Below, one piece after another: positions 1 to 64,000 of a stretch of DNA of 64,000 nucleotides. The DNA is from Bacteriovoracaceae bacterium (GTDB taxonomy: Bacteria; Bdellovibrionota; Bacteriovoracia; Bacteriovoracales; Bacteriovoracaceae): the NCBI GenBank assembly GCA_021737405.1, contig JAIPEG010000006.1, positions 1 through 64,000 of the forward strand, written 5' to 3'. The first letter of the stretch is position 1. Every line of letters begins with the position of its first letter. The notes below the pieces were generated by a model, which did no database searches, had not been told where the DNA came from, and saw nothing but the letters and a program-made list of their open reading frames with translations. Made by a program: the position numbers and the translations under genes.

Positions 1-216
1 AAGACGGAGAGTGCAGCAATTGAAGGCAATAACTTTATTGGACTTTTTGCTGAAGGGTTAAGCGCAGAAGGAAAGAAAAAGTGGTTAGAAATTGATCAGC
101 GCTCCTTTAATGAAAAAGTAGCCGTGGCTAAAGAAAAAAAATATCAAGGTAATGAATCGGTCTTTACCTTTCAAGTGACAGATGATTTTAACAAACCAAC
201 AAGTGAGCTCCAGTGA
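1..216 (+). CDS. C-terminal end of an unknown protein (5' truncated)
   Basis: An open frame runs from the first base of the window to a TGA at 214-216, giving 71 residues of the C-terminus of a larger protein. The segment is lysine- and glutamate-rich with no motif I recognise. Its stop overlaps the GTG start of the next gene in a GTGA arrangement, so the two are very probably translationally coupled in one operon. The start and identity lie outside the window. It is called coding because of the open frame to the window edge and the tight junction. Confidence 0.6.
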   Translation, partial: KTESAAIEGNNFIGLFAEGLSAEGKKKWLEIDQRSFNEKVAVAKEKKYQGNESVFTFQVTDDFNKPTSELQ

Positions 217-722
217 AATTACTTCTTTTAATTTCCCTAATATTTAGTTCAGAACTTATAGCAACTGAAGGCATTGGTGGCTCTGAGGGAGGTCCTGGAA
301 GTAAGTATTGGAATGTTGATATCCCTCGAAACAGAACAGTTGATTGGCCAATGATCCGAATACGTGAGGGCAGAAGCCTGCCTATTAATCAACTTTGTAT
401 TTTAGACAGGGACACTCTTAGAACCATCAAGAAGTATGGCGTTTATGGGGTTCGCTTTGATAGAGAAACCTTTCTTAGATTTGGAATTTTTAATAAAAAG
501 TATCAGTTCGCAGAACGATATTTTGACGATTCTAGCTGCCACGGCGCTTGGGATCCCAAGTGCGATATTGTTAATAGCTATGTTGAAGACCAGATTGAAA
601 TTCCTATCTACGGTGGAGCACCACAATGGGGGCGAGATGGTCTTCAATCGATTAGAGAGTTTACCTTAGATGCCAGACTCTTAGATAAAGTTAAAGTTAA
701 AGTACCAAAGTGTAGAGATTAA
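213..722 (+). CDS. Small exported protein of unknown function
   Basis: 169 residues beginning with GTG, overlapping the upstream stop by 4 nt. The first ~18 residues (MKLLLLISLIFSSELIA) form a Sec-type signal peptide, so the product is probably periplasmic or secreted. The mature part holds four cysteines (in QLC, SSC, PKC and a C-terminal PKC context), consistent with two disulfide bonds. I do not recognise a family. Two overlapping frames inside it are shadows. It is the last gene before a strong hairpin at 731-756, so it likely ends the operon that enters from the left edge. Confidence 0.65.
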   Translation: MKLLLLISLIFSSELIATEGIGGSEGGPGSKYWNVDIPRNRTVDWPMIRIREGRSLPINQLCILDRDTLRTIKKYGVYGVRFDRETFLRFGIFNKKYQFAERYFDDSSCHGAWDPKCDIVNSYVEDQIEIPIYGGAPQWGRDGLQSIREFTLDARLLDKVKVKVPKCRD

Positions 723-730
723 AAAATTGA

Positions 731-756
731 AGGGATGACTAAGAAGTTAGTCATCC
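731..756. terminator. Bidirectional hairpin between convergent genes
   Basis: A perfect 11-bp inverted repeat (GGGATGACTAA / TTAGTCATCCC) around a 4-nt GAAG loop lies between the convergent genes ending at 722 and 765. On the minus strand the hairpin is followed, after a few bases, by a T-rich run. On the plus strand the tail is only A/T-rich. It most likely ends transcription of the minus-strand catalase-like gene and limits read-through from both sides. Confidence 0.7.
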
Positions 757-764
757 CATTAAAA

Positions 765-1832
765 TTATTTCTGGTTGTATTGAGTTCTAAGATCAAATTG
801 TCTCAAATAAACTTCAAGACGTACGCGATTAAGACCACCTAATGGCCTATTGGCCATTGGCGCGCGCCATGGGTTGAAAGTCATCTTTTCACATTGCTCT
901 TTTGACTGTGAGCTTAGGAAACCACTTTGCTTAGCAATTGTTAATTTGCCAACTTTTACATAAGGAGACTTCTTCGTGCTCCACTTTTGAATAGCATCTT
1001 CAATATCGTTAGTCTTTGGGTCCTTGTTGATTTGAACCATAAAATCAAAGCACTGCTCACTGCTTGCTAGGGAATCTTTTAGTTTCTCGCTCAAAAAGTT
1101 TTCTGATGGTTTCTTTGGCATTTTATCAACATGCTTCTTACAAGTCTCAAACTTCATTTTCATAGAGTTTGGGCCAATTTTGTAGGGGGTAGCACTTCTA
1201 TAATTTATATCTAATGGATTAGCGATCTTTTGGCGGGCCTTGAGAATGACTCCGAGAGAGCGCCAATGAGTGAGCAAATAGGCAAGCACACTAAAGCGAC
1301 CTTGGGTCGCATTCATGAACTTTTCGTATTGAAATGGATTGCTGATAAAGAACTCATCAGAATTCATAAAAACCAGGTCATGAACCTGATCCTCTTCAAG
1401 AGAGGCCTCTTGAAGAAGGTTGGTATATGTTGGATTTAAAATCTTGGTGGCCATTCCTCTGACATCTGCTTTTGCGTCTTCTTTTTCTTGATTCGGGTCA
1501 CCGTTAGAAAAGCGAGTGATCGTTTTATAGGTTTTGCTCTCTTTAAAGAGACCAACACGATGAGCTGGTTTTAAGAACTCCGGCGTTATCTCCAAGCTTC
1601 CTTGAACACAGCCATGGGCTTTGGGGTGAGCATCTCGCCTCATGACAGGCGCCTCTCCTGTTGCTTCAATCAGCGTTTCTTTAAAGACTCTTGCAACCTC
1701 TTCAACATTTGCTTCTTCTTTTGAAGTCCAAATCTCGCCCTGTTCTGTGGGTGGTTGAATATTATAAAAATTAGCCATGGCGCCAGGGGCTACCAAAGCT
1801 AAAAAAGCTACACTCATCATTTGATTTTTCAT
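765..1832 (-). CDS. Exported catalase-fold (catalase-related) haem protein
   Basis: 355 residues with a cleavable signal peptide (about residues 1-20, ending GAMA), so probably periplasmic. The core matches the minimal catalase superfamily: a distal-histidine segment (AHPKAHGCVQG), RFSNG, a KADVRGMATKI stretch, FNPW near the C-terminus and an R-LEVY-R segment where the proximal haem tyrosine is expected. Full catalases are near 480 residues or longer, so this is the small SrpA-like type, which may act as a peroxidase or peroxygenase rather than a true catalase. The role in peroxide handling is inferred from the family. The gene stands alone, with a hairpin at 731-756 behind it. Confidence 0.8.
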   Translation of the reverse strand: MKNQMMSVAFLALVAPGAMANFYNIQPPTEQGEIWTSKEEANVEEVARVFKETLIEATGEAPVMRRDAHPKAHGCVQGSLEITPEFLKPAHRVGLFKESKTYKTITRFSNGDPNQEKEDAKADVRGMATKILNPTYTNLLQEASLEEDQVHDLVFMNSDEFFISNPFQYEKFMNATQGRFSVLAYLLTHWRSLGVILKARQKIANPLDINYRSATPYKIGPNSMKMKFETCKKHVDKMPKKPSENFLSEKLKDSLASSEQCFDFMVQINKDPKTNDIEDAIQKWSTKKSPYVKVGKLTIAKQSGFLSSQSKEQCEKMTFNPWRAPMANRPLGGLNRVRLEVYLRQFDLRTQYNQK

Positions 1833-2021
1833 ATATTTCTCCAGAAACTATAGATTAGGCCAATTGAAGAAAAAGAAAGGATAAAGTGTAATCTTTACAG
1901 TAGTTTATATCATTAATCGTTTTGGCTAAAAAACAAAAAATATCATTACTTTTTTCAAGAATCACCCTTGAAAATTATTTGCGGGTAAATTGCTTTTCAT
2001 AAAGATTGTGAGGAGTAAAAA

Positions 2022-2804
2022 ATGAAATTAGTTTTTGGATTAATTCTCTTATTTTCGGCCAACTCTTGGGCCGGACCAAAATTAGATAGACTTCGTTTAT
2101 TAGAGAATGCAGTTCAAAATGGTAAAAAGCCTACAGAAGGTTCTCGCTCATGGCGCTCCGTTATTCGCTTTTACACAGAAACAGCTTCTGGTGATTTCTT
2201 TACTTGTTCAGGAACCTTTATCACCAGAAAAGTGATTCTAACTGCCACTCATTGTGTAGATGAAGGGAGTAAACTAACGGATATTGAGTTCTTTAAGGGT
2301 AATAAAGTTGAACATTGGATTGATCTTAGAAATGTTTCCAATGATATCTGGATAAATACTAAATATAATCGTTATGCTGATGAAGATTATGCCTTTATTA
2401 GATTTGATGAAGAGATTATGCCAGCAGGTTATTATCCCATGCGTATGGCGGATCACACTGATTTTACCTACTTCAATGAATTAAAGGCTCGAGATGTCTA
2501 CATGATTGGAGCAAGTCATCTTAAAATGGATGGCCTGGCCTTTGCCAAAGGCAAAGTAGATATTGTTTATGGTGGGACAATTGAGGTCCGAGGAAAGAAT
2601 AATTCGGGAATCTGTGGAGGCGACTCTGGTGGTCCTTTGGTTATAGATAATGGTCGAGAGCTTGTTTTAGTTGGGGTTCTCTCTCAACACTCTCGTTATG
2701 ATAGAGATTTAAATGATGAGTGCTCGGAAGGGGGAATTTACGCAGCGGCTAGTAAGGCCTTAAGTGATGATCTCGAGCGCTTTCTCTCATCCAAATCAAT
2801 TTAA
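2022..2804 (+). CDS. Secreted trypsin-like serine protease (S1 family)
   Basis: 260 residues with a signal peptide ending around NSWAG (residue 18). The catalytic triad is visible: His77 in TATHC, Asp122 in EDYAF and Ser202 in GICGGDSGGPLV, in the usual S1 order and spacing. Cys62/Cys78 flank the His as in chymotrypsin-fold proteases. A GTGAGGAG-type ribosome binding site precedes the ATG. It is one of three trypsin-like proteases in this window, a feature typical of predatory Bdellovibrionota. Substrate is unknown; hydrolysis of prey or environmental protein is inferred. It ends by overlapping the stop of the convergent nitroreductase by 4 nt. Confidence 0.92.
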   Translation: MKLVFGLILLFSANSWAGPKLDRLRLLENAVQNGKKPTEGSRSWRSVIRFYTETASGDFFTCSGTFITRKVILTATHCVDEGSKLTDIEFFKGNKVEHWIDLRNVSNDIWINTKYNRYADEDYAFIRFDEEIMPAGYYPMRMADHTDFTYFNELKARDVYMIGASHLKMDGLAFAKGKVDIVYGGTIEVRGKNNSGICGGDSGGPLVIDNGRELVLVGVLSQHSRYDRDLNDECSEGGIYAAASKALSDDLERFLSSKSI

Positions 2805-3595
2805 TTTAAGAAGCCTTGCTCCAATAAATAGTGAGCAAGGTTTCTCGAAAATTCTTCATGACTTTCTTTTGTATACTTAATCTTAGTATAGACTTGAGCT
2901 AGGTTTTGAATGTCTCCTGACTCAATTTTCTTTTTTAGATCAATGACAGAGCGGTACCTTTTCATTCCCTTTTCTTCACGATCTTTATAGATTTCTTGAA
3001 TCTCATCATCAGTGTAGTCTTGATACTTTTCAAAGTGAACAATACCCTTTAGTGGCAGTCGATCTTTCTTTTCTTCAAAATGCAAAGGGTGTCCCAAGGA
3101 AAAACCAACAATTGGTACGACATGCTTTGGTAGGTTAAGGACTTCTCCAACCTTTTGAGCATTGGCAAGTGTCGTTCCCATGTAGCAAATTCCGAGACCT
3201 AATGATTCAGCTGCCAGTGCACAATTTTGAGAGGCTAGAACAGCGTCGATGGAGGCGATCATGAAGCTCATGAAGTTATCAAAGTTCTGGGGCGCATGGG
3301 ACTGTGTAAGCCATTTTTTCATGCGATTAAAGTCAGCACAAAAGGTTAAAAGCATTGGAGCTTCGAGGACCATTTCTTGGTTAAAGTGATGAGGATAAAG
3401 CTCTCGCCTCAGGTTTTTATCCTTTGTGACAATAATACTATAGGACTGCATATTTCCTGAGCTAGATGCTCTAAGGCCGGCCTCTAGTATTTCTGTTAAA
3501 TCGCTATCCGAAACTTCTTGATCGCTATACTCTCGAATACTTCGATGGTCTTTAATATGATTGATGATATCCGCTGAAACATTCGCCATATTCAT
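2801..3595 (-). CDS. NADPH-dependent FMN nitroreductase (NfsA-like)
   Basis: 264 residues of the flavin nitroreductase family. Visible signatures are the N-terminal RSIREYSDQEV, the RASSSGNMQSYSII flavin-binding segment, and the AAESLGLGICYMG motif in the middle that is typical of NfsA/FRP-type enzymes. These reduce nitroaromatics, quinones or flavins with NAD(P)H in the cytoplasm. The ATG at 3595 is preceded by AAAGGAG at good distance, which supports this start although it lies inside the 3' end of the upstream gene (44-nt overlap). The overlap suggests coupled translation with the small exported protein gene. Confidence 0.85.
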   Translation of the reverse strand: MNMANVSADIINHIKDHRSIREYSDQEVSDSDLTEILEAGLRASSSGNMQSYSIIVTKDKNLRRELYPHHFNQEMVLEAPMLLTFCADFNRMKKWLTQSHAPQNFDNFMSFMIASIDAVLASQNCALAAESLGLGICYMGTTLANAQKVGEVLNLPKHVVPIVGFSLGHPLHFEEKKDRLPLKGIVHFEKYQDYTDDEIQEIYKDREEKGMKRYRSVIDLKKKIESGDIQNLAQVYTKIKYTKESHEEFSRNLAHYLLEQGFLN

Positions 3596-3956
3596 AAAGC
3601 TTCACTCCTTTAAATTCTCCAATTTTCTTTTTTGTTTTGTGATCAACAATCTTTCCGGAAAAGTCGTTTTCCTGATGTTGGTCAATGGAGCCAATAAATT
3701 CAAACTCAAAACTCTGGTTGAATTCGCTTGCCGAGAGTAAGAAGTTTATCTGATTACCTCTCTCTTGGAGAGTTATGGGCTTTGTGAAATTTCCAGGTAC
3801 AGTAAAGCTACTTTTTTCAGATGATTCCTTAACAAGGATGTCTTGAAAAACTGGGCCATCCTTAAATACTACCGTGATCTGATAAACACCATTATCGATA
3901 GCGTTTGCTAAAAGGCTGCTCATAAACACTAATCCTATCATTATATTTTTTTTCAT
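3552..3956 (-). CDS. Small exported protein of unknown function
   Basis: 134 residues with a clear signal peptide (MKKNIMIGLVFMSSLLANA). The mature ~115 residues are rich in beta-type alternation and end with a short tyrosine-rich tail. No family recognised. The gene overlaps the start of the downstream nitroreductase by 44 nt in another frame, an unusually long overlap. Because the nitroreductase has its own strong ribosome binding site inside this gene, both appear genuine. A few residues at the C-terminus may be extra sequence gained by loss of an earlier stop. Confidence 0.6.
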   Translation of the reverse strand: MKKNIMIGLVFMSSLLANAIDNGVYQITVVFKDGPVFQDILVKESSEKSSFTVPGNFTKPITLQERGNQINFLLSASEFNQSFEFEFIGSIDQHQENDFSGKIVDHKTKKKIGEFKGVKLYEYGECFSGYHQSY

Positions 3957-4058
3957 AGTTTTCCTTTGAATTCCTCAATAGGTTTAATTCAAAAGAGTGG
4001 AAAAAACTAATCATTATAGGAATAGGTAATATTCTTTATCCTTTAACTGGAAGTAACT

Positions 4059-4811
4059 TTATAAAAGAGGATGCTTTTTAAGAGCTTCATTTACCCAAAT
4101 TTTGGCCCCTCTATCATTAAGATAAAGACCGTCATGGGTAAAACTTTTATCATTTTCTCTTAAAAGATTATGAACTTCTTCAGTCATGGTTGATAGAAGG
4201 GGGCAATCCTGTAAGAGACCTGATTTTTGAAGATGATGTCTAACTCTCTCCAAGTAGTTAGCCTTTCTTTTATTGGTAATAAAGGGGAATTGATCGTTTT
4301 TACGCTCTTCTTTAAATGTTGGAGCTACAATTCCACACACACGAGGTCTTTTCTCCTGGGCAAGGACTGTTTTTACGAGTTCTTTTAAGGCCTCTGGAGC
4401 CTTGTCTTTAAAGAGGTCGTTATCTCCTAATTGAATTATAAAGCAATCAATATCCTCTTCTTTATGGTGATTGAAAATTTGTTGAATATAGGGGCTTGAA
4501 TGTTGGAGTTTTAAATTTGATTTGCCATAAATAAAGGGCTTGATCTCATTTGTTGTCTTAGATTCACCTGATACAAGTGAATTATTCTCGGAAGGCATTT
4601 CTTGCCAATCTTTTGCACCAGAACCGATTAGGGCATAAGTTGTTAAATCATAGCCTTTCTCTTTTAAAGATTCTGCCATTTGAGGAGCAAACCCCTGTGA
4701 TTTCTTTATAGAGAGGGCGCTTTGGGCGTCACCTATACTGATGCATTTACCCGCCAGCAGGTTTACTGGAAGTAAGCAGATTATGATGAGGGCGATTTGC
4801 CTTAGGGTCAT
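4059..4811 (-). CDS. Exported SGNH/GDSL-hydrolase-like protein with altered catalytic residues
   Basis: 250 residues with a signal peptide ending near LLAG (residue 21). The fold signature of SGNH hydrolases is recognisable: block I just after the signal peptide (ISIGDAQSA), block III (IQLGDND) and the C-terminal block V (THDGLYLNDRG). The nucleophile serine of GDS is replaced by Ala (GDA), and the usual D-x-x-H of block V reads D-G-L-Y, so the catalytic Ser and His both seem to be missing. It may be a binding protein or an enzyme with another nucleophile (a Ser lies two residues on). Family assignment is by motif only. It stands alone, divergent from frmA. Confidence 0.6.
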   Translation of the reverse strand: MTLRQIALIIICLLPVNLLAGKCISIGDAQSALSIKKSQGFAPQMAESLKEKGYDLTTYALIGSGAKDWQEMPSENNSLVSGESKTTNEIKPFIYGKSNLKLQHSSPYIQQIFNHHKEEDIDCFIIQLGDNDLFKDKAPEALKELVKTVLAQEKRPRVCGIVAPTFKEERKNDQFPFITNKRKANYLERVRHHLQKSGLLQDCPLLSTMTEEVHNLLRENDKSFTHDGLYLNDRGAKIWVNEALKKHPLL

Positions 4812-4958
4812 GGTCCCATTATCACGGTAACTGGCGGTATTTAGTGGGACATTGAACTATTTATAGAGGGTGTTTTGTTTCTGTACACCAACAGAATTTT
4901 TGCGGCTTTTGTCATTGTTGAGGTCATAGAGGTTGTCATAAGTTTATCAAGCTTTTAA

Positions 4959-6110
<1,152 letters not shown>

Positions 6111-6941
6111 GTGGAATTGCGCCTTAAAAAAACTCACGTCACTTTCAAAGGAAAAACTCAGTTCTTTGAGCATGACTCTAACGTGACAAAAACAATGATG
6201 TCCTTTTCGACCTATGTTCCAGATGGGGAAGTGACGAACGCGATTATTTGGCTCTCTGGCCTTACTTGTAATGAAGAAAACTTTATTACAAAAGCTGGAT
6301 CTCAAAGGATCCTTTCAGGCACCAATACGATGATCATTTGCCCTGATACATCTCCTCGAGGATTGTCTCTTCCTGGTGAAAATGACTCCTACGACTTTGG
6401 CTCTGGTGCAGGCTTCTATGTTAATGCCACCACCGAAGGCTATAAAGACCACTATCGAATGTATGACTATATAATGGATGAAGTTGTCTCTATCTTAAAA
6501 TCTCACTTTAGGATCCAAAAAGTCTCTATTATGGGTCATTCTATGGGGGGGCATGGTGCCCTTGTTTTAGGAATGAGAAAACCTGAAGTCTTTCATTCTG
6601 TTTCAGCATTTTCTCCAATTGTTAATCCTACCCAATGTCCTTGGGGAAAGAAGGCGTTAAAGGGTTACCTTGGGGATGAAGAAGACACTTGGAAGGATTA
6701 TGATACTTGTGAATTATTAAAATCAGGTAAAAAGCGTCAGGATACTTTGCTCGTCGACCAAGGACTTGCGGATGAATTTCTTGAAGAGCAACTTCTCACA
6801 AAGAATTTAGAAAGTATGGCACTTGAATATGGACAGGGTGTTAATATTCGCTATCAAGAAGGGCATGACCATAGCTATTATTTTATACAAACATTCTTGA
6901 ATGATCATATCGATTTTCATCTATCGGCACTGAACGGATAA
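6111..6941 (+). CDS. frmB: S-formylglutathione hydrolase
   Basis: 276 residues of the esterase-D/S-formylglutathione hydrolase family. The motif MGHSMGGHGA places the nucleophile at Ser144. The oxyanion region WLSGLTCNEENF, the GLSLPGENDSYDFG segment and the C-terminal EGHDHSYYFI with the catalytic His are all characteristic. It releases formate and glutathione, completing formaldehyde detoxification begun by frmA. The GTG start directly follows the frmA stop (TAAGTG, no gap), so the two genes form an operon with coupled translation. Length is normal for the family. Confidence 0.93.
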   Translation: MELRLKKTHVTFKGKTQFFEHDSNVTKTMMSFSTYVPDGEVTNAIIWLSGLTCNEENFITKAGSQRILSGTNTMIICPDTSPRGLSLPGENDSYDFGSGAGFYVNATTEGYKDHYRMYDYIMDEVVSILKSHFRIQKVSIMGHSMGGHGALVLGMRKPEVFHSVSAFSPIVNPTQCPWGKKALKGYLGDEEDTWKDYDTCELLKSGKKRQDTLLVDQGLADEFLEEQLLTKNLESMALEYGQGVNIRYQEGHDHSYYFIQTFLNDHIDFHLSALNG

Positions 6942-7020
6942 GATCACTTGAATTGAATAATTTTAGGTAAGGGATAGATAAAACTAACTATTTTTTCTAA
7001 TTAGGAGTTATTATTACTTT

Positions 7021-7599
7021 ATGAATATTATCCTAATCCTGACCTCAATGGTTTTCTTATTTTCTTGTTCTCATCTTTCTCGCTTCAATTCGGTTGAAGG
7101 AAAAGTTAGTTATGATGAACATTACGCTACTGTTAATGGAAGAGACTACGAATCAGGTGAGCAACAAGGTTATGGGGTTGGCATAACAGGCCAAGTAAAG
7201 AATAAGAATGAGTTCTCCTTTGACTATGGCTTTTATCCCGATTTCTCCTTTGAAACCTCACGTTTGGTGGCCAGAGCTGATCTAACTCAACAAAGATTTC
7301 AAGCATTAAAAATGAGAAGGGCCAATGGCTTTCTTAATTCAAGAGGGGTTTTCTTTACACCATTTGGTCGTTTTGAATTAAATGTAGGTGCCGGCGCATC
7401 ATACTTCCAAGCCTACAATGATACCATTGATACCTCTAAGGTCGAACCTACTTTTAGATATGAAGGGGCTTACACCCTTATGTTCTTTGATTCCTTATAC
7501 GCCACTGTCTCCTTCTTGTTTCAAGAGTCCCCAGGTTCTACTTATGGAGAATATTACTCTCTGGTCTACAAGGTGGGTTACGTCTTTGGAAGTTTTTAA
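7021..7599 (+). CDS. Lipoprotein with beta-barrel-like C-terminal region
   Basis: 192 residues. An N-terminal hydrophobic stretch ends in a lipobox-like LFSC (Cys16), predicting lipid attachment. The remainder alternates aromatic and polar residues in strands (for example YGVGITGQV, EFSFDYGFYP, FELNVGAGASY, YATVSFLFQ) and ends in a terminal Phe, a pattern of outer-membrane or surface beta proteins. No family recognised. It is preceded by an A/T-rich intergenic region with AGGAG at fair distance from the ATG, and ends 8 nt before the convergent glycosyltransferase gene. Confidence 0.6.
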   Translation: MNIILILTSMVFLFSCSHLSRFNSVEGKVSYDEHYATVNGRDYESGEQQGYGVGITGQVKNKNEFSFDYGFYPDFSFETSRLVARADLTQQRFQALKMRRANGFLNSRGVFFTPFGRFELNVGAGASYFQAYNDTIDTSKVEPTFRYEGAYTLMFFDSLYATVSFLFQESPGSTYGEYYSLVYKVGYVFGSF

Positions 7600-7607
7600 G
7601 ACTTGTA

Positions 7608-8288
7608 TTATTTTGAATAAAGACTTTTCAACGTGTTCGTGTCTATTAATCTCAAACGATAATTTATCATAATAAAAGCATTCTTCATCATTTGTTTTAA
7701 AATACCATTTCTCAAATAACGCCTGCTCGAGACGGTTATTAATGATTTATGTATTTTTCTCTTAAGATCCCTCTTAATAAAGACTTCTGATAACAGAACA
7801 TCTTCTAAAAATGGTTGGTTTAGCTTGATCTCTTTTAATAAAGCCGTTTTTAAATAGAAAAGATTTGTCCACACAAAGTGTTTGAATAGCATACTTCTGA
7901 CATTGTTTAGAAAGAAGCATTGAATCTTTAAGAGAAAATGGGATTCATCATATTCTTTAAAGAAAAATCCATAATCTTCATCGCTAAATTCTAAGTTTTG
8001 AAGGGACTTCTTGGCCAAGAGATCAACAGGATGGATAATAGTGAATTCATTTGTTAACGCATCAAGGCCTATCGAAATTGTTTTAAAAATAGAAGGTTGT
8101 TCAAGTTTTTGTTGAAGATAGGGGTATCCAGAGTTTTTTATCAATTGAAGACTCATATCCGTTGAACCGCCATCACATATTAAAATGTCAAAATGATCGG
8201 GGTAGCCTAATAGATTATTAAATAAGGTAGGTAAGTATTCTTCTTCATTTAATATTGGAATGAGAATTGTGGCGCGAATTTTTCTCAC
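7608..8288 (-). CDS. Family 2 glycosyltransferase (TIGR04283-like)
   Basis: 226 residues of the GT-A fold. The N-terminus carries the GT2 signature ATILIPILNEEEYLPTL, followed by ILICDGGSTDMS (nucleotide-sugar binding). The C-terminal SSRRYLRNGILKQMMKNAF segment resembles the small single-domain transferases often annotated TIGR04283. No membrane segment follows, so it is probably cytoplasmic or membrane-associated through a partner. It starts with GTG overlapping the stop of the upstream membrane protein by one base, so the two are co-translated. Acceptor and sugar are unknown. Confidence 0.75.
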   Translation of the reverse strand: MRKIRATILIPILNEEEYLPTLFNNLLGYPDHFDILICDGGSTDMSLQLIKNSGYPYLQQKLEQPSIFKTISIGLDALTNEFTIIHPVDLLAKKSLQNLEFSDEDYGFFFKEYDESHFLLKIQCFFLNNVRSMLFKHFVWTNLFYLKTALLKEIKLNQPFLEDVLLSEVFIKRDLKRKIHKSLITVSSRRYLRNGILKQMMKNAFIMINYRLRLIDTNTLKSLYSK

Positions 8289-8611
8289 TAAGAGAATTTC
8301 CCCGTTTTCAATCTGTTGATAAGAATCATGATGGATGGCAGAACAATGGACGCTAGAAAATCCAAAAGACCTTCCTCAAAGGTATAGTTGAGAACGCGGC
8401 TATCTAGTAACTCTTTTAAAAGGGCAAGGGCCGCGACAACGAGAAGTGAAGGAAGAAAGCCCGTTTTCAGTTTCTTTAACATAAATAGCATAATGATATA
8501 TCCGACAAGGACATGGAGAGTCTTATCGACTGGAATAATTTCGGCTATTTTTAATTTCAAAAATGCTGAGTAACATTGAGCAGCTGTATTACAAGTCATG
8601 GGAAAAATCAT
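8288..8611 (-). CDS. Small integral membrane protein, VanZ/DUF2279-like
   Basis: 107 residues with about three hydrophobic segments (roughly 35-53, 55-68 and 82-98). The DKTLHVLVGYIIM start of the first helix, the KELLDSR after the second and the DFLASIVLP in the third resemble small VanZ-like or DUF2279-like membrane proteins. This match is by eye and weak. One-base overlap with the glycosyltransferase downstream indicates a shared operon, perhaps in surface polysaccharide or lipid modification. The extra N-terminal ~25 residues contain two Cys and could be removed if a later start is used. Confidence 0.5.
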   Translation of the reverse strand: MIFPMTCNTAAQCYSAFLKLKIAEIIPVDKTLHVLVGYIIMLFMLKKLKTGFLPSLLVVAALALLKELLDSRVLNYTFEEGLLDFLASIVLPSIMILINRLKTGKFS

Positions 8612-8667
8612 AACTTATTATTTAATTTTAGTCGATGAGTGGCTTTTTCCTAAGCCATCCATACGGG

Positions 8668-9192
8668 TTATGCCTTTTTTTGGTAATATGGCGCAATAAG
8701 TAAAGAGCCGATTCTGTCCAAGATAATGCCTCCAATTAGCCAAGAGCTAAAGAAGACAATTGAGAAATTAATAAAGCTAGTCGAATTCTTATTACCCATA
8801 AACATGAATAATCCATAAATAAAGGCCGTCATTAGGATCATATTGATCAGTTTTATATTTCTTAGAAGAAGAATGTCCTTTCGTCCTAAAAGAATAAACT
8901 TAAGTACGGCTCCTACTCCCATGAAGACACTGCCACAAAATAGTCCACAGGCCCATGTTCCATAACTCATAAACATGTGAATAAGTTCTGGAGAGCGATT
9001 GAAGGGGTTTAATCCAAATTGAGGGCAGAGGCTTAATGAAATGAAACCCGTGATAATATAAAGGATGATTATCTTAAGATGAAGAAAGAATATGTCTCTC
9101 TTTTGAAGACTAGAAATACTATTTTGAATCTTTAAATCAAGAGGCGAATCTGTTTCTTTGTTTGATCTTAAGAATGTTAAATATTCTTTCAT
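8668..9192 (-). CDS. Membrane protein paired with ECF sigma factor (probable anti-sigma factor)
   Basis: 174 residues: a soluble N-terminus of ~38 residues, then four hydrophobic segments (about 38-56, 76-98, 108-130 and 138-160). Its start overlaps the sigma-factor stop by one base, the usual arrangement for an anti-sigma factor, and a short cytoplasmic N-terminus before the membrane domain fits. Three cysteines sit at the membrane boundary (Cys56 in LCPQFG, Cys82 and Cys86 in ACGLFCG), which could sense redox state or metal. No family was recognised; the role rests on gene context. Confidence 0.55.
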   Translation of the reverse strand: MKEYLTFLRSNKETDSPLDLKIQNSISSLQKRDIFFLHLKIIILYIITGFISLSLCPQFGLNPFNRSPELIHMFMSYGTWACGLFCGSVFMGVGAVLKFILLGRKDILLLRNIKLINMILMTAFIYGLFMFMGNKNSTSFINFSIVFFSSWLIGGIILDRIGSLLIAPYYQKKA

Positions 9193-9689
9193 TAATTATA
9201 CCCAAAATTAAGTTTTAGTTTTTTTACAATTCGGCTGACTCTTTTTCGTAAGGTTGCCGACTTTATATTGAGTTCATTTTCCAATTCTTCATATGATTGT
9301 CCTTCAACAAACTTTTGGTACAAAAGAAGAGCATCTTTTTCATCTAGTCCACTCAAAATAGAAAGATCAAATTGGCTGTCATCACTGTCCATTTCTTGAT
9401 GAATCATTTCGTCAAACTCTGCATGCTCCTCTTTCTTTTCTCTATAAAAATCAATTACGACATTTCTTATTAAAGTAAAAAACCAAGGAGAAAAAGGGTA
9501 GTCTGCCTTATAAAGATGTTTCTTATGGTGAAGCCTTGTAAAAACTTTTTGGAAAACATCCTCTCTGTATGGCTCATTTACCCTTTGATAAAGAAACCCA
9601 CTAACTTTACCTTTATAGCGCTTATAGAGCTCTTCAAAAGCCTGTAAGTCTCCTGTTTGATAATTGCTCATTAACTCTTCATCAGTCAT
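9192..9689 (-). CDS. ECF-type sigma-70 family RNA polymerase sigma factor
   Basis: 165 residues with two domains. Region 2 (about residues 12-78) includes YKRYKGKVSGFLYQRV and the core-binding segment PWFFTLIRNVVIDFYREKK. Region 4 (about 105-160) is a helix-turn-helix containing the GQSYEELENELNIKS segment and ending RKRVSRIVKKLK. No region 1 or 3, hence an ECF sigma. The acidic linker HAEFDEMIHQEMDSDD is notable. It is followed with one-base overlap by a membrane protein that probably restrains it. Target genes cannot be told from here; autoregulation from the region upstream of 9689 is typical of the class. Confidence 0.88.
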   Translation of the reverse strand: MTDEELMSNYQTGDLQAFEELYKRYKGKVSGFLYQRVNEPYREDVFQKVFTRLHHKKHLYKADYPFSPWFFTLIRNVVIDFYREKKEEHAEFDEMIHQEMDSDDSQFDLSILSGLDEKDALLLYQKFVEGQSYEELENELNIKSATLRKRVSRIVKKLKLNFGYN

Positions 9690-9760
9690 TCTTAGACCTT
9701 ACAAAATTATATACGTTTTCAGTTTTAAATTTGTGACAAACGCTCGTAAGTGGTTGATAT

Positions 9761-10987
9761 TTAATGTAATTTCCCTTCAAGGATATAGGTTTTCATCAAA
9801 CCCTTCCCCTTGATTTCTTTCTCTTCATTTTCAGTGAAATTAAAATGCTCTTTTAATAAGAGGTAAGAGGAATGTGAAACCTGAATTTTTCCAACTGGAC
9901 TATGAGATTCCATACGAGAGGCCGTATTTACAGCGTCTCCCCATAGGTCATAAATGAATTTCTTTTTACCAATAACACCCGCGACCACAGGACCACTGTT
10001 GATTCCTGTTCGAATCTTTAGCTCTGTCTTCATTTCTTTATTAACGTTATTGAGAACCTCTTGAAGTTTAAGAGAGAATTCTGCCATTTTAATGGCATGA
10101 TCAGCAGAGTATTCGGGAATGCCACTGGCCACCATATAAGAATCACCGATCGTTTTAATTTTCTCTAATTGATATTCTCCGCATAAATCATCAAATTGCG
10201 AAAAAATTTTATTGAGAATTTCAACAAGCTCACCGGGAGTTTTTTGAGCGGAAAGTGGAGTGAAGCCTACGATATCAAGGAAGAGAACGGTCACGTTTTC
10301 AAAACCATCAGCTATATTTTGATTACCTGCCTTTAGTTTTTCTGCAATGGTATTGGGTAGGATATTGTGAAGAAGATTTTCGGCTTTAAGCTGCTCTCTT
10401 TCAAAAGCATCTTCAGCAGCATTTACAGAATTATTAAAATAATAGGCCCAAATGCAAATGAGGGCTAAAGAAAAAAGGATATTCATTTTATTGAGGATTA
10501 AAGTAACTGCACTTTTAACAACGTAGATTGGTGTAGCAGAGGAATAGTAATGTTCCAAAATCATGTAAGTGACGATGATACTTATTGATAAGAAAAACTT
10601 TAAAGGTAAATTCTTCTTATCTGTTAAAAATGGTAAGAAGATAAGAGAGAACAGATAGTATTGAAAACCTGCAGACCAACCAATAAGGAGAACGGCAAGG
10701 ACTTGATGAAGAAGGACTTCAATCGTCGCAATAGAAACGGCAGAGAGAAACTGCCTTCTTTTGTTTAAATAGAGACAAAGAATAAAAGTCAATACACTAA
10801 AGACATTAAAGAGAGCGAGATTCGTAACATTTAGTGTGGAGAAAAGAATAAGCCAGCTAGTATGGACGACCATGGCAAAAATATAGGTAATTTTTCCTAA
10901 GATATAGTAGCGCTGAGTTTTTAAAATGACCTTTTGATCAATATCCCGATCTTTGTATATATCAATTCGCTTGGTCGTCATAATCAT
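9761..10987 (-). CDS. Membrane-bound class III adenylate cyclase
   Basis: 408 residues. About six membrane helices fill residues 28-190, followed by a helical linker (AEDAFEREQLKAENLLHNIL, a signalling-helix type) and a class III cyclase domain from ~230. Metal ligands are Asp238 (FLDIVGF) and Asp282 (IGDSYM). The substrate-selecting pair is Lys278 and Asp347 (YDLWGD), which points to ATP rather than GTP. Asn354 and Arg358 (NTASR) are the transition-state residues. All catalytic positions are present, so it should make cAMP at the inner membrane. ATGs at 10987 and 10981 are both possible starts. Confidence 0.9.
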   Translation of the reverse strand: MIMTTKRIDIYKDRDIDQKVILKTQRYYILGKITYIFAMVVHTSWLILFSTLNVTNLALFNVFSVLTFILCLYLNKRRQFLSAVSIATIEVLLHQVLAVLLIGWSAGFQYYLFSLIFLPFLTDKKNLPLKFFLSISIIVTYMILEHYYSSATPIYVVKSAVTLILNKMNILFSLALICIWAYYFNNSVNAAEDAFEREQLKAENLLHNILPNTIAEKLKAGNQNIADGFENVTVLFLDIVGFTPLSAQKTPGELVEILNKIFSQFDDLCGEYQLEKIKTIGDSYMVASGIPEYSADHAIKMAEFSLKLQEVLNNVNKEMKTELKIRTGINSGPVVAGVIGKKKFIYDLWGDAVNTASRMESHSPVGKIQVSHSSYLLLKEHFNFTENEEKEIKGKGLMKTYILEGKLH

Positions 10988-11263
10988 CCAAATTTAAGCG
11001 GTGAATTTTAAAATTATACTAAAAACTATGATTATTTGGGCATAATCGAGGATCTTGGGCGAATATTTATCTAGGACTCCTTGAAAGTTGAGCAAAATGT
11101 GGGGTCTTTTTGGCCCTTCTCAGAGGTCGTTCCTCCTATTTTGACTGTGAGATTCTAGAAAAAAATAACATCGCTATGTATTTGAGAGGATTATTTACAA
11201 ATTTCATAAAATTAGGCCTTTTTTTTGGTACAAATCTTATGTCCAAAATTGGGAGACAGCGAA

Positions 11264-12028
11264 GTGAGCCTAACAACTCAGCTAAAAGAGCTTGTTGAAA
11301 ATTATTTCCTCCAAAATCCTCATATGAGCATGAATGCTCTGGCCAATAAGTCTGGGGTTGGTGCGACGACACTGAGAAGAATTCGAAATGATTCTATTAA
11401 AGGCGATCCTGCTCCCCATACTGTTTTAGGCATTGTTAGTTCCGTTACAAATGAAAAGCGCCTCTCGGTCTTAATTAAGAAATGTGAGGGACCTGTAGGG
11501 GACTTATTAAAAGAAACATTCGGTCCTTATCTTGAAGAGGGAATTCAGCATCAATACTCGGATGATCTGAATAGTTCTTTAAAAGACTCGACCTCTTACT
11601 TTGTCTATAAGCTTTCGGCCAACCGAAATGGCACTGATCGGCAAGAGCTACAAGAGAACTATGGGCGCCTTGGTTTAAAGAAACTAGAAGACTTGATAAA
11701 GGCCGGTCTTATTGAAGAAATTAATGAGAGGCTTCATGCCACTCGAAAAAACTTTGCTCTAGACGTCAATGTTGTGGCCAATCACTTACCTCAACTCGTT
11801 AGCCACTATAAGCCTGAAGAAATTGCTGAAGGAAATAATCTTTTTTATACGATGAGTGAAAGTCTTAATGAAGACGGTATTCAGAAGATTAAAGAAATAA
11901 AGAAAGAATCTATTAAAAAAATAATGAATATCATGCAATCCCCATTCTACGAGGGCGATATCGCCTACTTTACTTTGAATATGGCAGACACTTTGAAAAT
12001 GCCAAAAATCAAAGGAGAACTACAATGA
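11264..12028 (+). CDS. Helix-turn-helix DNA-binding regulator
   Basis: 254 residues from a GTG at 11264, chosen because GGGAG lies about 8 nt upstream; a longer in-frame TTG version lacks a binding site. Residues ~18-50 form a Cro/CI-like helix-turn-helix (MSMNALANKSGVGATTLRRI). The rest is an all-helical effector domain with no recognised ligand pocket. The last codons overlap the start of the small exported protein gene by 4 nt (ATGA), so the two are coupled. The ~275 bases before it hold no convincing gene; they contain A/T-rich stretches where its promoter must lie. Role inferred as a local transcription regulator. Confidence 0.65.
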   Translation: MSLTTQLKELVENYFLQNPHMSMNALANKSGVGATTLRRIRNDSIKGDPAPHTVLGIVSSVTNEKRLSVLIKKCEGPVGDLLKETFGPYLEEGIQHQYSDDLNSSLKDSTSYFVYKLSANRNGTDRQELQENYGRLGLKKLEDLIKAGLIEEINERLHATRKNFALDVNVVANHLPQLVSHYKPEEIAEGNNLFYTMSESLNEDGIQKIKEIKKESIKKIMNIMQSPFYEGDIAYFTLNMADTLKMPKIKGELQ

Positions 12029-12381
12029 AGAAAATATGCCTCTTAATCTCTATTGCTATCACTTTTCCACTCTTTGCAGGAGAGTTCACGGGAGCCGGGC
12101 AAGCTATAAATGTTCTTAAGGCCCACAACCTAAGTATACCCCAGTTAAAGAAGCAAGGTTTCAAAGTTTTATTAGGGGAAATCACGGGGGCCGGGAAGAA
12201 GCTTGATCTTGATAGAATCAATTTGATTATCACGAATAAGTCTGTCTTTGATATGAGTAGGGCAAGCCATATTCAATTCATCCATCCAAGTCAGGCAAAG
12301 AGCTTAAGTGACGTGGAGCATTTGGAGTTCAGTCAAATGCTCGTTAAACCTACAGAGTTAACTGGGATTGTTTACAAATAA
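12025..12381 (+). CDS. Small exported protein coupled to HTH regulator
   Basis: 118 residues with a signal peptide (MKKICLLISIAITFPLFAG). The mature protein of ~99 residues contains a short internal repeat, GEFTGAGQAI near the N-terminus and GEITGAGKKL about 40 residues later, with similar flanks. No Cys in the mature part, no recognised family. It overlaps the regulator by 4 nt and is preceded by AAAGGAG, so it is well expressed with it. A regulator plus secreted small partner suggests an autoregulated surface or signalling protein, but that is conjecture. Confidence 0.6.
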   Translation: MKKICLLISIAITFPLFAGEFTGAGQAINVLKAHNLSIPQLKKQGFKVLLGEITGAGKKLDLDRINLIITNKSVFDMSRASHIQFIHPSQAKSLSDVEHLEFSQMLVKPTELTGIVYK

Positions 12382-12389
12382 GTTGATTA

Positions 12390-13724
12390 TTACTGACAAA
12401 ATCTTGTGCCTCTTCTTAAGAGGCTATCGACTTCAATATATTCTAGGCTCATTGGAGAAAATGAACAGTCCATTTTCTTACCTTCTTTCTTTGCGTTACT
12501 AATCTTTTGGTGAAGCTTTGTTAGGTTTTGTCGACCTTGATCCCAAAGGTTTTTAAAGTCCCTATTAAAATCTTCCAAGACTTGAAGGGATTCATTCTTT
12601 TCTAATTCGATAACGTTTTCGATGTGATTGAACTCACTAGAGTAAGACCAATTAAAAGAGCCAGTGAGAAGCCTTTCATCGTCAATAATTAAGTACTTTG
12701 AGTGCATTTGTTTTGTTAGGTAGGCCTCTGTCTTTAGGTTAAAGAACTTTAAGCGAACATCGATATTCTCACTTCCTTCATAGTCTTTTTTGGCGAGAAG
12801 AGCGGCATAATTGAGACCAGAAGAACATTTACGATCAAACTCATCTGAGCACGTTTTCACGCTCATGCGTGCCCTTTTAGAAGCACGGTCATATTCACCC
12901 ATTGTCACAAGTATTTGGACTTTAACACCTCTGTTAGCAGCTCTAACTAATGCATTATAAATGGGTCTTAGTTTAAGGCGAGTTGTGGCAACCTCAATTT
13001 TTTCCTTTGCATTATCAATTGAGCGCACAATCTCTTTGGTAAGTCGGTAGCCAATATCTCCACGCTTCTTTTGAAGTTTTCCATTTCTTTCAATGAAGTT
13101 ATGTCTATTAAAATAGACTTTACCAATACTCGGACTTGTTTTCTCAAAAGTATAAGGAAGTATCTTTCTTCCTTGGCCAATCTCTTTACTGATCGCCCAC
13201 AAGAAATCAAATTCCTCTTGGAATTGTTGAGACATATCTCCTTCTTGATCAAAGAAGAGAATGTTCTCATTGTAATTCTTTAATGAGCCTAGAGACCAAT
13301 TAGCGGAACCAGAAATGACACTGCCATCAAATCGATGGCCATCAATAACGGCAAATTTATGATGCATCTTCTTTGAAGATGATAAAGCGCGAGCATCGAT
13401 GCCAATTTTTTCAAGAAGTAACATTTTTGCTAAATTGTCTTCTTCAGATGCATACCCTTCAAAGATCAGTCGAATAGAGAGCTCTTCGGATTTAATTCTA
13501 CTTTGTATTTCATCGGTTTTTATAAAGGCAATAATAGAGCTTTGATCAGTGGCCTCTAGGTTGTACAGAGCGAGGTCAATTCTCTCTCTCGCTGTTTTGA
13601 GGCGAGAGACAATAGCGCTAAAGGTATCATCATAGGGGTGAAAGAGAACACTTACCTCAGAGCGGGCGACGTTACTGAAAATGAGTAGTAAAAGAAGAAT
13701 GGCTAAGTTTTTAGTGGCTTTCAT
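12390..13724 (-). CDS. Exported phospholipase D-like protein (two HKD motifs)
   Basis: 444 residues from the ATG at 13724, which is preceded by AGGGA and gives a clean signal peptide (to about residue 22); the frame continues 33 codons upstream without a binding site. Two HxK(x)4D motifs are present: HHKFAVID with His121/Lys123/Asp128 and, in the second half, HSKYLIID, each followed by a GS-NWS signature. The PLD superfamily includes phospholipases and nucleases; exported members with this layout resemble cardiolipin-synthase or Nuc-type enzymes. Substrate cannot be told. Attack on prey lipid or nucleic acid is an inference. It ends 8 nt from a convergent stop. Confidence 0.82.
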   Translation of the reverse strand: MKATKNLAILLLLLIFSNVARSEVSVLFHPYDDTFSAIVSRLKTARERIDLALYNLEATDQSSIIAFIKTDEIQSRIKSEELSIRLIFEGYASEEDNLAKMLLLEKIGIDARALSSSKKMHHKFAVIDGHRFDGSVISGSANWSLGSLKNYNENILFFDQEGDMSQQFQEEFDFLWAISKEIGQGRKILPYTFEKTSPSIGKVYFNRHNFIERNGKLQKKRGDIGYRLTKEIVRSIDNAKEKIEVATTRLKLRPIYNALVRAANRGVKVQILVTMGEYDRASKRARMSVKTCSDEFDRKCSSGLNYAALLAKKDYEGSENIDVRLKFFNLKTEAYLTKQMHSKYLIIDDERLLTGSFNWSYSSEFNHIENVIELEKNESLQVLEDFNRDFKNLWDQGRQNLTKLHQKISNAKKEGKKMDCSFSPMSLEYIEVDSLLRRGTRFCQ

Positions 13725-13859
13725 GATTTTCCCTATTTTTTGATATTGAGGATAAGTACCATGACGCTTTTTGCTAATAAATGAGAATGATTCTATCTCT
13801 TCTATCTCGAAATTAGATGCCAATTGGAACTTTTTAACAACCCAAGTTATTGTAATTAC

Positions 13860-14021
13860 TTATTTTGGTAATTCGTAAGAGAACTGTTTGATACTCAATC
13901 CTAAAGAAAGGTTTTGAAAAAAGAGAAAAAGGAAAGAGGGTGGGATAAACCTCTTAGTTAGGAACCATTTTACTCTGTCATTATTTCTAAATTCAAACTT
14001 AATATTACCTGTGATTGTCAT
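13860..14021 (-). CDS. Candidate 53-residue ORF in the 13725-14074 gap
   Basis: In the 350-base stretch between the PLD-like gene and the serine protease, the minus strand carries a 53-codon frame starting at 14021. It is preceded by GGAGG with an 8-nt spacer, the best binding site in that gap. The product has a basic middle and a Phe/Leu-rich hydrophobic centre (FIPPSFLFLFF) that could enter a membrane. Composition is biased and no family is known, so it may be a chance frame. The rest of this gap shows nothing else I can name. Confidence 0.25.
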   Translation of the reverse strand: MTITGNIKFEFRNNDRVKWFLTKRFIPPSFLFLFFQNLSLGLSIKQFSYELPK

Positions 14022-14074
14022 AGCTTGGGCCTCCAATCATGATTTTAAAAGAAATAAGTTTCATGGAGGAAATA

Positions 14075-14920
14075 ATGGCGGCAAATACATTTAAAATTCT
14101 AATCTTTACCTTTTTTATCTTACCGATCTGGGCCTTAAAGCCAATTGATCTTAGTCCACTAAAAGAAAATGTTGAACCACCAATTAGTTTGGGGACTTAT
14201 GATTTTGAGGGGATCGTAAAACTCTCTAACTGTAGCGGCTCTTTAGTTCGCTTTAAGGGGCAACCTTTGACAAGTAAAGGGATCGTCTTAACGAATGGTC
14301 ACTGTGTGAGTCGCAGATTTATACAACCTGGAGCCATCATTCTTAATAAATCTGATCGCAGAAGAATGAAGGTGGCCGATTCTAATAAGAGATTTTTTAG
14401 CATTCGAGCTGAAAAGATTCTTTATGCCACAATGACGGGAACGGACGCTGCCTTAATTCGTATTCAAGAAACATATGAGGAGTTAGAGAGAAAAGGAATT
14501 CGCTCTTTCGAACTTTCTGATTTTAGACCTAATCTTGATACGGAAATAGAAGTGATCTCTGGTTATTGGGAAAGGGGCTACTCTTGTCATGTTGAAGAGT
14601 TCATTCACGAGCTTCGCGAGCAAAACTGGGTCTTTCAAGATTCTTTTCGTTACAGTCGACCAGGGTGTGAAACAATTGGTGGAACAAGTGGTTCTCCAAT
14701 TATTGATAAAATAAATCGTGAAGTGATTGGTGTTAATAATTCAGGTAACGAGTCAGGGCGAGAATGCACGATGAATAATCCTTGTGAAGTTGATGCTAAT
14801 GGAAATATTCAAGTGATTAAAGGGGCTTCCTACGGCCAACAGACTTATTGGTTTTATAATTGTCTGACTAGTGGTTATGAAATTGATCCAAATTTAGAAG
14901 GTTGTCAGCTACAAAAATAA
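14075..14920 (+). CDS. Secreted trypsin-like serine protease
   Basis: 281 residues from the ATG at 14075, which has GGAGG 5 nt upstream and a signal peptide running to about residue 20 (ILPIWA). Earlier in-frame ATGs at 14039 and 14063 have no binding site. The triad is His76 (LTNGHC), Asp124 (TGTDAALIRI) and Ser205 (GGTSGSPI). The GTSGSP form around the Ser is typical of V8-like/trypsin-like bacterial peptidases. Several Cys in the C-terminal third suggest disulfides. It stands alone, followed by a strong hairpin at 14926-14972. Confidence 0.88.
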   Translation: MAANTFKILIFTFFILPIWALKPIDLSPLKENVEPPISLGTYDFEGIVKLSNCSGSLVRFKGQPLTSKGIVLTNGHCVSRRFIQPGAIILNKSDRRRMKVADSNKRFFSIRAEKILYATMTGTDAALIRIQETYEELERKGIRSFELSDFRPNLDTEIEVISGYWERGYSCHVEEFIHELREQNWVFQDSFRYSRPGCETIGGTSGSPIIDKINREVIGVNNSGNESGRECTMNNPCEVDANGNIQVIKGASYGQQTYWFYNCLTSGYEIDPNLEGCQLQK

Positions 14921-14925
14921 TTTAA

Positions 14926-14972
14926 AAGCGTAGAAGAGATCTGGGATTGGGCGGACAACCTCTTCTACGCTT
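14926..14972. terminator. Long inverted repeat between convergent genes
   Basis: A perfect 13-bp inverted repeat, AAGCGTAGAAGAG and its complement, is separated by a 21-nt loop between the serine protease (ends 14920) and the convergent exported-protein gene (ends 14984). There is no long T-run on the plus strand, but A-rich sequence upstream gives T-rich sequence on the minus strand (AAATTATT side). It probably acts as a shared terminator or 3' stabilising structure. Confidence 0.6.
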
Positions 14973-14983
14973 AACTTAGATCC

Positions 14984-15598
14984 TTAGAGGACCTTACACT
15001 GAGTTAGTGGCACTTCATTTTTTAATCGATTACATTTATTCATGGCCTGCTTACAAGCTTGTGCAGCAACACCAGATCCTTTTGGACCAGTGGCTTCTCC
15101 AGAAAATTTACGAATATCTTTTCCCCAAACAGTTTCAAAAACTACTTGGCAGGTGCGAGTTACTTGTACGCGACGTGGTGCTTTCTTTTGTAGGATAAGG
15201 GCGACTTTCTTTACTTTAATCCTTCCTTTCAAATGGATTTGCCAAACACCATTATCTGGTCCTGAAGCGACGAATGGAATTCTATCAAAATTACCCGGAT
15301 CATTAAAATCGAAGCGGTTTCCATCAATCGTCTCAATTCTCGATTCGTCACGACCCACTTTTAAGTAAGCTTCTCCAAAGCCCCTTGCCGATTTAGCTAC
15401 AAGCACAACTCTTTTTAAATCCCAATTCTGAAAATTGATTCGGGGGTAAAGTTTTGTAACTTCCTTTTTCAAAAATAGAGTGTTTTGTCCCTGAAAGACT
15501 TGGCCTCCATAATTGATTTCAACTCTTTCATTTTGTCCTAGGTTTGCTGAAACGCTCAAGGCCATCATCATCGCTAATGCTGTTAAACAAGTTTTCAT
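14984..15598 (-). CDS. Exported beta-rich protein of unknown function
   Basis: 204 residues from the ATG at 15598, chosen for the AAGGAG site just upstream and the resulting signal peptide (MKTCLTALAMMMALSVSANL). The mature region shows strands with a WDLKRVVLVAKSARG segment and a GVWQIHLKGRIKVKKVALIL segment, resembling a small beta-sandwich. The C-terminal ~60 residues contain five Cys (TC, QAC, NKC and TQC among them), probably disulfide-linked. Similar Cys-rich exported proteins are common in this group, but I recognise no named family. Alone between a hairpin at its end and the carotenoid-oxygenase-like gene divergent from it. Confidence 0.6.
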   Translation of the reverse strand: MKTCLTALAMMMALSVSANLGQNERVEINYGGQVFQGQNTLFLKKEVTKLYPRINFQNWDLKRVVLVAKSARGFGEAYLKVGRDESRIETIDGNRFDFNDPGNFDRIPFVASGPDNGVWQIHLKGRIKVKKVALILQKKAPRRVQVTRTCQVVFETVWGKDIRKFSGEATGPKGSGVAAQACKQAMNKCNRLKNEVPLTQCKVL

Positions 15599-15851
15599 TC
15601 TCTCTCTCCTTTTCTTGTTTTTGTTGGAGTTGTTCTCCTGATTACGTTGTAGGAAATATCGCGGGCGCTTGGATAGAGGCAAACTGGCACCATGGGGTAT
15701 TTTTATCGTTGATGTCAGAGTTTTTTATCTTCTTACAAAGATTCTTTTATTTTCAGTATCAATTTGACCATTCTCTGAGAGATTTACTCTTGATACGCAA
15801 CATAATGGCTTATGAAAAACAAAAACTTAGAATTTAAGGAAGGAGATATTC

Positions 15852-17345
15852 ATGAATAGAAGGAAATTCTGCCAATTTATCTTGGTTTCAGCGGCATTTA
15901 CAAAGGCTCCTCTGATTAAGGGAGAATCTTCTTCTTCAACATTCATAGATATCGACTGGAGCACTGCTCGACTTAGTCTCAGGGCCTATCGAAGTGTTTC
16001 TGATTCTGGACTTTGGTCGCTTGAAGATATCGAAGGGGAGATTCCTCGTGATTTAGAAGGAAAGCTTTTAAGAGTAGGGCCTGGACTTAAGGAGAATCAT
16101 AAGACTCAACTTAAACACTTCTTTGATGGGGATGCTTATCTTCAATGTTTAAGTTTCTCGAATGGGTCTGTTACCTTACAAGCTGAATTTATTAATACAC
16201 CTGAAAGAGCAGAAGAACTTAAAAAAGGCGAAATGATTTACAATGAATTTGGGACCATGGCCCCAAAGAAAACCCGTAAATTAAAAAATCAGCCGAATAT
16301 CAGTATTGTTCCTTGGAGAGAAAATTACCTCGCCTTATCAGAAGGAGGTCATCCCGTTTTATTAAAAGAGAAAGATCTCTCCTATAAAGAACAACATGAT
16401 TTTAAAGGTACGCTACCTAAGAATGTTTCTTTTACTGCTCACCCAAAATTTGAGAGAGATACAGGTGTTGGTTATGGTTTTGGGATTAAGCAAGGAATGA
16501 GCAAGTCCTTAATGGTCTATAGAATGAATCCAACAAGTGGCGAACTTGAGGAACTCTATAATTTACCCCAGCCAAAAGTTTTTATGATTCACGACTTTCT
16601 CGTAAGTGAAAATTATATTGTTTTTTTAATTCCACCTGCCTTTTTTAAGTTAACTGATATTATATTTAATCGCGGATCCATGGGCGATAGCATGCAATAT
16701 GATGAAAATCTTGGAACTCGCTTAATTGTTTTAGAAAAAAAGAAAAAAGGAAAAAGAAGAGAATATAGACTACCTTCCTCTCTTTCTTTTCATCATGGAA
16801 ACTTATATGAAGATGGAGAGGACCTTTGTTTTACTTCTTTTCAGGCCAGAGATGCTTCTCTTCTAAGTCATATTTCAAATTGGCATGAGTCTCCTAGAAG
16901 AAATCTTGAAAGACCAAATGCCTTTCAGTGGCGCTTTAATTTAAGCTCTGGTAGCGTCATAGAAAAAAGGCTCTTGGCAAAGGCCCATGATTTTCCTTTC
17001 TTTAACCCTCGTTTTTTAGGAAAAAGGAATCAATATCTTTATAGTACCGAAATGGGAGAAGGGGACGATCCTATGCGCTTTAAAGGAATCAGTAAAATTG
17101 ATACTGACCTTGGAATTGTGGCGCAGTATAAGGCTCAAGTAACAGAGACATTTGGTGAGCCCGTCTATTATGAAAGTAAAAGTCTTGAAGAAGACGGCGG
17201 TTATCTCTTTGTACCGGGCTATTCTAAGGAGCGAGATCAAAGTTTTGTGGATTTATTAGAAGCAAAAGAGATGAAAAGAATGGCTCGCATCTGGCTTGGA
17301 GGTTTTTTTCCAGTAGGTTTTCATGGCCACTTTATTAGTGCTTAA
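15852..17345 (+). CDS. Carotenoid oxygenase family (RPE65/CCD-like) protein with Tat-like leader
   Basis: 497 residues. The family's four iron-binding histidines are visible in order: His197 (TAHPKF), His247 (MIHDF), His314/315 (SFHHGN) and the C-terminal FHGHF (His491/493). The N-terminal FDGDAY and EIPRDLEGKLLRVGPG segments are also family hallmarks. The leader MNRRKFCQF followed by a hydrophobic stretch resembles a twin-arginine signal, suggesting folded, metal-loaded export. The enzymes cleave carotenoids, stilbenes or related double bonds with non-haem iron and O2. Substrate is unknown. The start has AAGGAGAT about 8 nt upstream. It ends directly against the convergent lipoprotein gene. 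Confidence 0.85.
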   Translation: MNRRKFCQFILVSAAFTKAPLIKGESSSSTFIDIDWSTARLSLRAYRSVSDSGLWSLEDIEGEIPRDLEGKLLRVGPGLKENHKTQLKHFFDGDAYLQCLSFSNGSVTLQAEFINTPERAEELKKGEMIYNEFGTMAPKKTRKLKNQPNISIVPWRENYLALSEGGHPVLLKEKDLSYKEQHDFKGTLPKNVSFTAHPKFERDTGVGYGFGIKQGMSKSLMVYRMNPTSGELEELYNLPQPKVFMIHDFLVSENYIVFLIPPAFFKLTDIIFNRGSMGDSMQYDENLGTRLIVLEKKKKGKRREYRLPSSLSFHHGNLYEDGEDLCFTSFQARDASLLSHISNWHESPRRNLERPNAFQWRFNLSSGSVIEKRLLAKAHDFPFFNPRFLGKRNQYLYSTEMGEGDDPMRFKGISKIDTDLGIVAQYKAQVTETFGEPVYYESKSLEEDGGYLFVPGYSKERDQSFVDLLEAKEMKRMARIWLGGFFPVGFHGHFISA

Positions 17346-18308
17346 TTAGTTGAAGTTTCTCTCAAATAACCAAGCAGTATAAACTTCTAGATCATCTATT
17401 GAAGTTGCCTCACAGCCGGCCATATCACGTAGGTCACAGAGGGCATCAGCAAATTGTGTGACATCTTGGCAAAGGGTATTGAAAGTTGTTGCAAGGGTGT
17501 TGAGTTGTCCGGTGTTACTGCCAGTGAAGTTAACATTGATGATGATATCGATAAAGTTATTAAGAAGTACAATTCCTCGGCAAAGTCTTTGCTTATTCGT
17601 TACAGGGTCACCTGTGGAGATGTCATTGGTGCCATTATAGGGAGTATTGGTACTATTACATGTTCCAGATTGTGCTGCACCATCATTTAAAGCATCAGTT
17701 ACAACAGCAAAATTGGCGCCACCTGTATTGTAGGTATAGAGACAATTATTCGCTTCAGCGTTTGTTCCAACACCTTTATTTCCAAGACTATCGGCGTTTC
17801 CATGGTAGTTTAGCCAGCGTCCAAGGTTTACAAGGATCATATAAAGTGCCTGAACATTTAAGTTGGTGGCATTTCTCAAACCAAAAGTCGCAATCCTATT
17901 GGCACTAGAAGAGGTTGTATTTGAGCCAGAATATAAAATAGTATCGATGGCCTGTTGGAGAGTTAGAAAGTCAGTATCAGTTGCGGATGTCATTAATCCC
18001 GAGGTGCTAAAACCCGCAAGGGAGCCAAAGAAACCACTAGCGGTTGAATTAAGATTGGTTAAGTCGTTAGCGAAAAAATTAATGGTCGAATAATTAGCTT
18101 CACAGGCATAAGTCGTTGCATAGGCCGCAATATATCTTTCATTAGTACTTTGGTAGCCGACAGCATCGAGAACAGTGCGTGCTTGTGAGCACTGTCTATC
18201 AGTAAGTAAGAAGTTGGCCTCATCTATGGCGCTCGCAACTTCTTCAGCTTTTTCGCCGCAGGAAAATAGAAGGGAAAATAATAAAAGGTAAATAAATCCT
18301 TTATTCAT
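17346..18308 (-). CDS. Lipoprotein of unknown function, Asn/Thr-rich
   Basis: 320 residues with a clear lipobox, LLFSC (Cys17), so a lipoprotein. The mature part is unusually rich in Asn, Thr, Ala and Ser, with about nine Cys in total; several lie in short C-x(n)-C contexts near the C-terminus (LCQDV, LCDLRDMAGC). A long helical region near the N-terminus (LLTDRQCSQARTVLDAVGYQ) looks like a TPR-like start. No family recognised; the composition suggests surface exposure. It abuts the convergent carotenoid-oxygenase gene with no gap. Confidence 0.65.
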   Translation of the reverse strand: MNKGFIYLLLFSLLFSCGEKAEEVASAIDEANFLLTDRQCSQARTVLDAVGYQSTNERYIAAYATTYACEANYSTINFFANDLTNLNSTASGFFGSLAGFSTSGLMTSATDTDFLTLQQAIDTILYSGSNTTSSSANRIATFGLRNATNLNVQALYMILVNLGRWLNYHGNADSLGNKGVGTNAEANNCLYTYNTGGANFAVVTDALNDGAAQSGTCNSTNTPYNGTNDISTGDPVTNKQRLCRGIVLLNNFIDIIINVNFTGSNTGQLNTLATTFNTLCQDVTQFADALCDLRDMAGCEATSIDDLEVYTAWLFERNFN

Positions 18309-18382
18309 AAGATTATTTTAACTCAAAAGCTTTATCGTTGGGCAGGGGTAAGAATAAACCAGTGACGGAGTTTTTTTGTCGG

Positions 18383-19120
18383 CTAATAGCGGTAGTTTAG
18401 GCCTGCACTTAATCTGGAATCTGTTTTTTTGATACCTATTGGAGGCCTCGAATCTCGCCTAATCGTATATTCAAGAACTTGTGAGAACGATTCTAAAAAT
18501 TTGGTTTCAATGCCTGCATTAAAGCGCAGGCGACCATCACTGGTGTCTTCTAGATTTGGCTGATAATAGAGAGTTGAGTTGATGTTATAAGTTTGTTTTT
18601 TATAGGTATAGCTAAGATACATATTGCCACGAGGGTTCTCTGGATCTTCTTTGCCCGTGAGGTCTTCCTTTTCGTAAAAGGCGCCAAGACCTGAGAATAG
18701 GGAAGCGCTATCATTATTAAAGACTTGAAGGCGAAGACCACCTCCTGCCAAAACTCTTAATGTTAGATTTTCAAACTTATTAAACTCGGTTTGCTGAAAG
18801 ACTTCCATAAAAGTCTTTTCGGCGATTTTTCTGGTGTAGCGAAAGTGGAGATCCCCTTGCCTGGTGTCTTCTTGGGAAAAGCTTTTTCCATAGCGATAGC
18901 TGGCGAGAAAGATGAAATTACTGCGACCATTGGTCATCATATTAAGGGTGTTAAATTGAATTTGGGTTTTATCAACATTGCCTTTCTGATCATTTAGCCT
19001 AATACCAGTTGAACCGGTGAGTTTATGCTCAGAAGAGCGCTCTTGTCTGAGAGATTCAATATTAAGGAAAGCAAAAGATGAGTTCACACCAAGAAAGAAG
19101 AACAAGATTAATTTTATCAT
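18383..19120 (-). CDS. Outer-membrane protein of the DUF481/YdiY type
   Basis: About 245 residues when started at the ATG at 19120, which yields a clean signal peptide (MIKLILFFFLGVNSSFA); an upstream in-frame ATG at 19147 is possible, and neither has a strong binding site. The mature part is a series of amphipathic beta strands (for example GDLHFRYTRKI, TFMEVFQQTEFN, LRVLAGGGLRLQVF, SQVLEYTIRRD) ending in aromatic NYRY. This is the pattern of DUF481-like outer-membrane proteins induced by salt or stress in other bacteria. Function is not known. Confidence 0.65.
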   Translation of the reverse strand: MIKLILFFFLGVNSSFAFLNIESLRQERSSEHKLTGSTGIRLNDQKGNVDKTQIQFNTLNMMTNGRSNFIFLASYRYGKSFSQEDTRQGDLHFRYTRKIAEKTFMEVFQQTEFNKFENLTLRVLAGGGLRLQVFNNDSASLFSGLGAFYEKEDLTGKEDPENPRGNMYLSYTYKKQTYNINSTLYYQPNLEDTSDGRLRFNAGIETKFLESFSQVLEYTIRRDSRPPIGIKKTDSRLSAGLNYRY

Positions 19121-19198
19121 GTTTAAACTGTTACAAATTGAATCCATTTTGTAAAATAATTACACCTAACTATTTGAAATTATTTGTAAATTAACCCG

Positions 19199-19225
19199 TA
19201 AATTATCTAACTTCTATACCGATAA
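19199..19225 (+). promoter_or_regulatory. Sigma-28 (FliA)-like promoter motif
   Basis: TAAATTAT, an 11-nt spacer and ACCGATAA match the sigma-28 consensus (TAAAGTTT-N11-GCCGATAA) at the conserved TAAA, the spacing and seven of eight -10 bases. However, the -10 ends only 7 nt before the ATG at 19233 and overlaps its ribosome binding site, so use of this site would give a leaderless message. It may be a coincidence. Confidence 0.35.
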
Positions 19226-19232
19226 GGTAATT

Positions 19233-21317
19233 ATGAAATTGTCTTCTCTTATGAAATTGGGATTACTAGTTTTTTTGTTGGCAAATTGCTCTCAAAAAAC
19301 CGTGCGCCTTTTTAGGCTGCCTGCTGCTGCTGATACAGAAGGTTGCTTATCCTTAATGAGGAACCTTTTAAAAGACACTAGACCAGAGAGGCAACTAGCA
19401 AAACGGATCACAAGTGTTCGAAAATCTCTCATGAAGAATGGAGAAATAGAAGAACTTCAGACTCTTGTCGATGATTTAACTGCAGATGCCGCAAATTATG
19501 ATGATGAGTCCATTAAGGAAAGTGCGATTTCTTTTCACTCTATTTACACAAATTATAGTGAGGCCATTGCTCGAGGAGAAAAGGATTTCACCCCTTTTAA
19601 CGAAGAATTTCAAAAAGCTGCGGATAATTTTCTGAGAGTCAGGCGTCAGTTACGCCCAGTTGTTAGTGCTTACAAGAATCAAGAGCACTATGAAATGTTG
19701 CGTTTTATAGAAAACATTCCTCAAACCAAGATAAATTCAATACCTGCACAGAATAGGTTGAATGAATTTCTTCAATATATGACTTATAAGAAGTTTGTCT
19801 ATGACGTCTCTGACGTAGATAAGCAAGAAATGAAGTCCTTCGTTTATTGGGTAGTGAATAATCCTCGAATTTTGGAATCGAGCACTTCCTCATTTGAGGA
19901 AATGTATCGCTTAGAATTTTCTAGTTTTCAAGATGCTTATAAAAAACTCTCGAAGGCCAAGAAGAATGATTTGGAAAGGGTCGCAAAAGAAGCGCTTCTG
20001 GATAAGTATAATGATCTTGCTGTTAAGGAGATTAAGGCCTCAACAGATCTCTTAGAAGTAAAAAAAGATACCCTTCTTTTATTAAAGCTTTTTAGTGACT
20101 TTAATGAGGAATTTGAAGAAGAACGTTTCCTCTCTTGGCTCTTTAAAAATGAACACCTAAATGAAAGTAAGTTTCAGGCATTAAAAGAGTTGACCCTTAA
20201 AGAAGACTTTGAATTAAGGCTTGGAGATGCTCTTAGGCAGTCTTATCGTGAGTTCGCCTCATTTCAAGATGCTCCACCCTTTTCAGATAAAAACCTAGTC
20301 GTACGGGCGAAAGATAAAGTTAAAGGACTATGGAATAAGTTAAAAAATGAAGCTCCTAGCTGTGATAGTTTGGACTGTGTTTCCCAAAAGTCTCTAAGTG
20401 GCTGGAGTCAGTTATTTAAATCCAAATTCTACAAAGATTCCTTTTCTTGCTTGGCCCACAATCCCTTGGTTTTAAAAACAATGACAATGGATATGGCCTT
20501 GGTTTGGGGAGCTTTATTTTGGCATTACAAAAGTCGTAGTGAAGAATTTCAACGCTTCCCTTATGAGGTAGTCGTAGGTGGTGCTGTCTTTGCCCCTATT
20601 ATGGCAGAAGCGAATTGTCGCGCCAGTTTTAAGAGCTCCCTCCCTTTTGGTGTCACACTTCCAAAAGAGCAAGTGGTGGCAGGGATCGGTAAAAAAGTAG
20701 CACGAGGGCTAAAGGCGTGGCGTGGTGTTGCTCTTCGGGGTTTTGTCGCTAGTGTCGGCACACTCGGCCTTACGATGGGATTTGATCATCTTTTTCTCGC
20801 CATGGGACATACGATTGCTAAACCTCTCGCTTTAAATGATCTTATTATTTTAATGCCACTAACTTTTCTCTATCACGGTGTCTGGACAGGAGTGAAGAAC
20901 GTCGCTTTTATTAATCCCATACGCTACAAGATTTTACCAAAGCTTGCTGAGTACGTTACAAAGAGAAAGGGCAAGAAAATGGGGTATTGGGCCTTACAAA
21001 CAGGCCTCGACTTCGGCGCTTTCTACGCCCTCATGAATTATAATCAATGGGAGTATCTTGTTATTTACCAAGAAAAAATCTTACCGGCCCTTTTAGCGAC
21101 CTTTACGGCAGGAGTTACACTTGATCATAAGAGAGAGCTTTCTGTGGATGGAGAACCAATTGATCGTTTTGAAGGTGTAAGTGAATCTGGGATTAGCTCA
21201 CACATGAGTGTGTCTGAGAATGATGAGGGGATTAAACTCGAAGACGGCGACGTTGACGTTCCTAAAAGTGAAATAGAGTCTTGGGCAGAGCAAATTTTAA
21301 AAGGCATTGAAAACTAA
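19233..21317 (+). CDS. Large lipoprotein with helical domain and C-terminal membrane helices
   Basis: 694 residues. The leader ends with the lipobox-like LLANC (Cys19). Residues ~30-370 are helical and highly charged (coiled-coil-like). From ~430 there are five or six hydrophobic helices (for example near TMDMALVWGALFW, VVVGGAVFAPIMAEAN, SVGTLGLTMGFDHLFLAM, DLIILMPLTFLYHG, ILPALLATFTAGVTL), followed by an acidic tail. A lipoprotein leader combined with several membrane helices is odd and suggests an inner-membrane protein whose large N-terminal part faces the periplasm. I recognise no family. Its stop overlaps the end of the NlpC-DTW gene on the other strand by 4 nt. Confidence 0.65.
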   Translation: MKLSSLMKLGLLVFLLANCSQKTVRLFRLPAAADTEGCLSLMRNLLKDTRPERQLAKRITSVRKSLMKNGEIEELQTLVDDLTADAANYDDESIKESAISFHSIYTNYSEAIARGEKDFTPFNEEFQKAADNFLRVRRQLRPVVSAYKNQEHYEMLRFIENIPQTKINSIPAQNRLNEFLQYMTYKKFVYDVSDVDKQEMKSFVYWVVNNPRILESSTSSFEEMYRLEFSSFQDAYKKLSKAKKNDLERVAKEALLDKYNDLAVKEIKASTDLLEVKKDTLLLLKLFSDFNEEFEEERFLSWLFKNEHLNESKFQALKELTLKEDFELRLGDALRQSYREFASFQDAPPFSDKNLVVRAKDKVKGLWNKLKNEAPSCDSLDCVSQKSLSGWSQLFKSKFYKDSFSCLAHNPLVLKTMTMDMALVWGALFWHYKSRSEEFQRFPYEVVVGGAVFAPIMAEANCRASFKSSLPFGVTLPKEQVVAGIGKKVARGLKAWRGVALRGFVASVGTLGLTMGFDHLFLAMGHTIAKPLALNDLIILMPLTFLYHGVWTGVKNVAFINPIRYKILPKLAEYVTKRKGKKMGYWALQTGLDFGAFYALMNYNQWEYLVIYQEKILPALLATFTAGVTLDHKRELSVDGEPIDRFEGVSESGISSHMSVSENDEGIKLEDGDVDVPKSEIESWAEQILKGIEN

Positions 21318-22432
21318 TCATAGAAACTCTCTAATCTGTCTTGTCCGATATATTGAGCCTTTTTCTTTATAAATTCATGAAAGATGGACATTAGCTTTTC
21401 CTGTTTCTTTTCTTGTGCTGGTTGCAGCTTTTTCCAACAAGTGACAAAAGTTTCAAGGGTGTTTAAAGCGCCGGGACGAATTTGCTTTCTAAGTAGGTAA
21501 TTTGAATCAAGTCCCTTTATCTCATAGCGAGGAAGATCTTCTAACCAAGGGTTTTGAAAAAGAATCCTCTTACTTTTTTTCCAACTAGCATCAATGAGAA
21601 TAAGAGGAAGGGGAAGTTTTATAAGCTCTTGACTTGTATATACGGCCGAATCATTTGTCTTGGGATAAATGAGTGTGCCCGAGATTTCATTAAAATAGTT
21701 ACCTTCAAGAACTTGAAGATTTTCAAAATACCTCTCTAGAAGGGGGAGAGTGGCCAAAGGATGCTTTGACTCATCAGGATGGCGTAAAACAATGATAGAA
21801 GGTGCAATTTCTTTTACCTTTGGAAATTCATTGCAAAGGCAAAGTGGAAGGACGTGGTGACATTGAAGACAGGCCTTCTCTTTAAAAATATTTTTGGCAA
21901 TGATTTTTGTTTTTTTCACTTTCTTTTTCAGAGGATTCCATCCAATTCCCCAGATTCTGCCGTCTTTATAAGTATGGAGTTCAACTATCCTCTCTGTAAT
22001 ACCTTGCGCTGATCTTGTGACTTCAAAGATTTCTAGGTTATAGAGTTCATCGGTTACTTTCTTCGGTCTTCGCTTTGCCATTAAGATATGGCCGCTATCT
22101 CCTGATTTTGGAATAACTTGTTTCTTCCAGCATAGAACATCGTGACGCTTTATTTCCTTAATATTTTCAATGGGTCCATTGGTTTCAATATATTTAAAGT
22201 AGTCCGACGCTCTTGGGTTTTGTGGGAGTGAATCTGGAAATAGAGAGAGCTCTTTTAGGAGAAGAGTAATAAAACCTGCACAATCACAGGAGAAAACTAA
22301 ATCTAAACGATCAAAATGAGGGACTCGCTGAAACTTGTGAGCCCCTTTTAGAAGGAGGAGCTCTTCAAGTAATAGGTGAAGAGGTGATGCCTTTGGCCTT
22401 TGTTTATTGGACAGTAGCTTCGAGGACTCCAC
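21314..22432 (-). CDS. NlpC/P60-like peptidase domain fused to a DTW domain
   Basis: About 372 residues from a GTG at 22432, which has AAGGA 6-7 nt upstream; the open frame extends to an ATG at 22510 deep inside the upstream gene. The N-terminal half has the NlpC/P60 signature with catalytic Cys in DCAGF (Cys51) and His in DSGHILMA (His115). The C-terminal half, from about residue 190, is a DTW domain (tRNA-uridine aminocarboxypropyltransferase/TapT type): CLQCHHVLPLCLC zinc-like motif, RHPDESKHPLATLPLL, LILIDASWKKSKRI and a later LNTLETF. The pairing is very unusual. No signal peptide, so cytoplasmic. It is the last gene of the surface-nuclease operon. Confidence 0.75.
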   Translation of the reverse strand: MESSKLLSNKQRPKASPLHLLLEELLLLKGAHKFQRVPHFDRLDLVFSCDCAGFITLLLKELSLFPDSLPQNPRASDYFKYIETNGPIENIKEIKRHDVLCWKKQVIPKSGDSGHILMAKRRPKKVTDELYNLEIFEVTRSAQGITERIVELHTYKDGRIWGIGWNPLKKKVKKTKIIAKNIFKEKACLQCHHVLPLCLCNEFPKVKEIAPSIIVLRHPDESKHPLATLPLLERYFENLQVLEGNYFNEISGTLIYPKTNDSAVYTSQELIKLPLPLILIDASWKKSKRILFQNPWLEDLPRYEIKGLDSNYLLRKQIRPGALNTLETFVTCWKKLQPAQEKKQEKLMSIFHEFIKKKAQYIGQDRLESFYD

Positions 22433-25400
22433 CGAAAATTCCTTGAACTTCACTCCATGAGAATGAACCTTGTGAGTCGACCATTTTATTACATTTAATA
22501 TGAAGCTCATTGCCAGAGTTCGTCACTAGGGAGAGCTTAATCGCTAGTCGATTTTGAAGGGCTTGTTCTTCACTAGACATTAAAACTAAAGATTTGTCTG
22601 TCTCTAAAAAAGAACCCTCAACTTCACAGTGAGGTTTTTCTTTGAGTTTTTTAAAGGTCTCAGGTCCAGTGAATAAAGAGTTTTGTATGAGTCCATCGAC
22701 AATAATATTTCCCTTGGATTTTGAAAGGATACTGAACTTATCCTGTTCAATGATTTTGATCTTTAGCGAACCTTTAAGTTCACTTAACGGAAGTACTGTC
22801 TGCTCTCGTAACTCATCACTTGGACTTGGGTTCTTAAAGTAGAAACTAGCAAGAACTGGGTCATGATCCGATATACGACCCATGTAATCAGTATTGAGGT
22901 GAAGCACCTCAAAGGCTGGATTCTTTGTCATGAGCTTTCTATTAGCAAAAATGAAGTCAATGGCCGAACTATTGCCATTAAAGTTATGAGAGTAGCGATC
23001 TCTTGGATCCACTAAATTTCCACTAAACATCATATTATTAAGGATGCCACCATTTTCAAGGGTCTTCATTGAACGCTCGTTATAATGGGCATTAAAGTCA
23101 CCAAGGACGATTATATTTGCATTTGGCTCGCGTAACTCAATGATCCTGACAAACTCATTAATTCCTTGAGCCAGCAAGGCCCTCTGCTCATCTGACTTTG
23201 GGTAAGGAGGTTGTTGAGCACCCCAAAAAGACGTGTCACCAAGCTTTGAATTAAAGTGGTTACCGATAACAAAAATCTTTTCACCTTTAAAGTCAAACTG
23301 AGCAACGATACTCTTTCGGGTATTTTTAAAAGCATCGGCGTTTGGAAATACTCGTCCTGGATTTACAGATAAGTTTCCATCTTGAGTCATACGAGTTTCT
23401 TGAAGAGTACCATTGGCAAGAGGTCCGTCTGTGGGGCCTCCCCAACTCGTAAAATTGACTCTTTTAGCATTATAAATCATGGCCACACGGATATTCCCAC
23501 CTGGCTGGCCACCTTCATTATGATTAATGGGGTTAACGTTAATGCCTTGATACTTAACGCCATCTTGAGCACATTTTGAATTTTTAATAATTTTATTGAT
23601 GGTCTCTGTAGCATCGGCCTCACCTTGAAGGTCTAGACCATTGTCATCCTGAACTTCTACTAAGGTTACGATATCGGGGCACTTAAGATTATGTCTGATG
23701 GCCTTTCCCATACTCTCAAGGCGGTCCTCTTGGTTGCCTGCAAGGTTTTCAAGATTTGCGGCCGCAATTGTAAGTCTTCGTCCTTCACCAATTTGCTTGG
23801 TTTGAGGGCGACACTCAAAAGGCATTGATCCTTTGAAGAAGTTGACATCAAGACAGTTAATCGTCTTCTTAGGATTACCATCATCGTCCTTTTCAAAGGA
23901 ATCTTTTAAAAGGTTCTTACTCGCTATTGCAAACTTTGGCCCTTCTGGACTATCACTTAAGCTCTCTCTCATTTGGAGAATTTCAGCACAAGTCGCATTT
24001 TGAAGACCTTGGTCAAAAAGCTCTGTATAGGCCGGCGTTAGGTATTCTAAAGAGCGAACGACACATGGTGCCTCCTTAGAATTATTTACAAATTTGTCAT
24101 AGCGGTAAATGGTATCTGGGAGAACCAAAGTGTATTCACCACCACCAAAGAGGTTACTTTCAAAGCTTATAATGCCCGTAATATCACCTTTGAAAATGTC
24201 GCCGACATTATAATGATATTCTGTTGTTATAAGGCCCGAGGGAACGCGACACTTCTGCTCTCCAGCATCATCAGTATAGATTAGTCCACCTTGAAGATTA
24301 CAGTTCTCTAACTTCCTAGGGTTTGATGGACTTAAGCGATTAAAGTCTGCTGTTAGGTTGCCGGCAGAAACATGAAGAACTTCTGGGTTGAAATCTCCCA
24401 CCATAAAGTCTTCAGTGATACCACCAGTAAGCGTGCGAGAAGTGGTTCTTCTAAAACCATCTGGAACAATAAAGAGACTTAAGTGTCTTTGTGGATTTAG
24501 GCGCACAAGCTCTTCGTTACCGCCACGAAATCCAGTTACGCGGGGGTTACGAATGGAGACTCTCATTCCCTCTAGTGACTCCCAAAAATCGATGCCATCA
24601 GTAAGTTTTAAAAAGGGCTTGAAGTTTAGGTCACCTACCCAAGTCGAAAGCACACGGTTAGGAACTGGACGGCCATCCATTCCAATTAAAACGGGTTTTG
24701 GTAAAGGGTTGTTTGTACTAAATATTTTTAAATCAGTAACATCTCGAATAACAGTCTTAGACATATTTTGCTTATTATCGAGAGTCATATGCTCAAAAAC
24801 AGTACCTTTTACACGTATGTAATCACCAACTTTAACATCGGTTATGTCTGTCTTTAAATGCACATGAAGAGCATCAGATGTTTCATCAACGCCATCACCA
24901 GTTTCATCCTGAATAATGATATCTATCCCTCTTGGAAACCAATCAACGTTGTCGACAGCAGTAACAATTCCACCAGTCGTGACTTTATGACCCCAAACGG
25001 GAGAGCGGTGAGCATTGCCTTGGATTTCATAAGTTCTTTTGAAACCAATATCATTAAAGGTGAAGTCACTAAAACGACCTCTTACTTCACTCAGATAAGG
25101 AAGCTCACCAACTGTTCTTAAGTATGTTCTTAGTGTCTCTTTGGCAGAAATAATGGATCCTGTAGGAACAAAACTAAAGTTTAGACCATTTCTGAATTTA
25201 TAAGAGGGAAAAGTTTCTCCTGAAAAGAAGAAGTGATTATTGATGGCAATCCTATAGCTCTCAGTATCTTCAAAAGTGCGGCCATTATCAAGGCCATAAT
25301 TATCCATAGTGACAACACCGGCCACCATATGAACGTTGTAGACCATGCCGGCCACTTCAATATCAAGTTTAAAAGTGTCTTGAATACGGGTGCGGATGAG

Positions 25401-25775
25401 CTTTTTAATGTCACGCCCCTTCATCACGCCAACCATGAATTCATCTTTATTTCCTGAAAGAGGATAAAGATTCATCAGGGACTCCATGTCCTGGCCAGAC
25501 ATTGAAGTTGAGACAAAGGCCACATTTTCTTCGTTCACAAGATCTCTTGGGTAAAGAGCAATATCCAAGTCATGAACTTCTCGCATGGCCGTTGCCATGA
25601 GGTTCCCGGCACTTGAGGAGGTGTAGTCATTTCTCACACCATTTTTTAGCTTAGTGATTTTATGGGTTCCTTCTGTCGTAACAAAGGAGGTCCCATTTTC
25701 TAGGCGGTAAGTTTCATTGCCGCAAGAAAGAGAGAGGAGGAGAATGGCGAGAAGTATAAACTTGTTCACATTCAT
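22404..25775 (-). CDS. Large lipoprotein nuclease: 5'-nucleotidase C-domain, OB-like and EEP domains
   Basis: 1123 residues with a lipobox (LLSLSC). Residues ~25-230 resemble the C-terminal domain of 5'-nucleotidases (YTSSSAGNLMATAMRE, GVMKGRDIKKLI), without the metallophosphatase domain that normally precedes it. An OB-like stretch follows (~255-360), as in extracellular nucleases of the ExeM/Xds group. From ~665 to ~985 is an endonuclease/exonuclease/phosphatase domain: ANLENLAG, VEVQDDNG, IGNHFNSK, LGDFNAHYN and ISDHDPV supply the metal and catalytic residues. It is probably an outer-membrane-anchored DNase. It overlaps the upstream lipoprotein gene by 4 nt. Confidence 0.85.
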   Translation of the reverse strand: MNVNKFILLAILLLSLSCGNETYRLENGTSFVTTEGTHKITKLKNGVRNDYTSSSAGNLMATAMREVHDLDIALYPRDLVNEENVAFVSTSMSGQDMESLMNLYPLSGNKDEFMVGVMKGRDIKKLIRTRIQDTFKLDIEVAGMVYNVHMVAGVVTMDNYGLDNGRTFEDTESYRIAINNHFFFSGETFPSYKFRNGLNFSFVPTGSIISAKETLRTYLRTVGELPYLSEVRGRFSDFTFNDIGFKRTYEIQGNAHRSPVWGHKVTTGGIVTAVDNVDWFPRGIDIIIQDETGDGVDETSDALHVHLKTDITDVKVGDYIRVKGTVFEHMTLDNKQNMSKTVIRDVTDLKIFSTNNPLPKPVLIGMDGRPVPNRVLSTWVGDLNFKPFLKLTDGIDFWESLEGMRVSIRNPRVTGFRGGNEELVRLNPQRHLSLFIVPDGFRRTTSRTLTGGITEDFMVGDFNPEVLHVSAGNLTADFNRLSPSNPRKLENCNLQGGLIYTDDAGEQKCRVPSGLITTEYHYNVGDIFKGDITGIISFESNLFGGGEYTLVLPDTIYRYDKFVNNSKEAPCVVRSLEYLTPAYTELFDQGLQNATCAEILQMRESLSDSPEGPKFAIASKNLLKDSFEKDDDGNPKKTINCLDVNFFKGSMPFECRPQTKQIGEGRRLTIAAANLENLAGNQEDRLESMGKAIRHNLKCPDIVTLVEVQDDNGLDLQGEADATETINKIIKNSKCAQDGVKYQGINVNPINHNEGGQPGGNIRVAMIYNAKRVNFTSWGGPTDGPLANGTLQETRMTQDGNLSVNPGRVFPNADAFKNTRKSIVAQFDFKGEKIFVIGNHFNSKLGDTSFWGAQQPPYPKSDEQRALLAQGINEFVRIIELREPNANIIVLGDFNAHYNERSMKTLENGGILNNMMFSGNLVDPRDRYSHNFNGNSSAIDFIFANRKLMTKNPAFEVLHLNTDYMGRISDHDPVLASFYFKNPSPSDELREQTVLPLSELKGSLKIKIIEQDKFSILSKSKGNIIVDGLIQNSLFTGPETFKKLKEKPHCEVEGSFLETDKSLVLMSSEEQALQNRLAIKLSLVTNSGNELHIKCNKMVDSQGSFSWSEVQGIFGGVLEATVQ

Positions 25776-27931
25776 TCAAGAAGCTCCGGTATATCTCTAA
25801 CTTCTGTATCAAATATTTGCCAAGCTGGAGAGCTCTTATCTCTTGAGCGATGGGACCAGCCGATGCGAATATTTTTGTTTCTAAGCGCTTCAGGGATTAA
25901 AACGAATTCACTCTTGTAGCGATTTCTATTGTCACCCGGAGGATTGTTCAGTTCAAAATTTACTCTGATCCAATTTAAGTCTTTAATATCCATTCCGGGA
26001 ACTTCTTCCGCTATCACTAAACGAAGATCATGCTCATCTTGATAGATACCTTCATAAAATTTGATCGAATGGTCTATCCTTACGGCCGGAGCGAGAGTAT
26101 CTTTTAAGTCGATAGGAGCAGAGTAGAGAAGCTTGGTCCCTTCTGTATTGATATCTCCACCTCGAACATATTTATCACCGTTATATTCTTCGCCTCGGAA
26201 TTCCGCAGGGTTGCCTTGGAGAGTCACTTGCTCAAGATCGCCAAGCAAGTCTTCTGCAAAATTTTGACGCCAAACAGGTTTTCCTAAATTATCTTGGGCA
26301 TTTGGATCAAAGGGTTGAGGTCTTGCAACGTACGTAAGGTTTTCGACAACACCATAAAGCTCAAAACGCTCTATTGACCAAGAAAGGATATGATTGCCAA
26401 GTGCTCCATTATTTTGAAAAACAAAGGCCATGGTGACTTTTTTTCCAGCAAATTCTTCTAGAGAGTTAATGCCAGAGTCAACCGTATTAAAGTTAAGTCC
26501 TAAGGGTAATTTTCCTAGATTGACACGCTTCCATAGGCGCTCTTCATCAATATTTGAAAGACTTGCCTCATATGAAGTGAATTTACTTGAAGGACTTCCA
26601 ATCGATTGCTCAGTAAAATCCTTAATGCCAAAGCGAGAGAAATCATTTCGCCACACGCGGCTCCAGCCTTCACCAGCGTTTCTTGCTGATAGGGCCGCAT
26701 AGTAGAGGTCCCAGGTCGTGCTCGGAGTCTTTGAGCTCATTTCAAAGGCAAGAACGATTTTCTTTCCTGAGAACTTTGCGGGGATATCAAAGAAGAATTG
26801 ATCTTGTTTCTCCCAAATTTTCTTTGAGGTCTTTGCTGGGGTTATTGAAGTCCACTCTAGTTTTTCAAAATCGATTTGGGCGCTATCAGTTGACATTACT
26901 TCTGCAATTTTTATTCTTGCACCTTCATTTTCATTTTGCGAAGAAAGTCTATGTCTTAGGGCCAGTGAAAGGGAATTCTTCGCTGGAAGGTTGATGACTT
27001 TTGAAATTATACGATTTGTGGGTGTGATCGCTGTCATACATTGACTTGCTTCTTCCGGACGAACGGTTGGTGAGCAAGTGGGGTAGCTTTCCTTTTTGGC
27101 GACTTCAGAAGTTATTGAACCGTCTTCAATTAGACCATTATCAGTAACAAGAAAACGTTGGTACTCGTTAATCGTACTTCCCGAAACAGTTACGAGCTTA
27201 AAAGGCTCATCTGTTTCTTTATAGTGCTCGGTTGCAAATACTCGAAAGGCATTGTTTAAAATATCACTTCGGTTAAAAAAGTCTCTTGGAAGGAAGTGCT
27301 CCTCGACTTGAAAGGAGTGGCGAAGTGAGTAGCCAGGGTTTAGGGCCTTGGTTAAGTCAAACGTTGGACTCATAAGAGTGGCGGTTTTATTCTCACCACG
27401 GACGTTGATGGCATAGCGCTCTTGTTGAACAAAGCGAATGGACCAAAAGTTTGGAATATCCGGAGAGCCAAAAGGGGCCAATCCATTTGAAAATCGGTAG
27501 GAGAAGATTTCCCATTGAAGATCATCAAGGGCAACTCCTTGAATGGCCGCATATTTAACCATTAAGGTACTTGCAATATTAAGAACTCTATCGATTCTTG
27601 GTTGGTCTCTCTCTGTTATAACGATATTTTGAAAAAATTTGAAAGCCGTTTTTAGGCTCATTAATGCCGATCGATCATAAGGATTAGCGTCAAGAAGAAC
27701 ACTTGAAACCTTCACTCGCTCAATAGTTCCTCTTACTTGGCCTCTATCGCGGATAGAAGCATTTCTTAAGAAACGACCAGTGTCCATTTGAAAGGCAAGC
27801 TCATCAGCTTCTAAGACTAGGGACTCAACGAGAGCGTCTCCGATTGAGGGTTTTACTTCATCTTTTGTCTCACCACAGCCAAAGAGGAGGAGGGAGAGAG
27901 TCACTAAAATTGGCCAAAAATAAGTCTTCAT
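25772..27931 (-). CDS. Lipoprotein with jelly-roll (choice-of-anchor J/cleaved-adhesin-like) domains
   Basis: 719 residues from the ATG at 27931 (AGGAC upstream), giving a leader with lipobox LLLFGC (Cys19). The N-terminal ~150 residues are helical. The rest holds repeated beta-sandwich units with the pattern WRNDFSRFG/WRQNFAEDL start, KKVTMAFVFQNN core and WSIERFELYG end, like the choice-of-anchor J or cleaved-adhesin domains that bind surfaces or glycans. It overlaps the nuclease start by 4 nt (ATGA) and lies 16 nt after the barrel gene, so it is likely a surface partner of both. The exact ligand is unknown. Confidence 0.7.
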   Translation of the reverse strand: MKTYFWPILVTLSLLLFGCGETKDEVKPSIGDALVESLVLEADELAFQMDTGRFLRNASIRDRGQVRGTIERVKVSSVLLDANPYDRSALMSLKTAFKFFQNIVITERDQPRIDRVLNIASTLMVKYAAIQGVALDDLQWEIFSYRFSNGLAPFGSPDIPNFWSIRFVQQERYAINVRGENKTATLMSPTFDLTKALNPGYSLRHSFQVEEHFLPRDFFNRSDILNNAFRVFATEHYKETDEPFKLVTVSGSTINEYQRFLVTDNGLIEDGSITSEVAKKESYPTCSPTVRPEEASQCMTAITPTNRIISKVINLPAKNSLSLALRHRLSSQNENEGARIKIAEVMSTDSAQIDFEKLEWTSITPAKTSKKIWEKQDQFFFDIPAKFSGKKIVLAFEMSSKTPSTTWDLYYAALSARNAGEGWSRVWRNDFSRFGIKDFTEQSIGSPSSKFTSYEASLSNIDEERLWKRVNLGKLPLGLNFNTVDSGINSLEEFAGKKVTMAFVFQNNGALGNHILSWSIERFELYGVVENLTYVARPQPFDPNAQDNLGKPVWRQNFAEDLLGDLEQVTLQGNPAEFRGEEYNGDKYVRGGDINTEGTKLLYSAPIDLKDTLAPAVRIDHSIKFYEGIYQDEHDLRLVIAEEVPGMDIKDLNWIRVNFELNNPPGDNRNRYKSEFVLIPEALRNKNIRIGWSHRSRDKSSPAWQIFDTEVRDIPELLE

Positions 27932-27947
27932 TTTAAGTCCTAGTATT

Positions 27948-29378
27948 TTATGGTCTAAAAGGCTTTGAACCATCAAAGCTATAAGTCAGAAAAATTCTAA
28001 AAAGGTAATCTACTTTTGAAAAGCGAGCTAAGAGTCTTTGACTCTGGTTATTGTTAGAAAAGAAAGCATCAGCGGCGTTTGTGAAAACAGGATTTCTTGC
28101 CTTTCTATATTCAAACTCAGGGTTAACCACAAAGTTTCCATAATGAAGAAAACTCCCTACGGCCCCTCTTACAATGCCACCGTGAGATCTTGATTCATCA
28201 GCAGTTCTAAGGGCATTGGCACTCTCACTGTCTCTAAAGACAAAGTGCTTTCCTTGATAGCGAAGGGCCGTGTAGGGAATAAAGTCTTCTTGGACTTCAA
28301 ACCCAAGCTTAAAGCCCGTAGCAATATCTGTCTTTCCAAGCCAATCCTGAAAGTTACCGTTGTAATCAGAGTAGACCGGAAAGAATCCTGGAGTTGTTGT
28401 TTGTTCAAACCAATTGTCAGAGCGGCTTAAGCGCCAAGGGCGTTTTCCGGCCTTGGTTCCAACTATTTCACCTTCAAAAATGAGGCCACTGTTAAGACGA
28501 AAAATTCCATAAAGAGAAGCAGCTTGCTCTAATAGAGAGCCCGTTTCCTCAGATTTAGTGTGGCCGACAGCTCCTAACCAAACCCGGGCCGACTTACTTC
28601 TGTAGTTAGCACCAAATTTATAGCCAAAAGTTGTTCTTCTCTCCCAACGAGTCGCCACTTGATTATTTTGAATATCAAAATTGGGATTAGTTGAGTAGAG
28701 GTAGGTTGCAAGACCAGCTCCAGCGTATACATTAAATCTCTTATCACCGAAAGTTAACTCGAGGCCAGGAATCGTCTTTTCAACCACACTATTATTCCCT
28801 TTTGCAGGAAGAACTGTTGTTGGACCACCTTCAATAAAATAGATGCGAGTGACATCCCAAGTATTAAATTCAACACCAACCTCACCATCAAAGTTAAAGG
28901 GGTAGAAGGCGAGTTGAAGCTGATCAGCGATTTGCCAATTAAGCCTGGTAAACTCGGAATCAATATCAAGACCGAGAGAAGTCCCACCACTAGAGCGCTC
29001 ATCTGTGTTGATTTGAAGATCAACGGTGAAATCAACGGCTGAATACTTATGAAACGCTAAAACTTCAAAGTCTGAAGTTTTATTATTAAAGCGGTTATCC
29101 TCTGGATAAGTTTCAAAACGAGTTCTAAAGTATGTATCGTCTGAGTATTGATAACGAAGGGAAGCGCTTAACTGAACCTGATCTCCAAGCTCTGTTTTCT
29201 TTCCCTTTGAATAGATGAAATCTTCGTAATAAAAAGTTTCGATAAAAAACTTTTTTAATTCCGGAGTTTCTCGATCAATCTCGACTCTTTTCATCGATTG
29301 AATAGTGACGGTGTCTGCCGCAAATAAGGGCAGGGTCGTAAGTAGAGCAAAAGCAGCAGTAATACGTTGGAAATTCAT
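27948..29378 (-). CDS. Outer-membrane beta-barrel protein
   Basis: 476 residues from the ATG at 29378, whose leader (MNFQRITAAFALLTTLPLFA) is a good signal peptide; the frame runs 21 codons further upstream without a binding site. The mature protein is a long series of amphipathic strands with aromatic girdles (LSASLRYQYSDDTYFRTRFE, FTVDLQINTDE, FGYKFGANYRS, FIPYTALRYQGKHFVF) and a C-terminal strand LFRIFLTYSF, typical of a 16-strand or larger porin-type barrel. First gene of the operon that adds two lipoproteins and the NlpC-DTW protein; it may carry substrates released by the nuclease. No named family recognised. Confidence 0.75.
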   Translation of the reverse strand: MNFQRITAAFALLTTLPLFAADTVTIQSMKRVEIDRETPELKKFFIETFYYEDFIYSKGKKTELGDQVQLSASLRYQYSDDTYFRTRFETYPEDNRFNNKTSDFEVLAFHKYSAVDFTVDLQINTDERSSGGTSLGLDIDSEFTRLNWQIADQLQLAFYPFNFDGEVGVEFNTWDVTRIYFIEGGPTTVLPAKGNNSVVEKTIPGLELTFGDKRFNVYAGAGLATYLYSTNPNFDIQNNQVATRWERRTTFGYKFGANYRSKSARVWLGAVGHTKSEETGSLLEQAASLYGIFRLNSGLIFEGEIVGTKAGKRPWRLSRSDNWFEQTTTPGFFPVYSDYNGNFQDWLGKTDIATGFKLGFEVQEDFIPYTALRYQGKHFVFRDSESANALRTADESRSHGGIVRGAVGSFLHYGNFVVNPEFEYRKARNPVFTNAADAFFSNNNQSQRLLARFSKVDYLFRIFLTYSFDGSKPFRP

Positions 29379-29593
29379 CAATATTCTCTCTGAAATTAAA
29401 AGATTTGAGCCGACCTTACCTAGTAAGACGCTGCGTCGCAACGAATTGAATCGACCTTGTAAAAATTCCCAGCATCCTAACGCCTTAGAAATGGAAAAAG
29501 TAGTCAGAATTATTAGGTTTTCATTAGAAAAGTTGCTCTAGGGTGGCTTGGAATTAGATTAAATAACCGTCGTAGAGGATATATCTTTTTTAG

Positions 29594-29608
29594 TTAAGAA
29601 AAACTTAA
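29594..29608. promoter_or_regulatory. LysR-type operator candidate between divergent genes
   Basis: TTAAG-AAAAA-CTTAA is a perfect interrupted palindrome containing the T-N11-A form (TAAGAAAAACTTA) expected for LysR-type regulators. It lies 39 nt before the LysR gene start and in the 268-base region shared with the divergent barrel-nuclease operon. A second small palindrome, GACGC-T-GCGTC, is at 29427-29437, nearer the operon start. Nothing else is seen in this region. Confidence 0.45.
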
Positions 29609-29646
29609 TGTAAGATAGGGAAACGTACTTAAAAAGTGAGGCTTAG

Positions 29647-30528
29647 ATGGCTGGATGGCTAAATTATCATCATTTACTCTATTTTAGGGAGATTGCCTCT
29701 GAAGGCTCTATTGCTGCAGCGGCCCAAAAATTAAAGTTGAGTCCTTCGGCCCTAAGTATGCAGCTTAAAAATCTAGAAGAAACCTTAGGTCACCCGGTCT
29801 TTGAAAGACGATCAAAGAAGTTATTTCTCACTGACTTTGGTCGCCATGCTCTCGAGTACGCTGAGAGGATTCATCGCTTAGGGGATGAGTTGGTTCAAAC
29901 CGTAAATAATGCTTCTTTTAGTGACAAGGCCCTTTTTCGACTTGGTGTGATGAGTGGGCTTCCAAAATCCATGATTGTCGAAATTGTTCAAAAATTGAGG
30001 ACTAATTTTCCAGAAAGTCCTTTTTCTATCTCAGAAGGAAATTTTCTTGATCTCAAGCAAGATCTACTCAATCATGAAATTGATGTCTTATTTGCTAATT
30101 ATGCTCCAGTCGATCAATCAGATCTTTTCTATGTAAAAAACTTTAAGAAGTCTCCTATTTCTCTTTATGGAACTGAAAAATTCTTGCCACTAAAAGAAAA
30201 TTTTCCTAAATCGTTAGAAGGCCAGTCTGTCGTCTTACCCAATAAGCAATCTAAAATGAGAACATCCGTAGAATATTGGTTTCAAAAATTTAATCTTCAC
30301 TATGAGCTTTCGGCGGAGGTACAAGATTCTTCTTTAAAAAAATATCTTGCTCATGCGGGCCTTGGTCTAGTGCCCTTACCTGAGTTTGCTGCAGAGCAAT
30401 TTGTTAAAGAAGGAAAACTCTTTCAAATTGGTCGTCTCGAAGGAGTCTTTGAGGAATATTTCCTCATTATGACAAAACGGATTTTAAAGGTTCCAGCGGC
30501 CGACTTTTTAACGAAGAATTTAAGCTAA
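29647..30528 (+). CDS. LysR-family transcriptional regulator (NhaR-like)
   Basis: 293 residues. Residues ~4-63 are a LysR winged helix-turn-helix with the NhaR-type start WLNYHHLLYFREIASEGSIAAAAQKL and SALSMQLKNLEETLG, then a helical linker and a periplasmic-binding-like effector domain. NhaR regulators respond to sodium, and a marine host is plausible, but the effector pocket cannot be read by eye. The gene is divergent from the barrel-nuclease operon and 11 nt before an SDR gene, so it may control either. A LysR-box-like palindrome lies just upstream at 29594. Confidence 0.85.
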   Translation: MAGWLNYHHLLYFREIASEGSIAAAAQKLKLSPSALSMQLKNLEETLGHPVFERRSKKLFLTDFGRHALEYAERIHRLGDELVQTVNNASFSDKALFRLGVMSGLPKSMIVEIVQKLRTNFPESPFSISEGNFLDLKQDLLNHEIDVLFANYAPVDQSDLFYVKNFKKSPISLYGTEKFLPLKENFPKSLEGQSVVLPNKQSKMRTSVEYWFQKFNLHYELSAEVQDSSLKKYLAHAGLGLVPLPEFAAEQFVKEGKLFQIGRLEGVFEEYFLIMTKRILKVPAADFLTKNLS

Positions 30529-30539
30529 GAGGGTAAGAT

Positions 30540-31193
30540 ATGCATGTTGTGATTACAGGTGGAAATAAAGGGATAGGGCTTTCATTGATAAAAAAATATT
30601 TATCTACTGGAGCAAATGTTACGTCCTTGTGTCGCCAGTCCTCTGCAGATCTTGATGCTACCCAGGCGAAAGTCATCACAGGCATTGATGTTACGAATAG
30701 TGAATCTCTAGAAAATGCTGTGAAAGATTTAGATCCAATTGACCTACTCATCAGTAATGCTGGTCTTTTAATAGGTGATACCTTTGATCATTTCGACCTT
30801 GAAAATATTAATCAACAATTTCAAGTGAACACGTTAGGTCCTTTAAGGCTGGCAAAGGCCTGTGCCCAGAAATTAAAAAGAGGGGCAAAGTATGGCATCA
30901 TCACAAGTCGTATGGGCTCCATTGCTGATAACACTTCTGGTGGTCAATACGGTTATCGTCTCTCAAAGGCAGCGGCCAATGCTGTAGGAAAATCACTTTC
31001 AGAAGACTTTCGCTCCCAAGAAATAACGGTACTCATGCTTCACCCAGGTTATGTAAAGACTGATATGACGGGCGGCCGCGGGCTTATCGATACAGCGGAG
31101 TCAGCTGAGGGGCTTTATAAGATATTAGAGGAAAAAACTCTAGAAAAGACTGGCTCCTTTTGGCACGCATTTGGTGATGAACTCCCCTGGTAG
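30540..31193 (+). CDS. Short-chain dehydrogenase/reductase
   Basis: 217 residues of the SDR fold. The N-terminal TGGNKGIG binds NAD(P), ISNAG follows at ~72, and the catalytic YxxxK is Tyr139/Lys143 (YGYRLSK) with a Ser in SRMGS before it. The C-terminal HPGYVKTDMTGG is characteristic of the sniffer/carbonyl-reductase-like branch. Cytoplasmic oxidoreductase; substrate unknown. It follows the LysR gene after 11 nt and is probably in its operon. GGGTAAG precedes the ATG at fair spacing. Confidence 0.88.
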   Translation: MHVVITGGNKGIGLSLIKKYLSTGANVTSLCRQSSADLDATQAKVITGIDVTNSESLENAVKDLDPIDLLISNAGLLIGDTFDHFDLENINQQFQVNTLGPLRLAKACAQKLKRGAKYGIITSRMGSIADNTSGGQYGYRLSKAAANAVGKSLSEDFRSQEITVLMLHPGYVKTDMTGGRGLIDTAESAEGLYKILEEKTLEKTGSFWHAFGDELPW

Positions 31194-31268
31194 TTAGGCA
31201 TATTTTTCCAAAGACAGTATTTAAATTCTAGTCAAAAAGATCTTTCTTCGATTTTCCGAAAAGAATAT

Positions 31269-33038
31269 ATGTTTAAGTACAAACCTTGGTTCCTTTTGGC
31301 GCTCCTTTCTCTTTTTTTTACTGGATGTCAGCATCCTCTTCGAAACCTTGCTCAAGAAAAGGTCGCTTTTGATGAGGTATATGGAACGACTCAAGGACAG
31401 AGGGTTCGCCTCGTTTATGAGGGAATCATTGAGCATTACGACTCTCTGACAGAAGTTGAAAAATCAGAGTTGGCAAAAGTGACGCTAAAGGATTTCGATG
31501 GTGATAATGCTCTTTTGCCTCTTCCAAGGGTTTTATCTGAACTTGAATTTGATGAACTCTCTAGGGGAGTGGAGCAAAGAGGAAAGGCGCTGCGAGCTTT
31601 TCTTGAGGATCATTACTCGGGCAAAAAGGCTTATTTAAAACAAGGGATTATTCCAAAAGCCGTTCTTGATAGAGTCATTAAAAGAGCTGGCGAAGAAGAT
31701 TGGGAAAAGTTTATTAAGCCTGATAATTTAAACTTTTGGTATGGACCTGATGTGATTAGAGGCCCTCCGTCTGACGAGTTTCCTAATGGGCAATTTTTAG
31801 TGGTGGAAGATAATCCTAGTTTCATTGGGGGAATGGGGGATCTTATTCGAGCTCGGGAAATATTAGATAAATATATGCCGGCCTATTCAAAAGTTACAAA
31901 AAGTGAAGGGCCTGAGAATTTTTATGAAAGACTACTTAGTGATTATAAAAGAAGGGCAAAAAGATTTAAGGGAAAAGCGGTTCTTGTTCAATACATTACG
32001 GCACTTACAGCAGATAACGAAGAGAAGAGAATTCGTGCCTTAATGGAAGAGGCAGGAATCGATGTTGTGTTTGTTAATCCGTATACTAAAAATAGTGGTT
32101 GGAAAGAAAATAAAAAAAGACTAAGAGTTGATGGAGACGATCTTTTTATTGAGACAAGAAGTGAAACTGGAATAATTTCAAAGGAAAAGGTGGGTTATAT
32201 AATTACTAATATGAACCCACAGGACTTAGAGCTAAGTCACGCTGGAAATGAAAAGTATCATATTATGGCCGAAGCAGAATGGGAGCTTGAGCAAAAGGGG
32301 CTTAAGAAAAGTTATCGAGAGGGTCTTCGAAATTTGATGAAGGCCAATCCACAAACGGGTGACATACCTTATAATGAAATAAAAACATTTATAAAAGAGA
32401 ATAGTCCTTATAAGACAAGCTTTGATCAACAACTTGGAATCCCTGGCCTGACAGACCTTACAGCAAAGGGAAAGCTTGGGATCACCAATGGACCAGGGAT
32501 GGAATTTGTAGGTGATAAGGAATTTTATATTTATATTGAAGGCTTTATTCGCTACTACCTTGGTGAAGAGCCTATTTTAAGAAATATGGACACCGGAAGC
32601 TTTGCTCGCATGAACCATGAAGGGCGCGAGGTCATCGATCGACGTGCGCTAAATAAAGTTTTTAAGAAAAAGAATAATTATGTCATAAAAGATGTTATTG
32701 GCCGAGGTGGTGATGCCGTTTGGGTGGGGCCAAAAGTCGCCGATGATATATGGGAAGAAGTTAAGCTAAAAGTGAGTGAAAACCCTGCTCGTTATATTTA
32801 TCAAGAGTTTAATCCGTTATCCACAATGAGTGGTTTTATAGGGGACATTCGTCTTATTAGTGATGTCAGTAAGTCAGGAGTAAAGGTTGCAAATATTCCC
32901 TGGGCAAGAGTGGTTAAAATGGATGGAGATGGAAAGGTGAATATTTCTGCCAATGGCTTTGAAGCGACGGTCCTGGTTAGGAAACTCAGTACTCTTGGAA
33001 CTTGTAATAAGTTATTTCGAAATATACTTCTTCAATAG
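31269..33038 (+). CDS. Lipoprotein with circularly permuted type-2 ATP-grasp domain
   Basis: 589 residues. The leader (MFKYKPWFLLALLSLFFTGC) ends in a lipobox with Cys20. The body matches the circularly permuted ATP-grasp type 2 family: the PLPRVLSELEFDELSRGVEQR start, ALRAFLEDHYSGKK, FLVVEDNPSFIGG, then a C-terminal lobe with VIKDVIGRGGDAVWVGP (phosphate-binding loop) and YIYQEFNPLSTMSG-IGDIRLI, and finally KVNISANGFEATVLV. These enzymes ligate carboxylates to amines using ATP in the cytoplasm. An exported lipoprotein form is unusual because ATP is scarce outside the cell. Alone in its transcription unit. Confidence in the fold is good; activity is unproven. Confidence 0.78.
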   Translation: MFKYKPWFLLALLSLFFTGCQHPLRNLAQEKVAFDEVYGTTQGQRVRLVYEGIIEHYDSLTEVEKSELAKVTLKDFDGDNALLPLPRVLSELEFDELSRGVEQRGKALRAFLEDHYSGKKAYLKQGIIPKAVLDRVIKRAGEEDWEKFIKPDNLNFWYGPDVIRGPPSDEFPNGQFLVVEDNPSFIGGMGDLIRAREILDKYMPAYSKVTKSEGPENFYERLLSDYKRRAKRFKGKAVLVQYITALTADNEEKRIRALMEEAGIDVVFVNPYTKNSGWKENKKRLRVDGDDLFIETRSETGIISKEKVGYIITNMNPQDLELSHAGNEKYHIMAEAEWELEQKGLKKSYREGLRNLMKANPQTGDIPYNEIKTFIKENSPYKTSFDQQLGIPGLTDLTAKGKLGITNGPGMEFVGDKEFYIYIEGFIRYYLGEEPILRNMDTGSFARMNHEGREVIDRRALNKVFKKKNNYVIKDVIGRGGDAVWVGPKVADDIWEEVKLKVSENPARYIYQEFNPLSTMSGFIGDIRLISDVSKSGVKVANIPWARVVKMDGDGKVNISANGFEATVLVRKLSTLGTCNKLFRNILLQ

Positions 33039-33103
33039 GGATATCGAGCATAAAGATTTATTGGTCAATAGACTTCCCCTATAGTGCAAGGTAGTTTTAA
33101 TCC

Positions 33104-34327
33104 ATGACACTTATCAAGAAAGTCCCCATCGTTTCTGAAAATGAGCTTAAATATATTTTATTATTAGCTGCGGTTCAATTTGCTCATATGGTTGATTTTG
33201 TGGTGCTGATGCCTCTTGGTCCGACCTTAATGCAAGACCTCTCTATTACACCTGCTCAATTTGGAACTTTAGTTTCGTCTTATAATTTCTCTGCCGCTAT
33301 TGCAGGTATTCTCTTTGGCTCATTTGCTGATAAATTTGATCGAAAATTTTTATTAATCATGGCGTTGATTGGTTTTACCCTTGGAACCTTTTCGTGTGCA
33401 ATAGCTTCAGATTTTCCATTGTTAATAACGGCGAGAGTCGTCACTGGTGCCTTTGGTGGTATGTTAAATGGATTAATTTTTGCGATTATCAGTGACATTG
33501 TGCCTTTTGAAAGAAGAGGAAAGGCCATGGGTGTTGTGATGAGCTCATTTTCTGTAGCAAGTGTAGTAGGTGTGCCCATCGGACTTGCGATCTCTGATTT
33601 TAGTCATTGGAAATATACTTTTGTCTTCATAGGGACTTTTAGTGTTCTAATTATCATTTTAGCCCAATTAATTTTTCCAAATATTACGGATCATTTAGGA
33701 AAAAATGCGGAGTCTTTCTTCGCTCGTCTTAAAGGCCTTGTTGCTTTTCCAAACTATCGCTTAAGCTTTATGTTTATCTTTCTCGTGAGTGGAAGTATGT
33801 TTCTTTTAATACCCTTTCTTTCTCCCTTCGCGGTGAAGAATATGGGAATTGCCACTACAAATTTGAAGTATATGTATCTCGTCGGTGGAATCTTCACGAT
33901 AATAACAGCGCGAATATTTGGTGTTCTGACCGATAAAGTCGGAGCGATAAAATTATTTACGATCATTGTTTTAGTTTCCTTTGTGCCAATAACTCTTTAT
34001 ACCCATGCTGGTATTATTTCCTTTGTCACTTATTTGGCTTTAGGTTCATTTTTTATGACGATGGTTTCAGGCCGTATGATTCCTTGTATGACTCTCATTT
34101 CTCAAGTTCCTAATTCTAATGATCGCGGTCTTTTCATGAGTGTATTAAATTCTGTTAGGGCCATGGGAAGTGGGACCGCGACTTTCTTTGGTGGCTTAAT
34201 TATTAGTGAATCCGCTTTAGGGAATCTTGTGGGCTTTGATACAGCGGGTTTTTTATCTGTTGGTGTGGGCCTATTGACCGTACTTTTGGCCATACTGATA
34301 AGCCGAAATCTAAAATCCCCTGCATGA
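33104..34327 (+). CDS. MFS transporter (drug/metabolite efflux type)
   Basis: 407 residues with about twelve membrane helices. The signature between helices 2 and 3 is GSFADKFDRKFLL, and helix 5 has VASVVGVPIGLAIS, matching the DHA1-type efflux antiporters (AraJ/Bcr-like). A second, weaker copy of the loop motif, GVLTDKVGAIK, is between helices 8 and 9. It is expected to be an inner-membrane proton-driven exporter. Substrate unknown. It follows the ATP-grasp lipoprotein by 65 nt, possibly in the same unit. Confidence 0.85.
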   Translation: MTLIKKVPIVSENELKYILLLAAVQFAHMVDFVVLMPLGPTLMQDLSITPAQFGTLVSSYNFSAAIAGILFGSFADKFDRKFLLIMALIGFTLGTFSCAIASDFPLLITARVVTGAFGGMLNGLIFAIISDIVPFERRGKAMGVVMSSFSVASVVGVPIGLAISDFSHWKYTFVFIGTFSVLIIILAQLIFPNITDHLGKNAESFFARLKGLVAFPNYRLSFMFIFLVSGSMFLLIPFLSPFAVKNMGIATTNLKYMYLVGGIFTIITARIFGVLTDKVGAIKLFTIIVLVSFVPITLYTHAGIISFVTYLALGSFFMTMVSGRMIPCMTLISQVPNSNDRGLFMSVLNSVRAMGSGTATFFGGLIISESALGNLVGFDTAGFLSVGVGLLTVLLAILISRNLKSPA

Positions 34328-34546
34328 TTAAGGGCTGTAAAGTTTTATAGGCGATTAGTGGACTTGTTTTGTCGGTCGCGTTTTGGGCCTAAGACCCTAC
34401 TTTCTCTTGAATTGCCTTGTATTTTCTTACATCAATAACCAATTTACAATTAAAGAGTGGGCAAGCCTAGCGCTGCATTTGAGAATTTTATATTATAGTC
34501 GAGATCATTTGATGATCATTATTTAAAGTCTAATTTAGGGATATTT

Positions 34547-35923
34547 ATGGTCACCAACAAGTTTAGAAACTTTCTTTTAATTCTCTTATCAGGTGTTTCA
34601 CTTATTTCATGTAATGAAGAAGATAAGAAGTGTAGTGATGAATTTGTGGTCTCTTATCAAAGAATGGGGGATTCATTTGAGGCCCTATATAAACCAAGAT
34701 CGGGTTCATTTGATTTAAAGAACTTGGGTGAGTCGATTGATCTTTTCTTAGCGGATCATAAAGATATAACTTGTACCTATAACGGTAGCAAACTTAACCC
34801 AACGACTGAAGTTCAGGCGATGCGAGGGGCTTTACCCAAGTTAAAAAGAAAGGATATTGAAAGCTTTTTAAAAGTTTTTCCAAAAGTTATTTATGGCGAA
34901 GACAATCGTGAAGAGGTTTCAAACTCCCCAATCGCTTATCAAGCTTGGGCGAGTGGAACCATGGCCCAAATTTCTCAAGATGAATGGGACAGTAATTTTA
35001 ATTTCACTTCAAAAAGTTATGGTGATCAGTTTTCACTCTGCCCTGGAGAGCGCTTCTATAATGAATTAAGCGTTTCTCGCTGTAGTGGTTTTTTAGTGGC
35101 TCCTGACATCGTTGTAACGGCAGGGCATTGTGTTCAAAATGAAAATGACTGTGCAAATTTTAAATGGGTTCTTGATTTTAAAGACGGGGCCACGAAGACA
35201 AGTGCTGAAAAAGTATTTTCCTGTGAAAATATTATTAGTCGTGACTTAAATGATGAAAATTCCCTGGATTATGCTGTCCTTCGTCTGGACCGACCAGTGA
35301 CGGGAAGGAAGTTTTTTAGGATTAGAACTTCAGGAGTCGTCTCCAAAGGAGCGGGACTTGTTCTCATTGGTCATCCATCAGGTCTTTCTACGAAAGTCGC
35401 AGCAGGGGCGATTGTTAGAAGCAGTTCTGCTGATCACTATTTTGAAACTAACACGGATTCATTTGGTGGTAACTCTGGCTCGGCAGTAATTAATGCTGAA
35501 ACTGGAGTTGTTGAAGGTATTTTAGTTCGAGGAGACTCTGATTTTGATATTGTTGATGGCCCTGATGGAAATCGTTGTCGGGTTGAAAGGGTCTGTGCAA
35601 ATGATGGTTGCCAAGGGGAAGAAGTGACCAAAATGACTTCAATAAAAGGCATACCCTTAATTGCTGATCCTACTGCTATCAAGAAAGGCTTTTATAAAGA
35701 CAAAAATTTTCCTACATCTAAAGAAGGTTTGCCACTTGAGTTTTTCACTTACTCATATGGTGGACATTCTCTTGGAGGCCTTAAGTTCTTAGATCGTTGT
35801 GGGGTGCACTTCTATCAAGATGGAAACCCTGAGCTTTGGGAGAATTTCTTTAGTGGTGCTTGTAGTGATGATCAAGGTGTTGATCAGGTTATTAATACCT
35901 TTGGGAATCTCTTTTACCTCTAG
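34547..35923 (+). CDS. Lipoprotein trypsin-like serine protease
   Basis: 458 residues with a lipobox LISC (Cys22). After a ~140-residue helical N-terminal extension the S1-type protease domain starts: His194 (VTAGHC), Asp241 (LDYAVLRLD) and Ser310 (FGGNSGSAV). Three disulfide candidates surround it. The extension may act as a propeptide. Probably a cell-surface or periplasmic protease, third of its kind in the window. The preceding 220 bases hold a GATCAT-TTG-ATGATC palindrome (34503-34517) but no gene. Confidence 0.88.
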   Translation: MVTNKFRNFLLILLSGVSLISCNEEDKKCSDEFVVSYQRMGDSFEALYKPRSGSFDLKNLGESIDLFLADHKDITCTYNGSKLNPTTEVQAMRGALPKLKRKDIESFLKVFPKVIYGEDNREEVSNSPIAYQAWASGTMAQISQDEWDSNFNFTSKSYGDQFSLCPGERFYNELSVSRCSGFLVAPDIVVTAGHCVQNENDCANFKWVLDFKDGATKTSAEKVFSCENIISRDLNDENSLDYAVLRLDRPVTGRKFFRIRTSGVVSKGAGLVLIGHPSGLSTKVAAGAIVRSSSADHYFETNTDSFGGNSGSAVINAETGVVEGILVRGDSDFDIVDGPDGNRCRVERVCANDGCQGEEVTKMTSIKGIPLIADPTAIKKGFYKDKNFPTSKEGLPLEFFTYSYGGHSLGGLKFLDRCGVHFYQDGNPELWENFFSGACSDDQGVDQVINTFGNLFYL

Positions 35924-36024
35924 ATTTGTGGTGATTTGTTCGACATAGGCTAAACCTTGCCGAGTTACGCAGATTCCTAGTCGTTGGCCATAGAAAGTTA
36001 CCAGGTTTCAGGTTATCTTCACTT

Positions 36025-37344
36025 ATGGCCAAAAAGTTTGTTTCAAATAGACTTGGCCGCTTTGCAGAGCTTGGAAAGTCGTTGACCAAGGCCACTGGTC
36101 ACCTGGCCCTTGATAAACTCGGTGATACCATCCATAAAGCGGCTCAAAAGAAAACGGAAGTAGAGAACTTTCATCGCAAGGCCATGGCCGCAAAAGAAAT
36201 CATAAAAAGCATGGGAGAGTTAAAGGGCGCCTTAATGAAGTTAGGGCAAATGCTCTCTATTACTGAAGACCTTATTATCCCCCCAGAGATCTCGAAACTC
36301 TTTACTGAGCTTCAAAAGAATGCTCCCTCTATGAATGATAGAGAGCTCGATCAAGTTTTTAAGGAGAGTTTCAATAAACTGCCAGAGGAGCTTTTTCTAG
36401 ACTTTAATCGAGTCCCTATGGCCGCAGCCTCTATCGGTCAAGTTCATAAGGCCACCTTACATGATGGAACTCATGTCGCGGTAAAGGTTCAGTATCCTAA
36501 AATTGTAAAGGCCATTAAGAATGACTTTGAAAATCTAGAGAGTTTAAAGAAAGTGGTGGCCTTGATTTTTCCTAAAGTTCCAAATATTGATAGCTATCTT
36601 TTTGAACTTAAGAGGTCTCTTGCAGAAGAGTGTGATTATCACAAGGAGAGGGAGTCGATTAATTTCTTTCGCGAAAGTTCTTTTGAAAAGTTTCCTCAAG
36701 TAAAAATCCCGAAAACCTATGAAGAGCTCTCCTCTGGTACGATCTTGACGTTAGAGTTTATGGAAGGGGAGGACTTTATTAAAACAAAGTCATATGACCA
36801 GCAAACAAGAGATTCACTTGGACAGCTATTATATGACTATCATAATTTCTGCTTTTATGAGTTACGCTGCCTCCACACAGACCCGCAATATGGAAACTTT
36901 CTCTTCACAAGGGACACGATCATCTTATTGGACTTTGGCTCTGTGAGGACATTTAATAAAGAATTCGTTGAAGATTATATTGTTCTTCTTAAAAGCATCG
37001 AAGATAAAGATCTTGAAAGATATAGAGAAGTTCTTTTGAAATTTGGTTTCTTTGAAGAGTACGACACTGATGACCTCTTCGCGAATCACCTCGAAATGGT
37101 TCACGAGCTCTATATTCCTTATATTCAGACAGGGAAGCATACTATTCCTAAGGTTAACCCCATCGACTTAGTGAAAGGTTTTGTCGATAAAATTGATCTT
37201 AAGGGACGAAGGAGTCCGCGCGAGGAGTTTCTACTGCTCGATCGCGCACACCTTGGGCTATATACTAAGCTGAGAGGCTGGACAGCCGCCATTGATTGGG
37301 TTGAAACAAAAGTTCAAGGTTGGGAATTATATGAAAATCTTTAG
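36025..37344 (+). CDS. UbiB/ABC1 family atypical kinase
   Basis: 439 residues with the full set of ABC1/UbiB motifs: the KxGQ motif (LMKLGQMLS, ~residue 75), the AAASIGQVHKA Ala-rich loop (~135), VAVKVQYP lysine, HTDPQYGNFLF catalytic region (~287) and LLDFGSV metal-binding DFG (~308). Family members assist ubiquinone or other prenyl-lipid synthesis and transport through an ATPase activity; this one lacks an obvious C-terminal membrane pair. Its last codons overlap the start of msrA by 14 nt, so they are co-translated. Confidence 0.88.
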   Translation: MAKKFVSNRLGRFAELGKSLTKATGHLALDKLGDTIHKAAQKKTEVENFHRKAMAAKEIIKSMGELKGALMKLGQMLSITEDLIIPPEISKLFTELQKNAPSMNDRELDQVFKESFNKLPEELFLDFNRVPMAAASIGQVHKATLHDGTHVAVKVQYPKIVKAIKNDFENLESLKKVVALIFPKVPNIDSYLFELKRSLAEECDYHKERESINFFRESSFEKFPQVKIPKTYEELSSGTILTLEFMEGEDFIKTKSYDQQTRDSLGQLLYDYHNFCFYELRCLHTDPQYGNFLFTRDTIILLDFGSVRTFNKEFVEDYIVLLKSIEDKDLERYREVLLKFGFFEEYDTDDLFANHLEMVHELYIPYIQTGKHTIPKVNPIDLVKGFVDKIDLKGRRSPREEFLLLDRAHLGLYTKLRGWTAAIDWVETKVQGWELYENL

Positions 37345-37897
37345 TAGCTTAATATGCATGTGTATTTTTATTTCTGTGAATGCCGAAGTCGCAACATTTG
37401 CTGGTGGATGCTTTTGGTGCATGGAACCTCCCTTTGAGAAAATTGAAGGAGTCAAAAGTGTGATTAGTGGTTATATGGGAGGAGATGAGTTGAGTGCCAC
37501 CTATAAGTTGGTATCAAGTGGAGCAACCTCTCACTTGGAAGTCGTTCAGGTTGACTTTGATCCTAAAAAAGTAAGTTATGAATTGCTTGTTTCAATCTTT
37601 TGGAAGAATATTGATCCCACCCAAACAGATGGTCAATTCGTTGATAGAGGGCCACAGTACTTGAGCGCTATTTTTTTTCATAATGAAAATCAAAGAGTTT
37701 TAGCGACAAAGTCAAAAGACGAGCTTGAAAAGAGTAAGAGGTTTTCAAAACCAATTTATACGAAAATTCGTAAGGCCATGACGTTCTATCCTGCTGAAGA
37801 ATATCATCAAGACTATTATAAGAAGAGTAGCTTTCGCTATAAACTCTACCGCGTAAATAGTGGCAGAGATGAATTTATAAAGAAAAATTGGAACTAA
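37331..37897 (+). CDS. msrA: Exported peptide-methionine (S)-S-oxide reductase
   Basis: 188 residues from the ATG at 37331, giving a signal peptide (MKIFSSLICMCIFISVNA). The MsrA core is intact: catalytic Cys in AGGCFWCMEPPF, then SGYMGG, PTYKLVSSGATSHLEVVQV-type segments, FWKNIDPTQTDGQFVDRGPQY and EEYHQDY. It repairs oxidised methionine; with a signal peptide it should act in the periplasm. An upstream in-frame start at 37292 would hide the signal peptide. It overlaps the UbiB-kinase gene by 14 nt and, at its stop, a convergent 49-codon gene by 4 nt. Confidence 0.9.
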   Translation: MKIFSSLICMCIFISVNAEVATFAGGCFWCMEPPFEKIEGVKSVISGYMGGDELSATYKLVSSGATSHLEVVQVDFDPKKVSYELLVSIFWKNIDPTQTDGQFVDRGPQYLSAIFFHNENQRVLATKSKDELEKSKRFSKPIYTKIRKAMTFYPAEEYHQDYYKKSSFRYKLYRVNSGRDEFIKKNWN

Positions 37898-38043
37898 GGG
37901 TAGAGTCCTAAAGAGAGAACCTTTAGTAGATAGGCTTCTAACTCTCTTCTGGCCCAACGTACCTCTTCTTGACTTGCTTTTGATTGGCTAATTGACCATA
38001 CCAAAAGAAATATCTGTCTTAAGTTTTTTTGACTTTTTATCAT
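37894..38043 (-). CDS. Tiny 49-residue protein coupled to the HPt-REC gene
   Basis: A 49-codon frame starts with ATG at 38043, overlapping the HPt-REC stop by one base (TAATG), with GAGAG about 8 nt upstream inside that gene. It stops (TAG) at 37894, overlapping the convergent msrA stop. The product has a short hydrophobic N-terminal half (QIFLLVWSIS) and a charged amphipathic helix (SQEEVRWARRELEAYLLK). The perfect fit between neighbours argues for a real gene. No family is recognised. It may be a partner or regulator of the HPt-REC protein. Confidence 0.55.
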   Translation of the reverse strand: MIKSQKNLRQIFLLVWSISQSKASQEEVRWARRELEAYLLKVLSLGLYP

Positions 38044-38984
38044 TAGTTGAACTCTCTTTTTAGAGTAAGAATACTTTCTAACTCTTGTTTTAAATTGCGT
38101 CTCAAGGTTTCTTTGCCAGATTCTTTCAAGTAAGCGTCTAGGTCACTAAATTGATAGAGCATATAGTTAATTGAACGGTTAAGAAGTTTTTTGGTTTGAT
38201 ATCTCTCAACAGATTGCATGGAGAGGCTAACCACTTGATGCTCTTCAAATGGCTTTTCTAAAAATCCTGAAGCTCCTGACTCTAGGCCTTCTGTTAATAG
38301 TTTGTTATCGATAAAGCCCGTGATAAAAATAAGAGGAGAATCTACTTTAGCCTTTCTAATCTCTTTAAGTAATTCCATTCCTGTCATTCCAGGCATTTTT
38401 AAGTCTGTGCATATTAGATCAGGCTCTTTTTTGATGATAGCAGCAACAGCTTCGACTGGGTTTGTAAAACCCTTGGTCGTATAGCCAAAGTTATTGAGGA
38501 TTTGGCATAGATCTTCACATATATACTCTTCATCATCGACGACAATAACGTAGCCTTTCTTCTTAGCCGCTTTTTCTTCACCACGCTTGATGACAGTTTG
38601 AATCTGCTTTTCAATTTCCTTGGGAGACGCCTTTATTTCAACATTTTCACTAAAGAGAGAAGTATCAAATTTTATCGTTTTACCATCTAATATTTGCCTT
38701 GCAGAATCAACGGCCCTTAAAAAGTAATCGATTTGATTCTTGGTGATACTTCCTACGTCCCTTAAAGATTCAAATTGGGTTTCAATGTCATGCATGAAGG
38801 CCTGAAGTTCATCAATTTGAAACATTCCTGCAGCGCCTTTTAGGCTATGGAAGACTCTAAAGATACTGTTGAAGTTTTTATGAAAATCTTCTCCTTTTTC
38901 TAATGCAAGCAGAATTTCCTCTGACTCATTTAGCATTTCATCAGCTTCTAGCTGGAATTCTTCAAGAATTTCTGGGGAACTCAT
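38043..38984 (-). CDS. Phosphotransfer (HPt) plus response-regulator receiver protein
   Basis: 313 residues from the ATG at 38984, which has AGGATG upstream; the frame runs 29 codons further. An N-terminal HPt domain has the phosphorylatable His46 (FHSLKGAAGM). A receiver domain follows at ~144-265 with acidic pair Asp150/Asp151, phospho-acceptor Asp194 (CTDLKMPG), Thr in FITGF and Lys in LEKPF. A C-terminal helical tail of ~45 residues has no DNA-binding domain. There is no histidine kinase domain in this or a neighbouring gene, so it must receive phosphate from elsewhere. Divergent from a PilZ protein gene. Confidence 0.87.
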   Translation of the reverse strand: MSSPEILEEFQLEADEMLNESEEILLALEKGEDFHKNFNSIFRVFHSLKGAAGMFQIDELQAFMHDIETQFESLRDVGSITKNQIDYFLRAVDSARQILDGKTIKFDTSLFSENVEIKASPKEIEKQIQTVIKRGEEKAAKKKGYVIVVDDEEYICEDLCQILNNFGYTTKGFTNPVEAVAAIIKKEPDLICTDLKMPGMTGMELLKEIRKAKVDSPLIFITGFIDNKLLTEGLESGASGFLEKPFEEHQVVSLSMQSVERYQTKKLLNRSINYMLYQFSDLDAYLKESGKETLRRNLKQELESILTLKREFN

Positions 38985-39038
38985 GGAGCATCCTATATAA
39001 TCTTTGTTAATCACAGGTATTTTACCAGAGGATTCAGT

Positions 39039-39746
39039 GTGAAAGAAATTGATAATCAACTTGAGTTGCAAAAATTAATACAAGAGCAAAATGCATCGGG
39101 TGGAGAGCATACTATTTGGCTCAACCGAAGTGACAATATCAGATTTCATAACTTTTCTATTTTTAATATTGATCTTGTTAGTCGGTCACTAGACCTTCAT
39201 ATCCCTCACCAAGAGGGTGAAGACAGCTCATTTTCACTGCTAGAGGGTGTAGAGGTAAAAGTTTTTCTCTCTGGTGTGAATCTAACCTTCTTTTCTGAGG
39301 TTTTATCTTACGAGGGGAGAAAGGGTCTACTTAGAATATCCATGCCTGAGGTTGGTTATTTTAAGGAACGTCGTACTGAAGAGAGAAAGAGACCACTAGG
39401 ACAAGTTAAAATTAAATTCTCTATTAAGGGAAAGCTTAGCAAAGGCCTTATCAAGGATGTTTTAGATTTATCTTCAGGTGGAGTTTCTTTTATTTTAAGT
39501 AAGAACGATCATTTTCCTTTTCATCAGGAACAAGACATACCTGATCACTTTACTATTGTTATGGAAGGAAAGGAGTCAATGCTAACGGGAAAGGTTGTTA
39601 GGATATTAAAAATAAAACCCTTTGTTCTTGAAAATGTTCCTTATGGAGATCGGTTGGTGTCCATTGCCTTTACTTCAATGGATGAATTTTCCCTTAAGCG
39701 TTGGCATCAAACTTGGGAATCTCTACAAAAACGAAAATCTGATTAA
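39039..39746 (+). CDS. PilZ-domain (c-di-GMP-binding-like) protein
   Basis: 235 residues from a GTG. The C-terminal half is a PilZ domain: the RRTEERKRP segment supplies the RxxxR motif (~residue 107) and LDLSSGGVSF the D/N-x-S-x-x-G motif (~143), both needed for cyclic-di-GMP binding. The N-terminal half resembles a YcgR-N-like domain. It likely changes motility or secretion in response to the second messenger. It is divergent from the HPt-REC gene; the 54-base gap contains a TATAAT-like stretch. No strong binding site precedes the GTG. Confidence 0.8.
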   Translation: MKEIDNQLELQKLIQEQNASGGEHTIWLNRSDNIRFHNFSIFNIDLVSRSLDLHIPHQEGEDSSFSLLEGVEVKVFLSGVNLTFFSEVLSYEGRKGLLRISMPEVGYFKERRTEERKRPLGQVKIKFSIKGKLSKGLIKDVLDLSSGGVSFILSKNDHFPFHQEQDIPDHFTIVMEGKESMLTGKVVRILKIKPFVLENVPYGDRLVSIAFTSMDEFSLKRWHQTWESLQKRKSD

Positions 39747-39814
39747 AAGCCGGCCTCTCGCTAGTGAAAACCTGTGTAATCCCCTATATACTTTGAAAAA
39801 ATTTAAGAACACTT

Positions 39815-42208
39815 ATGGGATACTTTATGAAAAAAGGATTCGCTGCATTATCTATATTTCTCCTTTTAGGAATTGGCCTTTTCTCTTGGACCATTTCTAA
39901 GAGTGCACTTCCCCAAAGAGAAGGTGTTCTTAGTTTAAACGGATTAAAAGAAAAGGTTTCTGTTACAAGAGATAAGTGGGGGATTCCTCATATTGAGGCA
40001 CAAAATGAACATGACCTCCAGGTTGCTCTTGGTTTTACGATGGCAGGGGATCGCCTTTTTCAAATGGACCTTCTAAGAAGAATTGCTAACGGAGAGTTAA
40101 GTGAAGTTCTTGGTGAGACGACGGTAGAGTTTGATATTCTTCTACGAAAATTGCGCCTAAGGGCCCACATGGATGACTTTTGGGAGTCGCATCGCCATAA
40201 GCTTGATCCAAAAATGATTTCGATGATGGAAGCCTTCTTTAGTGGGGTTCATCAGTTTATTGAAACGCAGCCTCTTCCTATAGAATTTAAAATATTGGGC
40301 TATAAACCTAGACCCTTTAGCCCGCAAGAATCAATGGCGATAAGTGGCTATTTGGCCTTAAGTTTTGGCGAGGGTCTAATCGCTGATCCTCTCTATACTG
40401 ATCTCATCAATGATTTCCCCAAAGAAGTTGTGGATAAGATGTGGATTCGGGAGAAGAACGATAAAAATATTATAACGAAGCAAAAGAGCGTGAGTTTGCA
40501 TTTGAAAGAGCAGCCTTGGTATGGAAAATTCTTAGAGGCGCAGAATTATTTTCGTGATGTCCTAGGGCTTTTTCACGGTTCAAATAGTTGGGTGCTCTCT
40601 GGAAAAAGAAGTACGTCAGGCTTTCCTATCCTCGCAAATGACCCTCATGTAGCTTTTTCAAATCCAACTGTTTGGTATGAAGCCCATTTAAAATCTCCAG
40701 AATATGAAATTTATGGTCACTACGTACCCTTAATGGCCTTTCCATCTATGGGGCATGATCGTTTTAGAGGATGGGCCGTTACGATGTCAGAGATTGATGA
40801 CATGGATCTCTATGAGGAAAAAATAAATGAACTAGGACAAGTTCAATATAAAGGAAAGTGGGTTCCCTTAGTCGAAGAAAAAGAAGTCATAAAAGTTAAG
40901 GGAAGTCGTGATCTTGAAATGCTTGTGAAAAGAACACCTCATGGGCCGCTTATTAATGGAACAAAGTATGAAGTCACAGGAAAGAATGTCGCTTTAAAGT
41001 GGTCTTATCATCACCCTGAAAATGATGTTGCGACAGCTTTCTATAAACTTTCTCACTCAAAGAAGGTCGAAGATTTAGATGATGCCCTTAAGCATGGAGC
41101 TACTCCAGGTCTCAATGTAAGCTGGGTTGATCGATCTGGTAATATCGCTTGGCGAGTTATGGGGAAAATTCCCATTCGTCGTGACTTCTTAGGAAATCAA
41201 ATCCTCGAGGGCTGGAGTGGTCGTCATGAGTACGAAAGATACTTCAAAATCTCTGAGCATCCAGGTGTTATGAATCCTAAGTCAGGGGTTATTGTAACGG
41301 CAAATTATCGACCCGAATATAATGGCAAATTACCACTTGAGGGTTACTGGCAGCCTGGGGAGAGGTTTGAAAGAATTTATGACCTATTAAACACTAAGGA
41401 TAAGTGGTCTTTAGAGGAGATGAAGAAGATTCAAAATGATCAGCATGTTGTGACAGGTGTTGATATGCGCGATCTTTTACTAAAAGAGCTGGTACCGATT
41501 ACAGTGGAAGAGAAGAGTATTGTTGAAAATTTTAAAACTTGGGATGGGCAGAGTCATAAGGAAAGCTTTGGTAGTGCCCTTTATCATATGTGGACTCATC
41601 ACCTTGGTAAATTAGCTGTCCATGATGAGCTTGGTGAGACGAGGTATATTGCTTTTAATAAGGTTGCGGACTTTTGGAACTTTTTTAAGACCTTTCTCTA
41701 CGATGAAGAATCTGTATTTTGGGATGACGTCAAGACAAAAACAAAAGAGACGCGTAAGGACCTTATAAACAAGGCCTTTAGAGTGGCCATTAGTCGCTTG
41801 AAAGAACGTTTGGGTGAAGACTATAAACTATGGCGTTGGGGAAATCTTCACACTCTTGAATTTGAGCATCCTCTAGGAAAAGTCAAACCACTGAATTATA
41901 TTTTTAACCTAGGTCCTTACCCCGTAGGTGGTGGTTATTTTCAAGTCGATAATATGAGTACCTCTCGCTATAACGATTCCTTTAACGTGAAGCTTGGAGC
42001 GAGTGTCAGAAGACTTATTGACTTCAAAGATCCAGCTCATTCATTGGGTATTTTACCGACAGGGAATGTTGGACACTTTAATAGTCCTTTTTATAAGGAC
42101 CAAGTACACCTGTTTATCAATGGTCACTACCGAGAGCAATGGCTTGATATGAAGGCCGTTAAAGAAAACCCCCATACAGTCTTAACCTTAAAACCTTTTA
42201 ATCTATAA
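39815..42208 (+). CDS. Penicillin acylase family (N-terminal nucleophile) hydrolase
   Basis: 797 residues. The leader is a signal peptide/anchor (start at 39815 or, with better position of the hydrophobic stretch, 39827). The alpha part spans about residues 50-240 (VTRDKWGIPHIEAQNEHDLQVALGF-type start) and the autocatalytic junction is GSNSW with Ser256 as the new N-terminal nucleophile of the beta chain. PILANDPH and EIDDMDLY follow. Family members cleave amide side chains of beta-lactams or acyl-homoserine lactones. Periplasmic, probable alpha/beta heterodimer. The quorum-quenching or side-chain substrate cannot be told. It is 12 nt before the deaminase gene. Confidence 0.9.
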   Translation: MGYFMKKGFAALSIFLLLGIGLFSWTISKSALPQREGVLSLNGLKEKVSVTRDKWGIPHIEAQNEHDLQVALGFTMAGDRLFQMDLLRRIANGELSEVLGETTVEFDILLRKLRLRAHMDDFWESHRHKLDPKMISMMEAFFSGVHQFIETQPLPIEFKILGYKPRPFSPQESMAISGYLALSFGEGLIADPLYTDLINDFPKEVVDKMWIREKNDKNIITKQKSVSLHLKEQPWYGKFLEAQNYFRDVLGLFHGSNSWVLSGKRSTSGFPILANDPHVAFSNPTVWYEAHLKSPEYEIYGHYVPLMAFPSMGHDRFRGWAVTMSEIDDMDLYEEKINELGQVQYKGKWVPLVEEKEVIKVKGSRDLEMLVKRTPHGPLINGTKYEVTGKNVALKWSYHHPENDVATAFYKLSHSKKVEDLDDALKHGATPGLNVSWVDRSGNIAWRVMGKIPIRRDFLGNQILEGWSGRHEYERYFKISEHPGVMNPKSGVIVTANYRPEYNGKLPLEGYWQPGERFERIYDLLNTKDKWSLEEMKKIQNDQHVVTGVDMRDLLLKELVPITVEEKSIVENFKTWDGQSHKESFGSALYHMWTHHLGKLAVHDELGETRYIAFNKVADFWNFFKTFLYDEESVFWDDVKTKTKETRKDLINKAFRVAISRLKERLGEDYKLWRWGNLHTLEFEHPLGKVKPLNYIFNLGPYPVGGGYFQVDNMSTSRYNDSFNVKLGASVRRLIDFKDPAHSLGILPTGNVGHFNSPFYKDQVHLFINGHYREQWLDMKAVKENPHTVLTLKPFNL

Positions 42209-43577
<1,369 letters not shown>

Positions 43578-43587
<10 letters not shown>

Positions 43588-44207
43588 GCTTGAATTGTTT
43601 TATCCATAGCATCAGCACTTGATAGAGTTCTATCGTAATTAGGAAAAGTGTTCTTAAAGCAGTTAAGTGTACCTCTGGTATTTTGAATGGTGGCGACACC
43701 TAGGGCCGCTCGATCACATGAGTTGGAGGAGGGAAGCATTCGGTTATACTTTTCATAAGCAAAAGAGAGGACATCTAGCTTATTCATTAAGTTAATGTCA
43801 GCAAACCTTGCCGCTCTTTCCATTGCTTCTTGAGTGGGAAGAGTTCTGTTGTATTTTTCAAAAAGAAACTTCATTTCTGGAAAGGCCTCTACAGTACGGC
43901 ACATTCGAACAGCTTCATCCATAGCATCAGCAGTTGGAAGAGTTCTATCTAAGATGGGAAAAGCGTAATCTCGACAAAGAGTAAATACTTGTCCCGTTCC
44001 AGGTCTTGATTGAATTTTTCTTAAGGCCCTTTTCATATAGACTACGGCCTCTTCAAGAGATGGAGAGTCACTGCGAGTCGCGTAAGTCGCTTGCTCAATT
44101 TGTAAGCTTAGGTCACGAATCTCTCTGATCGTAAAAGAGCGATCCTGGGCCAAAAGCGGGAATGCTCCAAGGAATAGAAATGTTACGACAATGAGTGGTC
44201 TAAGCAT
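43578..44207 (-). CDS. Exported protein with four imperfect repeats
   Basis: 209 residues with a signal peptide (ends ...FPLLA, residue 20). Four imperfect units share the pattern (Y/L)-D/N-R-(T/M)-L-(P/S)-(T/S)-x-x-(A/S)-(M/C)-D/E: starting near residues 87, 120, 155 and 192 (33-37 apart). Between the units are helical linkers with conserved Cys (LC, MC, CF). It looks like a helical repeat protein; the first ~60 residues are also helical. No named family. Ten-base overlap with the downstream dioxygenase-like gene. Confidence 0.65.
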
Positions 44208-44289
44208 GGTGGTCTCCTGACTTGATTTAGCCCATTTTGACTCGGTCAGGGCGCTTTGAAAAGAGGAGCAGGAGGGATTGTTGGCCTTT

Positions 44290-44321
44290 ATAAGAAAAAT
44301 GCCTAGCGTTAGCTAGGCATT
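44290..44321 (-). terminator. Intrinsic terminator of the membrane-protein gene
   Basis: A perfect 10-bp stem (AATGCCTAGC / GCTAGGCATT) with a GTTA loop lies at 44298-44321. On the minus strand the stem is followed by TTTTTC and a further T-rich run. It sits 33 bases after the stop of the membrane protein at 44354 and is well placed to end its transcript before the gene starting at 44207. Confidence 0.85.
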
Positions 44322-44353
44322 GGATTATTGTATTAATGAAGGTTTAAGAGCTT

Positions 44354-44857
44354 TTATTGGACATTCTTGTAGGGGAACTCGGTAACACTTTGACTGAGGT
44401 CACTAAAAGATAACTTCTTTGCTGTTTTTTCTATTTTAGGTTTCATGGAACTAATCTCGATGGCACCAACAGCTTTTTCATTATTCACAAGTCTTATTAA
44501 TCGCTCCATGCGCTCTTCCGCTTCCTTGTGAGTTTTTTGATTCATATTCTTAATTTTAGTATCCATGATCGCCGCAACAATAAGAATGGCAAAGATCACT
44601 GCTAAAATTCCCACTTGTGGATAGCTAACACTTAAAACAGCGAGACCAATTGTCGCAAGAATCGCCCACTCTAGGTATTTTGAATAATCATTATCAATTC
44701 GTACTTGGCGAGATTTTTTCGCTTCAACCATTTTACGATACTGGCGCATTGCCATTTTCTTTCGTTGGTAAACCTGAGGCGTAGGGGCCTTGTTCTTATT
44801 GGCCTTACGGATGGCCTTACCTGCGATGTTTTTGGCCCTGATAACTTGATAATCCAT
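44354..44857 (-). CDS. Small membrane protein with basic N-terminus
   Basis: 167 residues. The N-terminal ~60 are strongly basic (many K/R, e.g. QRKKMAMRQYRKM), then two adjacent membrane helices (~64-83 and 85-105), then a helical C-terminal domain with EERMERLIRLVNNEKAVGAIEIS. The basic N-terminus should be cytoplasmic. Unknown family. It has its own hairpin terminator downstream and a sigma-54-like motif about 42 bases upstream, so it is probably a single-gene unit under special control. Confidence 0.65.
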   Translation of the reverse strand: MDYQVIRAKNIAGKAIRKANKNKAPTPQVYQRKKMAMRQYRKMVEAKKSRQVRIDNDYSKYLEWAILATIGLAVLSVSYPQVGILAVIFAILIVAAIMDTKIKNMNQKTHKEAEERMERLIRLVNNEKAVGAIEISSMKPKIEKTAKKLSFSDLSQSVTEFPYKNVQ

Positions 44858-44898
44858 AATTCTTCCCTTTACTCTTAATTTCTCTCACTATTCATATA

Positions 44899-44915
44899 TC
44901 CAAGATTCGTGCCAA
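44899..44915 (-). promoter_or_regulatory. Sigma-54-like promoter motif
   Basis: On the minus strand the sequence TTGGCACG-AATC-TTGGA matches the sigma-54 consensus YTGGCACG-N4-TTGCW at all positions except one: the -12 GC reads GG. Its distance to the ATG at 44857 allows a leader of about 30 bases. Because the -12 GC is normally the least variable part, activity is uncertain. Confidence 0.35.
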
Positions 44916-44982
44916 TATAGTTCACAAAAATTAAGCTATAAGTAACCAGAATCATATGAGTGACCAAAGATTAGCTGTTTAA

Positions 44983-45004
44983 AATTTAGACACTGTCTGA
45001 AATT
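44983..45004. promoter_or_regulatory. Palindromic operator candidate
   Basis: An imperfect palindrome centred on AGACA-C-TGTCT, with A/T-rich arms (AATTTAGACA and TGTCTGAAATT), lies 38 bases before the MBL-fold lipoprotein gene. Size and symmetry fit a dimeric repressor site; no regulator is identified. Confidence 0.35.
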
Positions 45005-45041
45005 TATTCTCTTCTTTTGATGACCCTCTTATGATGGCGAA

Positions 45042-46067
45042 ATGATTAAAAATCTTGTTTTAATTTTCGTACTGTTTTCAGGCTGTACCAGTCCGAATTC
45101 TCAGGAGCCTTTGAAAGTGGGTCAAACTGTCGCGCCCTATGATGGTGAAAAATTTAATAATTTAGAACCCTTTAAGGCCAAAAGCTTTATGGACTTAATG
45201 AAGTGGAGATTTACGAGTTCTAGGGAAGAATGGCCTGAATTTGTCGATTCAACTCAGGTGATACCGAAGAAGCGCAGTGATAAAGAAAAGGTTTTCTATA
45301 CAATTATTAATCACGCAACAGTCCTCATTCAAATCAGCGGATTGAATATTTTAACTGATCCTCAATACTCAAAACGGGCCTCTCCCTTTTCTTGGATTGG
45401 ACCAAAGAGAGTAAGGGAGCCTGGCATTTCCTTTGAGAACTTACCTCCAATTGATGTGGTTCTTATCAGTCATAATCACTACGATCATCTTGACCTCCCT
45501 ACATTGAAGCGCTTGAGTGATATATTTAAACCTGAAATTTATGTAGGCCTCAAAAATAAGCCTCTTTTAGAAGAGGCCGGCATAGTGAATGTTTATGAGT
45601 TCGATTGGTGGCAACAGAGAAAATTCAAAGATATTGAAATTACCTTTGTTCCCGCCCAGCACTGGAGTGCCAGAGGGATGTTTGATCGCTTTGAGACATT
45701 GTGGGGAGGCTTTTATATGAAAAGTCCCAAGCATAAGGTTTATTTTGCGGGAGACACAGGCTTTGGCAGTTTCTTTAGGCTCATAAAAGAGAAGCTCGGA
45801 GCACCTGATTTGGCCTTTATCCCTATTGGTGCTTATGAGCCAAGATGGTTTATGAAGAACGCTCACGTAAACCCTTTAGAGGCGATCATGGGTCATGAGG
45901 AGCTTGAAGCGAAACAGTCCATTGGTATTCACTTTGAAACCTTTCAATTAACCAATGAAGCCTATGGCACTCCTCGAAAAGAGTTTAATGAGGCCTGGAG
46001 TAAATCAAAGAAAGTGAATAAGTTTATTGCGCCAGAATTTGGGCAAATTTATGAGTTTATAGACTAG
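45042..46067 (+). CDS. Lipoprotein MBL-fold hydrolase (NAPE-PLD/UlaG-like)
   Basis: 341 residues with lipobox LFSGC (Cys15). The metallo-beta-lactamase fold follows: the HxHxDH motif in ISHNHYDHLD (~143), PAQHWSARG (~205), the FAGDTGFG Asp (~235) and GIHFETF (~288) complete the metal site. LWGGFYMKSPKHKVYFAGDTGFG is typical of the NAPE-PLD/UlaG-like branch, which hydrolyses phospholipids or lactones. Anchored outside the cytoplasm. It overlaps the convergent lspA stop by 11 nt. A palindromic element at 44983 may regulate it. Confidence 0.88.
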   Translation: MIKNLVLIFVLFSGCTSPNSQEPLKVGQTVAPYDGEKFNNLEPFKAKSFMDLMKWRFTSSREEWPEFVDSTQVIPKKRSDKEKVFYTIINHATVLIQISGLNILTDPQYSKRASPFSWIGPKRVREPGISFENLPPIDVVLISHNHYDHLDLPTLKRLSDIFKPEIYVGLKNKPLLEEAGIVNVYEFDWWQQRKFKDIEITFVPAQHWSARGMFDRFETLWGGFYMKSPKHKVYFAGDTGFGSFFRLIKEKLGAPDLAFIPIGAYEPRWFMKNAHVNPLEAIMGHEELEAKQSIGIHFETFQLTNEAYGTPRKEFNEAWSKSKKVNKFIAPEFGQIYEFID

Positions 46068-46605
46068 GGGGAAAAGGTGGGTCACCCTCTAAAACATTGC
46101 CCTTTCTTTGGCGCCAATCTTTAAATAAGTGAAGAACCATAATTCCAAAACCTGTCATAATAACGACATCTGCGATATTGAAAATATTAGTTTCAAAAGG
46201 TCTCTTAATACCAAAGTAGAGAAAATCAACAACATAGTTAAAGCGGATGCGATCGATTAAGTTTCCACAGCCACCAGCAGCGATTAAAAGATAGGACCAA
46301 AATTCTAATTTATTGATTTTCTTACTAAAGAGGGAAAAAAGAGAGAAGGCCATAAGGACAGCAACAGGCAGAACAATGAGAAAGAGGCTTCTATAAGGCT
46401 CTTGCCAGTTTCCACCAAGATTTCCCCAAGCGCCATTATTTTCAGCGTAGGTCAATTGGGCCATTCCAAAAAAGTACGAGCGTGGTAATTCACCTTTTAA
46501 GGCCTCTATCGCCCAGATCTTACTCTTTTGATCCAATAGGATAAGTATAAGGAAGGTTGGAATAAAGAAGGTGATTCTTTTAATTGTCGGGTAGCTAGTA
46601 TTCAT
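46057..46605 (-). CDS. lspA: Lipoprotein signal peptidase (signal peptidase II)
   Basis: 182 residues from the ATG at 46605; other in-frame ATGs lie up to 14 codons upstream. Four membrane helices with the conserved LspA motifs: D25 region (LLDQKSK), LTYAENNGAWGNLG, GGCGNLIDRI (catalytic Asp118), NYVVDF and FNIADV (catalytic Asp146). It cleaves the signal peptide before the lipidated Cys, and would process the many lipoproteins of this window. A four-residue LTYA in place of the common VxN before ENNGA is noted. It ends within the convergent MBL gene (11-nt overlap). Confidence 0.92.
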   Translation of the reverse strand: MNTSYPTIKRITFFIPTFLILILLDQKSKIWAIEALKGELPRSYFFGMAQLTYAENNGAWGNLGGNWQEPYRSLFLIVLPVAVLMAFSLFSLFSKKINKLEFWSYLLIAAGGCGNLIDRIRFNYVVDFLYFGIKRPFETNIFNIADVVIMTGFGIMVLHLFKDWRQRKGNVLEGDPPFPPSL

Positions 46606-46666
46606 AAGGCTCATTATAACCATTGATGAGACATTCTGAAAGAGCAACTCTTAGAGAAAATGAATT

Positions 46667-47308
46667 TTAAAGGTATTCATTAAGCCAAAGCCGAACTTTT
46701 TGAATTTCCATGATGTCGATTTCATGACCCATTTCATAAGACTCAAAGGTCATATTCGATATTCCCTCCATCCAGGGAATTAGCTCTTTGCTTGTCTCTT
46801 GAAAGGGAATAACGGGATCATAGCGGCCATGAGCAACAAATATTGGTGTTTCATTAATAGGAGCTTCAATCTTAGGAAAAGGCTCAAAATGACTCATACG
46901 TGGACTTAAGGCCAGTACTCCCGCAAACCTTTTTCTTTCTTGAAGAAAGAAATCAAGCACCATTCGTGCGCCCTGTGAAAAGCCAAAGAGAAAGGTGTCA
47001 TGAGGCTCAAAACCAGCTTCAATACATGAGAGGAGAACTTCACTAAGTTTTTGAAGACTAACTAAATAACGTTCATCTTTTAAATCAAATGAGTCATCAT
47101 ACCAAGTGTAACCAAAGTATTCCGTGAAGGGAGCATTGAGAAGTAAGTAGTTAAGACCTGTGACATTTATTTCTTTAGTTAATGTTTTGTAGGAGTCAAG
47201 AGTATCGCCTCGTCCATGAAGAACAATCATGAGTTTATGACCGGAGGTCATTCCCTTGTTTACCGCGGGGATAAAATGGTGGCCTAGTGTTAGGTCTGAA
47301 AAGTTCAT
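46667..47308 (-). CDS. Carboxylesterase/phospholipase family alpha/beta hydrolase
   Basis: 213 residues of the YpfH/carboxylesterase type. LHGRGDTLDSY gives the oxyanion region, FGFSQGAR the nucleophile Ser (~117), VAHGRYDPVIPF the Asp (~177) and MGHEIDI the His near the C-terminus. No signal peptide, so cytoplasmic. These enzymes hydrolyse short acyl esters or lysophospholipids. It is 4 nt after the metzincin-like gene and precedes lspA by ~60 nt, so the three may share a transcript. Confidence 0.87.
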   Translation of the reverse strand: MNFSDLTLGHHFIPAVNKGMTSGHKLMIVLHGRGDTLDSYKTLTKEINVTGLNYLLLNAPFTEYFGYTWYDDSFDLKDERYLVSLQKLSEVLLSCIEAGFEPHDTFLFGFSQGARMVLDFFLQERKRFAGVLALSPRMSHFEPFPKIEAPINETPIFVAHGRYDPVIPFQETSKELIPWMEGISNMTFESYEMGHEIDIMEIQKVRLWLNEYL

Positions 47309-47312
47309 GGGT

Positions 47313-47870
47313 TTAATTTACTATAATTTGCAGACTTTGAAAGAGTTCAGTTGTGTCAAAAGTATATAATTCTCTTTGGTACTCTTCTTTGTAAGACTTA
47401 TATTTTTGAGGTCCTATAATGATAGAGTTCATCATTGATATCTTGTGTGTCTCAGTAGAGCTGCTTCTAACATCATCTAAATGATCTCGTCCTAATCGAC
47501 AATGGCCAAGCTCATGGAAGAGTAGGGATTCGCGATAATCTTCGTCAACAGCATTCCACCAGGACCTTCTAACAATGACCTCTTTTGTGCCATCTGGGTA
47601 TTCAAAGCAGACACCTTGAAAACTTTCATTTTCGGTGTCTCCAAAATTAATGGGAATATCGCCAACAGAAAAACTGCCATCATTGGTAATGATGCGACCT
47701 CTTAGTTCAAATTCTTGAACATAACTGGCGAAGGTCGAGTCCGTAGTTGCAAACTGTCTCACAGCGTTAAGATCCTTAACAACTAGATCCTTTTGTAAAG
47801 GCAGAGGAATCCCACATGAAGTGAGCACCAAAGTTGTTAAGAAAAGTAAAAGTGTGACAATTTTAATCAT
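47313..47870 (-). CDS. Lipoprotein with metzincin-like metallopeptidase motif
   Basis: 185 residues with lipobox VLTSC (Cys19). Near residue 117 the sequence HELGHCRLGRDH contains the zinc motif HExxH followed by G and H at the positions expected for metzincins but one residue further on (HExxHxxxGxxH). A Met-turn candidate SMMNSI follows about 15 residues later. Small size (185) and a lipid anchor suggest a surface peptidase. The one-residue shift means zinc ligation by the third His is not certain. Confidence 0.65.
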   Translation of the reverse strand: MIKIVTLLLFLTTLVLTSCGIPLPLQKDLVVKDLNAVRQFATTDSTFASYVQEFELRGRIITNDGSFSVGDIPINFGDTENESFQGVCFEYPDGTKEVIVRRSWWNAVDEDYRESLLFHELGHCRLGRDHLDDVRSSSTETHKISMMNSIIIGPQKYKSYKEEYQRELYTFDTTELFQSLQIIVN

Positions 47871-48043
47871 TCCTGTCTCCTGTGCTTATCTTATGCAGAA
47901 TGTTTGCCAACTTCGCTTAATGACTTATCAGGAGCTTAGAGAGAAGTTAAGCTTGGAAACTGTATAGTGATTAAACGGCCTGTAGTTTTTACTATGATTT
48001 TTGGCTAAAATTAAGACAATCAAAAAAGGGTGGAATTTAGACA

Positions 48044-48232
48044 ATGTACAGTGAAGAGGAAGTATCATTCCAATGTCCTTATTGTTTTGAGGATATTTCC
48101 ATGGTCTTTGAGTCCCTTTATGGTGGGCAAAGTTATATTGAGGACTGTGAAGTCTGTTGCCGACCAATAGAGATCTCCTACAAGGTTCAAGAAGGTCAAA
48201 TTATTTTAGAGAGAATTGAGAGGGCCCAGTGA
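48044..48232 (+). CDS. CPXCG-motif cysteine-rich small protein
   Basis: 62 residues with two cysteine knuckles: CPYCFEDI near residue 11 and CEVCCRPIEI near 35, the pattern of the CPXCG-type small protein family (probable zinc ribbon). Function unknown in all bacteria. It overlaps the next gene in GTGA fashion (4 nt), pointing to coupling with the phosphatase. Cytoplasmic, no leader. Confidence 0.82.
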   Translation: MYSEEEVSFQCPYCFEDISMVFESLYGGQSYIEDCEVCCRPIEISYKVQEGQIILERIERAQ

Positions 48233-48873
48233 AAGAGAGAACGATAATTGTGGGTGATGTTCATGGCTGTCTTGATGAACTCAAGACTCTTTTAAAAAAT
48301 GCTCAATTTGACCCCACTAAAGATCGTCTTATCTTTCTTGGTGATCTTATTAATAAGGGACCAAATTCGGTAGGAGTCGTTACCTTCGTTAAAGACAATG
48401 CTTTTGAATGCATTATGGGAAACCATGAATTAGGCTTCTTAAAAAGCTTAGAGGACCCTGCCTACTTTAATAAAGGTTTTAAAAAGTTCTATGAAGACTT
48501 AGGTGATCAACGAGAGGAAGTGATCTTATGGCTTAAGAAGTTACCTCTTTTTATTGAAGAGAAGGACTTTATTTGTATTCACGGAGGTCTAGAGCCCAAT
48601 GTGACTTTGAAGAATCAAAAAAAGGAGGTAGCGACGAGAATCCGTACTTGGGGTCAAAAGCTAAACGAGGAAGGAGCCACTCCTTGGTATGAATTCTACA
48701 AAGAAGAAAAACTTATCGTTTATGGGCATTGGGCCGCTCAAGGTTTACTTGTAAGAGACAATACAATTGGCCTTGACTCCGGTTGTGTTTGGGGGGGCGC
48801 TCTCAGTGCTCTCATATTGCCTCAAAGAGAAATCATCCAAATCAAGGCCTTGGAGCAATATTCAATTCCTTAG
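48229..48873 (+). CDS. Metallophosphoesterase (ApaH/PrpE-like)
   Basis: 214 residues from GTG. The five calcineurin-type metal motifs are present: GDVHG (~8), GDLINKGP (~37), GNHE (~62), HGG (~111) and YGHW (~166). Lack of the dodecameric insertions and the small size suggest the PrpE/ApaH-like diadenosine-polyphosphate phosphatase or Ser/Thr protein phosphatase branch. Cytoplasmic. Coupled to the CPXCG protein upstream, which may be a partner. Confidence 0.88.
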   Translation: MKERTIIVGDVHGCLDELKTLLKNAQFDPTKDRLIFLGDLINKGPNSVGVVTFVKDNAFECIMGNHELGFLKSLEDPAYFNKGFKKFYEDLGDQREEVILWLKKLPLFIEEKDFICIHGGLEPNVTLKNQKKEVATRIRTWGQKLNEEGATPWYEFYKEEKLIVYGHWAAQGLLVRDNTIGLDSGCVWGGALSALILPQREIIQIKALEQYSIP

Positions 48874-48880
48874 TTTAACT

Positions 48881-49693
48881 CTAGAGCTGAATGAGGATAT
48901 GATCCCCTCGGACTTGGATACTATCCCAGTTGGCGTCATCTAGTTCTTTTAGTAATTTTCCTTTCAAAGAAAAAATACCAACCTTCGCTGAATCCAAATG
49001 AATATCGATGAGAGAATCTGCTTCATTATAATTGATGCTGCCTTTTGCTTTAATTTTCCACTTGAAGAGAAAGCGCGCCAAAAAGCTTAGGTTGAATGAT
49101 TTTTTAACAATGATAAGGCTAATATCTTCTAGTTCATCTAGGGCCTTATTTTGTAGGCCAAAAGATTTGGCAACATTTTTCGCACTGAACTCATCAAATC
49201 TAAGAAGGGGAAGGTTTAATCTTCCTAAATTTAGGCATTGATAGGACAAATCAGTAATGAGAGATTTTTGAGGATCTCCAGAACAACTTAAATCAAATTG
49301 AGGAACGTATTGTGTTCCCCCTTTGTGGGAAATTAAAAGAGATGAATTTTCAATTTGAAAACGTTTTTGATCTTCATAAAGAGCAGAGAATTGTTGAGAG
49401 CTTATTTCATAAATGCCCGCTAAAAAGTTTTCCTTACCAAGGTCATATTTTAAATTGATATCGCCTTGCTGAATTTGAAAAAGTCCTTCGTGAAAAAAGA
49501 ATTCAATATTTGGAGCTTGCGACTCTATTGCCAAAGGTCCTTGTAGATATTCAATTGAATCACCTTTGAGGGTTCCCCTTTGGTCTTTATGGTTAATTTC
49601 AATATTCTTAAGCTGGACAAAGTCTATGGCATATAAATTTTGGGCCACGATTGTGAACACACTAAAAATCATGAGTTTTAAGGATCTCTTCAT
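48881..49693 (-). CDS. Exported protein of unknown function (LmeA/DUF2993-like?)
   Basis: 270 residues with a signal peptide (residues 1-22, ending LYA). The body is beta-rich with alternating hydrophobic strands (IEFFFHEGLFQIQQGDINLKY, ISLIIVKKSF). The C-terminal third, with ALDELEDISL and SAKVGIFSLKGKLLKEL, faintly recalls periplasmic lipid-transfer type domains, but I cannot assign a family. The gene is 8 nt from the convergent phosphatase stop. The 275 bases upstream of its start hold no gene; a CTCTGCAGAG palindrome near 49830 is the only structure seen. Confidence 0.6.
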   Translation of the reverse strand: MKRSLKLMIFSVFTIVAQNLYAIDFVQLKNIEINHKDQRGTLKGDSIEYLQGPLAIESQAPNIEFFFHEGLFQIQQGDINLKYDLGKENFLAGIYEISSQQFSALYEDQKRFQIENSSLLISHKGGTQYVPQFDLSCSGDPQKSLITDLSYQCLNLGRLNLPLLRFDEFSAKNVAKSFGLQNKALDELEDISLIIVKKSFNLSFLARFLFKWKIKAKGSINYNEADSLIDIHLDSAKVGIFSLKGKLLKELDDANWDSIQVRGDHILIQL

Positions 49694-49968
49694 TTTTATC
49701 TCGCAGGTTTAATGAATACCCACTTTTCGACTTAAACAGATATTGGATTGAATTTTTAAATAGGGACTTAGAAATTAGAGAAAATTAGTCCACAGAAGCC
49801 AAGCGTTATACTAGGGTTTTGTGCTCTGCAGAGTGTTGATGATGAGTTAAATTTGAAGAAAAGTTCATGATTTCTTAATTTTTTTTATTTAAAGTTTAAA
49901 TCACTTTCCCTTTTTCCCTTATTCCTTGATAATCGAAGGGTTACCCAAATTTCGCGGAAGAAATAGTC

Positions 49969-50340
49969 ATGAAAGAGCAAAAAGTAATCTTATGTGTAGA
50001 TGATGAAGCCGATATCTTAGAGCTTTTTCGAGATGAATTTCTTGATATTGGTTTTAAAGTTCTAGAGGCCTCTAATGGAGTTGACGCTTTTGAAGTCTTT
50101 AAAAATAACAAAGTTGACTGCATTGTCTCTGATATTCGTATGCCAGGTGGCGACGGCGTATCATTTGTAAAGAATGTTAAGGATGAGGGAGCTGATATAC
50201 CAATCTTTCTCGTGACTGGATTCTCTGATTACACGGCAGAAGACCTGTCCGGTCTTGGTGTAAATGCCGTTATATTCAAGCCCTTTGATCTTGAAGAGGT
50301 TGTTGAGATGATCAGCAACACCGTTAATAAAGATAGCTAA
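49969..50340 (+). CDS. Single-domain response regulator
   Basis: 123 residues, all receiver domain. Acidic pocket Asp11/Asp12 (CVDDEAD), phospho-acceptor Asp55 (SDIRMPGG), Thr83 (LVTGF) and Lys104 (IFKPF) are all present. No output domain, so it acts as a phosphate relay or by protein contact (CheY-like). No kinase gene nearby. The upstream region is A/T-rich with no clear operator. Confidence 0.9.
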   Translation: MKEQKVILCVDDEADILELFRDEFLDIGFKVLEASNGVDAFEVFKNNKVDCIVSDIRMPGGDGVSFVKNVKDEGADIPIFLVTGFSDYTAEDLSGLGVNAVIFKPFDLEEVVEMISNTVNKDS

Positions 50341-50447
50341 CTTACCTTAAACAACCACAAATTGATGAGATGTAATTCTTGCATTCTGCTATTGGCTAGT
50401 AGTGCTAGAAAAAGTAGTCTGTACTTCTCTTTTTTAAGGATTAGTTG

Positions 50448-51314
50448 ATGAACAGGAAAATACTTGTCTTTTTAGCTGGAATTTTTGTCACACTCACTTC
50501 ATGTGCGACATCTGTGGAGCTTTATAATGTTGGCTCTAAACAATCTTTTCCTCTTAATAAAGGAGTCGAACTCTTGCCTACTGAGGGCTTCATCATTCTT
50601 GGGGAGACTCACTATGATTTAGAAACACAACAGGTTCAGGGACAATTTATTGAAGCCATGGTGTCTCATCTTCAATTAGAAAATAACTTCTCAGTAGCTT
50701 GGGAATTTCTAAACTTTCCCGATCAGAAAATTCTTGAAGAAAAGTTTAAATTATATAGTGAAGGTACTTTAAATTTTACGAACTTTTTACAAAACTTCTT
50801 TAGTCAAAATCCTGTTGGCCATCTTCTCTATGAGCCTATTTTTAAGGCCACTAGTAAGTATTCAGGAAAATTTGTCGCAACAAATGCACCTAGAGAGTGG
50901 AAATCAAAAATTGTTGCAAGTGGACTCTCTGGTTTAGACTCACAATATATTCCTCAAAATATGGAGAGAGGTTCAGCCGCTTATTTTGAACGTTTTTTAA
51001 GTGTAATGGGAAATCATGCCCCTCAAAATAAAATTGAAAACTATTTCTTAGCACAGTCGTATTCAGATGCGGTTATGGCCAAAAGTCTCGTTGATTTAAG
51101 CGAAGGCCAGTTAAAGTTTATGATTGTTGGAAATTTTCACAGCGACTTTGGTCACGGGCTACCTACCTACTTAGAAAAGGTGACGAATGAAAATGTCTTG
51201 CAAATTAGAATGGTAAACTTAAAGGGTCTAACTCATGAAGAGAGAATAGAAGCCTTATCAGATGATCCAAAATATGGTCCTCGTTCGAGCTGGTTACTTA
51301 TTCTAAATAGGTAA
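50448..51314 (+). CDS. ChaN-like lipoprotein (haem-related, DUF399)
   Basis: 288 residues from the ATG at 50448 (AAGGA upstream; a TTG one codon earlier is in frame). Leader with lipobox TLTSC (Cys19). The ChaN signatures are GFIILGETHYDLETQQVQ near residue 47, AWEFLN, NAPREWK and the C-terminal VGNFHSDFGHGLP. ChaN-like proteins bind haem and are tied to iron handling, here on the periplasmic face of a membrane. It lies 5 nt before a DMT transporter gene and probably shares its operon. Confidence 0.82.
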   Translation: MNRKILVFLAGIFVTLTSCATSVELYNVGSKQSFPLNKGVELLPTEGFIILGETHYDLETQQVQGQFIEAMVSHLQLENNFSVAWEFLNFPDQKILEEKFKLYSEGTLNFTNFLQNFFSQNPVGHLLYEPIFKATSKYSGKFVATNAPREWKSKIVASGLSGLDSQYIPQNMERGSAAYFERFLSVMGNHAPQNKIENYFLAQSYSDAVMAKSLVDLSEGQLKFMIVGNFHSDFGHGLPTYLEKVTNENVLQIRMVNLKGLTHEERIEALSDDPKYGPRSSWLLILNR

Positions 51315-51319
51315 TCGGT

Positions 51320-52201
51320 ATGGACTCAAATGTCTTAATCCTAGCTCTAGCTTCTAATTTCTTCTTTGCTCTTGGCAGCCAGTTTTTTACTTATTTTAGT
51401 AAAAAAATTGGTGCTACATGGATGAATTGGTACAAGGCCTACGTGGCCCAGGTTTGTTTCTTTGTCTGGCTACTCTTTAAGGGAGGGCTCGTTTGGCTTC
51501 CCCTTGCTCAGGGAGGGCCACTTATGCTTTCGGGTCTTATTGGTTTAGGAGCTGGAGACGTTCTTTTACTTTTGGCCTTTAAAGAAATGGGGCCCGGTAG
51601 AACGTTAATGTTATTTGCCTTTCAGCCACTACTCGTTGGGATCGCAGCCTTTTTCTTCTTTAATCAAAGTATTGATACAACTCGTTTTTGGGCAATCTTT
51701 TTCTTTATCCTATGTATCTTAATCTTTTCTCTTGAGAGTTTTAAAAAAGAGCGGCATTGGGGATCAAAGGGGATTTTACTCGCCCTAGGTGGTATGGCAT
51801 TAGATGGTGCTGGTGTTTTGATCACGAGGAAAATGTATGATGGGGACACTTCTTTATCACCCTTGCTGACAAATTTTTATCGTACAATGGGGGCCCTCAT
51901 CTTTTTCTATGTGCTCTCTTTTAAGAAGCGTGATTTAAAACTCTTTCTTCCACTTAAACAATTACCAAAGAGCGAAATCTTTGGTGTAACTCTAGGATCT
52001 CTTTTCGGAACCTTTATATCCTTAAGCCTTTATTTAACTGCACTACAGCATGCTCACCTTGCTAGCCTTAGTGGAGTGGCCATTACTTGCACAATCTTTT
52101 CAGCCTTCTTTGAGTGTATTTGGCATAAGAGATATCCGACCCCTTACTTATTAGCGGCTTTTATTTCTTTCCTTTTAGGAATGAAAATTCTCGTCTTTTA
52201 G
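51320..52201 (+). CDS. EamA/DMT family transporter
   Basis: 293 residues with ten membrane helices in two EamA repeats (about 5-138 and 150-290). The first repeat has GLGAGDVLLLLAFKEMGPGRT and the second has ALQHAHLASLSGVAI, the usual EamA pattern. An inner-membrane exporter of metabolites, substrate unknown. It begins 5 nt after the ChaN-like gene. Its 3' end overlaps the convergent small gene by 27 nt. Confidence 0.85.
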   Translation: MDSNVLILALASNFFFALGSQFFTYFSKKIGATWMNWYKAYVAQVCFFVWLLFKGGLVWLPLAQGGPLMLSGLIGLGAGDVLLLLAFKEMGPGRTLMLFAFQPLLVGIAAFFFFNQSIDTTRFWAIFFFILCILIFSLESFKKERHWGSKGILLALGGMALDGAGVLITRKMYDGDTSLSPLLTNFYRTMGALIFFYVLSFKKRDLKLFLPLKQLPKSEIFGVTLGSLFGTFISLSLYLTALQHAHLASLSGVAITCTIFSAFFECIWHKRYPTPYLLAAFISFLLGMKILVF

Positions 52202-52432
52202 AAGATAGAGGGGAGTTTGTCCGTCACTGTGAGGTCCGTCTGAGAGATAATATTTCTCGTCTTGATCGTTTAACGGTGTTGGTATGACTTTATTTGTTAA
52301 TTTAAGAATCAGCTCTTTTGCTATTTCTAAAGATTCAACTTTAATTAACCATTTCTGATCTTTAATAGGAGGAAAGGGGAAAATAACAATACCTTGTGGT
52401 GTTTTTGCAGATCGGAATATTTGATCACTCAC
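52175..52432 (-). CDS. Small protein of unknown function downstream of grxB
   Basis: 85 residues when started at the GTG at 52432, which overlaps the grxB stop by 8 nt; the open frame runs further into grxB, but that part would overlap by 140 nt and has no binding site. The product is soluble with a KWLIKVESLEIAKELILKL segment that looks like a beta-alpha unit. No family recognised. Codon pattern and the coupling suggest a true gene, but the start is tentative. It overlaps the end of the DMT gene on the other strand by 27 nt. Confidence 0.5.
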   Translation of the reverse strand: MSDQIFRSAKTPQGIVIFPFPPIKDQKWLIKVESLEIAKELILKLTNKVIPTPLNDQDEKYYLSDGPHSDGQTPLYLLKDENFHS

Positions 52433-53084
52433 CAAGCTCACCCGACCAAAAGTTTTCGTGGTATTCAAAATGGCAGAGATTTTTAACCGTTTGTAAGTAT
52501 AAGTGAAGGCGGGGGGAGAATTGAAACTCGGGCAACATATAAAGACCCCAAAGATGGGAAGCAATCATGATGTCAATAATCGTAAAATCCTCGCCGTTAT
52601 AGAAAGGATTTAATTTTACTTCAACTTTAGGAAGGAGCGTTTCAAGCTCGCCTAAGAACTGACTTTTCTTTTTAGCGAGTTCATTAAATGGACCACGCTT
52701 AAGTTCTTTCTTCTTTTGAAAATAATTTCGAGATTCTTCATTAAATTCTTTTGTGTAGATCCAATAGGGCATGACTAAATTATGAATGGGGCCAGCGAGC
52801 TGGTTCAAAAGATCCTCAACTTCCTCATTTAACTTCTGATCGTCTAAAATATTGTTTAAGAGCAGGTTTAAATCATCGGCCTTTTTAATAATATCAAGAG
52901 ACTCGTTCATGGAGCTCTCATCAAATTTGGCTATGGGGAGCATTTTTACACCTGTGAGCTTTAAAGGTGTCGATTCATCGCTATAAGGTAGAACTTCGCT
53001 TTTGTAAGAAGTTTTTAGGAAACCAAACGCCATCCTCACGCGGATACAAAAGGGACAGTGCACATAGTGAAAAAGTGTAATCAT
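52425..53084 (-). CDS. grxB: Glutaredoxin 2 (GST-fold)
   Basis: 219 residues. The redox site CPFC is at Cys10/Cys13 in HYVHCPFCIRVRMAFG. LPIAKFDESSMNESLDII is the Grx2/GST glutathione-binding segment, and the C-terminal ~130 residues are the all-helical GST-like domain. Cytoplasmic thiol reductase that uses glutathione; together with frmA it indicates that the organism makes or uses glutathione. Coupled to a small gene downstream. Confidence 0.87.
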   Translation of the reverse strand: MITLFHYVHCPFCIRVRMAFGFLKTSYKSEVLPYSDESTPLKLTGVKMLPIAKFDESSMNESLDIIKKADDLNLLLNNILDDQKLNEEVEDLLNQLAGPIHNLVMPYWIYTKEFNEESRNYFQKKKELKRGPFNELAKKKSQFLGELETLLPKVEVKLNPFYNGEDFTIIDIMIASHLWGLYMLPEFQFSPRLHLYLQTVKNLCHFEYHENFWSGELGE

Positions 53085-53106
53085 ATAGAGATCTTAGATG
53101 ATTTAG

Positions 53107-53175
53107 ATGTCTCAGGCAAACAGTCGTTCGGTGCCTTTTGACTCTATGAATTTTAATGGTTTAGAAGAACCATGA
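53107..53175 (+). CDS. Candidate 22-residue ORF ending in a hairpin
   Basis: A 22-codon frame on the plus strand overlaps a 6-bp hairpin followed by seven Ts. No ribosome binding site is clear. It might be a leader peptide, a small RNA, or chance. The 178-base gap between grxB and the next gene holds nothing else. Confidence 0.15.
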   Translation: MSQANSRSVPFDSMNFNGLEEP

Positions 53176-53183
53176 ATTTTTTT
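53156..53183 (+). terminator. Weak intrinsic terminator candidate
   Basis: ATGGTT and AACCAT form a 6-bp stem with a TAGAAG loop, followed by GAA and seven Ts. The stem is short and A/T-rich. No known plus-strand gene ends just before it. Confidence 0.35.
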
Positions 53184-53262
53184 CAATGTTGGGGTAATTC
53201 AACCTGTAATCGGGATAATTTGTGGCTGACATAAACTCAAGCAGAGTTTTTTAGGAGGAAGG

Positions 53263-53760
53263 ATGAGAGCGTATTTAAGCACCTTTATTTTTTGTCTTTT
53301 GACCTTTCAATTCAGCATTATTTCAAGCTATGCCGGTACTGCTGATCTAAAGGTATTAACTGTCAAAAATAGTGATGAAGGCTCATTTTTTGATCTTTAT
53401 ATTAAAGCTGATGAAGAGCTTCGAGCTGTTGGTCTAAAAATGTATGACCGCGACGATAAAGATTGGAAAGATTTTGATGTTAAAAATCTCCAAAAGGGTG
53501 TGATCTTAAAAGAAGAAGGCGAGCACAAGGTCATTGTTTTAAAATCAAATGACTTTGAAGACGATAGAGGCGGTCACTTCAAAGTGGACTACCTTCATAA
53601 TGGCATCACTGGAAAGCGAGAGGATATAGACATCAAATTTGATTTTGATGGTACGTCATGGCGCATATTTCATAACGGCCAGGAAGTTAGTTTATTGGAC
53701 TTTAAATTAAAGAAATTCTTTGGAAAAACTATCGGTATTGAAGAAGTCATCGCTAGATAA
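53263..53760 (+). CDS. Exported protein of unknown function
   Basis: 165 residues with a signal peptide to about residue 24 (ends SSYAG). The mature part is acidic, without Cys, and beta-rich (for example GSFFDLYIKA, HKVIVLKSNDFEDD). No family recognised. The start has AGGAGGA at good distance, one of the strongest sites in the window, and an intrinsic terminator follows at 53785, so it is a well-expressed single-gene unit. Confidence 0.65.
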   Translation: MRAYLSTFIFCLLTFQFSIISSYAGTADLKVLTVKNSDEGSFFDLYIKADEELRAVGLKMYDRDDKDWKDFDVKNLQKGVILKEEGEHKVIVLKSNDFEDDRGGHFKVDYLHNGITGKREDIDIKFDFDGTSWRIFHNGQEVSLLDFKLKKFFGKTIGIEEVIAR

Positions 53761-53784
53761 AAGAAAAGAACTTAAAAAAAACGT

Positions 53785-53809
53785 GCCGACCTTTTTGGTC
53801 GGCTTTTTT
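53785..53809 (+). terminator. Intrinsic terminator
   Basis: GCCGACC, a 5-T loop, and GGTCGGC form a perfect 7-bp G/C-rich stem followed by six Ts. It is 24 bases after the stop of the exported-protein gene. Strong canonical rho-independent form. Confidence 0.93.
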
Positions 53810-53816
53810 GCGTGCT

Positions 53817-53845
53817 TTTCACACGTTTTCTCATAGTGGTATGAT
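53817..53845 (+). promoter_or_regulatory. Extended -10 promoter candidate
   Basis: TGGTATGAT gives an extended -10 (TATGAT at 53840-53845) with a weak TTTCAC at -35 and a 17-nt spacer. It lies ~30 bases before the GTG of the LplT-PlsC fusion, between a terminator and that gene. Confidence 0.4.
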
Positions 53846-53875
53846 TTTTCATATCATTAGTAATAGGGAGAGTTT

Positions 53876-55798
53876 GTGGAGCTCATTTTCAAGGATCGAA
53901 AATTTTGGCCTCTTTTTTGGACTCAATTCTTAGGTGCCTTAAACGATAATTTCTTCAAAAATGCACTCGTCATGCTCATTACTTTTCGTGCCGTAAAGGT
54001 GGGGCCTCTTGATGGTGCGCTTCTCGTGCCTCTTGCAGGTGGCATATTCATCTTTCCCTTCTTTTTATTTTCAGCAACCGCCGGACAAATGGCCGATAAA
54101 TTTCAAAAATCAAAAATGATTAAACACATAAAGCTTGCCGAAATTTTTATTATGGCCTTGGCTTCCCTAGGGCTCTATATAGATAACTATATCCTTCTTT
54201 TAGGGGTTCTCTTTTTGATGGGAACTCAATCGGCTTTCTTTGGTCCTCTTAAGTATGGGATAATTCCAAGTCTTGTAAAGTCAGATAAACTTGTCTTGGC
54301 AAATGCCTTTGTGAGTGCTGGAACTTTTATTGCGATTCTAATTGGGACCATCACAGGAGGGGCTTTTGTTGCCTTTGACCAATATGTTCTAGCCTTAAGT
54401 ATAGGGCTTCTCTTGCTTGCGGGGATTGGCTACTTATTTAGTCTCAAAGTTGATGATGTTCCCATTCCTGAAACCGATATTTTGGTGGACTATACTTTTA
54501 TAAAACCAACTTGGGATATTTTAAGATTAACGATGAGGAATCGTGAAGTCTTTATAACAGTGCTTGGGATTAGTTGGTATTGGTTCCTAGGGGCCGCAAC
54601 TTTATCATTACTTCCTCTCTTTGTGAAAAATGTGATGAATGGCGGCACCCAGGTTGCGACATTTTTCTTAGCAACATTTACCGTCGGCATGGGGCTTGGC
54701 GCCTTTTTAACAGAGAGGATTTCTGACAAAAAAGTTGAAATTGGTCTCGTTCCCATTAGTGCTTTGGGCATGTCTCTATTTCTAGGGCTCATCTTTTTAA
54801 CGGGAAGTTCAGCCTTTATTCCTGAGTTAGTTTCAGCCCCTTATACGTTACAAGAATTTTTTCAACAACCCTATGCAATGGGTTCATTCTTGGCCTTATT
54901 GGGAATGGCAACTTTTGGCGGTGGCTACATTGTGCCTCAAATGTCCCACCTTCAAATTATTGCCAAGCCGAGTGAGTTATCTCAAACGATAGCGGGAAAT
55001 AATATTTGGAATGCTCTATTGATGGTGATAGCGGCCATTCTTGTGATGGTCATGACAAAGACCGTGGGGATTACCAAATCCTTCTTAATATTGGGGTTGA
55101 TAAATCTCATCATTTCTTTTCCTCTTTATGCTTTTTATTCACAGAAAACACTTCGCTTATGGATGCGGTTTCTCTCAAAGATTTTTTATAGAGTAGAAGT
55201 CATAGGAGAAGATGATTTTCCAGAAGAAGGGCCGGTAATTATTGTCTGTAATCATGTCAGCTTTGTTGATTGGATGATTTTAATGGGAGCGATTAAACGT
55301 CCTATTCACTTTGTTATTGATTGGAACTATTACTATCTTCCAACAGGTCCTTTTTGGTTTCGCCAAGCAGGCTTAGTACCCATTGCGACTAGAAAAGAAA
55401 GCGAAGAAGTGATGAAGAAGGCCTTTGACTTGATCTACAAAGACCTAGAAGAGGGTTCTATCATGGGTCTTTTCCCTGAAGGGTGGATCACGCGTGATGG
55501 AAAAATGAGACGGTTTCAACCAGGAGTGAATAAGATACTTAAGGAAAAACCTGTCCCGGTCGTTTTGGCGGCACTTGATGGATTATGGGGGAGTGTCTTT
55601 AGTTTTAGTGGTGGAAAAGTTTTACTTAAATTTCCACGAGCACTTCGTCCTAAAATTACCCTGAATTTATCAAAGCCCATTATGCCAGCAGATTATGACG
55701 CCAAGAAAGCAGAATTATGGATTTCACAACATGTTAGTCACTATAAGTTAGAGTCTTCAGTTATTGAGGGAGAGGATTATGGATTACAAAGAGAGTAA
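53876..55798 (+). CDS. Lysophospholipid transporter LplT fused to a PlsC acyltransferase
   Basis: 640 residues from a GTG. Residues ~1-430 are a twelve-helix MFS domain of LplT type (FWTQFLGALNDNFFKNALVML start). Residues ~440-640 are a PlsC/1-acylglycerolphosphate acyltransferase domain with the NHxxxxD motif (NHVSFVD, His ~459) and FPEG (LFPEGW, ~536). In other bacteria the Aas-type protein adds a third, AMP-ligase domain; here it is absent. The likely job is import and re-acylation of lysophospholipids at the inner membrane. It overlaps the next gene by 20 nt. Confidence 0.88.
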   Translation: MELIFKDRKFWPLFWTQFLGALNDNFFKNALVMLITFRAVKVGPLDGALLVPLAGGIFIFPFFLFSATAGQMADKFQKSKMIKHIKLAEIFIMALASLGLYIDNYILLLGVLFLMGTQSAFFGPLKYGIIPSLVKSDKLVLANAFVSAGTFIAILIGTITGGAFVAFDQYVLALSIGLLLLAGIGYLFSLKVDDVPIPETDILVDYTFIKPTWDILRLTMRNREVFITVLGISWYWFLGAATLSLLPLFVKNVMNGGTQVATFFLATFTVGMGLGAFLTERISDKKVEIGLVPISALGMSLFLGLIFLTGSSAFIPELVSAPYTLQEFFQQPYAMGSFLALLGMATFGGGYIVPQMSHLQIIAKPSELSQTIAGNNIWNALLMVIAAILVMVMTKTVGITKSFLILGLINLIISFPLYAFYSQKTLRLWMRFLSKIFYRVEVIGEDDFPEEGPVIIVCNHVSFVDWMILMGAIKRPIHFVIDWNYYYLPTGPFWFRQAGLVPIATRKESEEVMKKAFDLIYKDLEEGSIMGLFPEGWITRDGKMRRFQPGVNKILKEKPVPVVLAALDGLWGSVFSFSGGKVLLKFPRALRPKITLNLSKPIMPADYDAKKAELWISQHVSHYKLESSVIEGEDYGLQRE

Positions 55799-56216
55799 AG
55801 GCAGCTACCTAATAAGACTTTATAAAGATGAAAATCTTTTTGACGCCCTAGGAGACTTTGCCAAAGAGACAAAGGTTACTTGTGGTACTTTTAATGGCAT
55901 TGGTGCCTTAAAGAATTGTGAGCTTGGTTTCTATCATTTAGAGGATAAGCACTACGATAGAAAATTATTTGCAAATGAAGCGGAACTCTTAAGCCTTGTT
56001 GGTAACTTAAGCCTTTTAGACAATAAGCCCTTTCTACATATCCACACCGTGCTTGGTGCTTCAGACTTTTCAACTTATGGAGGTCATCTCTTCTCAGCAG
56101 ATGTCGCCGTAACAGCTGAGATCATTTTTCGACCGCTTGACCTTGAAATACATAGAGAGCCAGATGAGAAAATTGGTTTAAGCCTACTGAATATGTGTGG
56201 TCATGGAGCTTCCTAA
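55779..56216 (+). CDS. PCC/DUF296 domain protein
   Basis: 145 residues from the ATG at 55779, chosen for GGGAGAGG just upstream; an in-frame TTG at 55764 precedes it. The PCC (plants and prokaryotes conserved) fold is visible: TCGTFNGIGALKNCELGFYH, LLSLVGNLS, KPFLHIHTVLG and GGHLFSADVAVTAEI. The His-rich HIH and GGH segments bind metal in some members. Function in bacteria unknown. It overlaps the LplT-PlsC gene by 20 nt and the following gene by 14 nt. Confidence 0.82.
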   Translation: MDYKESKGSYLIRLYKDENLFDALGDFAKETKVTCGTFNGIGALKNCELGFYHLEDKHYDRKLFANEAELLSLVGNLSLLDNKPFLHIHTVLGASDFSTYGGHLFSADVAVTAEIIFRPLDLEIHREPDEKIGLSLLNMCGHGAS

Positions 56217-56649
56217 GGCAATCATTGTTGATATAGATGGAACACTGGCCGATGTTGAGCATAGAGTTCACCATGTCACAAAAAACCCCAAGGATTGGCA
56301 CGCTTTCCATAAGAACTTGGTGAATGATACTCCTCAGGTATGGTGCCGGGATCTCATTGAAATATATTTTTCTCAAGGAATAAATATTTTGCTTTTAACT
56401 GGGCGAGGTGAGGAGTACCTCGAAGAGACTAAGAAATGGCTTTTGAAACACCTTGTGCCTTATAAGTCCCTCTTTATGAGAGGCATAAATGATCGAAGAG
56501 AAGACTCTGTGGTTAAAAAAGAAATTTTTCAAGAGCATATTTCACCTTTTTATGAAGTGTCCTTTGTTATTGAAGACAGGCAAAGTGTCGTTGAGATGTG
56601 GAGAGGGTTGGGACTAACCTGCCTTCAGTGCGCCAAGGGTGATTTTTAA
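56203..56649 (+). CDS. HAD-family phosphatase like the polynucleotide kinase phosphatase domain
   Basis: 148 residues from the ATG at 56203 (a GTG at 56197 is also in frame). DxDGT motif with Asp10/Asp12 (VDIDGTLAD), HR shortly after, LLTGRGEEYLEETKKWL as motif II, and VIEDRQSVVEMWRG as the motif IV region. The order and the DWHAF segment are those of the Pnkp/PseT 3'-phosphatase domain; no kinase domain is attached. Likely an RNA/DNA 3'-end or small-molecule phosphatase. Coupled to the PCC gene. Confidence 0.78.
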   Translation: MELPKAIIVDIDGTLADVEHRVHHVTKNPKDWHAFHKNLVNDTPQVWCRDLIEIYFSQGINILLLTGRGEEYLEETKKWLLKHLVPYKSLFMRGINDRREDSVVKKEIFQEHISPFYEVSFVIEDRQSVVEMWRGLGLTCLQCAKGDF

Positions 56650-56708
56650 TTTCGTTTTCTTTTGTTAGAATGTAATAAGTAACGTTTTTCTAAAATTAAG
56701 GATGATTT

Positions 56709-57398
56709 ATGAAATGTTTTCTTCTCATATTTGTTTTATTGGCCTTTGTCAGTTGCGGCCCAAAAAAGGCCAAGGAAGAAGAAGTACCATTACTCGGAAA
56801 TAGCAATGACATCCAATGGTCCCAGCCCATTAAACCTCGAAAACAATATGATGAAGGAGAAATGAAGGTGGCAAAGAATGTTTGCCAATCATTTCAACAA
56901 AAACGGGCCACGTTGTCTGCTCTTGGTGGGGTTTTGAATCTTGATTTTTCTGTTAAAACAAAAGAGTGTCTTATCAATGGTGAGACAGTAAGACCTGCAA
57001 CAGGAGTGATGACTTCTAGTAGGGCGGGAGAAATTCGCTTAGAGTCTCAAACAAGAGGTGTGACTTTATTTACAGATGTTATTAGCGATAATCATCCTAG
57101 GATCAAGGGCTTTTGTTCTTCCGTTTTATCTGGAGTCGCACCTGACAATACAGTTCAAGACGGACTCATTCGTTATCAAGTTAACTTTTTTCAAGCAGCA
57201 GGATTTGAATGGGTTCAAATTGCAGAATTTGTAGAAGTAAGAGGTCAGTACTATCCCTCAATCGTAGATAGGGTTGCCGTTGTTACTGACTATAGCGCTC
57301 TTAAAAAAGACGCTTATGGTTTTGTAAAATATAGAACTCTTAATCGTCCTTGCGCTGGTAGCAATGTTGGTAACTATGTAATGCAAGAGTGGCTCTAA
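56709..57398 (+). CDS. Lipoprotein of unknown function
   Basis: 229 residues with lipobox FVSC (Cys16) in a short leader followed by a Lys/Glu-rich linker. The remaining protein has a conserved-looking core with VCQSFQQKRATLSALGG, an ECLINGETVRP segment and several Cys (KNVCQS, TKECL, GFCSS, RPCAG) likely in disulfides. No family recognised. A separate unit; 93-base frame on the opposite strand follows. Confidence 0.65.
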   Translation: MKCFLLIFVLLAFVSCGPKKAKEEEVPLLGNSNDIQWSQPIKPRKQYDEGEMKVAKNVCQSFQQKRATLSALGGVLNLDFSVKTKECLINGETVRPATGVMTSSRAGEIRLESQTRGVTLFTDVISDNHPRIKGFCSSVLSGVAPDNTVQDGLIRYQVNFFQAAGFEWVQIAEFVEVRGQYYPSIVDRVAVVTDYSALKKDAYGFVKYRTLNRPCAGSNVGNYVMQEWL

Positions 57399-57407
57399 GC
57401 CGCCTTT

Positions 57408-57500
57408 TTAGGCGAAGAGAATGATAAGGATAAAAGTCGCCACTAGTATTAGAGTGGGTAATCCTTGAAAAAATGTCAGCTCTCTTTCTTTGCGTTTCAT
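57408..57500 (-). CDS. Tiny 30-residue single-helix membrane protein
   Basis: A 30-codon frame from ATG at 57500, with AGGAG 11 nt upstream. The product has a charged N-terminus (MKRKERELTFFQG) followed by a 16-residue hydrophobic helix (LPTLILVATFILIILF) and ends straight after. The layout is that of small inner-membrane regulatory or assembly subunits. It faces the lipoprotein gene ending at 57398, and a CGCC-TTTTTA-GGCG hairpin lies between the two stops. Not comparable to any family by eye. Confidence 0.5.
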   Translation of the reverse strand: MKRKERELTFFQGLPTLILVATFILIILFA

Positions 57501-57653
57501 TGTAAATTTTTCTCCTGATGTAAGAACTTGCAAGGGAGATGCCAAGGAATTAGGCCCATTTCTCTTTGGATTGGGGTAAATAAGGCCAAAATGGTGCTAT
57601 TATGCACCTCTTATGTGTAAAAAGGGTGACTAATTGACCTTGAGCAATTTTGT

Positions 57654-58460
57654 ATGAATTTAAAGTTTCGCCTCACTCCTACCCCTTCTGGATATCTACA
57701 CATTGGAAATGCACTCAATTTTGTTCTAAATTTTTGGCAAGCTCGTTTTCATGGCGCCTCACTTTTACTTCGAATAGATGATCATGATGAAGCAAGGACG
57801 CGCCCTGAATATATTGAAGATATTTTTAGGACGCTTGATTGGTTGGGGATTGAATGGGATGAGGGACCACAGTCGGTAGAGGACTTCAATAAGAACTTTT
57901 CTCAAATTAAAAAGAAAGACTATTACTTCTCACAATTGAAAACAATTCCGAACACGTTTCGGTGTGGTTGTTCTCGAGCTGATTTAAATGAGTTTAATGG
58001 TGTTTATCAAGGTACCTGCTATGAATTAAATCTATCAGGTTCAGATCATGCTGTACGCTTCAAAACTCAAAACTATCAGGACATCTCCCCAGAATTAAAG
58101 GATGCTATTCTTTGGCGAAGGGATAATCTTCCTTCCTATCAGTTGGTCTCTGTGATTGAAGATCGTGATCAAAAAATTACTCACGTTATTCGAGGAGAGG
58201 ATTTACGGGCGAGCACTAACTTTCAAAAGGCACTGGCAAGTGCATGCTCTTGGAATTTTCCAAAAAGTTTTCATCATCACCAACTTCTAATGAATAATGG
58301 TCAAAAAATTTCAAAATCACAAAAGGCTTCTCCAGTAAGGGAAGAGTTTTCTGATCCAAAATCATTTTTTAGAGGGGTTGTTAGCCCCTATCTTTCGAAG
58401 GATATGATAATAGAATCATTTTCAGAAATGCCGATGAAATCGATATTCTCTGATAATTAA
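57654..58460 (+). CDS. gluQ: Glutamyl-Q tRNA(Asp) synthetase
   Basis: 268 residues of the class I tRNA synthetase-like GluQRS. The HIGH-equivalent is LTPTPSGYLHIGN (His18-Ile-Gly-Asn), the zinc-type segment is FRCGCSRADLNEFNGVYQGTC (Cys-x-Cys...Cys), and the KMSKS-like motif is GQKISKSQKAS. It lacks the anticodon-binding domain of GltX, as expected. It attaches glutamate to queuosine at position 34 of tRNA(Asp). The gene overlaps the convergent outer-membrane gene by 4 nt. An inverted repeat GGTGC-TATTAT-GCACC at 57593-57608 lies upstream. Confidence 0.9.
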   Translation: MNLKFRLTPTPSGYLHIGNALNFVLNFWQARFHGASLLLRIDDHDEARTRPEYIEDIFRTLDWLGIEWDEGPQSVEDFNKNFSQIKKKDYYFSQLKTIPNTFRCGCSRADLNEFNGVYQGTCYELNLSGSDHAVRFKTQNYQDISPELKDAILWRRDNLPSYQLVSVIEDRDQKITHVIRGEDLRASTNFQKALASACSWNFPKSFHHHQLLMNNGQKISKSQKASPVREEFSDPKSFFRGVVSPYLSKDMIIESFSEMPMKSIFSDN

Positions 58461-59455
58461 AGTTTAAGGCCAAAGCCTACGCCAATCCTACTAACAGAGA
58501 GGTCTCCTGGGCCGGAGAGGATGTGTTGTTTATAAAGAAAGTGAATAAAATATTTTTTATTAATAGGAGTATTGGCGTAGAGAATAAGTTTCATTCCTGA
58601 AAAGGGACGATCTAATTCATTGCCCGTTTCATAACTTATTCTTTGAGAGGATATTGAGGTTGAAAGAGATGCTCTTAAAAGTAAGCCTTGTTTGTTACTT
58701 TTAAAATACTTATCAACACCAAGGCTAGCAAATATAAGCCTGAGTTCATCCCTTTCGATTATCGCCTGGCTCCTTAAGGAATCTAGGTTAAAGGTAGTAA
58801 ACCTCTCAAAATCTAGGCCACCATAGAGATTAAAGCTACTAAAAGAATGTGATAAGTAGCTATTAAGTCCTATCTCAGGCCTAATACTGACTTTTTCAGT
58901 AGATAAGGATGTCTTAGCAGAGAGGAGATAGGAGAGGTATGCCGAGGCACTCCAGGACCAATTCCGGTTAAATTTAAAACTTGTCGCATAACCCAGAGTA
59001 AAAGGGGAGTTTTGTTGAAACTTAAGATCAATCTCACTTTCTAATTGATTGAATCTCCCAAAAGAGGCCATAGTAAAGACTGATTGACTCCAGCGTGAAT
59101 CAACTATTTGTTGAAGGCGCAATTCATTTTGTCTAATTTTCTTTTGCTTTAGATATTCTTTAAATTTGGTCTTGTCGATATAGGAGATAGGTAAGTAAAT
59201 ATCTATTTCTTGACCAGATTTGAGATCTTCCCAATTACTAATTTGTAGGTTGCGGCCCATGTTGAGCTCAAACAATTCACTTTCTTTTTCTAGAGTCCGC
59301 CCGTTTTTTAAAAATTTTTCTAAAATACTTAAAAGGTCATCGCCCTTTTGTATTTCATAACGAATGCGGCCGATATCTATTCCTTGAGAGAATGTGTTAG
59401 AAATCTGCCAACCGAAAAGAAAGGTTAATATTACTAATTTAGTAAAAATTCTCAC
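58457..59455 (-). CDS. Outer-membrane-type protein with LysM-like N-terminus
   Basis: 332 residues with a signal peptide (ends ...SNTFS, ~residue 23). A LysM-like stretch follows (IRYEIQKGDDLLSILEKFL ... LFELNMGRNL ... LKSGQEIDIYLP, ~32-92), which could bind peptidoglycan. From ~120 on, long amphipathic strands (FSSFNLYGGLDFERF, GLLLRASLSTSI, FIHFLYKQH, RIGVGFGLKL) form a beta barrel ending in a hydrophobic C-terminal Leu. The two-part layout would tether the outer membrane to the wall. No named family. It ends 4 nt over the gluQ stop. Confidence 0.65.
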   Translation of the reverse strand: MRIFTKLVILTFLFGWQISNTFSQGIDIGRIRYEIQKGDDLLSILEKFLKNGRTLEKESELFELNMGRNLQISNWEDLKSGQEIDIYLPISYIDKTKFKEYLKQKKIRQNELRLQQIVDSRWSQSVFTMASFGRFNQLESEIDLKFQQNSPFTLGYATSFKFNRNWSWSASAYLSYLLSAKTSLSTEKVSIRPEIGLNSYLSHSFSSFNLYGGLDFERFTTFNLDSLRSQAIIERDELRLIFASLGVDKYFKSNKQGLLLRASLSTSISSQRISYETGNELDRPFSGMKLILYANTPINKKYFIHFLYKQHILSGPGDLSVSRIGVGFGLKL

Positions 59456-59462
59456 AGATTCA

Positions 59463-61469
59463 TTATAAAAGGCTTTTTACCGCGCAAACAATGGCCTCTT
59501 CATTCATGCCGTGTTTTGCATACAAGTGATCGGCCTGATAAGCACTTTGTCCAAACTCACCATTAATTCCAAGTGCTCTCGTTTGAAATTGATGACCTTT
59601 TTGTAAAAGAGCATGGCAAAGCATTGAGCCCATTCCTGCAATCACTTGATGATCTTCAACAGTGATGAGACGGCCTTCAGTTTTCTTAAGAGCGTCACCG
59701 ATGGTTTCGGTATCCGGATCATTTACAAAAGGATTATTGATGACAGTAACTTCTGTACCATTTTTTGCAAGTTCATCTGCGGCCTTTAAGGCCTTGGCGA
59801 CTGTCGGACCTGTGGCCACGATCGTTGCAGCTCCACCTTCTCTTAAGACCTGTGCTTTCTTCCAGGCATAACTGGCATTCTCTGAATAATAGTGAGGAAA
59901 ATTCTCTCTTCCATAAAAGAATACAAAGCTATTAGGAATGATGCCTGATTCTCGTTGAGATTTATATTCATGAAGGGCTGCGTACATATACTCTTCAGCT
60001 TCCATAGAGGTCGCACAGCTGATAACAGTAGTGTGAGGAATAGAGCTTACAGCACTAAAGTAAGTGGTAGCTTGATGAGAAGCACCATCAGCCGCATCTT
60101 GAAATCCTGTGTGACTAAAAAGGCAAATGACTGGGCCTAAAGAGAGGTTGGCCATAATAAGAGGAAGATTTCCTTTTGTGATACCAAACTGAGCAAAGGT
60201 ATCAACCATGGGAATAAAGCCAGCCTTTGCGAGGCCAACTGCCGTTGAAATCATATTTGCTTCAGCGACTCCAACATCGAGTGAATGATTAGGATAATTT
60301 TTATGAAAGTCCGCAATACCCGTTGACCCTTGTAGGTCAGCAGCGACAGAAAAGAGGGGAAGCCCTTCTTTCATCGCACGATCACACGCTCTGGCAAATC
60401 CAGGCTGAACTTTTTCAACAGTAACAGCTGGTTTTGCCTTTTCTTTTGTTTCAGGTTTTGAAGCAAGAATATCCTTTGCCCAAGTGATAAAAACCTCTGG
60501 GGCTTTGCCGTCATAAATTTCATCAAGGAAAGCTGTAAGACCCGCATCGTAAGCCTTAAGTGGGTAGCCGTGACCACCAGAAGCACTCTCTTCGGTGGCC
60601 TTAACACCATAGCCTTTGATTGTTTTAAAGCGTAACGCTACTGGTTTGTTGGGGTTTTTCGTTGCTGATTCAATTCCTGCTTCAATTGCTTGATAAACTT
60701 TTTCAAGGTCATGACCATTTTCAATATTGATCAGGTTCCAGCCGAGAGTTTCTAAAGAATTAAAGGTTGGATCCATTGAAAAACTGTCATTATCAATTCG
60801 ACCGGAGAGTTTAGTGTTGTTATCAGAAATAAGTAAAACGAACGGATTCATTTTACCTTTGTTGGCAAGACCTGCAATCGCGGCCATCGCCTCTCTTGCT
60901 TCGCCTTCCATTGCACCACCATCGGAAAGGGCACAGAGGGTAACGCGATTATTTCCTAATTTCTTATCGGCATATGCAAGTCCTTGCGCCTGAGGTAACC
61001 CAGAGCCGAGAGGTCCATTTGATATAAAAACGCCTTCAGGATTTAGATGAGCTTCACCGTGGCCAGTTAACTTACTATCGATTGAGCGAAAGCCTCTTAG
61101 ACTATCTAGGGTCATGCCATCAAATCCATAATTTGCTCTAAGAGCATAGATACCGTTTTCTGCGTGGCCGGCATCATTTATAAAGTGGAACGCCTCGTAC
61201 CAGGGGCTTTTTTGAAACATTAGAGCATGGGTTGCGGCCATAATTTCAGCAAATGCCGCAGGACCACCCCAGTGAGCGGCTGCTCCACCAATGACTGCAT
61301 GCTGGTTCATAAGGGCCACAAGTGCTCTTGTTGCCTTTGGATCTGCAATCTCTACCGTCTCACCAGAGTGATTCTTTATCTTGGTTGTATATTGAGGGGA
61401 GGAACTTGGGTTTTTAGCAAGTAAGTTATTGATTTTTAATGGTTTAATAGGTGAGTTGGCAGCAGACAT
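59463..61469 (-). CDS. tkt: Transketolase
   Basis: 668 residues of the thiamine-diphosphate transketolase family. The TPP-binding segment is LSDGGAMEGEA...NPFVLLISDNN (about 185-218), with conserved HWGGPAAF at the N-terminal part, and the pyrimidine-binding domain carries VAEANMISTAVGLAKAG. The unusually exact HGEAHLNPEG and FSHTGFQDAADGASHQ segments support it. Cytoplasmic pentose phosphate enzyme. GGGAGGG directly before the ATG gives a strong site. A TetR-type palindrome sits 66 bases upstream at 61535. Confidence 0.9.
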   Translation of the reverse strand: MSAANSPIKPLKINNLLAKNPSSSPQYTTKIKNHSGETVEIADPKATRALVALMNQHAVIGGAAAHWGGPAAFAEIMAATHALMFQKSPWYEAFHFINDAGHAENGIYALRANYGFDGMTLDSLRGFRSIDSKLTGHGEAHLNPEGVFISNGPLGSGLPQAQGLAYADKKLGNNRVTLCALSDGGAMEGEAREAMAAIAGLANKGKMNPFVLLISDNNTKLSGRIDNDSFSMDPTFNSLETLGWNLINIENGHDLEKVYQAIEAGIESATKNPNKPVALRFKTIKGYGVKATEESASGGHGYPLKAYDAGLTAFLDEIYDGKAPEVFITWAKDILASKPETKEKAKPAVTVEKVQPGFARACDRAMKEGLPLFSVAADLQGSTGIADFHKNYPNHSLDVGVAEANMISTAVGLAKAGFIPMVDTFAQFGITKGNLPLIMANLSLGPVICLFSHTGFQDAADGASHQATTYFSAVSSIPHTTVISCATSMEAEEYMYAALHEYKSQRESGIIPNSFVFFYGRENFPHYYSENASYAWKKAQVLREGGAATIVATGPTVAKALKAADELAKNGTEVTVINNPFVNDPDTETIGDALKKTEGRLITVEDHQVIAGMGSMLCHALLQKGHQFQTRALGINGEFGQSAYQADHLYAKHGMNEEAIVCAVKSLL

Positions 61470-61534
61470 GGGGCCCTCCCGTAGGCAGATTATTGAAATT
61501 CCTCGAAAGTTTAATTCATGCCCATAAAGACGAC

Positions 61535-61550
61535 TAGACCAAGCGGTCTA
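61535..61550. promoter_or_regulatory. TetR-type operator candidate
   Basis: TAGACC-AAGC-GGTCTA is a perfect 6+4+6 palindrome, a form used by several TetR-family repressors such as NemR-like regulators. It is placed in the 304-base gap between tkt and the following zinc-finger-like gene, closer to tkt. No TetR gene is near. Confidence 0.4.
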
Positions 61551-61702
61551 AATTAGGTTTAGTGCCATCAACTCTAGGCGGTGAATTAAAGAAAAAGTGA
61601 AGGAAACATGATGTTTTTTTTAATAAATTATTTTAAACTACTGATATTATTAGACTTTCTGGATGTGATGAAAACTTTAACTATTTAGAAAGCTCAAAGG
61701 AC

Positions 61703-61729
61703 TAAAATAATCTTAAGCAAGACCGATAG
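61703..61729 (+). promoter_or_regulatory. Sigma-28 (FliA)-like promoter motif
   Basis: TAAAATAA-N11-ACCGATAG matches the sigma-28 consensus at the TAAA box, at exact spacing and at six of the eight -10 positions (xCCGATAx). It lies 44 bases before the ATG at 61774, leaving room for a leader with the ACAGGA binding site. The rest of the 61470-61773 gap contains a candidate 26-codon frame and the TetR-type palindrome. Confidence 0.5.
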
Positions 61730-61773
61730 AGTTAGTCGGATAAGCGATTTTATAAACTAAACAGGATTTGCGT

Positions 61774-62016
61774 ATGTGTGATTGTTGTAAAGCGGAAGGT
61801 AGAGATCACGTCCTTAGATGTGGAGATGCGGCCAAGACTCGATCTGCCCGACTCTATAAGGTCTACGTTGGTAGAACTACTTCTGTAAATTTATGCAGGC
61901 TTTGTGACATTCAACTCTTTAAATCTGGGGAATCTCGGTTCTTAGAATGCAACATACGTTTTGCTCAAAACCTTTTTAGTTCGCGTTCGTCTTCTAGTGA
62001 CAGCCTCTTCGATTAG
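61774..62016 (+). CDS. Small Cys-rich, zinc-ribbon-like protein
   Basis: 80 residues from the ATG at 61774 (ACAGGA upstream; a TTG two codons earlier is in frame). Cysteines: MCDCCKAEG at the start, RCGDAAK, and LCRLCDI in the middle, forming a probable zinc-binding C4-type unit; the C-terminal tail is Ser-rich. It has an upstream sigma-28-like motif and a strong terminator downstream, so it is a single-gene unit. Function unknown; possible flagellar-phase or attack-phase role is inferred only from the promoter. Confidence 0.6.
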   Translation: MCDCCKAEGRDHVLRCGDAAKTRSARLYKVYVGRTTSVNLCRLCDIQLFKSGESRFLECNIRFAQNLFSSRSSSSDSLFD

Positions 62017-62055
62017 AAGCCTTAAAGATTGCCAAATTGATGTAGTACTAATTTA

Positions 62056-62079
62056 GGGTCAGGGATTGACCCTTTTTTT
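62056..62079 (+). terminator. Intrinsic terminator
   Basis: GGGTCA-GGGAT-TGACCC is a perfect 6-bp stem with 5-nt loop, followed by seven Ts. It lies 39 bases after the zinc-ribbon-like gene and its T-run overlaps the stop codon of the convergent gene at 62078. Confidence 0.9.
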
Positions 62080-63178
62080 ATTCAAAGGGAACGACAATGA
62101 TTCCTTCCTGCTCAAGCGCCCTTCTTCCTTCTTCATCAATTCCTTTTAAGAAACTAATCGCCGCAAAATAAGTACCATCGAGTTCAAGAAATTCTAAAAT
62201 TTCTCTCATCTCTTGCTGTTGAGTGAAGACAGATTTACTGCCACGATATCCATTCACTAGAACTTCATGGGTAGTGAGTTTATTGTAGTTTTTAATCTCT
62301 AAGAAGTAGAAACGATTGTCGTTTCGCCCCTTTGTGATTAAGTCAACTTCCTTACTCTCAAGCCAAGTTTTAATGGCCTCAAGATCGTCAGCTCTTTGCT
62401 CACTAAAGACTCTTGGAAAGCGCTCTTTCAATCTTTGAAGCTCTTCTGGTCCACTGTTTTCAATGCGCTCAAAGGCCCGCGTGGTTGCTGCCACAATATT
62501 ATTTTGATGAAAATCAACTTTAGGACCAATGGCACTAATTTTAAAAGAGCGAAGATGTAAGTTTTGTGCCTCGACACCAGGAAAGTGGAGGGCCGCTAAT
62601 AATTCTCCATAATCGCCATAGGGGTTTTTCCAAAGACCATCAAGTGTTCTTGTGAGGTCAGAGTTTTGAGGCTCAAAGACTTTTCCTAGAAGCTCTGGAT
62701 TTTCTCTAACAAAGGCCAAGATGTTTTCTTTCTCTTTTGGTGTGAAGTTAAGAGACTTCACTGTCTCATCAACAAAGTAGGCGATGTCTTCACCATGACT
62801 TCCTAGGTTTAGGATACTTCTTACAAGATCTTGATGACCTCTAATAATTTTATCAAGAACTTCTCTATATGTTGGATAACGACCTGTTCGTTTTTGAAAA
62901 GAATTTACAAAACTTTTTACCGTAAAGAGTTGTCTGTCTATTTTTTCAATTTCCTGATCATAGTTAGGAACAACACTTTTAAGGGGAACACCATTTTGAA
63001 AATATTGGCGATTCTGTCTTAGATGGGCCCGAAGTGCATTGGCACAACCTTCATCATTGACAGAGGCCAGAGACCTCTTTGGGCCTTCACTAGGAAAGGG
63101 GCCACTAAGAATAATGGCCATGGCGAGGCCCAAAACGAGGGCACCATTTATGCGGATAATATAGAGAAGGCCATTCAT
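62078..63178 (-). CDS. Exported or membrane-anchored PD-(D/E)XK-nuclease-like protein
   Basis: 366 residues. The N-terminus has a hydrophobic stretch (~8-27) that may be an uncleaved anchor or signal. A helical middle is followed, near residues 190-300, by the restriction-endonuclease-like pattern: GDYGELLAALHF helix, KEVDLITKG (Asp ~276), then FYFLEIKNYNK (E-x-K ~291) and a Gln-rich helix FTQQQEMREIL. The spacing Asp-x(13-14)-Glu-x-Lys is that of PD-(D/E)XK nucleases. An exported protein of this fold is uncommon. Assigned by motif only. Confidence 0.6.
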   Translation of the reverse strand: MNGLLYIIRINGALVLGLAMAIILSGPFPSEGPKRSLASVNDEGCANALRAHLRQNRQYFQNGVPLKSVVPNYDQEIEKIDRQLFTVKSFVNSFQKRTGRYPTYREVLDKIIRGHQDLVRSILNLGSHGEDIAYFVDETVKSLNFTPKEKENILAFVRENPELLGKVFEPQNSDLTRTLDGLWKNPYGDYGELLAALHFPGVEAQNLHLRSFKISAIGPKVDFHQNNIVAATTRAFERIENSGPEELQRLKERFPRVFSEQRADDLEAIKTWLESKEVDLITKGRNDNRFYFLEIKNYNKLTTHEVLVNGYRGSKSVFTQQQEMREILEFLELDGTYFAAISFLKGIDEEGRRALEQEGIIVVPFE

Positions 63179-63251
63179 AGCTTCTTTTCGACAGATTCCG
63201 TAAAAATGTGTATTTATAAGACCTTAAAAATGATCAAATTTAAGGATAATT

Positions 63252-64000
63252 ATGACTGTTCGCGTCCGTTTTGCCCCAAGTCCGACTGGTTTCCTCCACA
63301 TTGGAGGCGCTAGAACGGCCCTTTATTGCCATTTATATGCAAAAGCTAAGGGAGGCTCTTTCGTTCTAAGAATTGAAGATACCGATTTAGAACGCTCAAA
63401 AAGAGAGTATGAAGTAGCGATGATTGAGGATCTCTTGTGGCTAGGTCTTGAAAATAATGAAGGACCTGATAAAGGTGGGGACTTTGGACCTTATCGTCAA
63501 AGTGAAAGAGTCGAGATGTATAAAGAACTGGCTCAACAATTAGTCGCAGAGGGAAAAGCTTATCCTTGCTTTCTTACTGATGACGAACTTGAAAAACTCA
63601 CTCTTCAGGCGCAAGAGGAGAAAAAGTCACCTCACGCTTATCATGGAAAGTACCGTGATCTTGATCCTGTAGAAGCTCAAAAAAGAATTGAAGCAGGCGA
63701 GACTCATGTTATCCGCTTTAAAAATCCTGGTAAGAAATATACTTTTACAGATCTCGTAAGGGGCGAAGTAACTTTTCCAGAAGATATGGTGGGGGACTTT
63801 GTCATCCTTCGCTCTAGCGGTATGCCTGTTTATAACTTTTGTTGTGTGATTGATGACTGGAAAATGGAGATGACTCATGTTCTTCGAGCGGAAGAACATC
63901 TTAACAACACTGTTCGCCAGCTCATGATATATGAGGCCTTCAATGTTTTACCTCCAGAGTTTGCTCACTGCTCTCTTTTAGTAGGGGAGGACCGTCAAAA
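63252..64000 (+). CDS. gltX: Glutamyl-tRNA synthetase (3' truncated by the window)
   Basis: The first 249 residues are present. The class I HIGH motif is in FAPSPTGFLHIGGARTALY, RIEDTDLERSK follows, and later VLRAEEHLNNTVRQ continues the catalytic domain; the KMSKS and anticodon domain lie beyond the window. It charges tRNA(Glu). The start has AAGGAT upstream. Close to gluQ (about 5 kb) but in a separate unit. Confidence 0.95.
   Translation, partial: MTVRVRFAPSPTGFLHIGGARTALYCHLYAKAKGGSFVLRIEDTDLERSKREYEVAMIEDLLWLGLENNEGPDKGGDFGPYRQSERVEMYKELAQQLVAEGKAYPCFLTDDELEKLTLQAQEEKKSPHAYHGKYRDLDPVEAQKRIEAGETHVIRFKNPGKKYTFTDLVRGEVTFPEDMVGDFVILRSSGMPVYNFCCVIDDWKMEMTHVLRAEEHLNNTVRQLMIYEAFNVLPPEFAHCSLLVGEDRQ

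Follow-up and report, generated by a model that had tools for sequence, protein, structure and literature searches.

A 372-residue protein encoded on the minus strand at positions 21314-22432 of the window, by which we mean the whole 64,000-nucleotide stretch of Bacteriovoracaceae DNA that was analysed, joins an N-terminal amidase-fold domain of the NlpC/P60-CHAP superfamily to a C-terminal DTW domain, and the retention of the intact fusion in seven genomes of the window's genus and in three unrelated gammaproteobacteria argues that this is a real two-part enzyme. What might such an enzyme do? Our preferred reading, with a probability of about 0.45, is that it is a bifunctional cytosolic RNA-modifying enzyme, in which the DTW domain would add a 3-amino-3-carboxypropyl (acp) group and the N-terminal domain would make or break an amide on that group.

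The minus-strand reading frame is uninterrupted from 21314 to 22510 (398 codons). Within it, a Shine-Dalgarno sequence and comparison with a sister species best support the GTG at 22432 as the start; AAGGA is located at 22440-22444, 7 nt before the GTG, and the sister species (G002) has the identical AAGGA at the same spacing from the same GTG. In other species the fusion starts with ATG, or apparently TTG, near the stop codon of the nuclease gene that precedes it. The conservation among relatives that the preliminary description had named as support is borne out: the fusion is intact in every one of the seven genus genomes sampled, where the six other copies (G001-G006) share 31-61% identity with that of the window and the locus always lies between a nuclease operon and a convergent lipoprotein gene. 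Three gammaproteobacterial genomes carry the fusion too: G497, G761 and G369 (CALMJT010000058.1, labelled uncultured Alteromonadales). The loci there are unrelated, and by eye their neighbours look gammaproteobacterial, for example etfB, a wax-ester-synthase-like gene and HipA/EAL genes. A first scan of the genome contigs with one protein as query gave no matches, and a plasmid search gave matches to the DTW half only.

These ten independent intact copies rule out a frameshift or assembly artefact. The joining of two separate genes by a sequencing error, against which the preliminary description had warned, is scarcely conceivable when the same frame is open in every copy and third codon positions are the most variable on both sides of the domain junction. 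Bin contamination as the source of the gammaproteobacterial copies is likewise unlikely, given three genomes with differing, gammaproteobacterial-looking neighbours; at least one of them is a MAG. The DTW halves of the fusions make up a single clade (SH-aLRT 98) that joins free-standing Bacteriovoracaceae DTW proteins in the tree, and the N-terminal halves likewise fall into one clade (support 90/90), implying a single fusion event. The simplest history would place this event probably in the window's lineage, followed by transfer across phyla to the gammaproteobacteria, a direction that we infer.

The C-terminal half (21362-21877, minus strand) matches the DTW acp-transferase profile PF03942 with E 3.8e-28 and 99 bits, against a cut-off of 33.7, and the same profile is matched by 7/7 genus members. 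All of the DTW motifs first read from the sequence are present: the CxxC-x6-CxC zinc knuckle of bacterial DTW proteins (residues 214-226, 21833-21871; PMC7026641), the R-H-P-x-E motif and the D-A-S-W signature (residues 307-310, 21581-21592), which is D-[AG]-[ST]-W in other fusions. The four zinc cysteines, the D-x-[ST]-W motif and the conserved Glu are kept in 10/10 fusions, and the family aligns over most of the domain with a solved tRNA-uridine aminocarboxypropyltransferase (9kyt, E 1.2e-21). DTW proteins use SAM as the donor of the acp group that they attach to uridine, and in E. coli YfiP the mutation of the Cys pairs, the Asp or the Trp strongly reduces or abolishes activity (PMC7026641). 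Family membership and intact motifs together suggest the same acp chemistry for the DTW half. The original designation of this half as TapT-type stands as regards the DTW domain but not as regards TapT itself: the DTW halves of the fusions stand as a separate clade next to a second DTW subfamily, and TapT orthology (acp3U47) was not found. This placement makes the DTW half a second paralogue in the family, distinct from canonical TapT. A TapT-type gene co-exists with the fusion in at least one carrier, G497, and another DTW paralogue is kept in most carrier genomes.

The N-terminal domain (21881-22384, minus strand) was characterised by profiles, profile-profile comparison, AlphaFold2 and Foldseek. 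The DCAGF and GDSGHILMA motifs, from which an NlpC/P60 Cys and His had originally been proposed, are both present. In a sequence alignment the putative nucleophile, Cys77 (residue 77 of the open reading frame, codon 22280-22282), and the putative catalytic His141 of the GD[ST]GH motif (22088-22090) are invariant in all ten fusions, the Cys also in aligned free-standing relatives; the putative third catalytic residue, Glu163 (22022-22024), is Glu or Asp in every fusion and Asp in the free-standing forms. The N-terminal half alone has zero Pfam or NCBIfam matches, and the window protein has no match to NLPC_P60 (PF00877) over the curated cut-off. Relatives of the domain score 14-21 bits with that profile against a cut-off of 23 (3e-4 to 0.04), and also match CHAP (8.7e-4) and Amidase_5/6, in each case below the curated cut-offs. 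Profile-profile comparison (hhalign) against glutathionylspermidine-amidase-type CHAP domains and NlpC/P60 domains from the same bacteria gave a probability of 88.8 (E 2.5e-6) for CHAP and 63 (E 6.9e-5) for NlpC, with the Cys and GH in register; as controls, two unrelated proteins from the window were negative (0.06-0.3%). In the AlphaFold2 model of the domain, with a pLDDT of 96, a helix starts with the Cys, a strand carries the His, and a later strand ends with the acidic residue. The top three Foldseek matches for the domain alone are CHAP amidases (probability 0.90-0.94, E ~0.01, with a TM of only ~0.33); the full-length fusion gave only noise against the PDB by Foldseek, and a PDB profile search with the domain gave nothing meaningful.

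From the profile-profile, fold and sub-cut-off family matches we conclude that the N-terminal domain belongs to the NlpC/P60-CHAP superfamily as a divergent member, constituting a distinct family with conserved motifs of its own (W-[KR]-K, P, GD[ST]GH, G...W, K-x-K), and is not a classical NlpC/P60 enzyme. The preliminary description, which had allowed that its NlpC/P60-like half might have no such match, was right at the level of the superfamily, though remotely, and the closest family proves to be the CHAP amidases; its expectation of high scores for both domains holds for the DTW match and not for the N-terminal half, which lacks a Pfam match of its own. Could this domain be simply a non-catalytic module for RNA binding or specificity, the role that has been proposed for the inactive exonuclease domain on some DTWD2 proteins? 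Such a DTWD2 fusion has been described by Burroughs and Aravind (PMC4275035), yet the invariant Cys and GD[ST]GH and the always acidic third position, in fusions and in free-standing relatives alike, make a purely non-catalytic role distinctly unlikely.

In the window's genus the fusion closes an operon of surface proteins, as initially described. The first gene of the run encodes a predicted outer-membrane barrel of 497 residues (27948-29441, minus strand); it is followed on the same strand by genes for a predicted lipoprotein of 734 residues (25772-27976) and a predicted lipoprotein-like secreted nuclease with 5_nucleotid_C and Exo_endo_phos domains, ExeM/NucH-like (22404-25775), the latter overlapping the start of the fusion by 29 nt. 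This order is conserved in 7/7 genus genomes. A convergent gene for a 694-residue lipoprotein or membrane protein (19233-21317, plus strand), a conserved partner in the genus, overlaps the end of the fusion by 4 nt. Only in this genus does the fusion have the surface-protein context; in the gammaproteobacteria it adjoins unrelated genes. A possible link to extracellular DNA degradation is hinted at by the nuclease operon and, in other genera, by genes next to free-standing DTWs that look EndA-like by eye; the gammaproteobacterial fusions have no neighbours of this type. No tRNA genes were found in the window. Elsewhere on its plus strand are genes for an RPE65-type carotenoid oxygenase (15852-17345; PF03055, E 5e-93), here in a predatory-lineage genome, a penicillin-amidase-family protein with an adenosine deaminase gene directly after it (39815-43225), and an MFS transporter joined to an acyltransferase domain (53876-55798).

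The surface-protein operon and the predatory lineage are what might favour the toxin-like or autoprocessing function first suggested for this protein, with the protease half cleaving the linker or attacking a target cell. This suggestion has gone unsupported, and we consider it very improbable: the fusion protein lacks a leader, as had been noted at the outset (judged by eye, and true also of most free-standing N-domain relatives), it has no match in the PADLOC defence-system library and no toxin or toxin-delivery domain in Pfam, the domain junction is modelled with high confidence, and the free-standing N-domains have nothing to cleave.

Profile searches with the N-terminal domain turned up free-standing relatives, ~144-211 residues long, in further genera of the family, together with secreted forms; those with leaders are the g25 and G317 forms only. 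Two secreted-looking members (L060 1297-1992 and L081 1375-2154) carry an extra D-S-S-[KH]-x-G-H-G-x-T-D-[ST]-R motif. The free-standing genes are not adjacent to DTW genes. Their partners depend on the genus and, by eye, include genes that are MepA-like (murein endopeptidase), nitroreductase-like or MutY-like (overlapping); cytosolic members with such genus-specific partners are L038 (8144-9487), L039 (7291-8636), L056, L057, L058 and L059. Within the window's order, a separate gene for the cytosolic N-domain is confined to genomes with the matching DTW subfamily (12/12, versus 22/110), the subfamily being assigned by score and frame length. Fisher's test gives 4e-8, or 0.003 when counted by genus, in a statistic that ignores phylogeny, and we regard this apparent co-occurrence of the separate parts as supportive rather than decisive. 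In the gammaproteobacteria, a free-standing DTW of the fusion's subfamily is absent from 3/3 genomes with the fusion and present in 4/4 compared genomes without it, so that the fusion apparently takes the place of the free-standing enzyme; one genome without the fusion, G511, has both the free-standing DTW and a separate N-domain gene. Many genomes have the DTW subfamily with no N-domain, implying that this domain is not required for acp transfer.

Other arrangements of DTW genes were seen by eye. Free-standing ones of the related subfamily in G016, G008 and G018 (L187, L188 and L189) have FabH-like and endonuclease-I-like genes in their vicinity. In G018 the DTW gene also lies directly beside a gene that resembles Bpt, the leucyl-tRNA-protein transferase, and in G016 such a gene is a few genes off. 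Another DTW fusion, a 390-residue frame in G011 (L029 886-2058), consists of a DTW domain followed by ~180 residues resembling 2'-5' RNA ligase, and G141 has a similar frame of 397 residues.

The N-terminal domain could, as an amidase or peptidase, be acting on some unrelated substrate in the cytosol, such as a murein peptide in recycling or an amide of the glutathione-polyamine type, and be joined to the DTW domain only for co-expression. Its nearest relatives are CHAP/NlpC-P60 hydrolases, some of them secreted, and in one genus its gene adjoins that for the MepA-like murein endopeptidase; the existence of secreted members also means that the ancestral substrate may have been cell-wall peptides. 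Against a partnership of convenience are the co-occurrence of the separate parts and the persistence of the fusion through divergence to ~30% identity and at other loci in another phylum, and we judge it unlikely.

Why, then, should an amide-handling fold be joined to an acp transferase? The acp side chain has a free α-amino and a free α-carboxyl group, and cysteine enzymes of the CHAP/NlpC-P60 type form or cut amides through a thioester. The tailoring of acp also has precedents: in Vibrio cholerae the acp3U of tRNA is acetylated by AcpA (PMC10962704, PMC12588516, PMC12548931), and TYW4 modifies both the α-amino and the α-carboxyl group of acp in wybutosine (PMC3386263). An amide made or removed on acp is therefore our best reading of the fusion. 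In this proposed bifunctional enzyme the zinc-knuckle DTW domain would transfer acp from SAM to a tRNA uridine, giving acp3U, and the Cys-His-Glu/Asp domain would then act on the RNA-borne amino acid just made, making or breaking an amide there, on the amino or the carboxyl group, via a thioester intermediate, either as an N-acyl transferase (writer) or as an amidase (eraser). Both the tRNA substrate and the amide step are what we infer. The tRNA-Glu position 20 signature of P. aeruginosa is independent of TapT and may need another DTW enzyme, from which we would guess that the D-loop could be where the second DTW subfamily acts. A rather unlikely extension of our best reading is that the fusion produces an RNA modification not known before, namely an acp-uridine bearing an amino or carboxyl amide installed by a cysteine enzyme; if true, a single polypeptide would furnish tRNA with a small amide of peptide-like or acyl type.

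The joining of a Cys-His-Glu amidase fold to a tRNA-modifying domain could also point to the 3' end of the tRNA, with the DTW domain binding and modifying the tRNA and the N-terminal domain acting on an aminoacyl or peptidyl group as a deacylase or peptidyl-tRNA hydrolase. Since the known acp sites, 20b, 46 and 47, are far from the CCA end and a search for precedent found none, this is decidedly improbable.

Although acp3U has been known for decades, the fate of the amino and carboxyl groups that it leaves free is just beginning to come to light, with acetyl-acp3U in Vibrio and a disputed glycan attachment in animals as examples. Compared with TapT/YfiP of the E. coli type (PDB 9kyt), the fusion shares the CxxC-x6-CxC and D-x-[ST]-W motifs and homology over most of the domain, but has an R-H-P-x-E-x-K-H segment where TapT has one of the T-N-T-G-R-L-I type, and carries the extra N-terminal amidase-fold domain. 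That domain resembles the CHAP amidases, both glutathionylspermidine-amidase type and phage lytic CHAP, in its Cys at a helix start, (T/S)GH strand and acidic third residue, and differs from them in falling below the Pfam cut-offs, in its own motif set, and in being cytosolic and joined to DTW. With the NlpC/P60 peptidoglycan endopeptidases it shares the DC[SA]G and GH motifs and the fold topology; in contrast to them it has no NLPC_P60 match over cut-off and an acidic residue in the third position, which in classical members is usually His, Asn or Gln, and neither a leader (judged by eye) nor a cell-wall-binding domain of a secreted peptidoglycan hydrolase was found in the fusion. The reaction proposed here, an amide on the acp amino group, is of the type catalysed by V. 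cholerae AcpA (PMC10962704, PMC12588516, PMC12548931), which is however a separate acetyltransferase-domain protein, whereas here a Cys-His-Glu domain is joined to the acp transferase itself. Some DTWD2 proteins, in planctomycetes and delta-proteobacteria, likewise carry an extra domain, but theirs is an inactive RNase H-fold exonuclease and this one an amidase fold with conserved catalytic-type residues; the fusion partners described for DTW are RNA-binding, zinc and inactive exonuclease domains, with no peptidase among them (PMC4275035). Within the limits of the open-access full-text collection no report of an NlpC and DTW pairing was found, and the pairing, which the preliminary description had thought not established, is apparently unreported. 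The parts are thus of known kinds and the architecture is new. Its occurrence in two phyla points to a dedicated step in which acp is tailored or erased, offers a single testable protein for that step, and suggests that the NlpC/P60-CHAP fold has been recruited from the cell wall into an RNA-modification enzyme.

Follow-up and report, generated by a model that had tools for sequence, protein, structure and literature searches.

The usual reaction of an ATP-grasp enzyme proceeds through an acyl-phosphate to an amide or a similar bond. Ligases that use ATP in this way are expected in the cytoplasm; in the periplasm, ATP is normally scarce. The circularly permuted (CP) ATP-grasp family is already known, and its best solved relative in a search with the A1 profile was 3n6x (E 1e-39). 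Two plasmid-borne classical members of the family adjoined Alpha-E and transglutaminase genes. In the open-licence literature (titles and abstract starts), we found no report of an exported CP-ATP-grasp protein.

The locus described here lies in a 64,000-nucleotide stretch of Bacteriovoracaceae DNA, which we refer to as the window. It encodes a CP-ATP-grasp protein with a putative export leader, and this protein belongs to a branch that is spread over one phylum, the Bdellovibrionota. This exported branch appears to be new.

Family membership and the predicted export leader

The open reading frame at positions 31269-33038 of the forward strand started with an ATG at 31269, ended with a stop at 33038, and encoded 589 amino acids. 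A sequence-only reading had assigned the product to the circularly permuted ATP-grasp family, and profile searches placed it there well above the cut-offs. Specifically, PF14403 (CP_ATPgrasp_2) matched the window protein at E 1.9e-37 (129.5 bits; cut-off, 32) and PF04174 (CP_ATPgrasp_1) matched it at E 7.2e-32 (111.1 bits; cut-off, 23.1), each model in two stretches. All 26 members of an alignment of relatives (A3) matched both models, with PF14403 at E 0.01 or better. The motif order was that of a permuted protein: an E-x-N motif at residues 180-182 was followed by a block with a Lys, a Gly loop, D-x-R, Arg, and Asn at residues 474-558. The permutation thus places the E-x-N motif in the N-terminal half. 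An AlphaFold2 model that was built from three sequences (the window protein, L005, and L006) had a mean pLDDT of 40.7.

A viral collection yielded no relative, and three phage records matched with a coverage of at most 30% and were annotated as DUF404 or unannotated. Plasmid searches with two queries returned 107 and 101 records, every one below 60% identity. Coverage of the window protein stayed below 80% in all 107 records; for the second query, 7 of the 101 reached that level, with an identity near 25% among the matches listed.

The coding sequence, the elements of its leader, and the putative processing enzyme were located as follows.

31269..33038 (including the stop codon), + strand: coding sequence of the predicted exported circularly permuted ATP-grasp protein, 589 amino acids
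31269..31325, + strand: predicted lipoprotein (type II) signal peptide, residues 1-19; ortholog leaders keep its character, with low identity
31326..31328, + strand: lipobox Cys20, predicted to be lipidated; Gln is next in all four lipobox members
46123..46554 (matched stretch only), - strand: signal peptidase II (LspA, PF01252; E 3.2e-31), the lipoprotein-processing enzyme

The leader read MFKYKPWFLLALLSLFFTGC, with Q as the next residue. In the N-terminus (MFKYKPWFLLALLSLFFTGCQHPL), a Lys-containing n-region preceded a hydrophobic core, and Cys20 stood in a broad lipobox; the pattern that we applied was of the PROSITE type. The window protein passed both the lipobox test and the hydrophobic-core test. 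When residues 2-40 were shuffled 20,000 times, 23 of the resulting sequences passed both; among 20,000 whole-protein shuffles, one did. Both tests were also passed by 9 of the 55 window open reading frames of at least 150 amino acids, so lipoproteins seemed to be common in the window. The genome thus combined a lipobox leader with a signal peptidase II gene, the latter within the window itself, and the window protein is probably lipid anchored, as judged from these sequence features. Another predicted lipoprotein in the window, a 1,123-amino-acid protein (22404-25775, - strand), had a C-terminal part that resembled an endonuclease/exonuclease/phosphatase domain by eye.

Comparison with L005 indicated that the leader diverged faster than the mature part, with 18 of 34 leader positions identical versus 444 of 557 mature positions, yet the character of the leader was kept. 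Synonymous sites of the mature part were saturated in this comparison.

The ATG was assigned from sequence and not by experiment, which would leave room for a misassigned start codon and a cytosolic protein. In-frame starts were found at residues 1 (ATG), 10 (TTG), 68, and 71. The TTG at residue 10 would leave the lipobox in place, and a start at residue 68 or 71 would drop E36 and Y50, both of which were invariant in the 26-member A3 alignment; a later start is implausible for this reason. In addition, a 78%-identical ortholog had the same bases (TTCCGAAAAG) immediately before the ATG, and a leader was kept in 32 genes of the family (see below). We therefore regarded a wrong start as having a negligible chance of being correct. 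The lipobox leader with Cys20, which the sequence-only reading had proposed, thus stood up to the shuffles and to the internal start past the leader that the same reading had named as one possible refutation.

The leader across the Bdellovibrionota

Of 368 genomes in the phylum, 107 had PF14403 matches. Among the 98 genomes around the window genome (itself included), 10 held a relative. Four close members, namely the window protein, L005, L006, and L010, had a lipobox whose Cys is followed by Gln. Three further orthologs (L011, L012, and L013) had a signal-peptide-like leader without the lipobox Cys pattern, and the remaining leaders of the family resembled ordinary signal peptides. The two close relatives with names were metagenome-assembled genomes of the Bacteriovoracaceae and Bacteriovoracia.

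To describe the leader more widely, we used 45 rows, consisting of 43 short-frame phylum genes among the matches listed and the two plasmid-borne classical proteins, and the counts from this set are lower bounds. The set left out G327, which belonged to another subfamily, and the classical gene G007:C235 (L029), which was cut at a contig edge. Among the matches listed, a Sec-type leader was present in 32 of the 45 rows and absent in 13; the latter included one row truncated at the 5' end and one very divergent row. The leader-bearing rows represented at least 32 genomes and at least eight families of Bdellovibrionota, with leader-bearing genes numbering at least 7 in family f1, 5 in f6, 10 in f8, 3 in f11, 1 in f16, 4 in f20, 1 in f22, and 1 in f29. 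The hydrophobic-core score was 1.91 or higher in the 32 leader rows and 0.02 or lower in the leaderless rows that could be scored, with a measure that picks the best of all possible starts and so favors finding leaders, in the same way for all rows; in the rest of the leaderless rows, the stretch ahead of the domain was too short for a score. Thus, in the proposal of an exported lipoprotein, the family and the export leader held, and the lipobox proved to be the local version of a leader that was found in 32 of the 45 family rows. The sequence evidence that the branch is exported is strong.

We built a tree of 43 rows from the columns after the leader; G257, whose 5' end was cut by its contig, and the very divergent G265 were dropped. 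The leader label needed three changes on this tree, compared to a mean of 9.8 with shuffled labels, and none of 500 shuffles was as low; the tree was made by a quick method without bootstrap, and the placement of some rows on long branches was unsure. A leaderless clade of six (G364c31, G303, G338, G337c322, G117, and G321c72) was nested in the exported branch with an SH-aLRT of 100. The simplest reading of the tree would be one early gain of the leader and two later losses, one in the clade of six and one in G243.

The rows also differed in their Cys content. Exactly one Cys followed the leader in 26 of the 32 leader-bearing rows, versus 0 to 12 Cys residues in the leaderless rows. In the window protein, the lone conserved Cys near the C-terminus was located as follows.

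33003..33005, + strand: C579, which apart from Cys20 is the sole Cys in the mature chain; the column held a Cys in 27 of 30 leader-bearing genes (G362, which leaves its contig after N558, was counted among the 30 and hence as a miss)

These observations bear on whether the leader might instead be an uncleaved membrane anchor with the enzyme domain facing the cytoplasm, an arrangement in which ATP would be at hand. The positively charged residues that precede the hydrophobic stretch favor an N-in/C-out orientation, as expected from the positive-inside rule, and many relatives had A-x-A-like cleavage sites right after the stretch (by eye). Together with the single Cys after the leader, these features made a cytoplasm-facing anchor very improbable, and we continued to favor export.

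The predicted nucleotide site and a proposed function

The predicted ATP and Mg residues of the window protein mapped to the following positions.

31806..31814, + strand: E180-D181-N182, predicted Mg-binding E-x-N motif; invariant in A3, with Ser in place of N182 in the leaderless clade
32514..32519, + strand: D416-K417, which line up with the EK region in ATP-grasps of the GSH synthetase type
32688..32690, + strand: K474, predicted ATP phosphate-binding lysine
32700..32717, + strand: G478-R-G-G-D-A483, glycine-rich loop
32802..32804, + strand: Q512, predicted hinge residue of the nucleotide pocket
32844..32852, + strand: D526-I-R528 motif
32907..32909, + strand: R547, predicted ATP-grasp arginine (A3 alignment)
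32940..32942, + strand: N558 within GDGKVN, predicted Mg/ATP ligand

The invariant columns of A3 included E180, D181, N182, D416, K417, K474, G478, G481, Q512, D526, R528, R547, K556, and N558. When a profile of the C-terminal segment was compared to 12 GSH-S_ATP proteins from related genomes (E 2e-4; probability, 46%), K474, Q512, D526, R528, and N558 were matched with the corresponding Lys, Gln, Asp, Arg, and Asn positions of those proteins, which serve as ligands of ATP and Mg in enzymes of the GshB type. In the comparison with the full profile (E 0.0045; probability, 8%), the DK pair was set on the EK pair. Against the RimK-type proteins of the window's genome, the profile comparison was not significant (probability, 1.2%; E 0.045).

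All eight of the residues E180, N182, K417, K474, D526, R528, R547, and N558 were unchanged in 30 of 30 leader-bearing genes that could be read through the site; G336 and G249, which end before N558, were excluded from the 30. In the leaderless clade, N182 was Ser in 6 of 6 genes, and G478 was Glu or Gln in the 5 of 5 that covered the site. The members of this clade with Ser182 (L030, L106, and L068-L071) are perhaps catalytically altered. On sequence grounds, we see strong evidence that the nucleotide site of the exported branch is under constraint.

The sequence-only reading had also suggested that the exported domain may have become a binding protein. A site that only binds a nucleotide or another ligand, for example in a sensing, scavenging, or structural role and without catalysis, would fit the general scarcity of ATP outside the inner membrane and the altered classical substrate motif described below. 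However, a pure binder would have no obvious need for the entire set of Mg and ATP residues that was kept in the 30 genes, and the N182 change belonged to the leaderless clade instead. Decay to a mere binding protein is thus disfavored because the ATP site is intact, and we judged a binding-only role to be unlikely.

The classical substrate and partner appeared to be different. The Arg of the classical R-x-DD motif was replaced by Asn (N314) in the window protein. Alpha-E was found in none of the 32 leader-bearing genomes, versus all three phylum genomes with classical members, where it adjoined these. The transglutaminase N-terminal domain Bact_transglu_N was not found in the window's own genome. 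Because both the classical Arg and the Alpha-E partner were lost, the substrate is presumably not the classical one.

Gene neighborhoods offered no clue to the substrate or function: among 27 clustered neighborhoods, no neighbor gene was common to most. The upstream SDR gene was confined to three close relatives, and the most widespread of the other neighbor clusters occurred in six loci. An MFS gene was located downstream in the window and in L025, and at the end of L006 its start could be recognized by eye. In the window, this MFS transporter (33104-34327), directly downstream, resembled the myxochelin exporter model MxcK at 301.5 bits, below the cut-off of 525.

Taken together, these results led us to propose that the window protein is a Sec-exported, Cys20-lipidated ATP-grasp ligase that acts outside the cytoplasm on an envelope molecule with external triphosphate, the leader having been gained early in the phylum. 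We give this proposal an even chance, and the evidence on function is weaker than that on export and site constraint. In such a scheme, a branch of CP-ATP-grasp proteins would have gained a signal peptide early in the phylum and kept the full set of ATP and Mg residues. The window protein would be exported via Sec and then lipidated on Cys20, and the Gln at position +2 would probably direct it to the outer membrane; sorting by the +2 residue is the E. coli rule. Most likely, the enzyme would use a nucleoside triphosphate to turn a carboxylate into an acyl-phosphate and then link it to an amine on an envelope molecule (a peptide, the wall, or a lipid). The triphosphate would come from outside, either leaked, freed by lysed neighbors, or taken from prey.

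Alternatively, the protein could be an effector that crosses the envelope into the cytosol of prey or another cell, where ATP is plentiful and an intact ATP site would have its substrate. The two close relatives noted above belong to the Bacteriovoracaceae/Bacteriovoracia, a lineage that is known for predators. However, a lipid anchor would hold the protein on the membrane, a search of the protein's own genome (84% complete) revealed no type II secretion pseudopilin GspG, and the distribution over at least eight families was patchy. We considered an effector role to be quite improbable and retained the proposal of an extracytoplasmic ligase.

The window genome also encoded a second predicted exported CP-ATP-grasp lipoprotein, which belonged to another subfamily. 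This 1,089-amino-acid protein (G000:C30; L019, 601-3870, - strand) had the leader MKTKNYLSAILVLCLFISAC, a CP_ATPgrasp_2 match at E 3.7e-19, and an HExxH motif. We read 15 genes of this larger subfamily, which is a subset of its members, and both exported and leaderless members were present among them. Where covered, the E-x-N, DK, K-GG, Q, D-x-R, R, and N-T-S motifs were kept with or without a leader; DH or DN replaced DD in some members, and HExxH was missing from several. The leaders of L060 and L061 scored 1.85 and 1.68, under the 1.91 seen elsewhere. Tentatively, and with more doubt than confidence, we suggest that Bdellovibrionota may carry out the chemistry of ATP-grasp ligases beyond the inner membrane, with at least two CP-ATP-grasp subfamilies moved across with intact sites and some members of one carrying the HExxH peptidase-like motif. 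If this were true, these bacteria would have a nucleoside triphosphate available for use in their envelope or where they touch other cells.

Another cytosolic-type enzyme with a putative export leader was observed apart from these families. L023 (3765-6119, - strand) encoded a 784-amino-acid protein that was predicted to be a lipoprotein and had a class-III aminotransferase domain (E 1.7e-21); its relative in G013 (L125) was 57% identical over residues 306-783 and had a lipobox-like leader from a GTG start.

Comparison with known systems

The exported branch would place a predicted ATP-using enzyme outside the cytoplasm over at least eight families, with its ATP residues unchanged. It is therefore a test case for triphosphate use in the bacterial periplasm and for the source of that triphosphate; the phylum includes predators of bacteria, and prey could be such a source.

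The closest known proteins are the classical cytosolic members of CP_ATPgrasp_2 (PF14403). Like the window protein, they belong to the same family by profile, have the permuted motif order, and keep E-x-N, DK, K, the Gly loop, Q, D-x-R, R, and N. The classical members that we read had no leader, adjoined Alpha-E, and kept the Arg where the exported branch mostly has N314. In contrast, the exported branch lacked Alpha-E in the genome and had a leader, a Cys near the C-terminus, and two signatures, W545 and G-x-GKVN. In the case of 3n6x, named by its depositors as a putative glutathionylspermidine synthase, the aligned stretches stopped near query residue 525.

The leaderless clade shared the W545/R547/GK-N signature with the exported branch where covered, but it lacked a leader and had Ser182 and, in the genes that covered the site, Glu or Gln in place of G478. 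Members of the second subfamily (800-1300 amino acids, several with HExxH, e.g., P0002 of the window's genome) were also CP-ATP-grasp proteins with intact motifs; unlike the window protein, they were much longer and had different N- and C-terminal regions. Finally, the Alpha-E/transglutaminase peptide-modification system is marked by both of these genes, and with Alpha-E in 0 of 32 genomes, the exported branch stands apart from that system.
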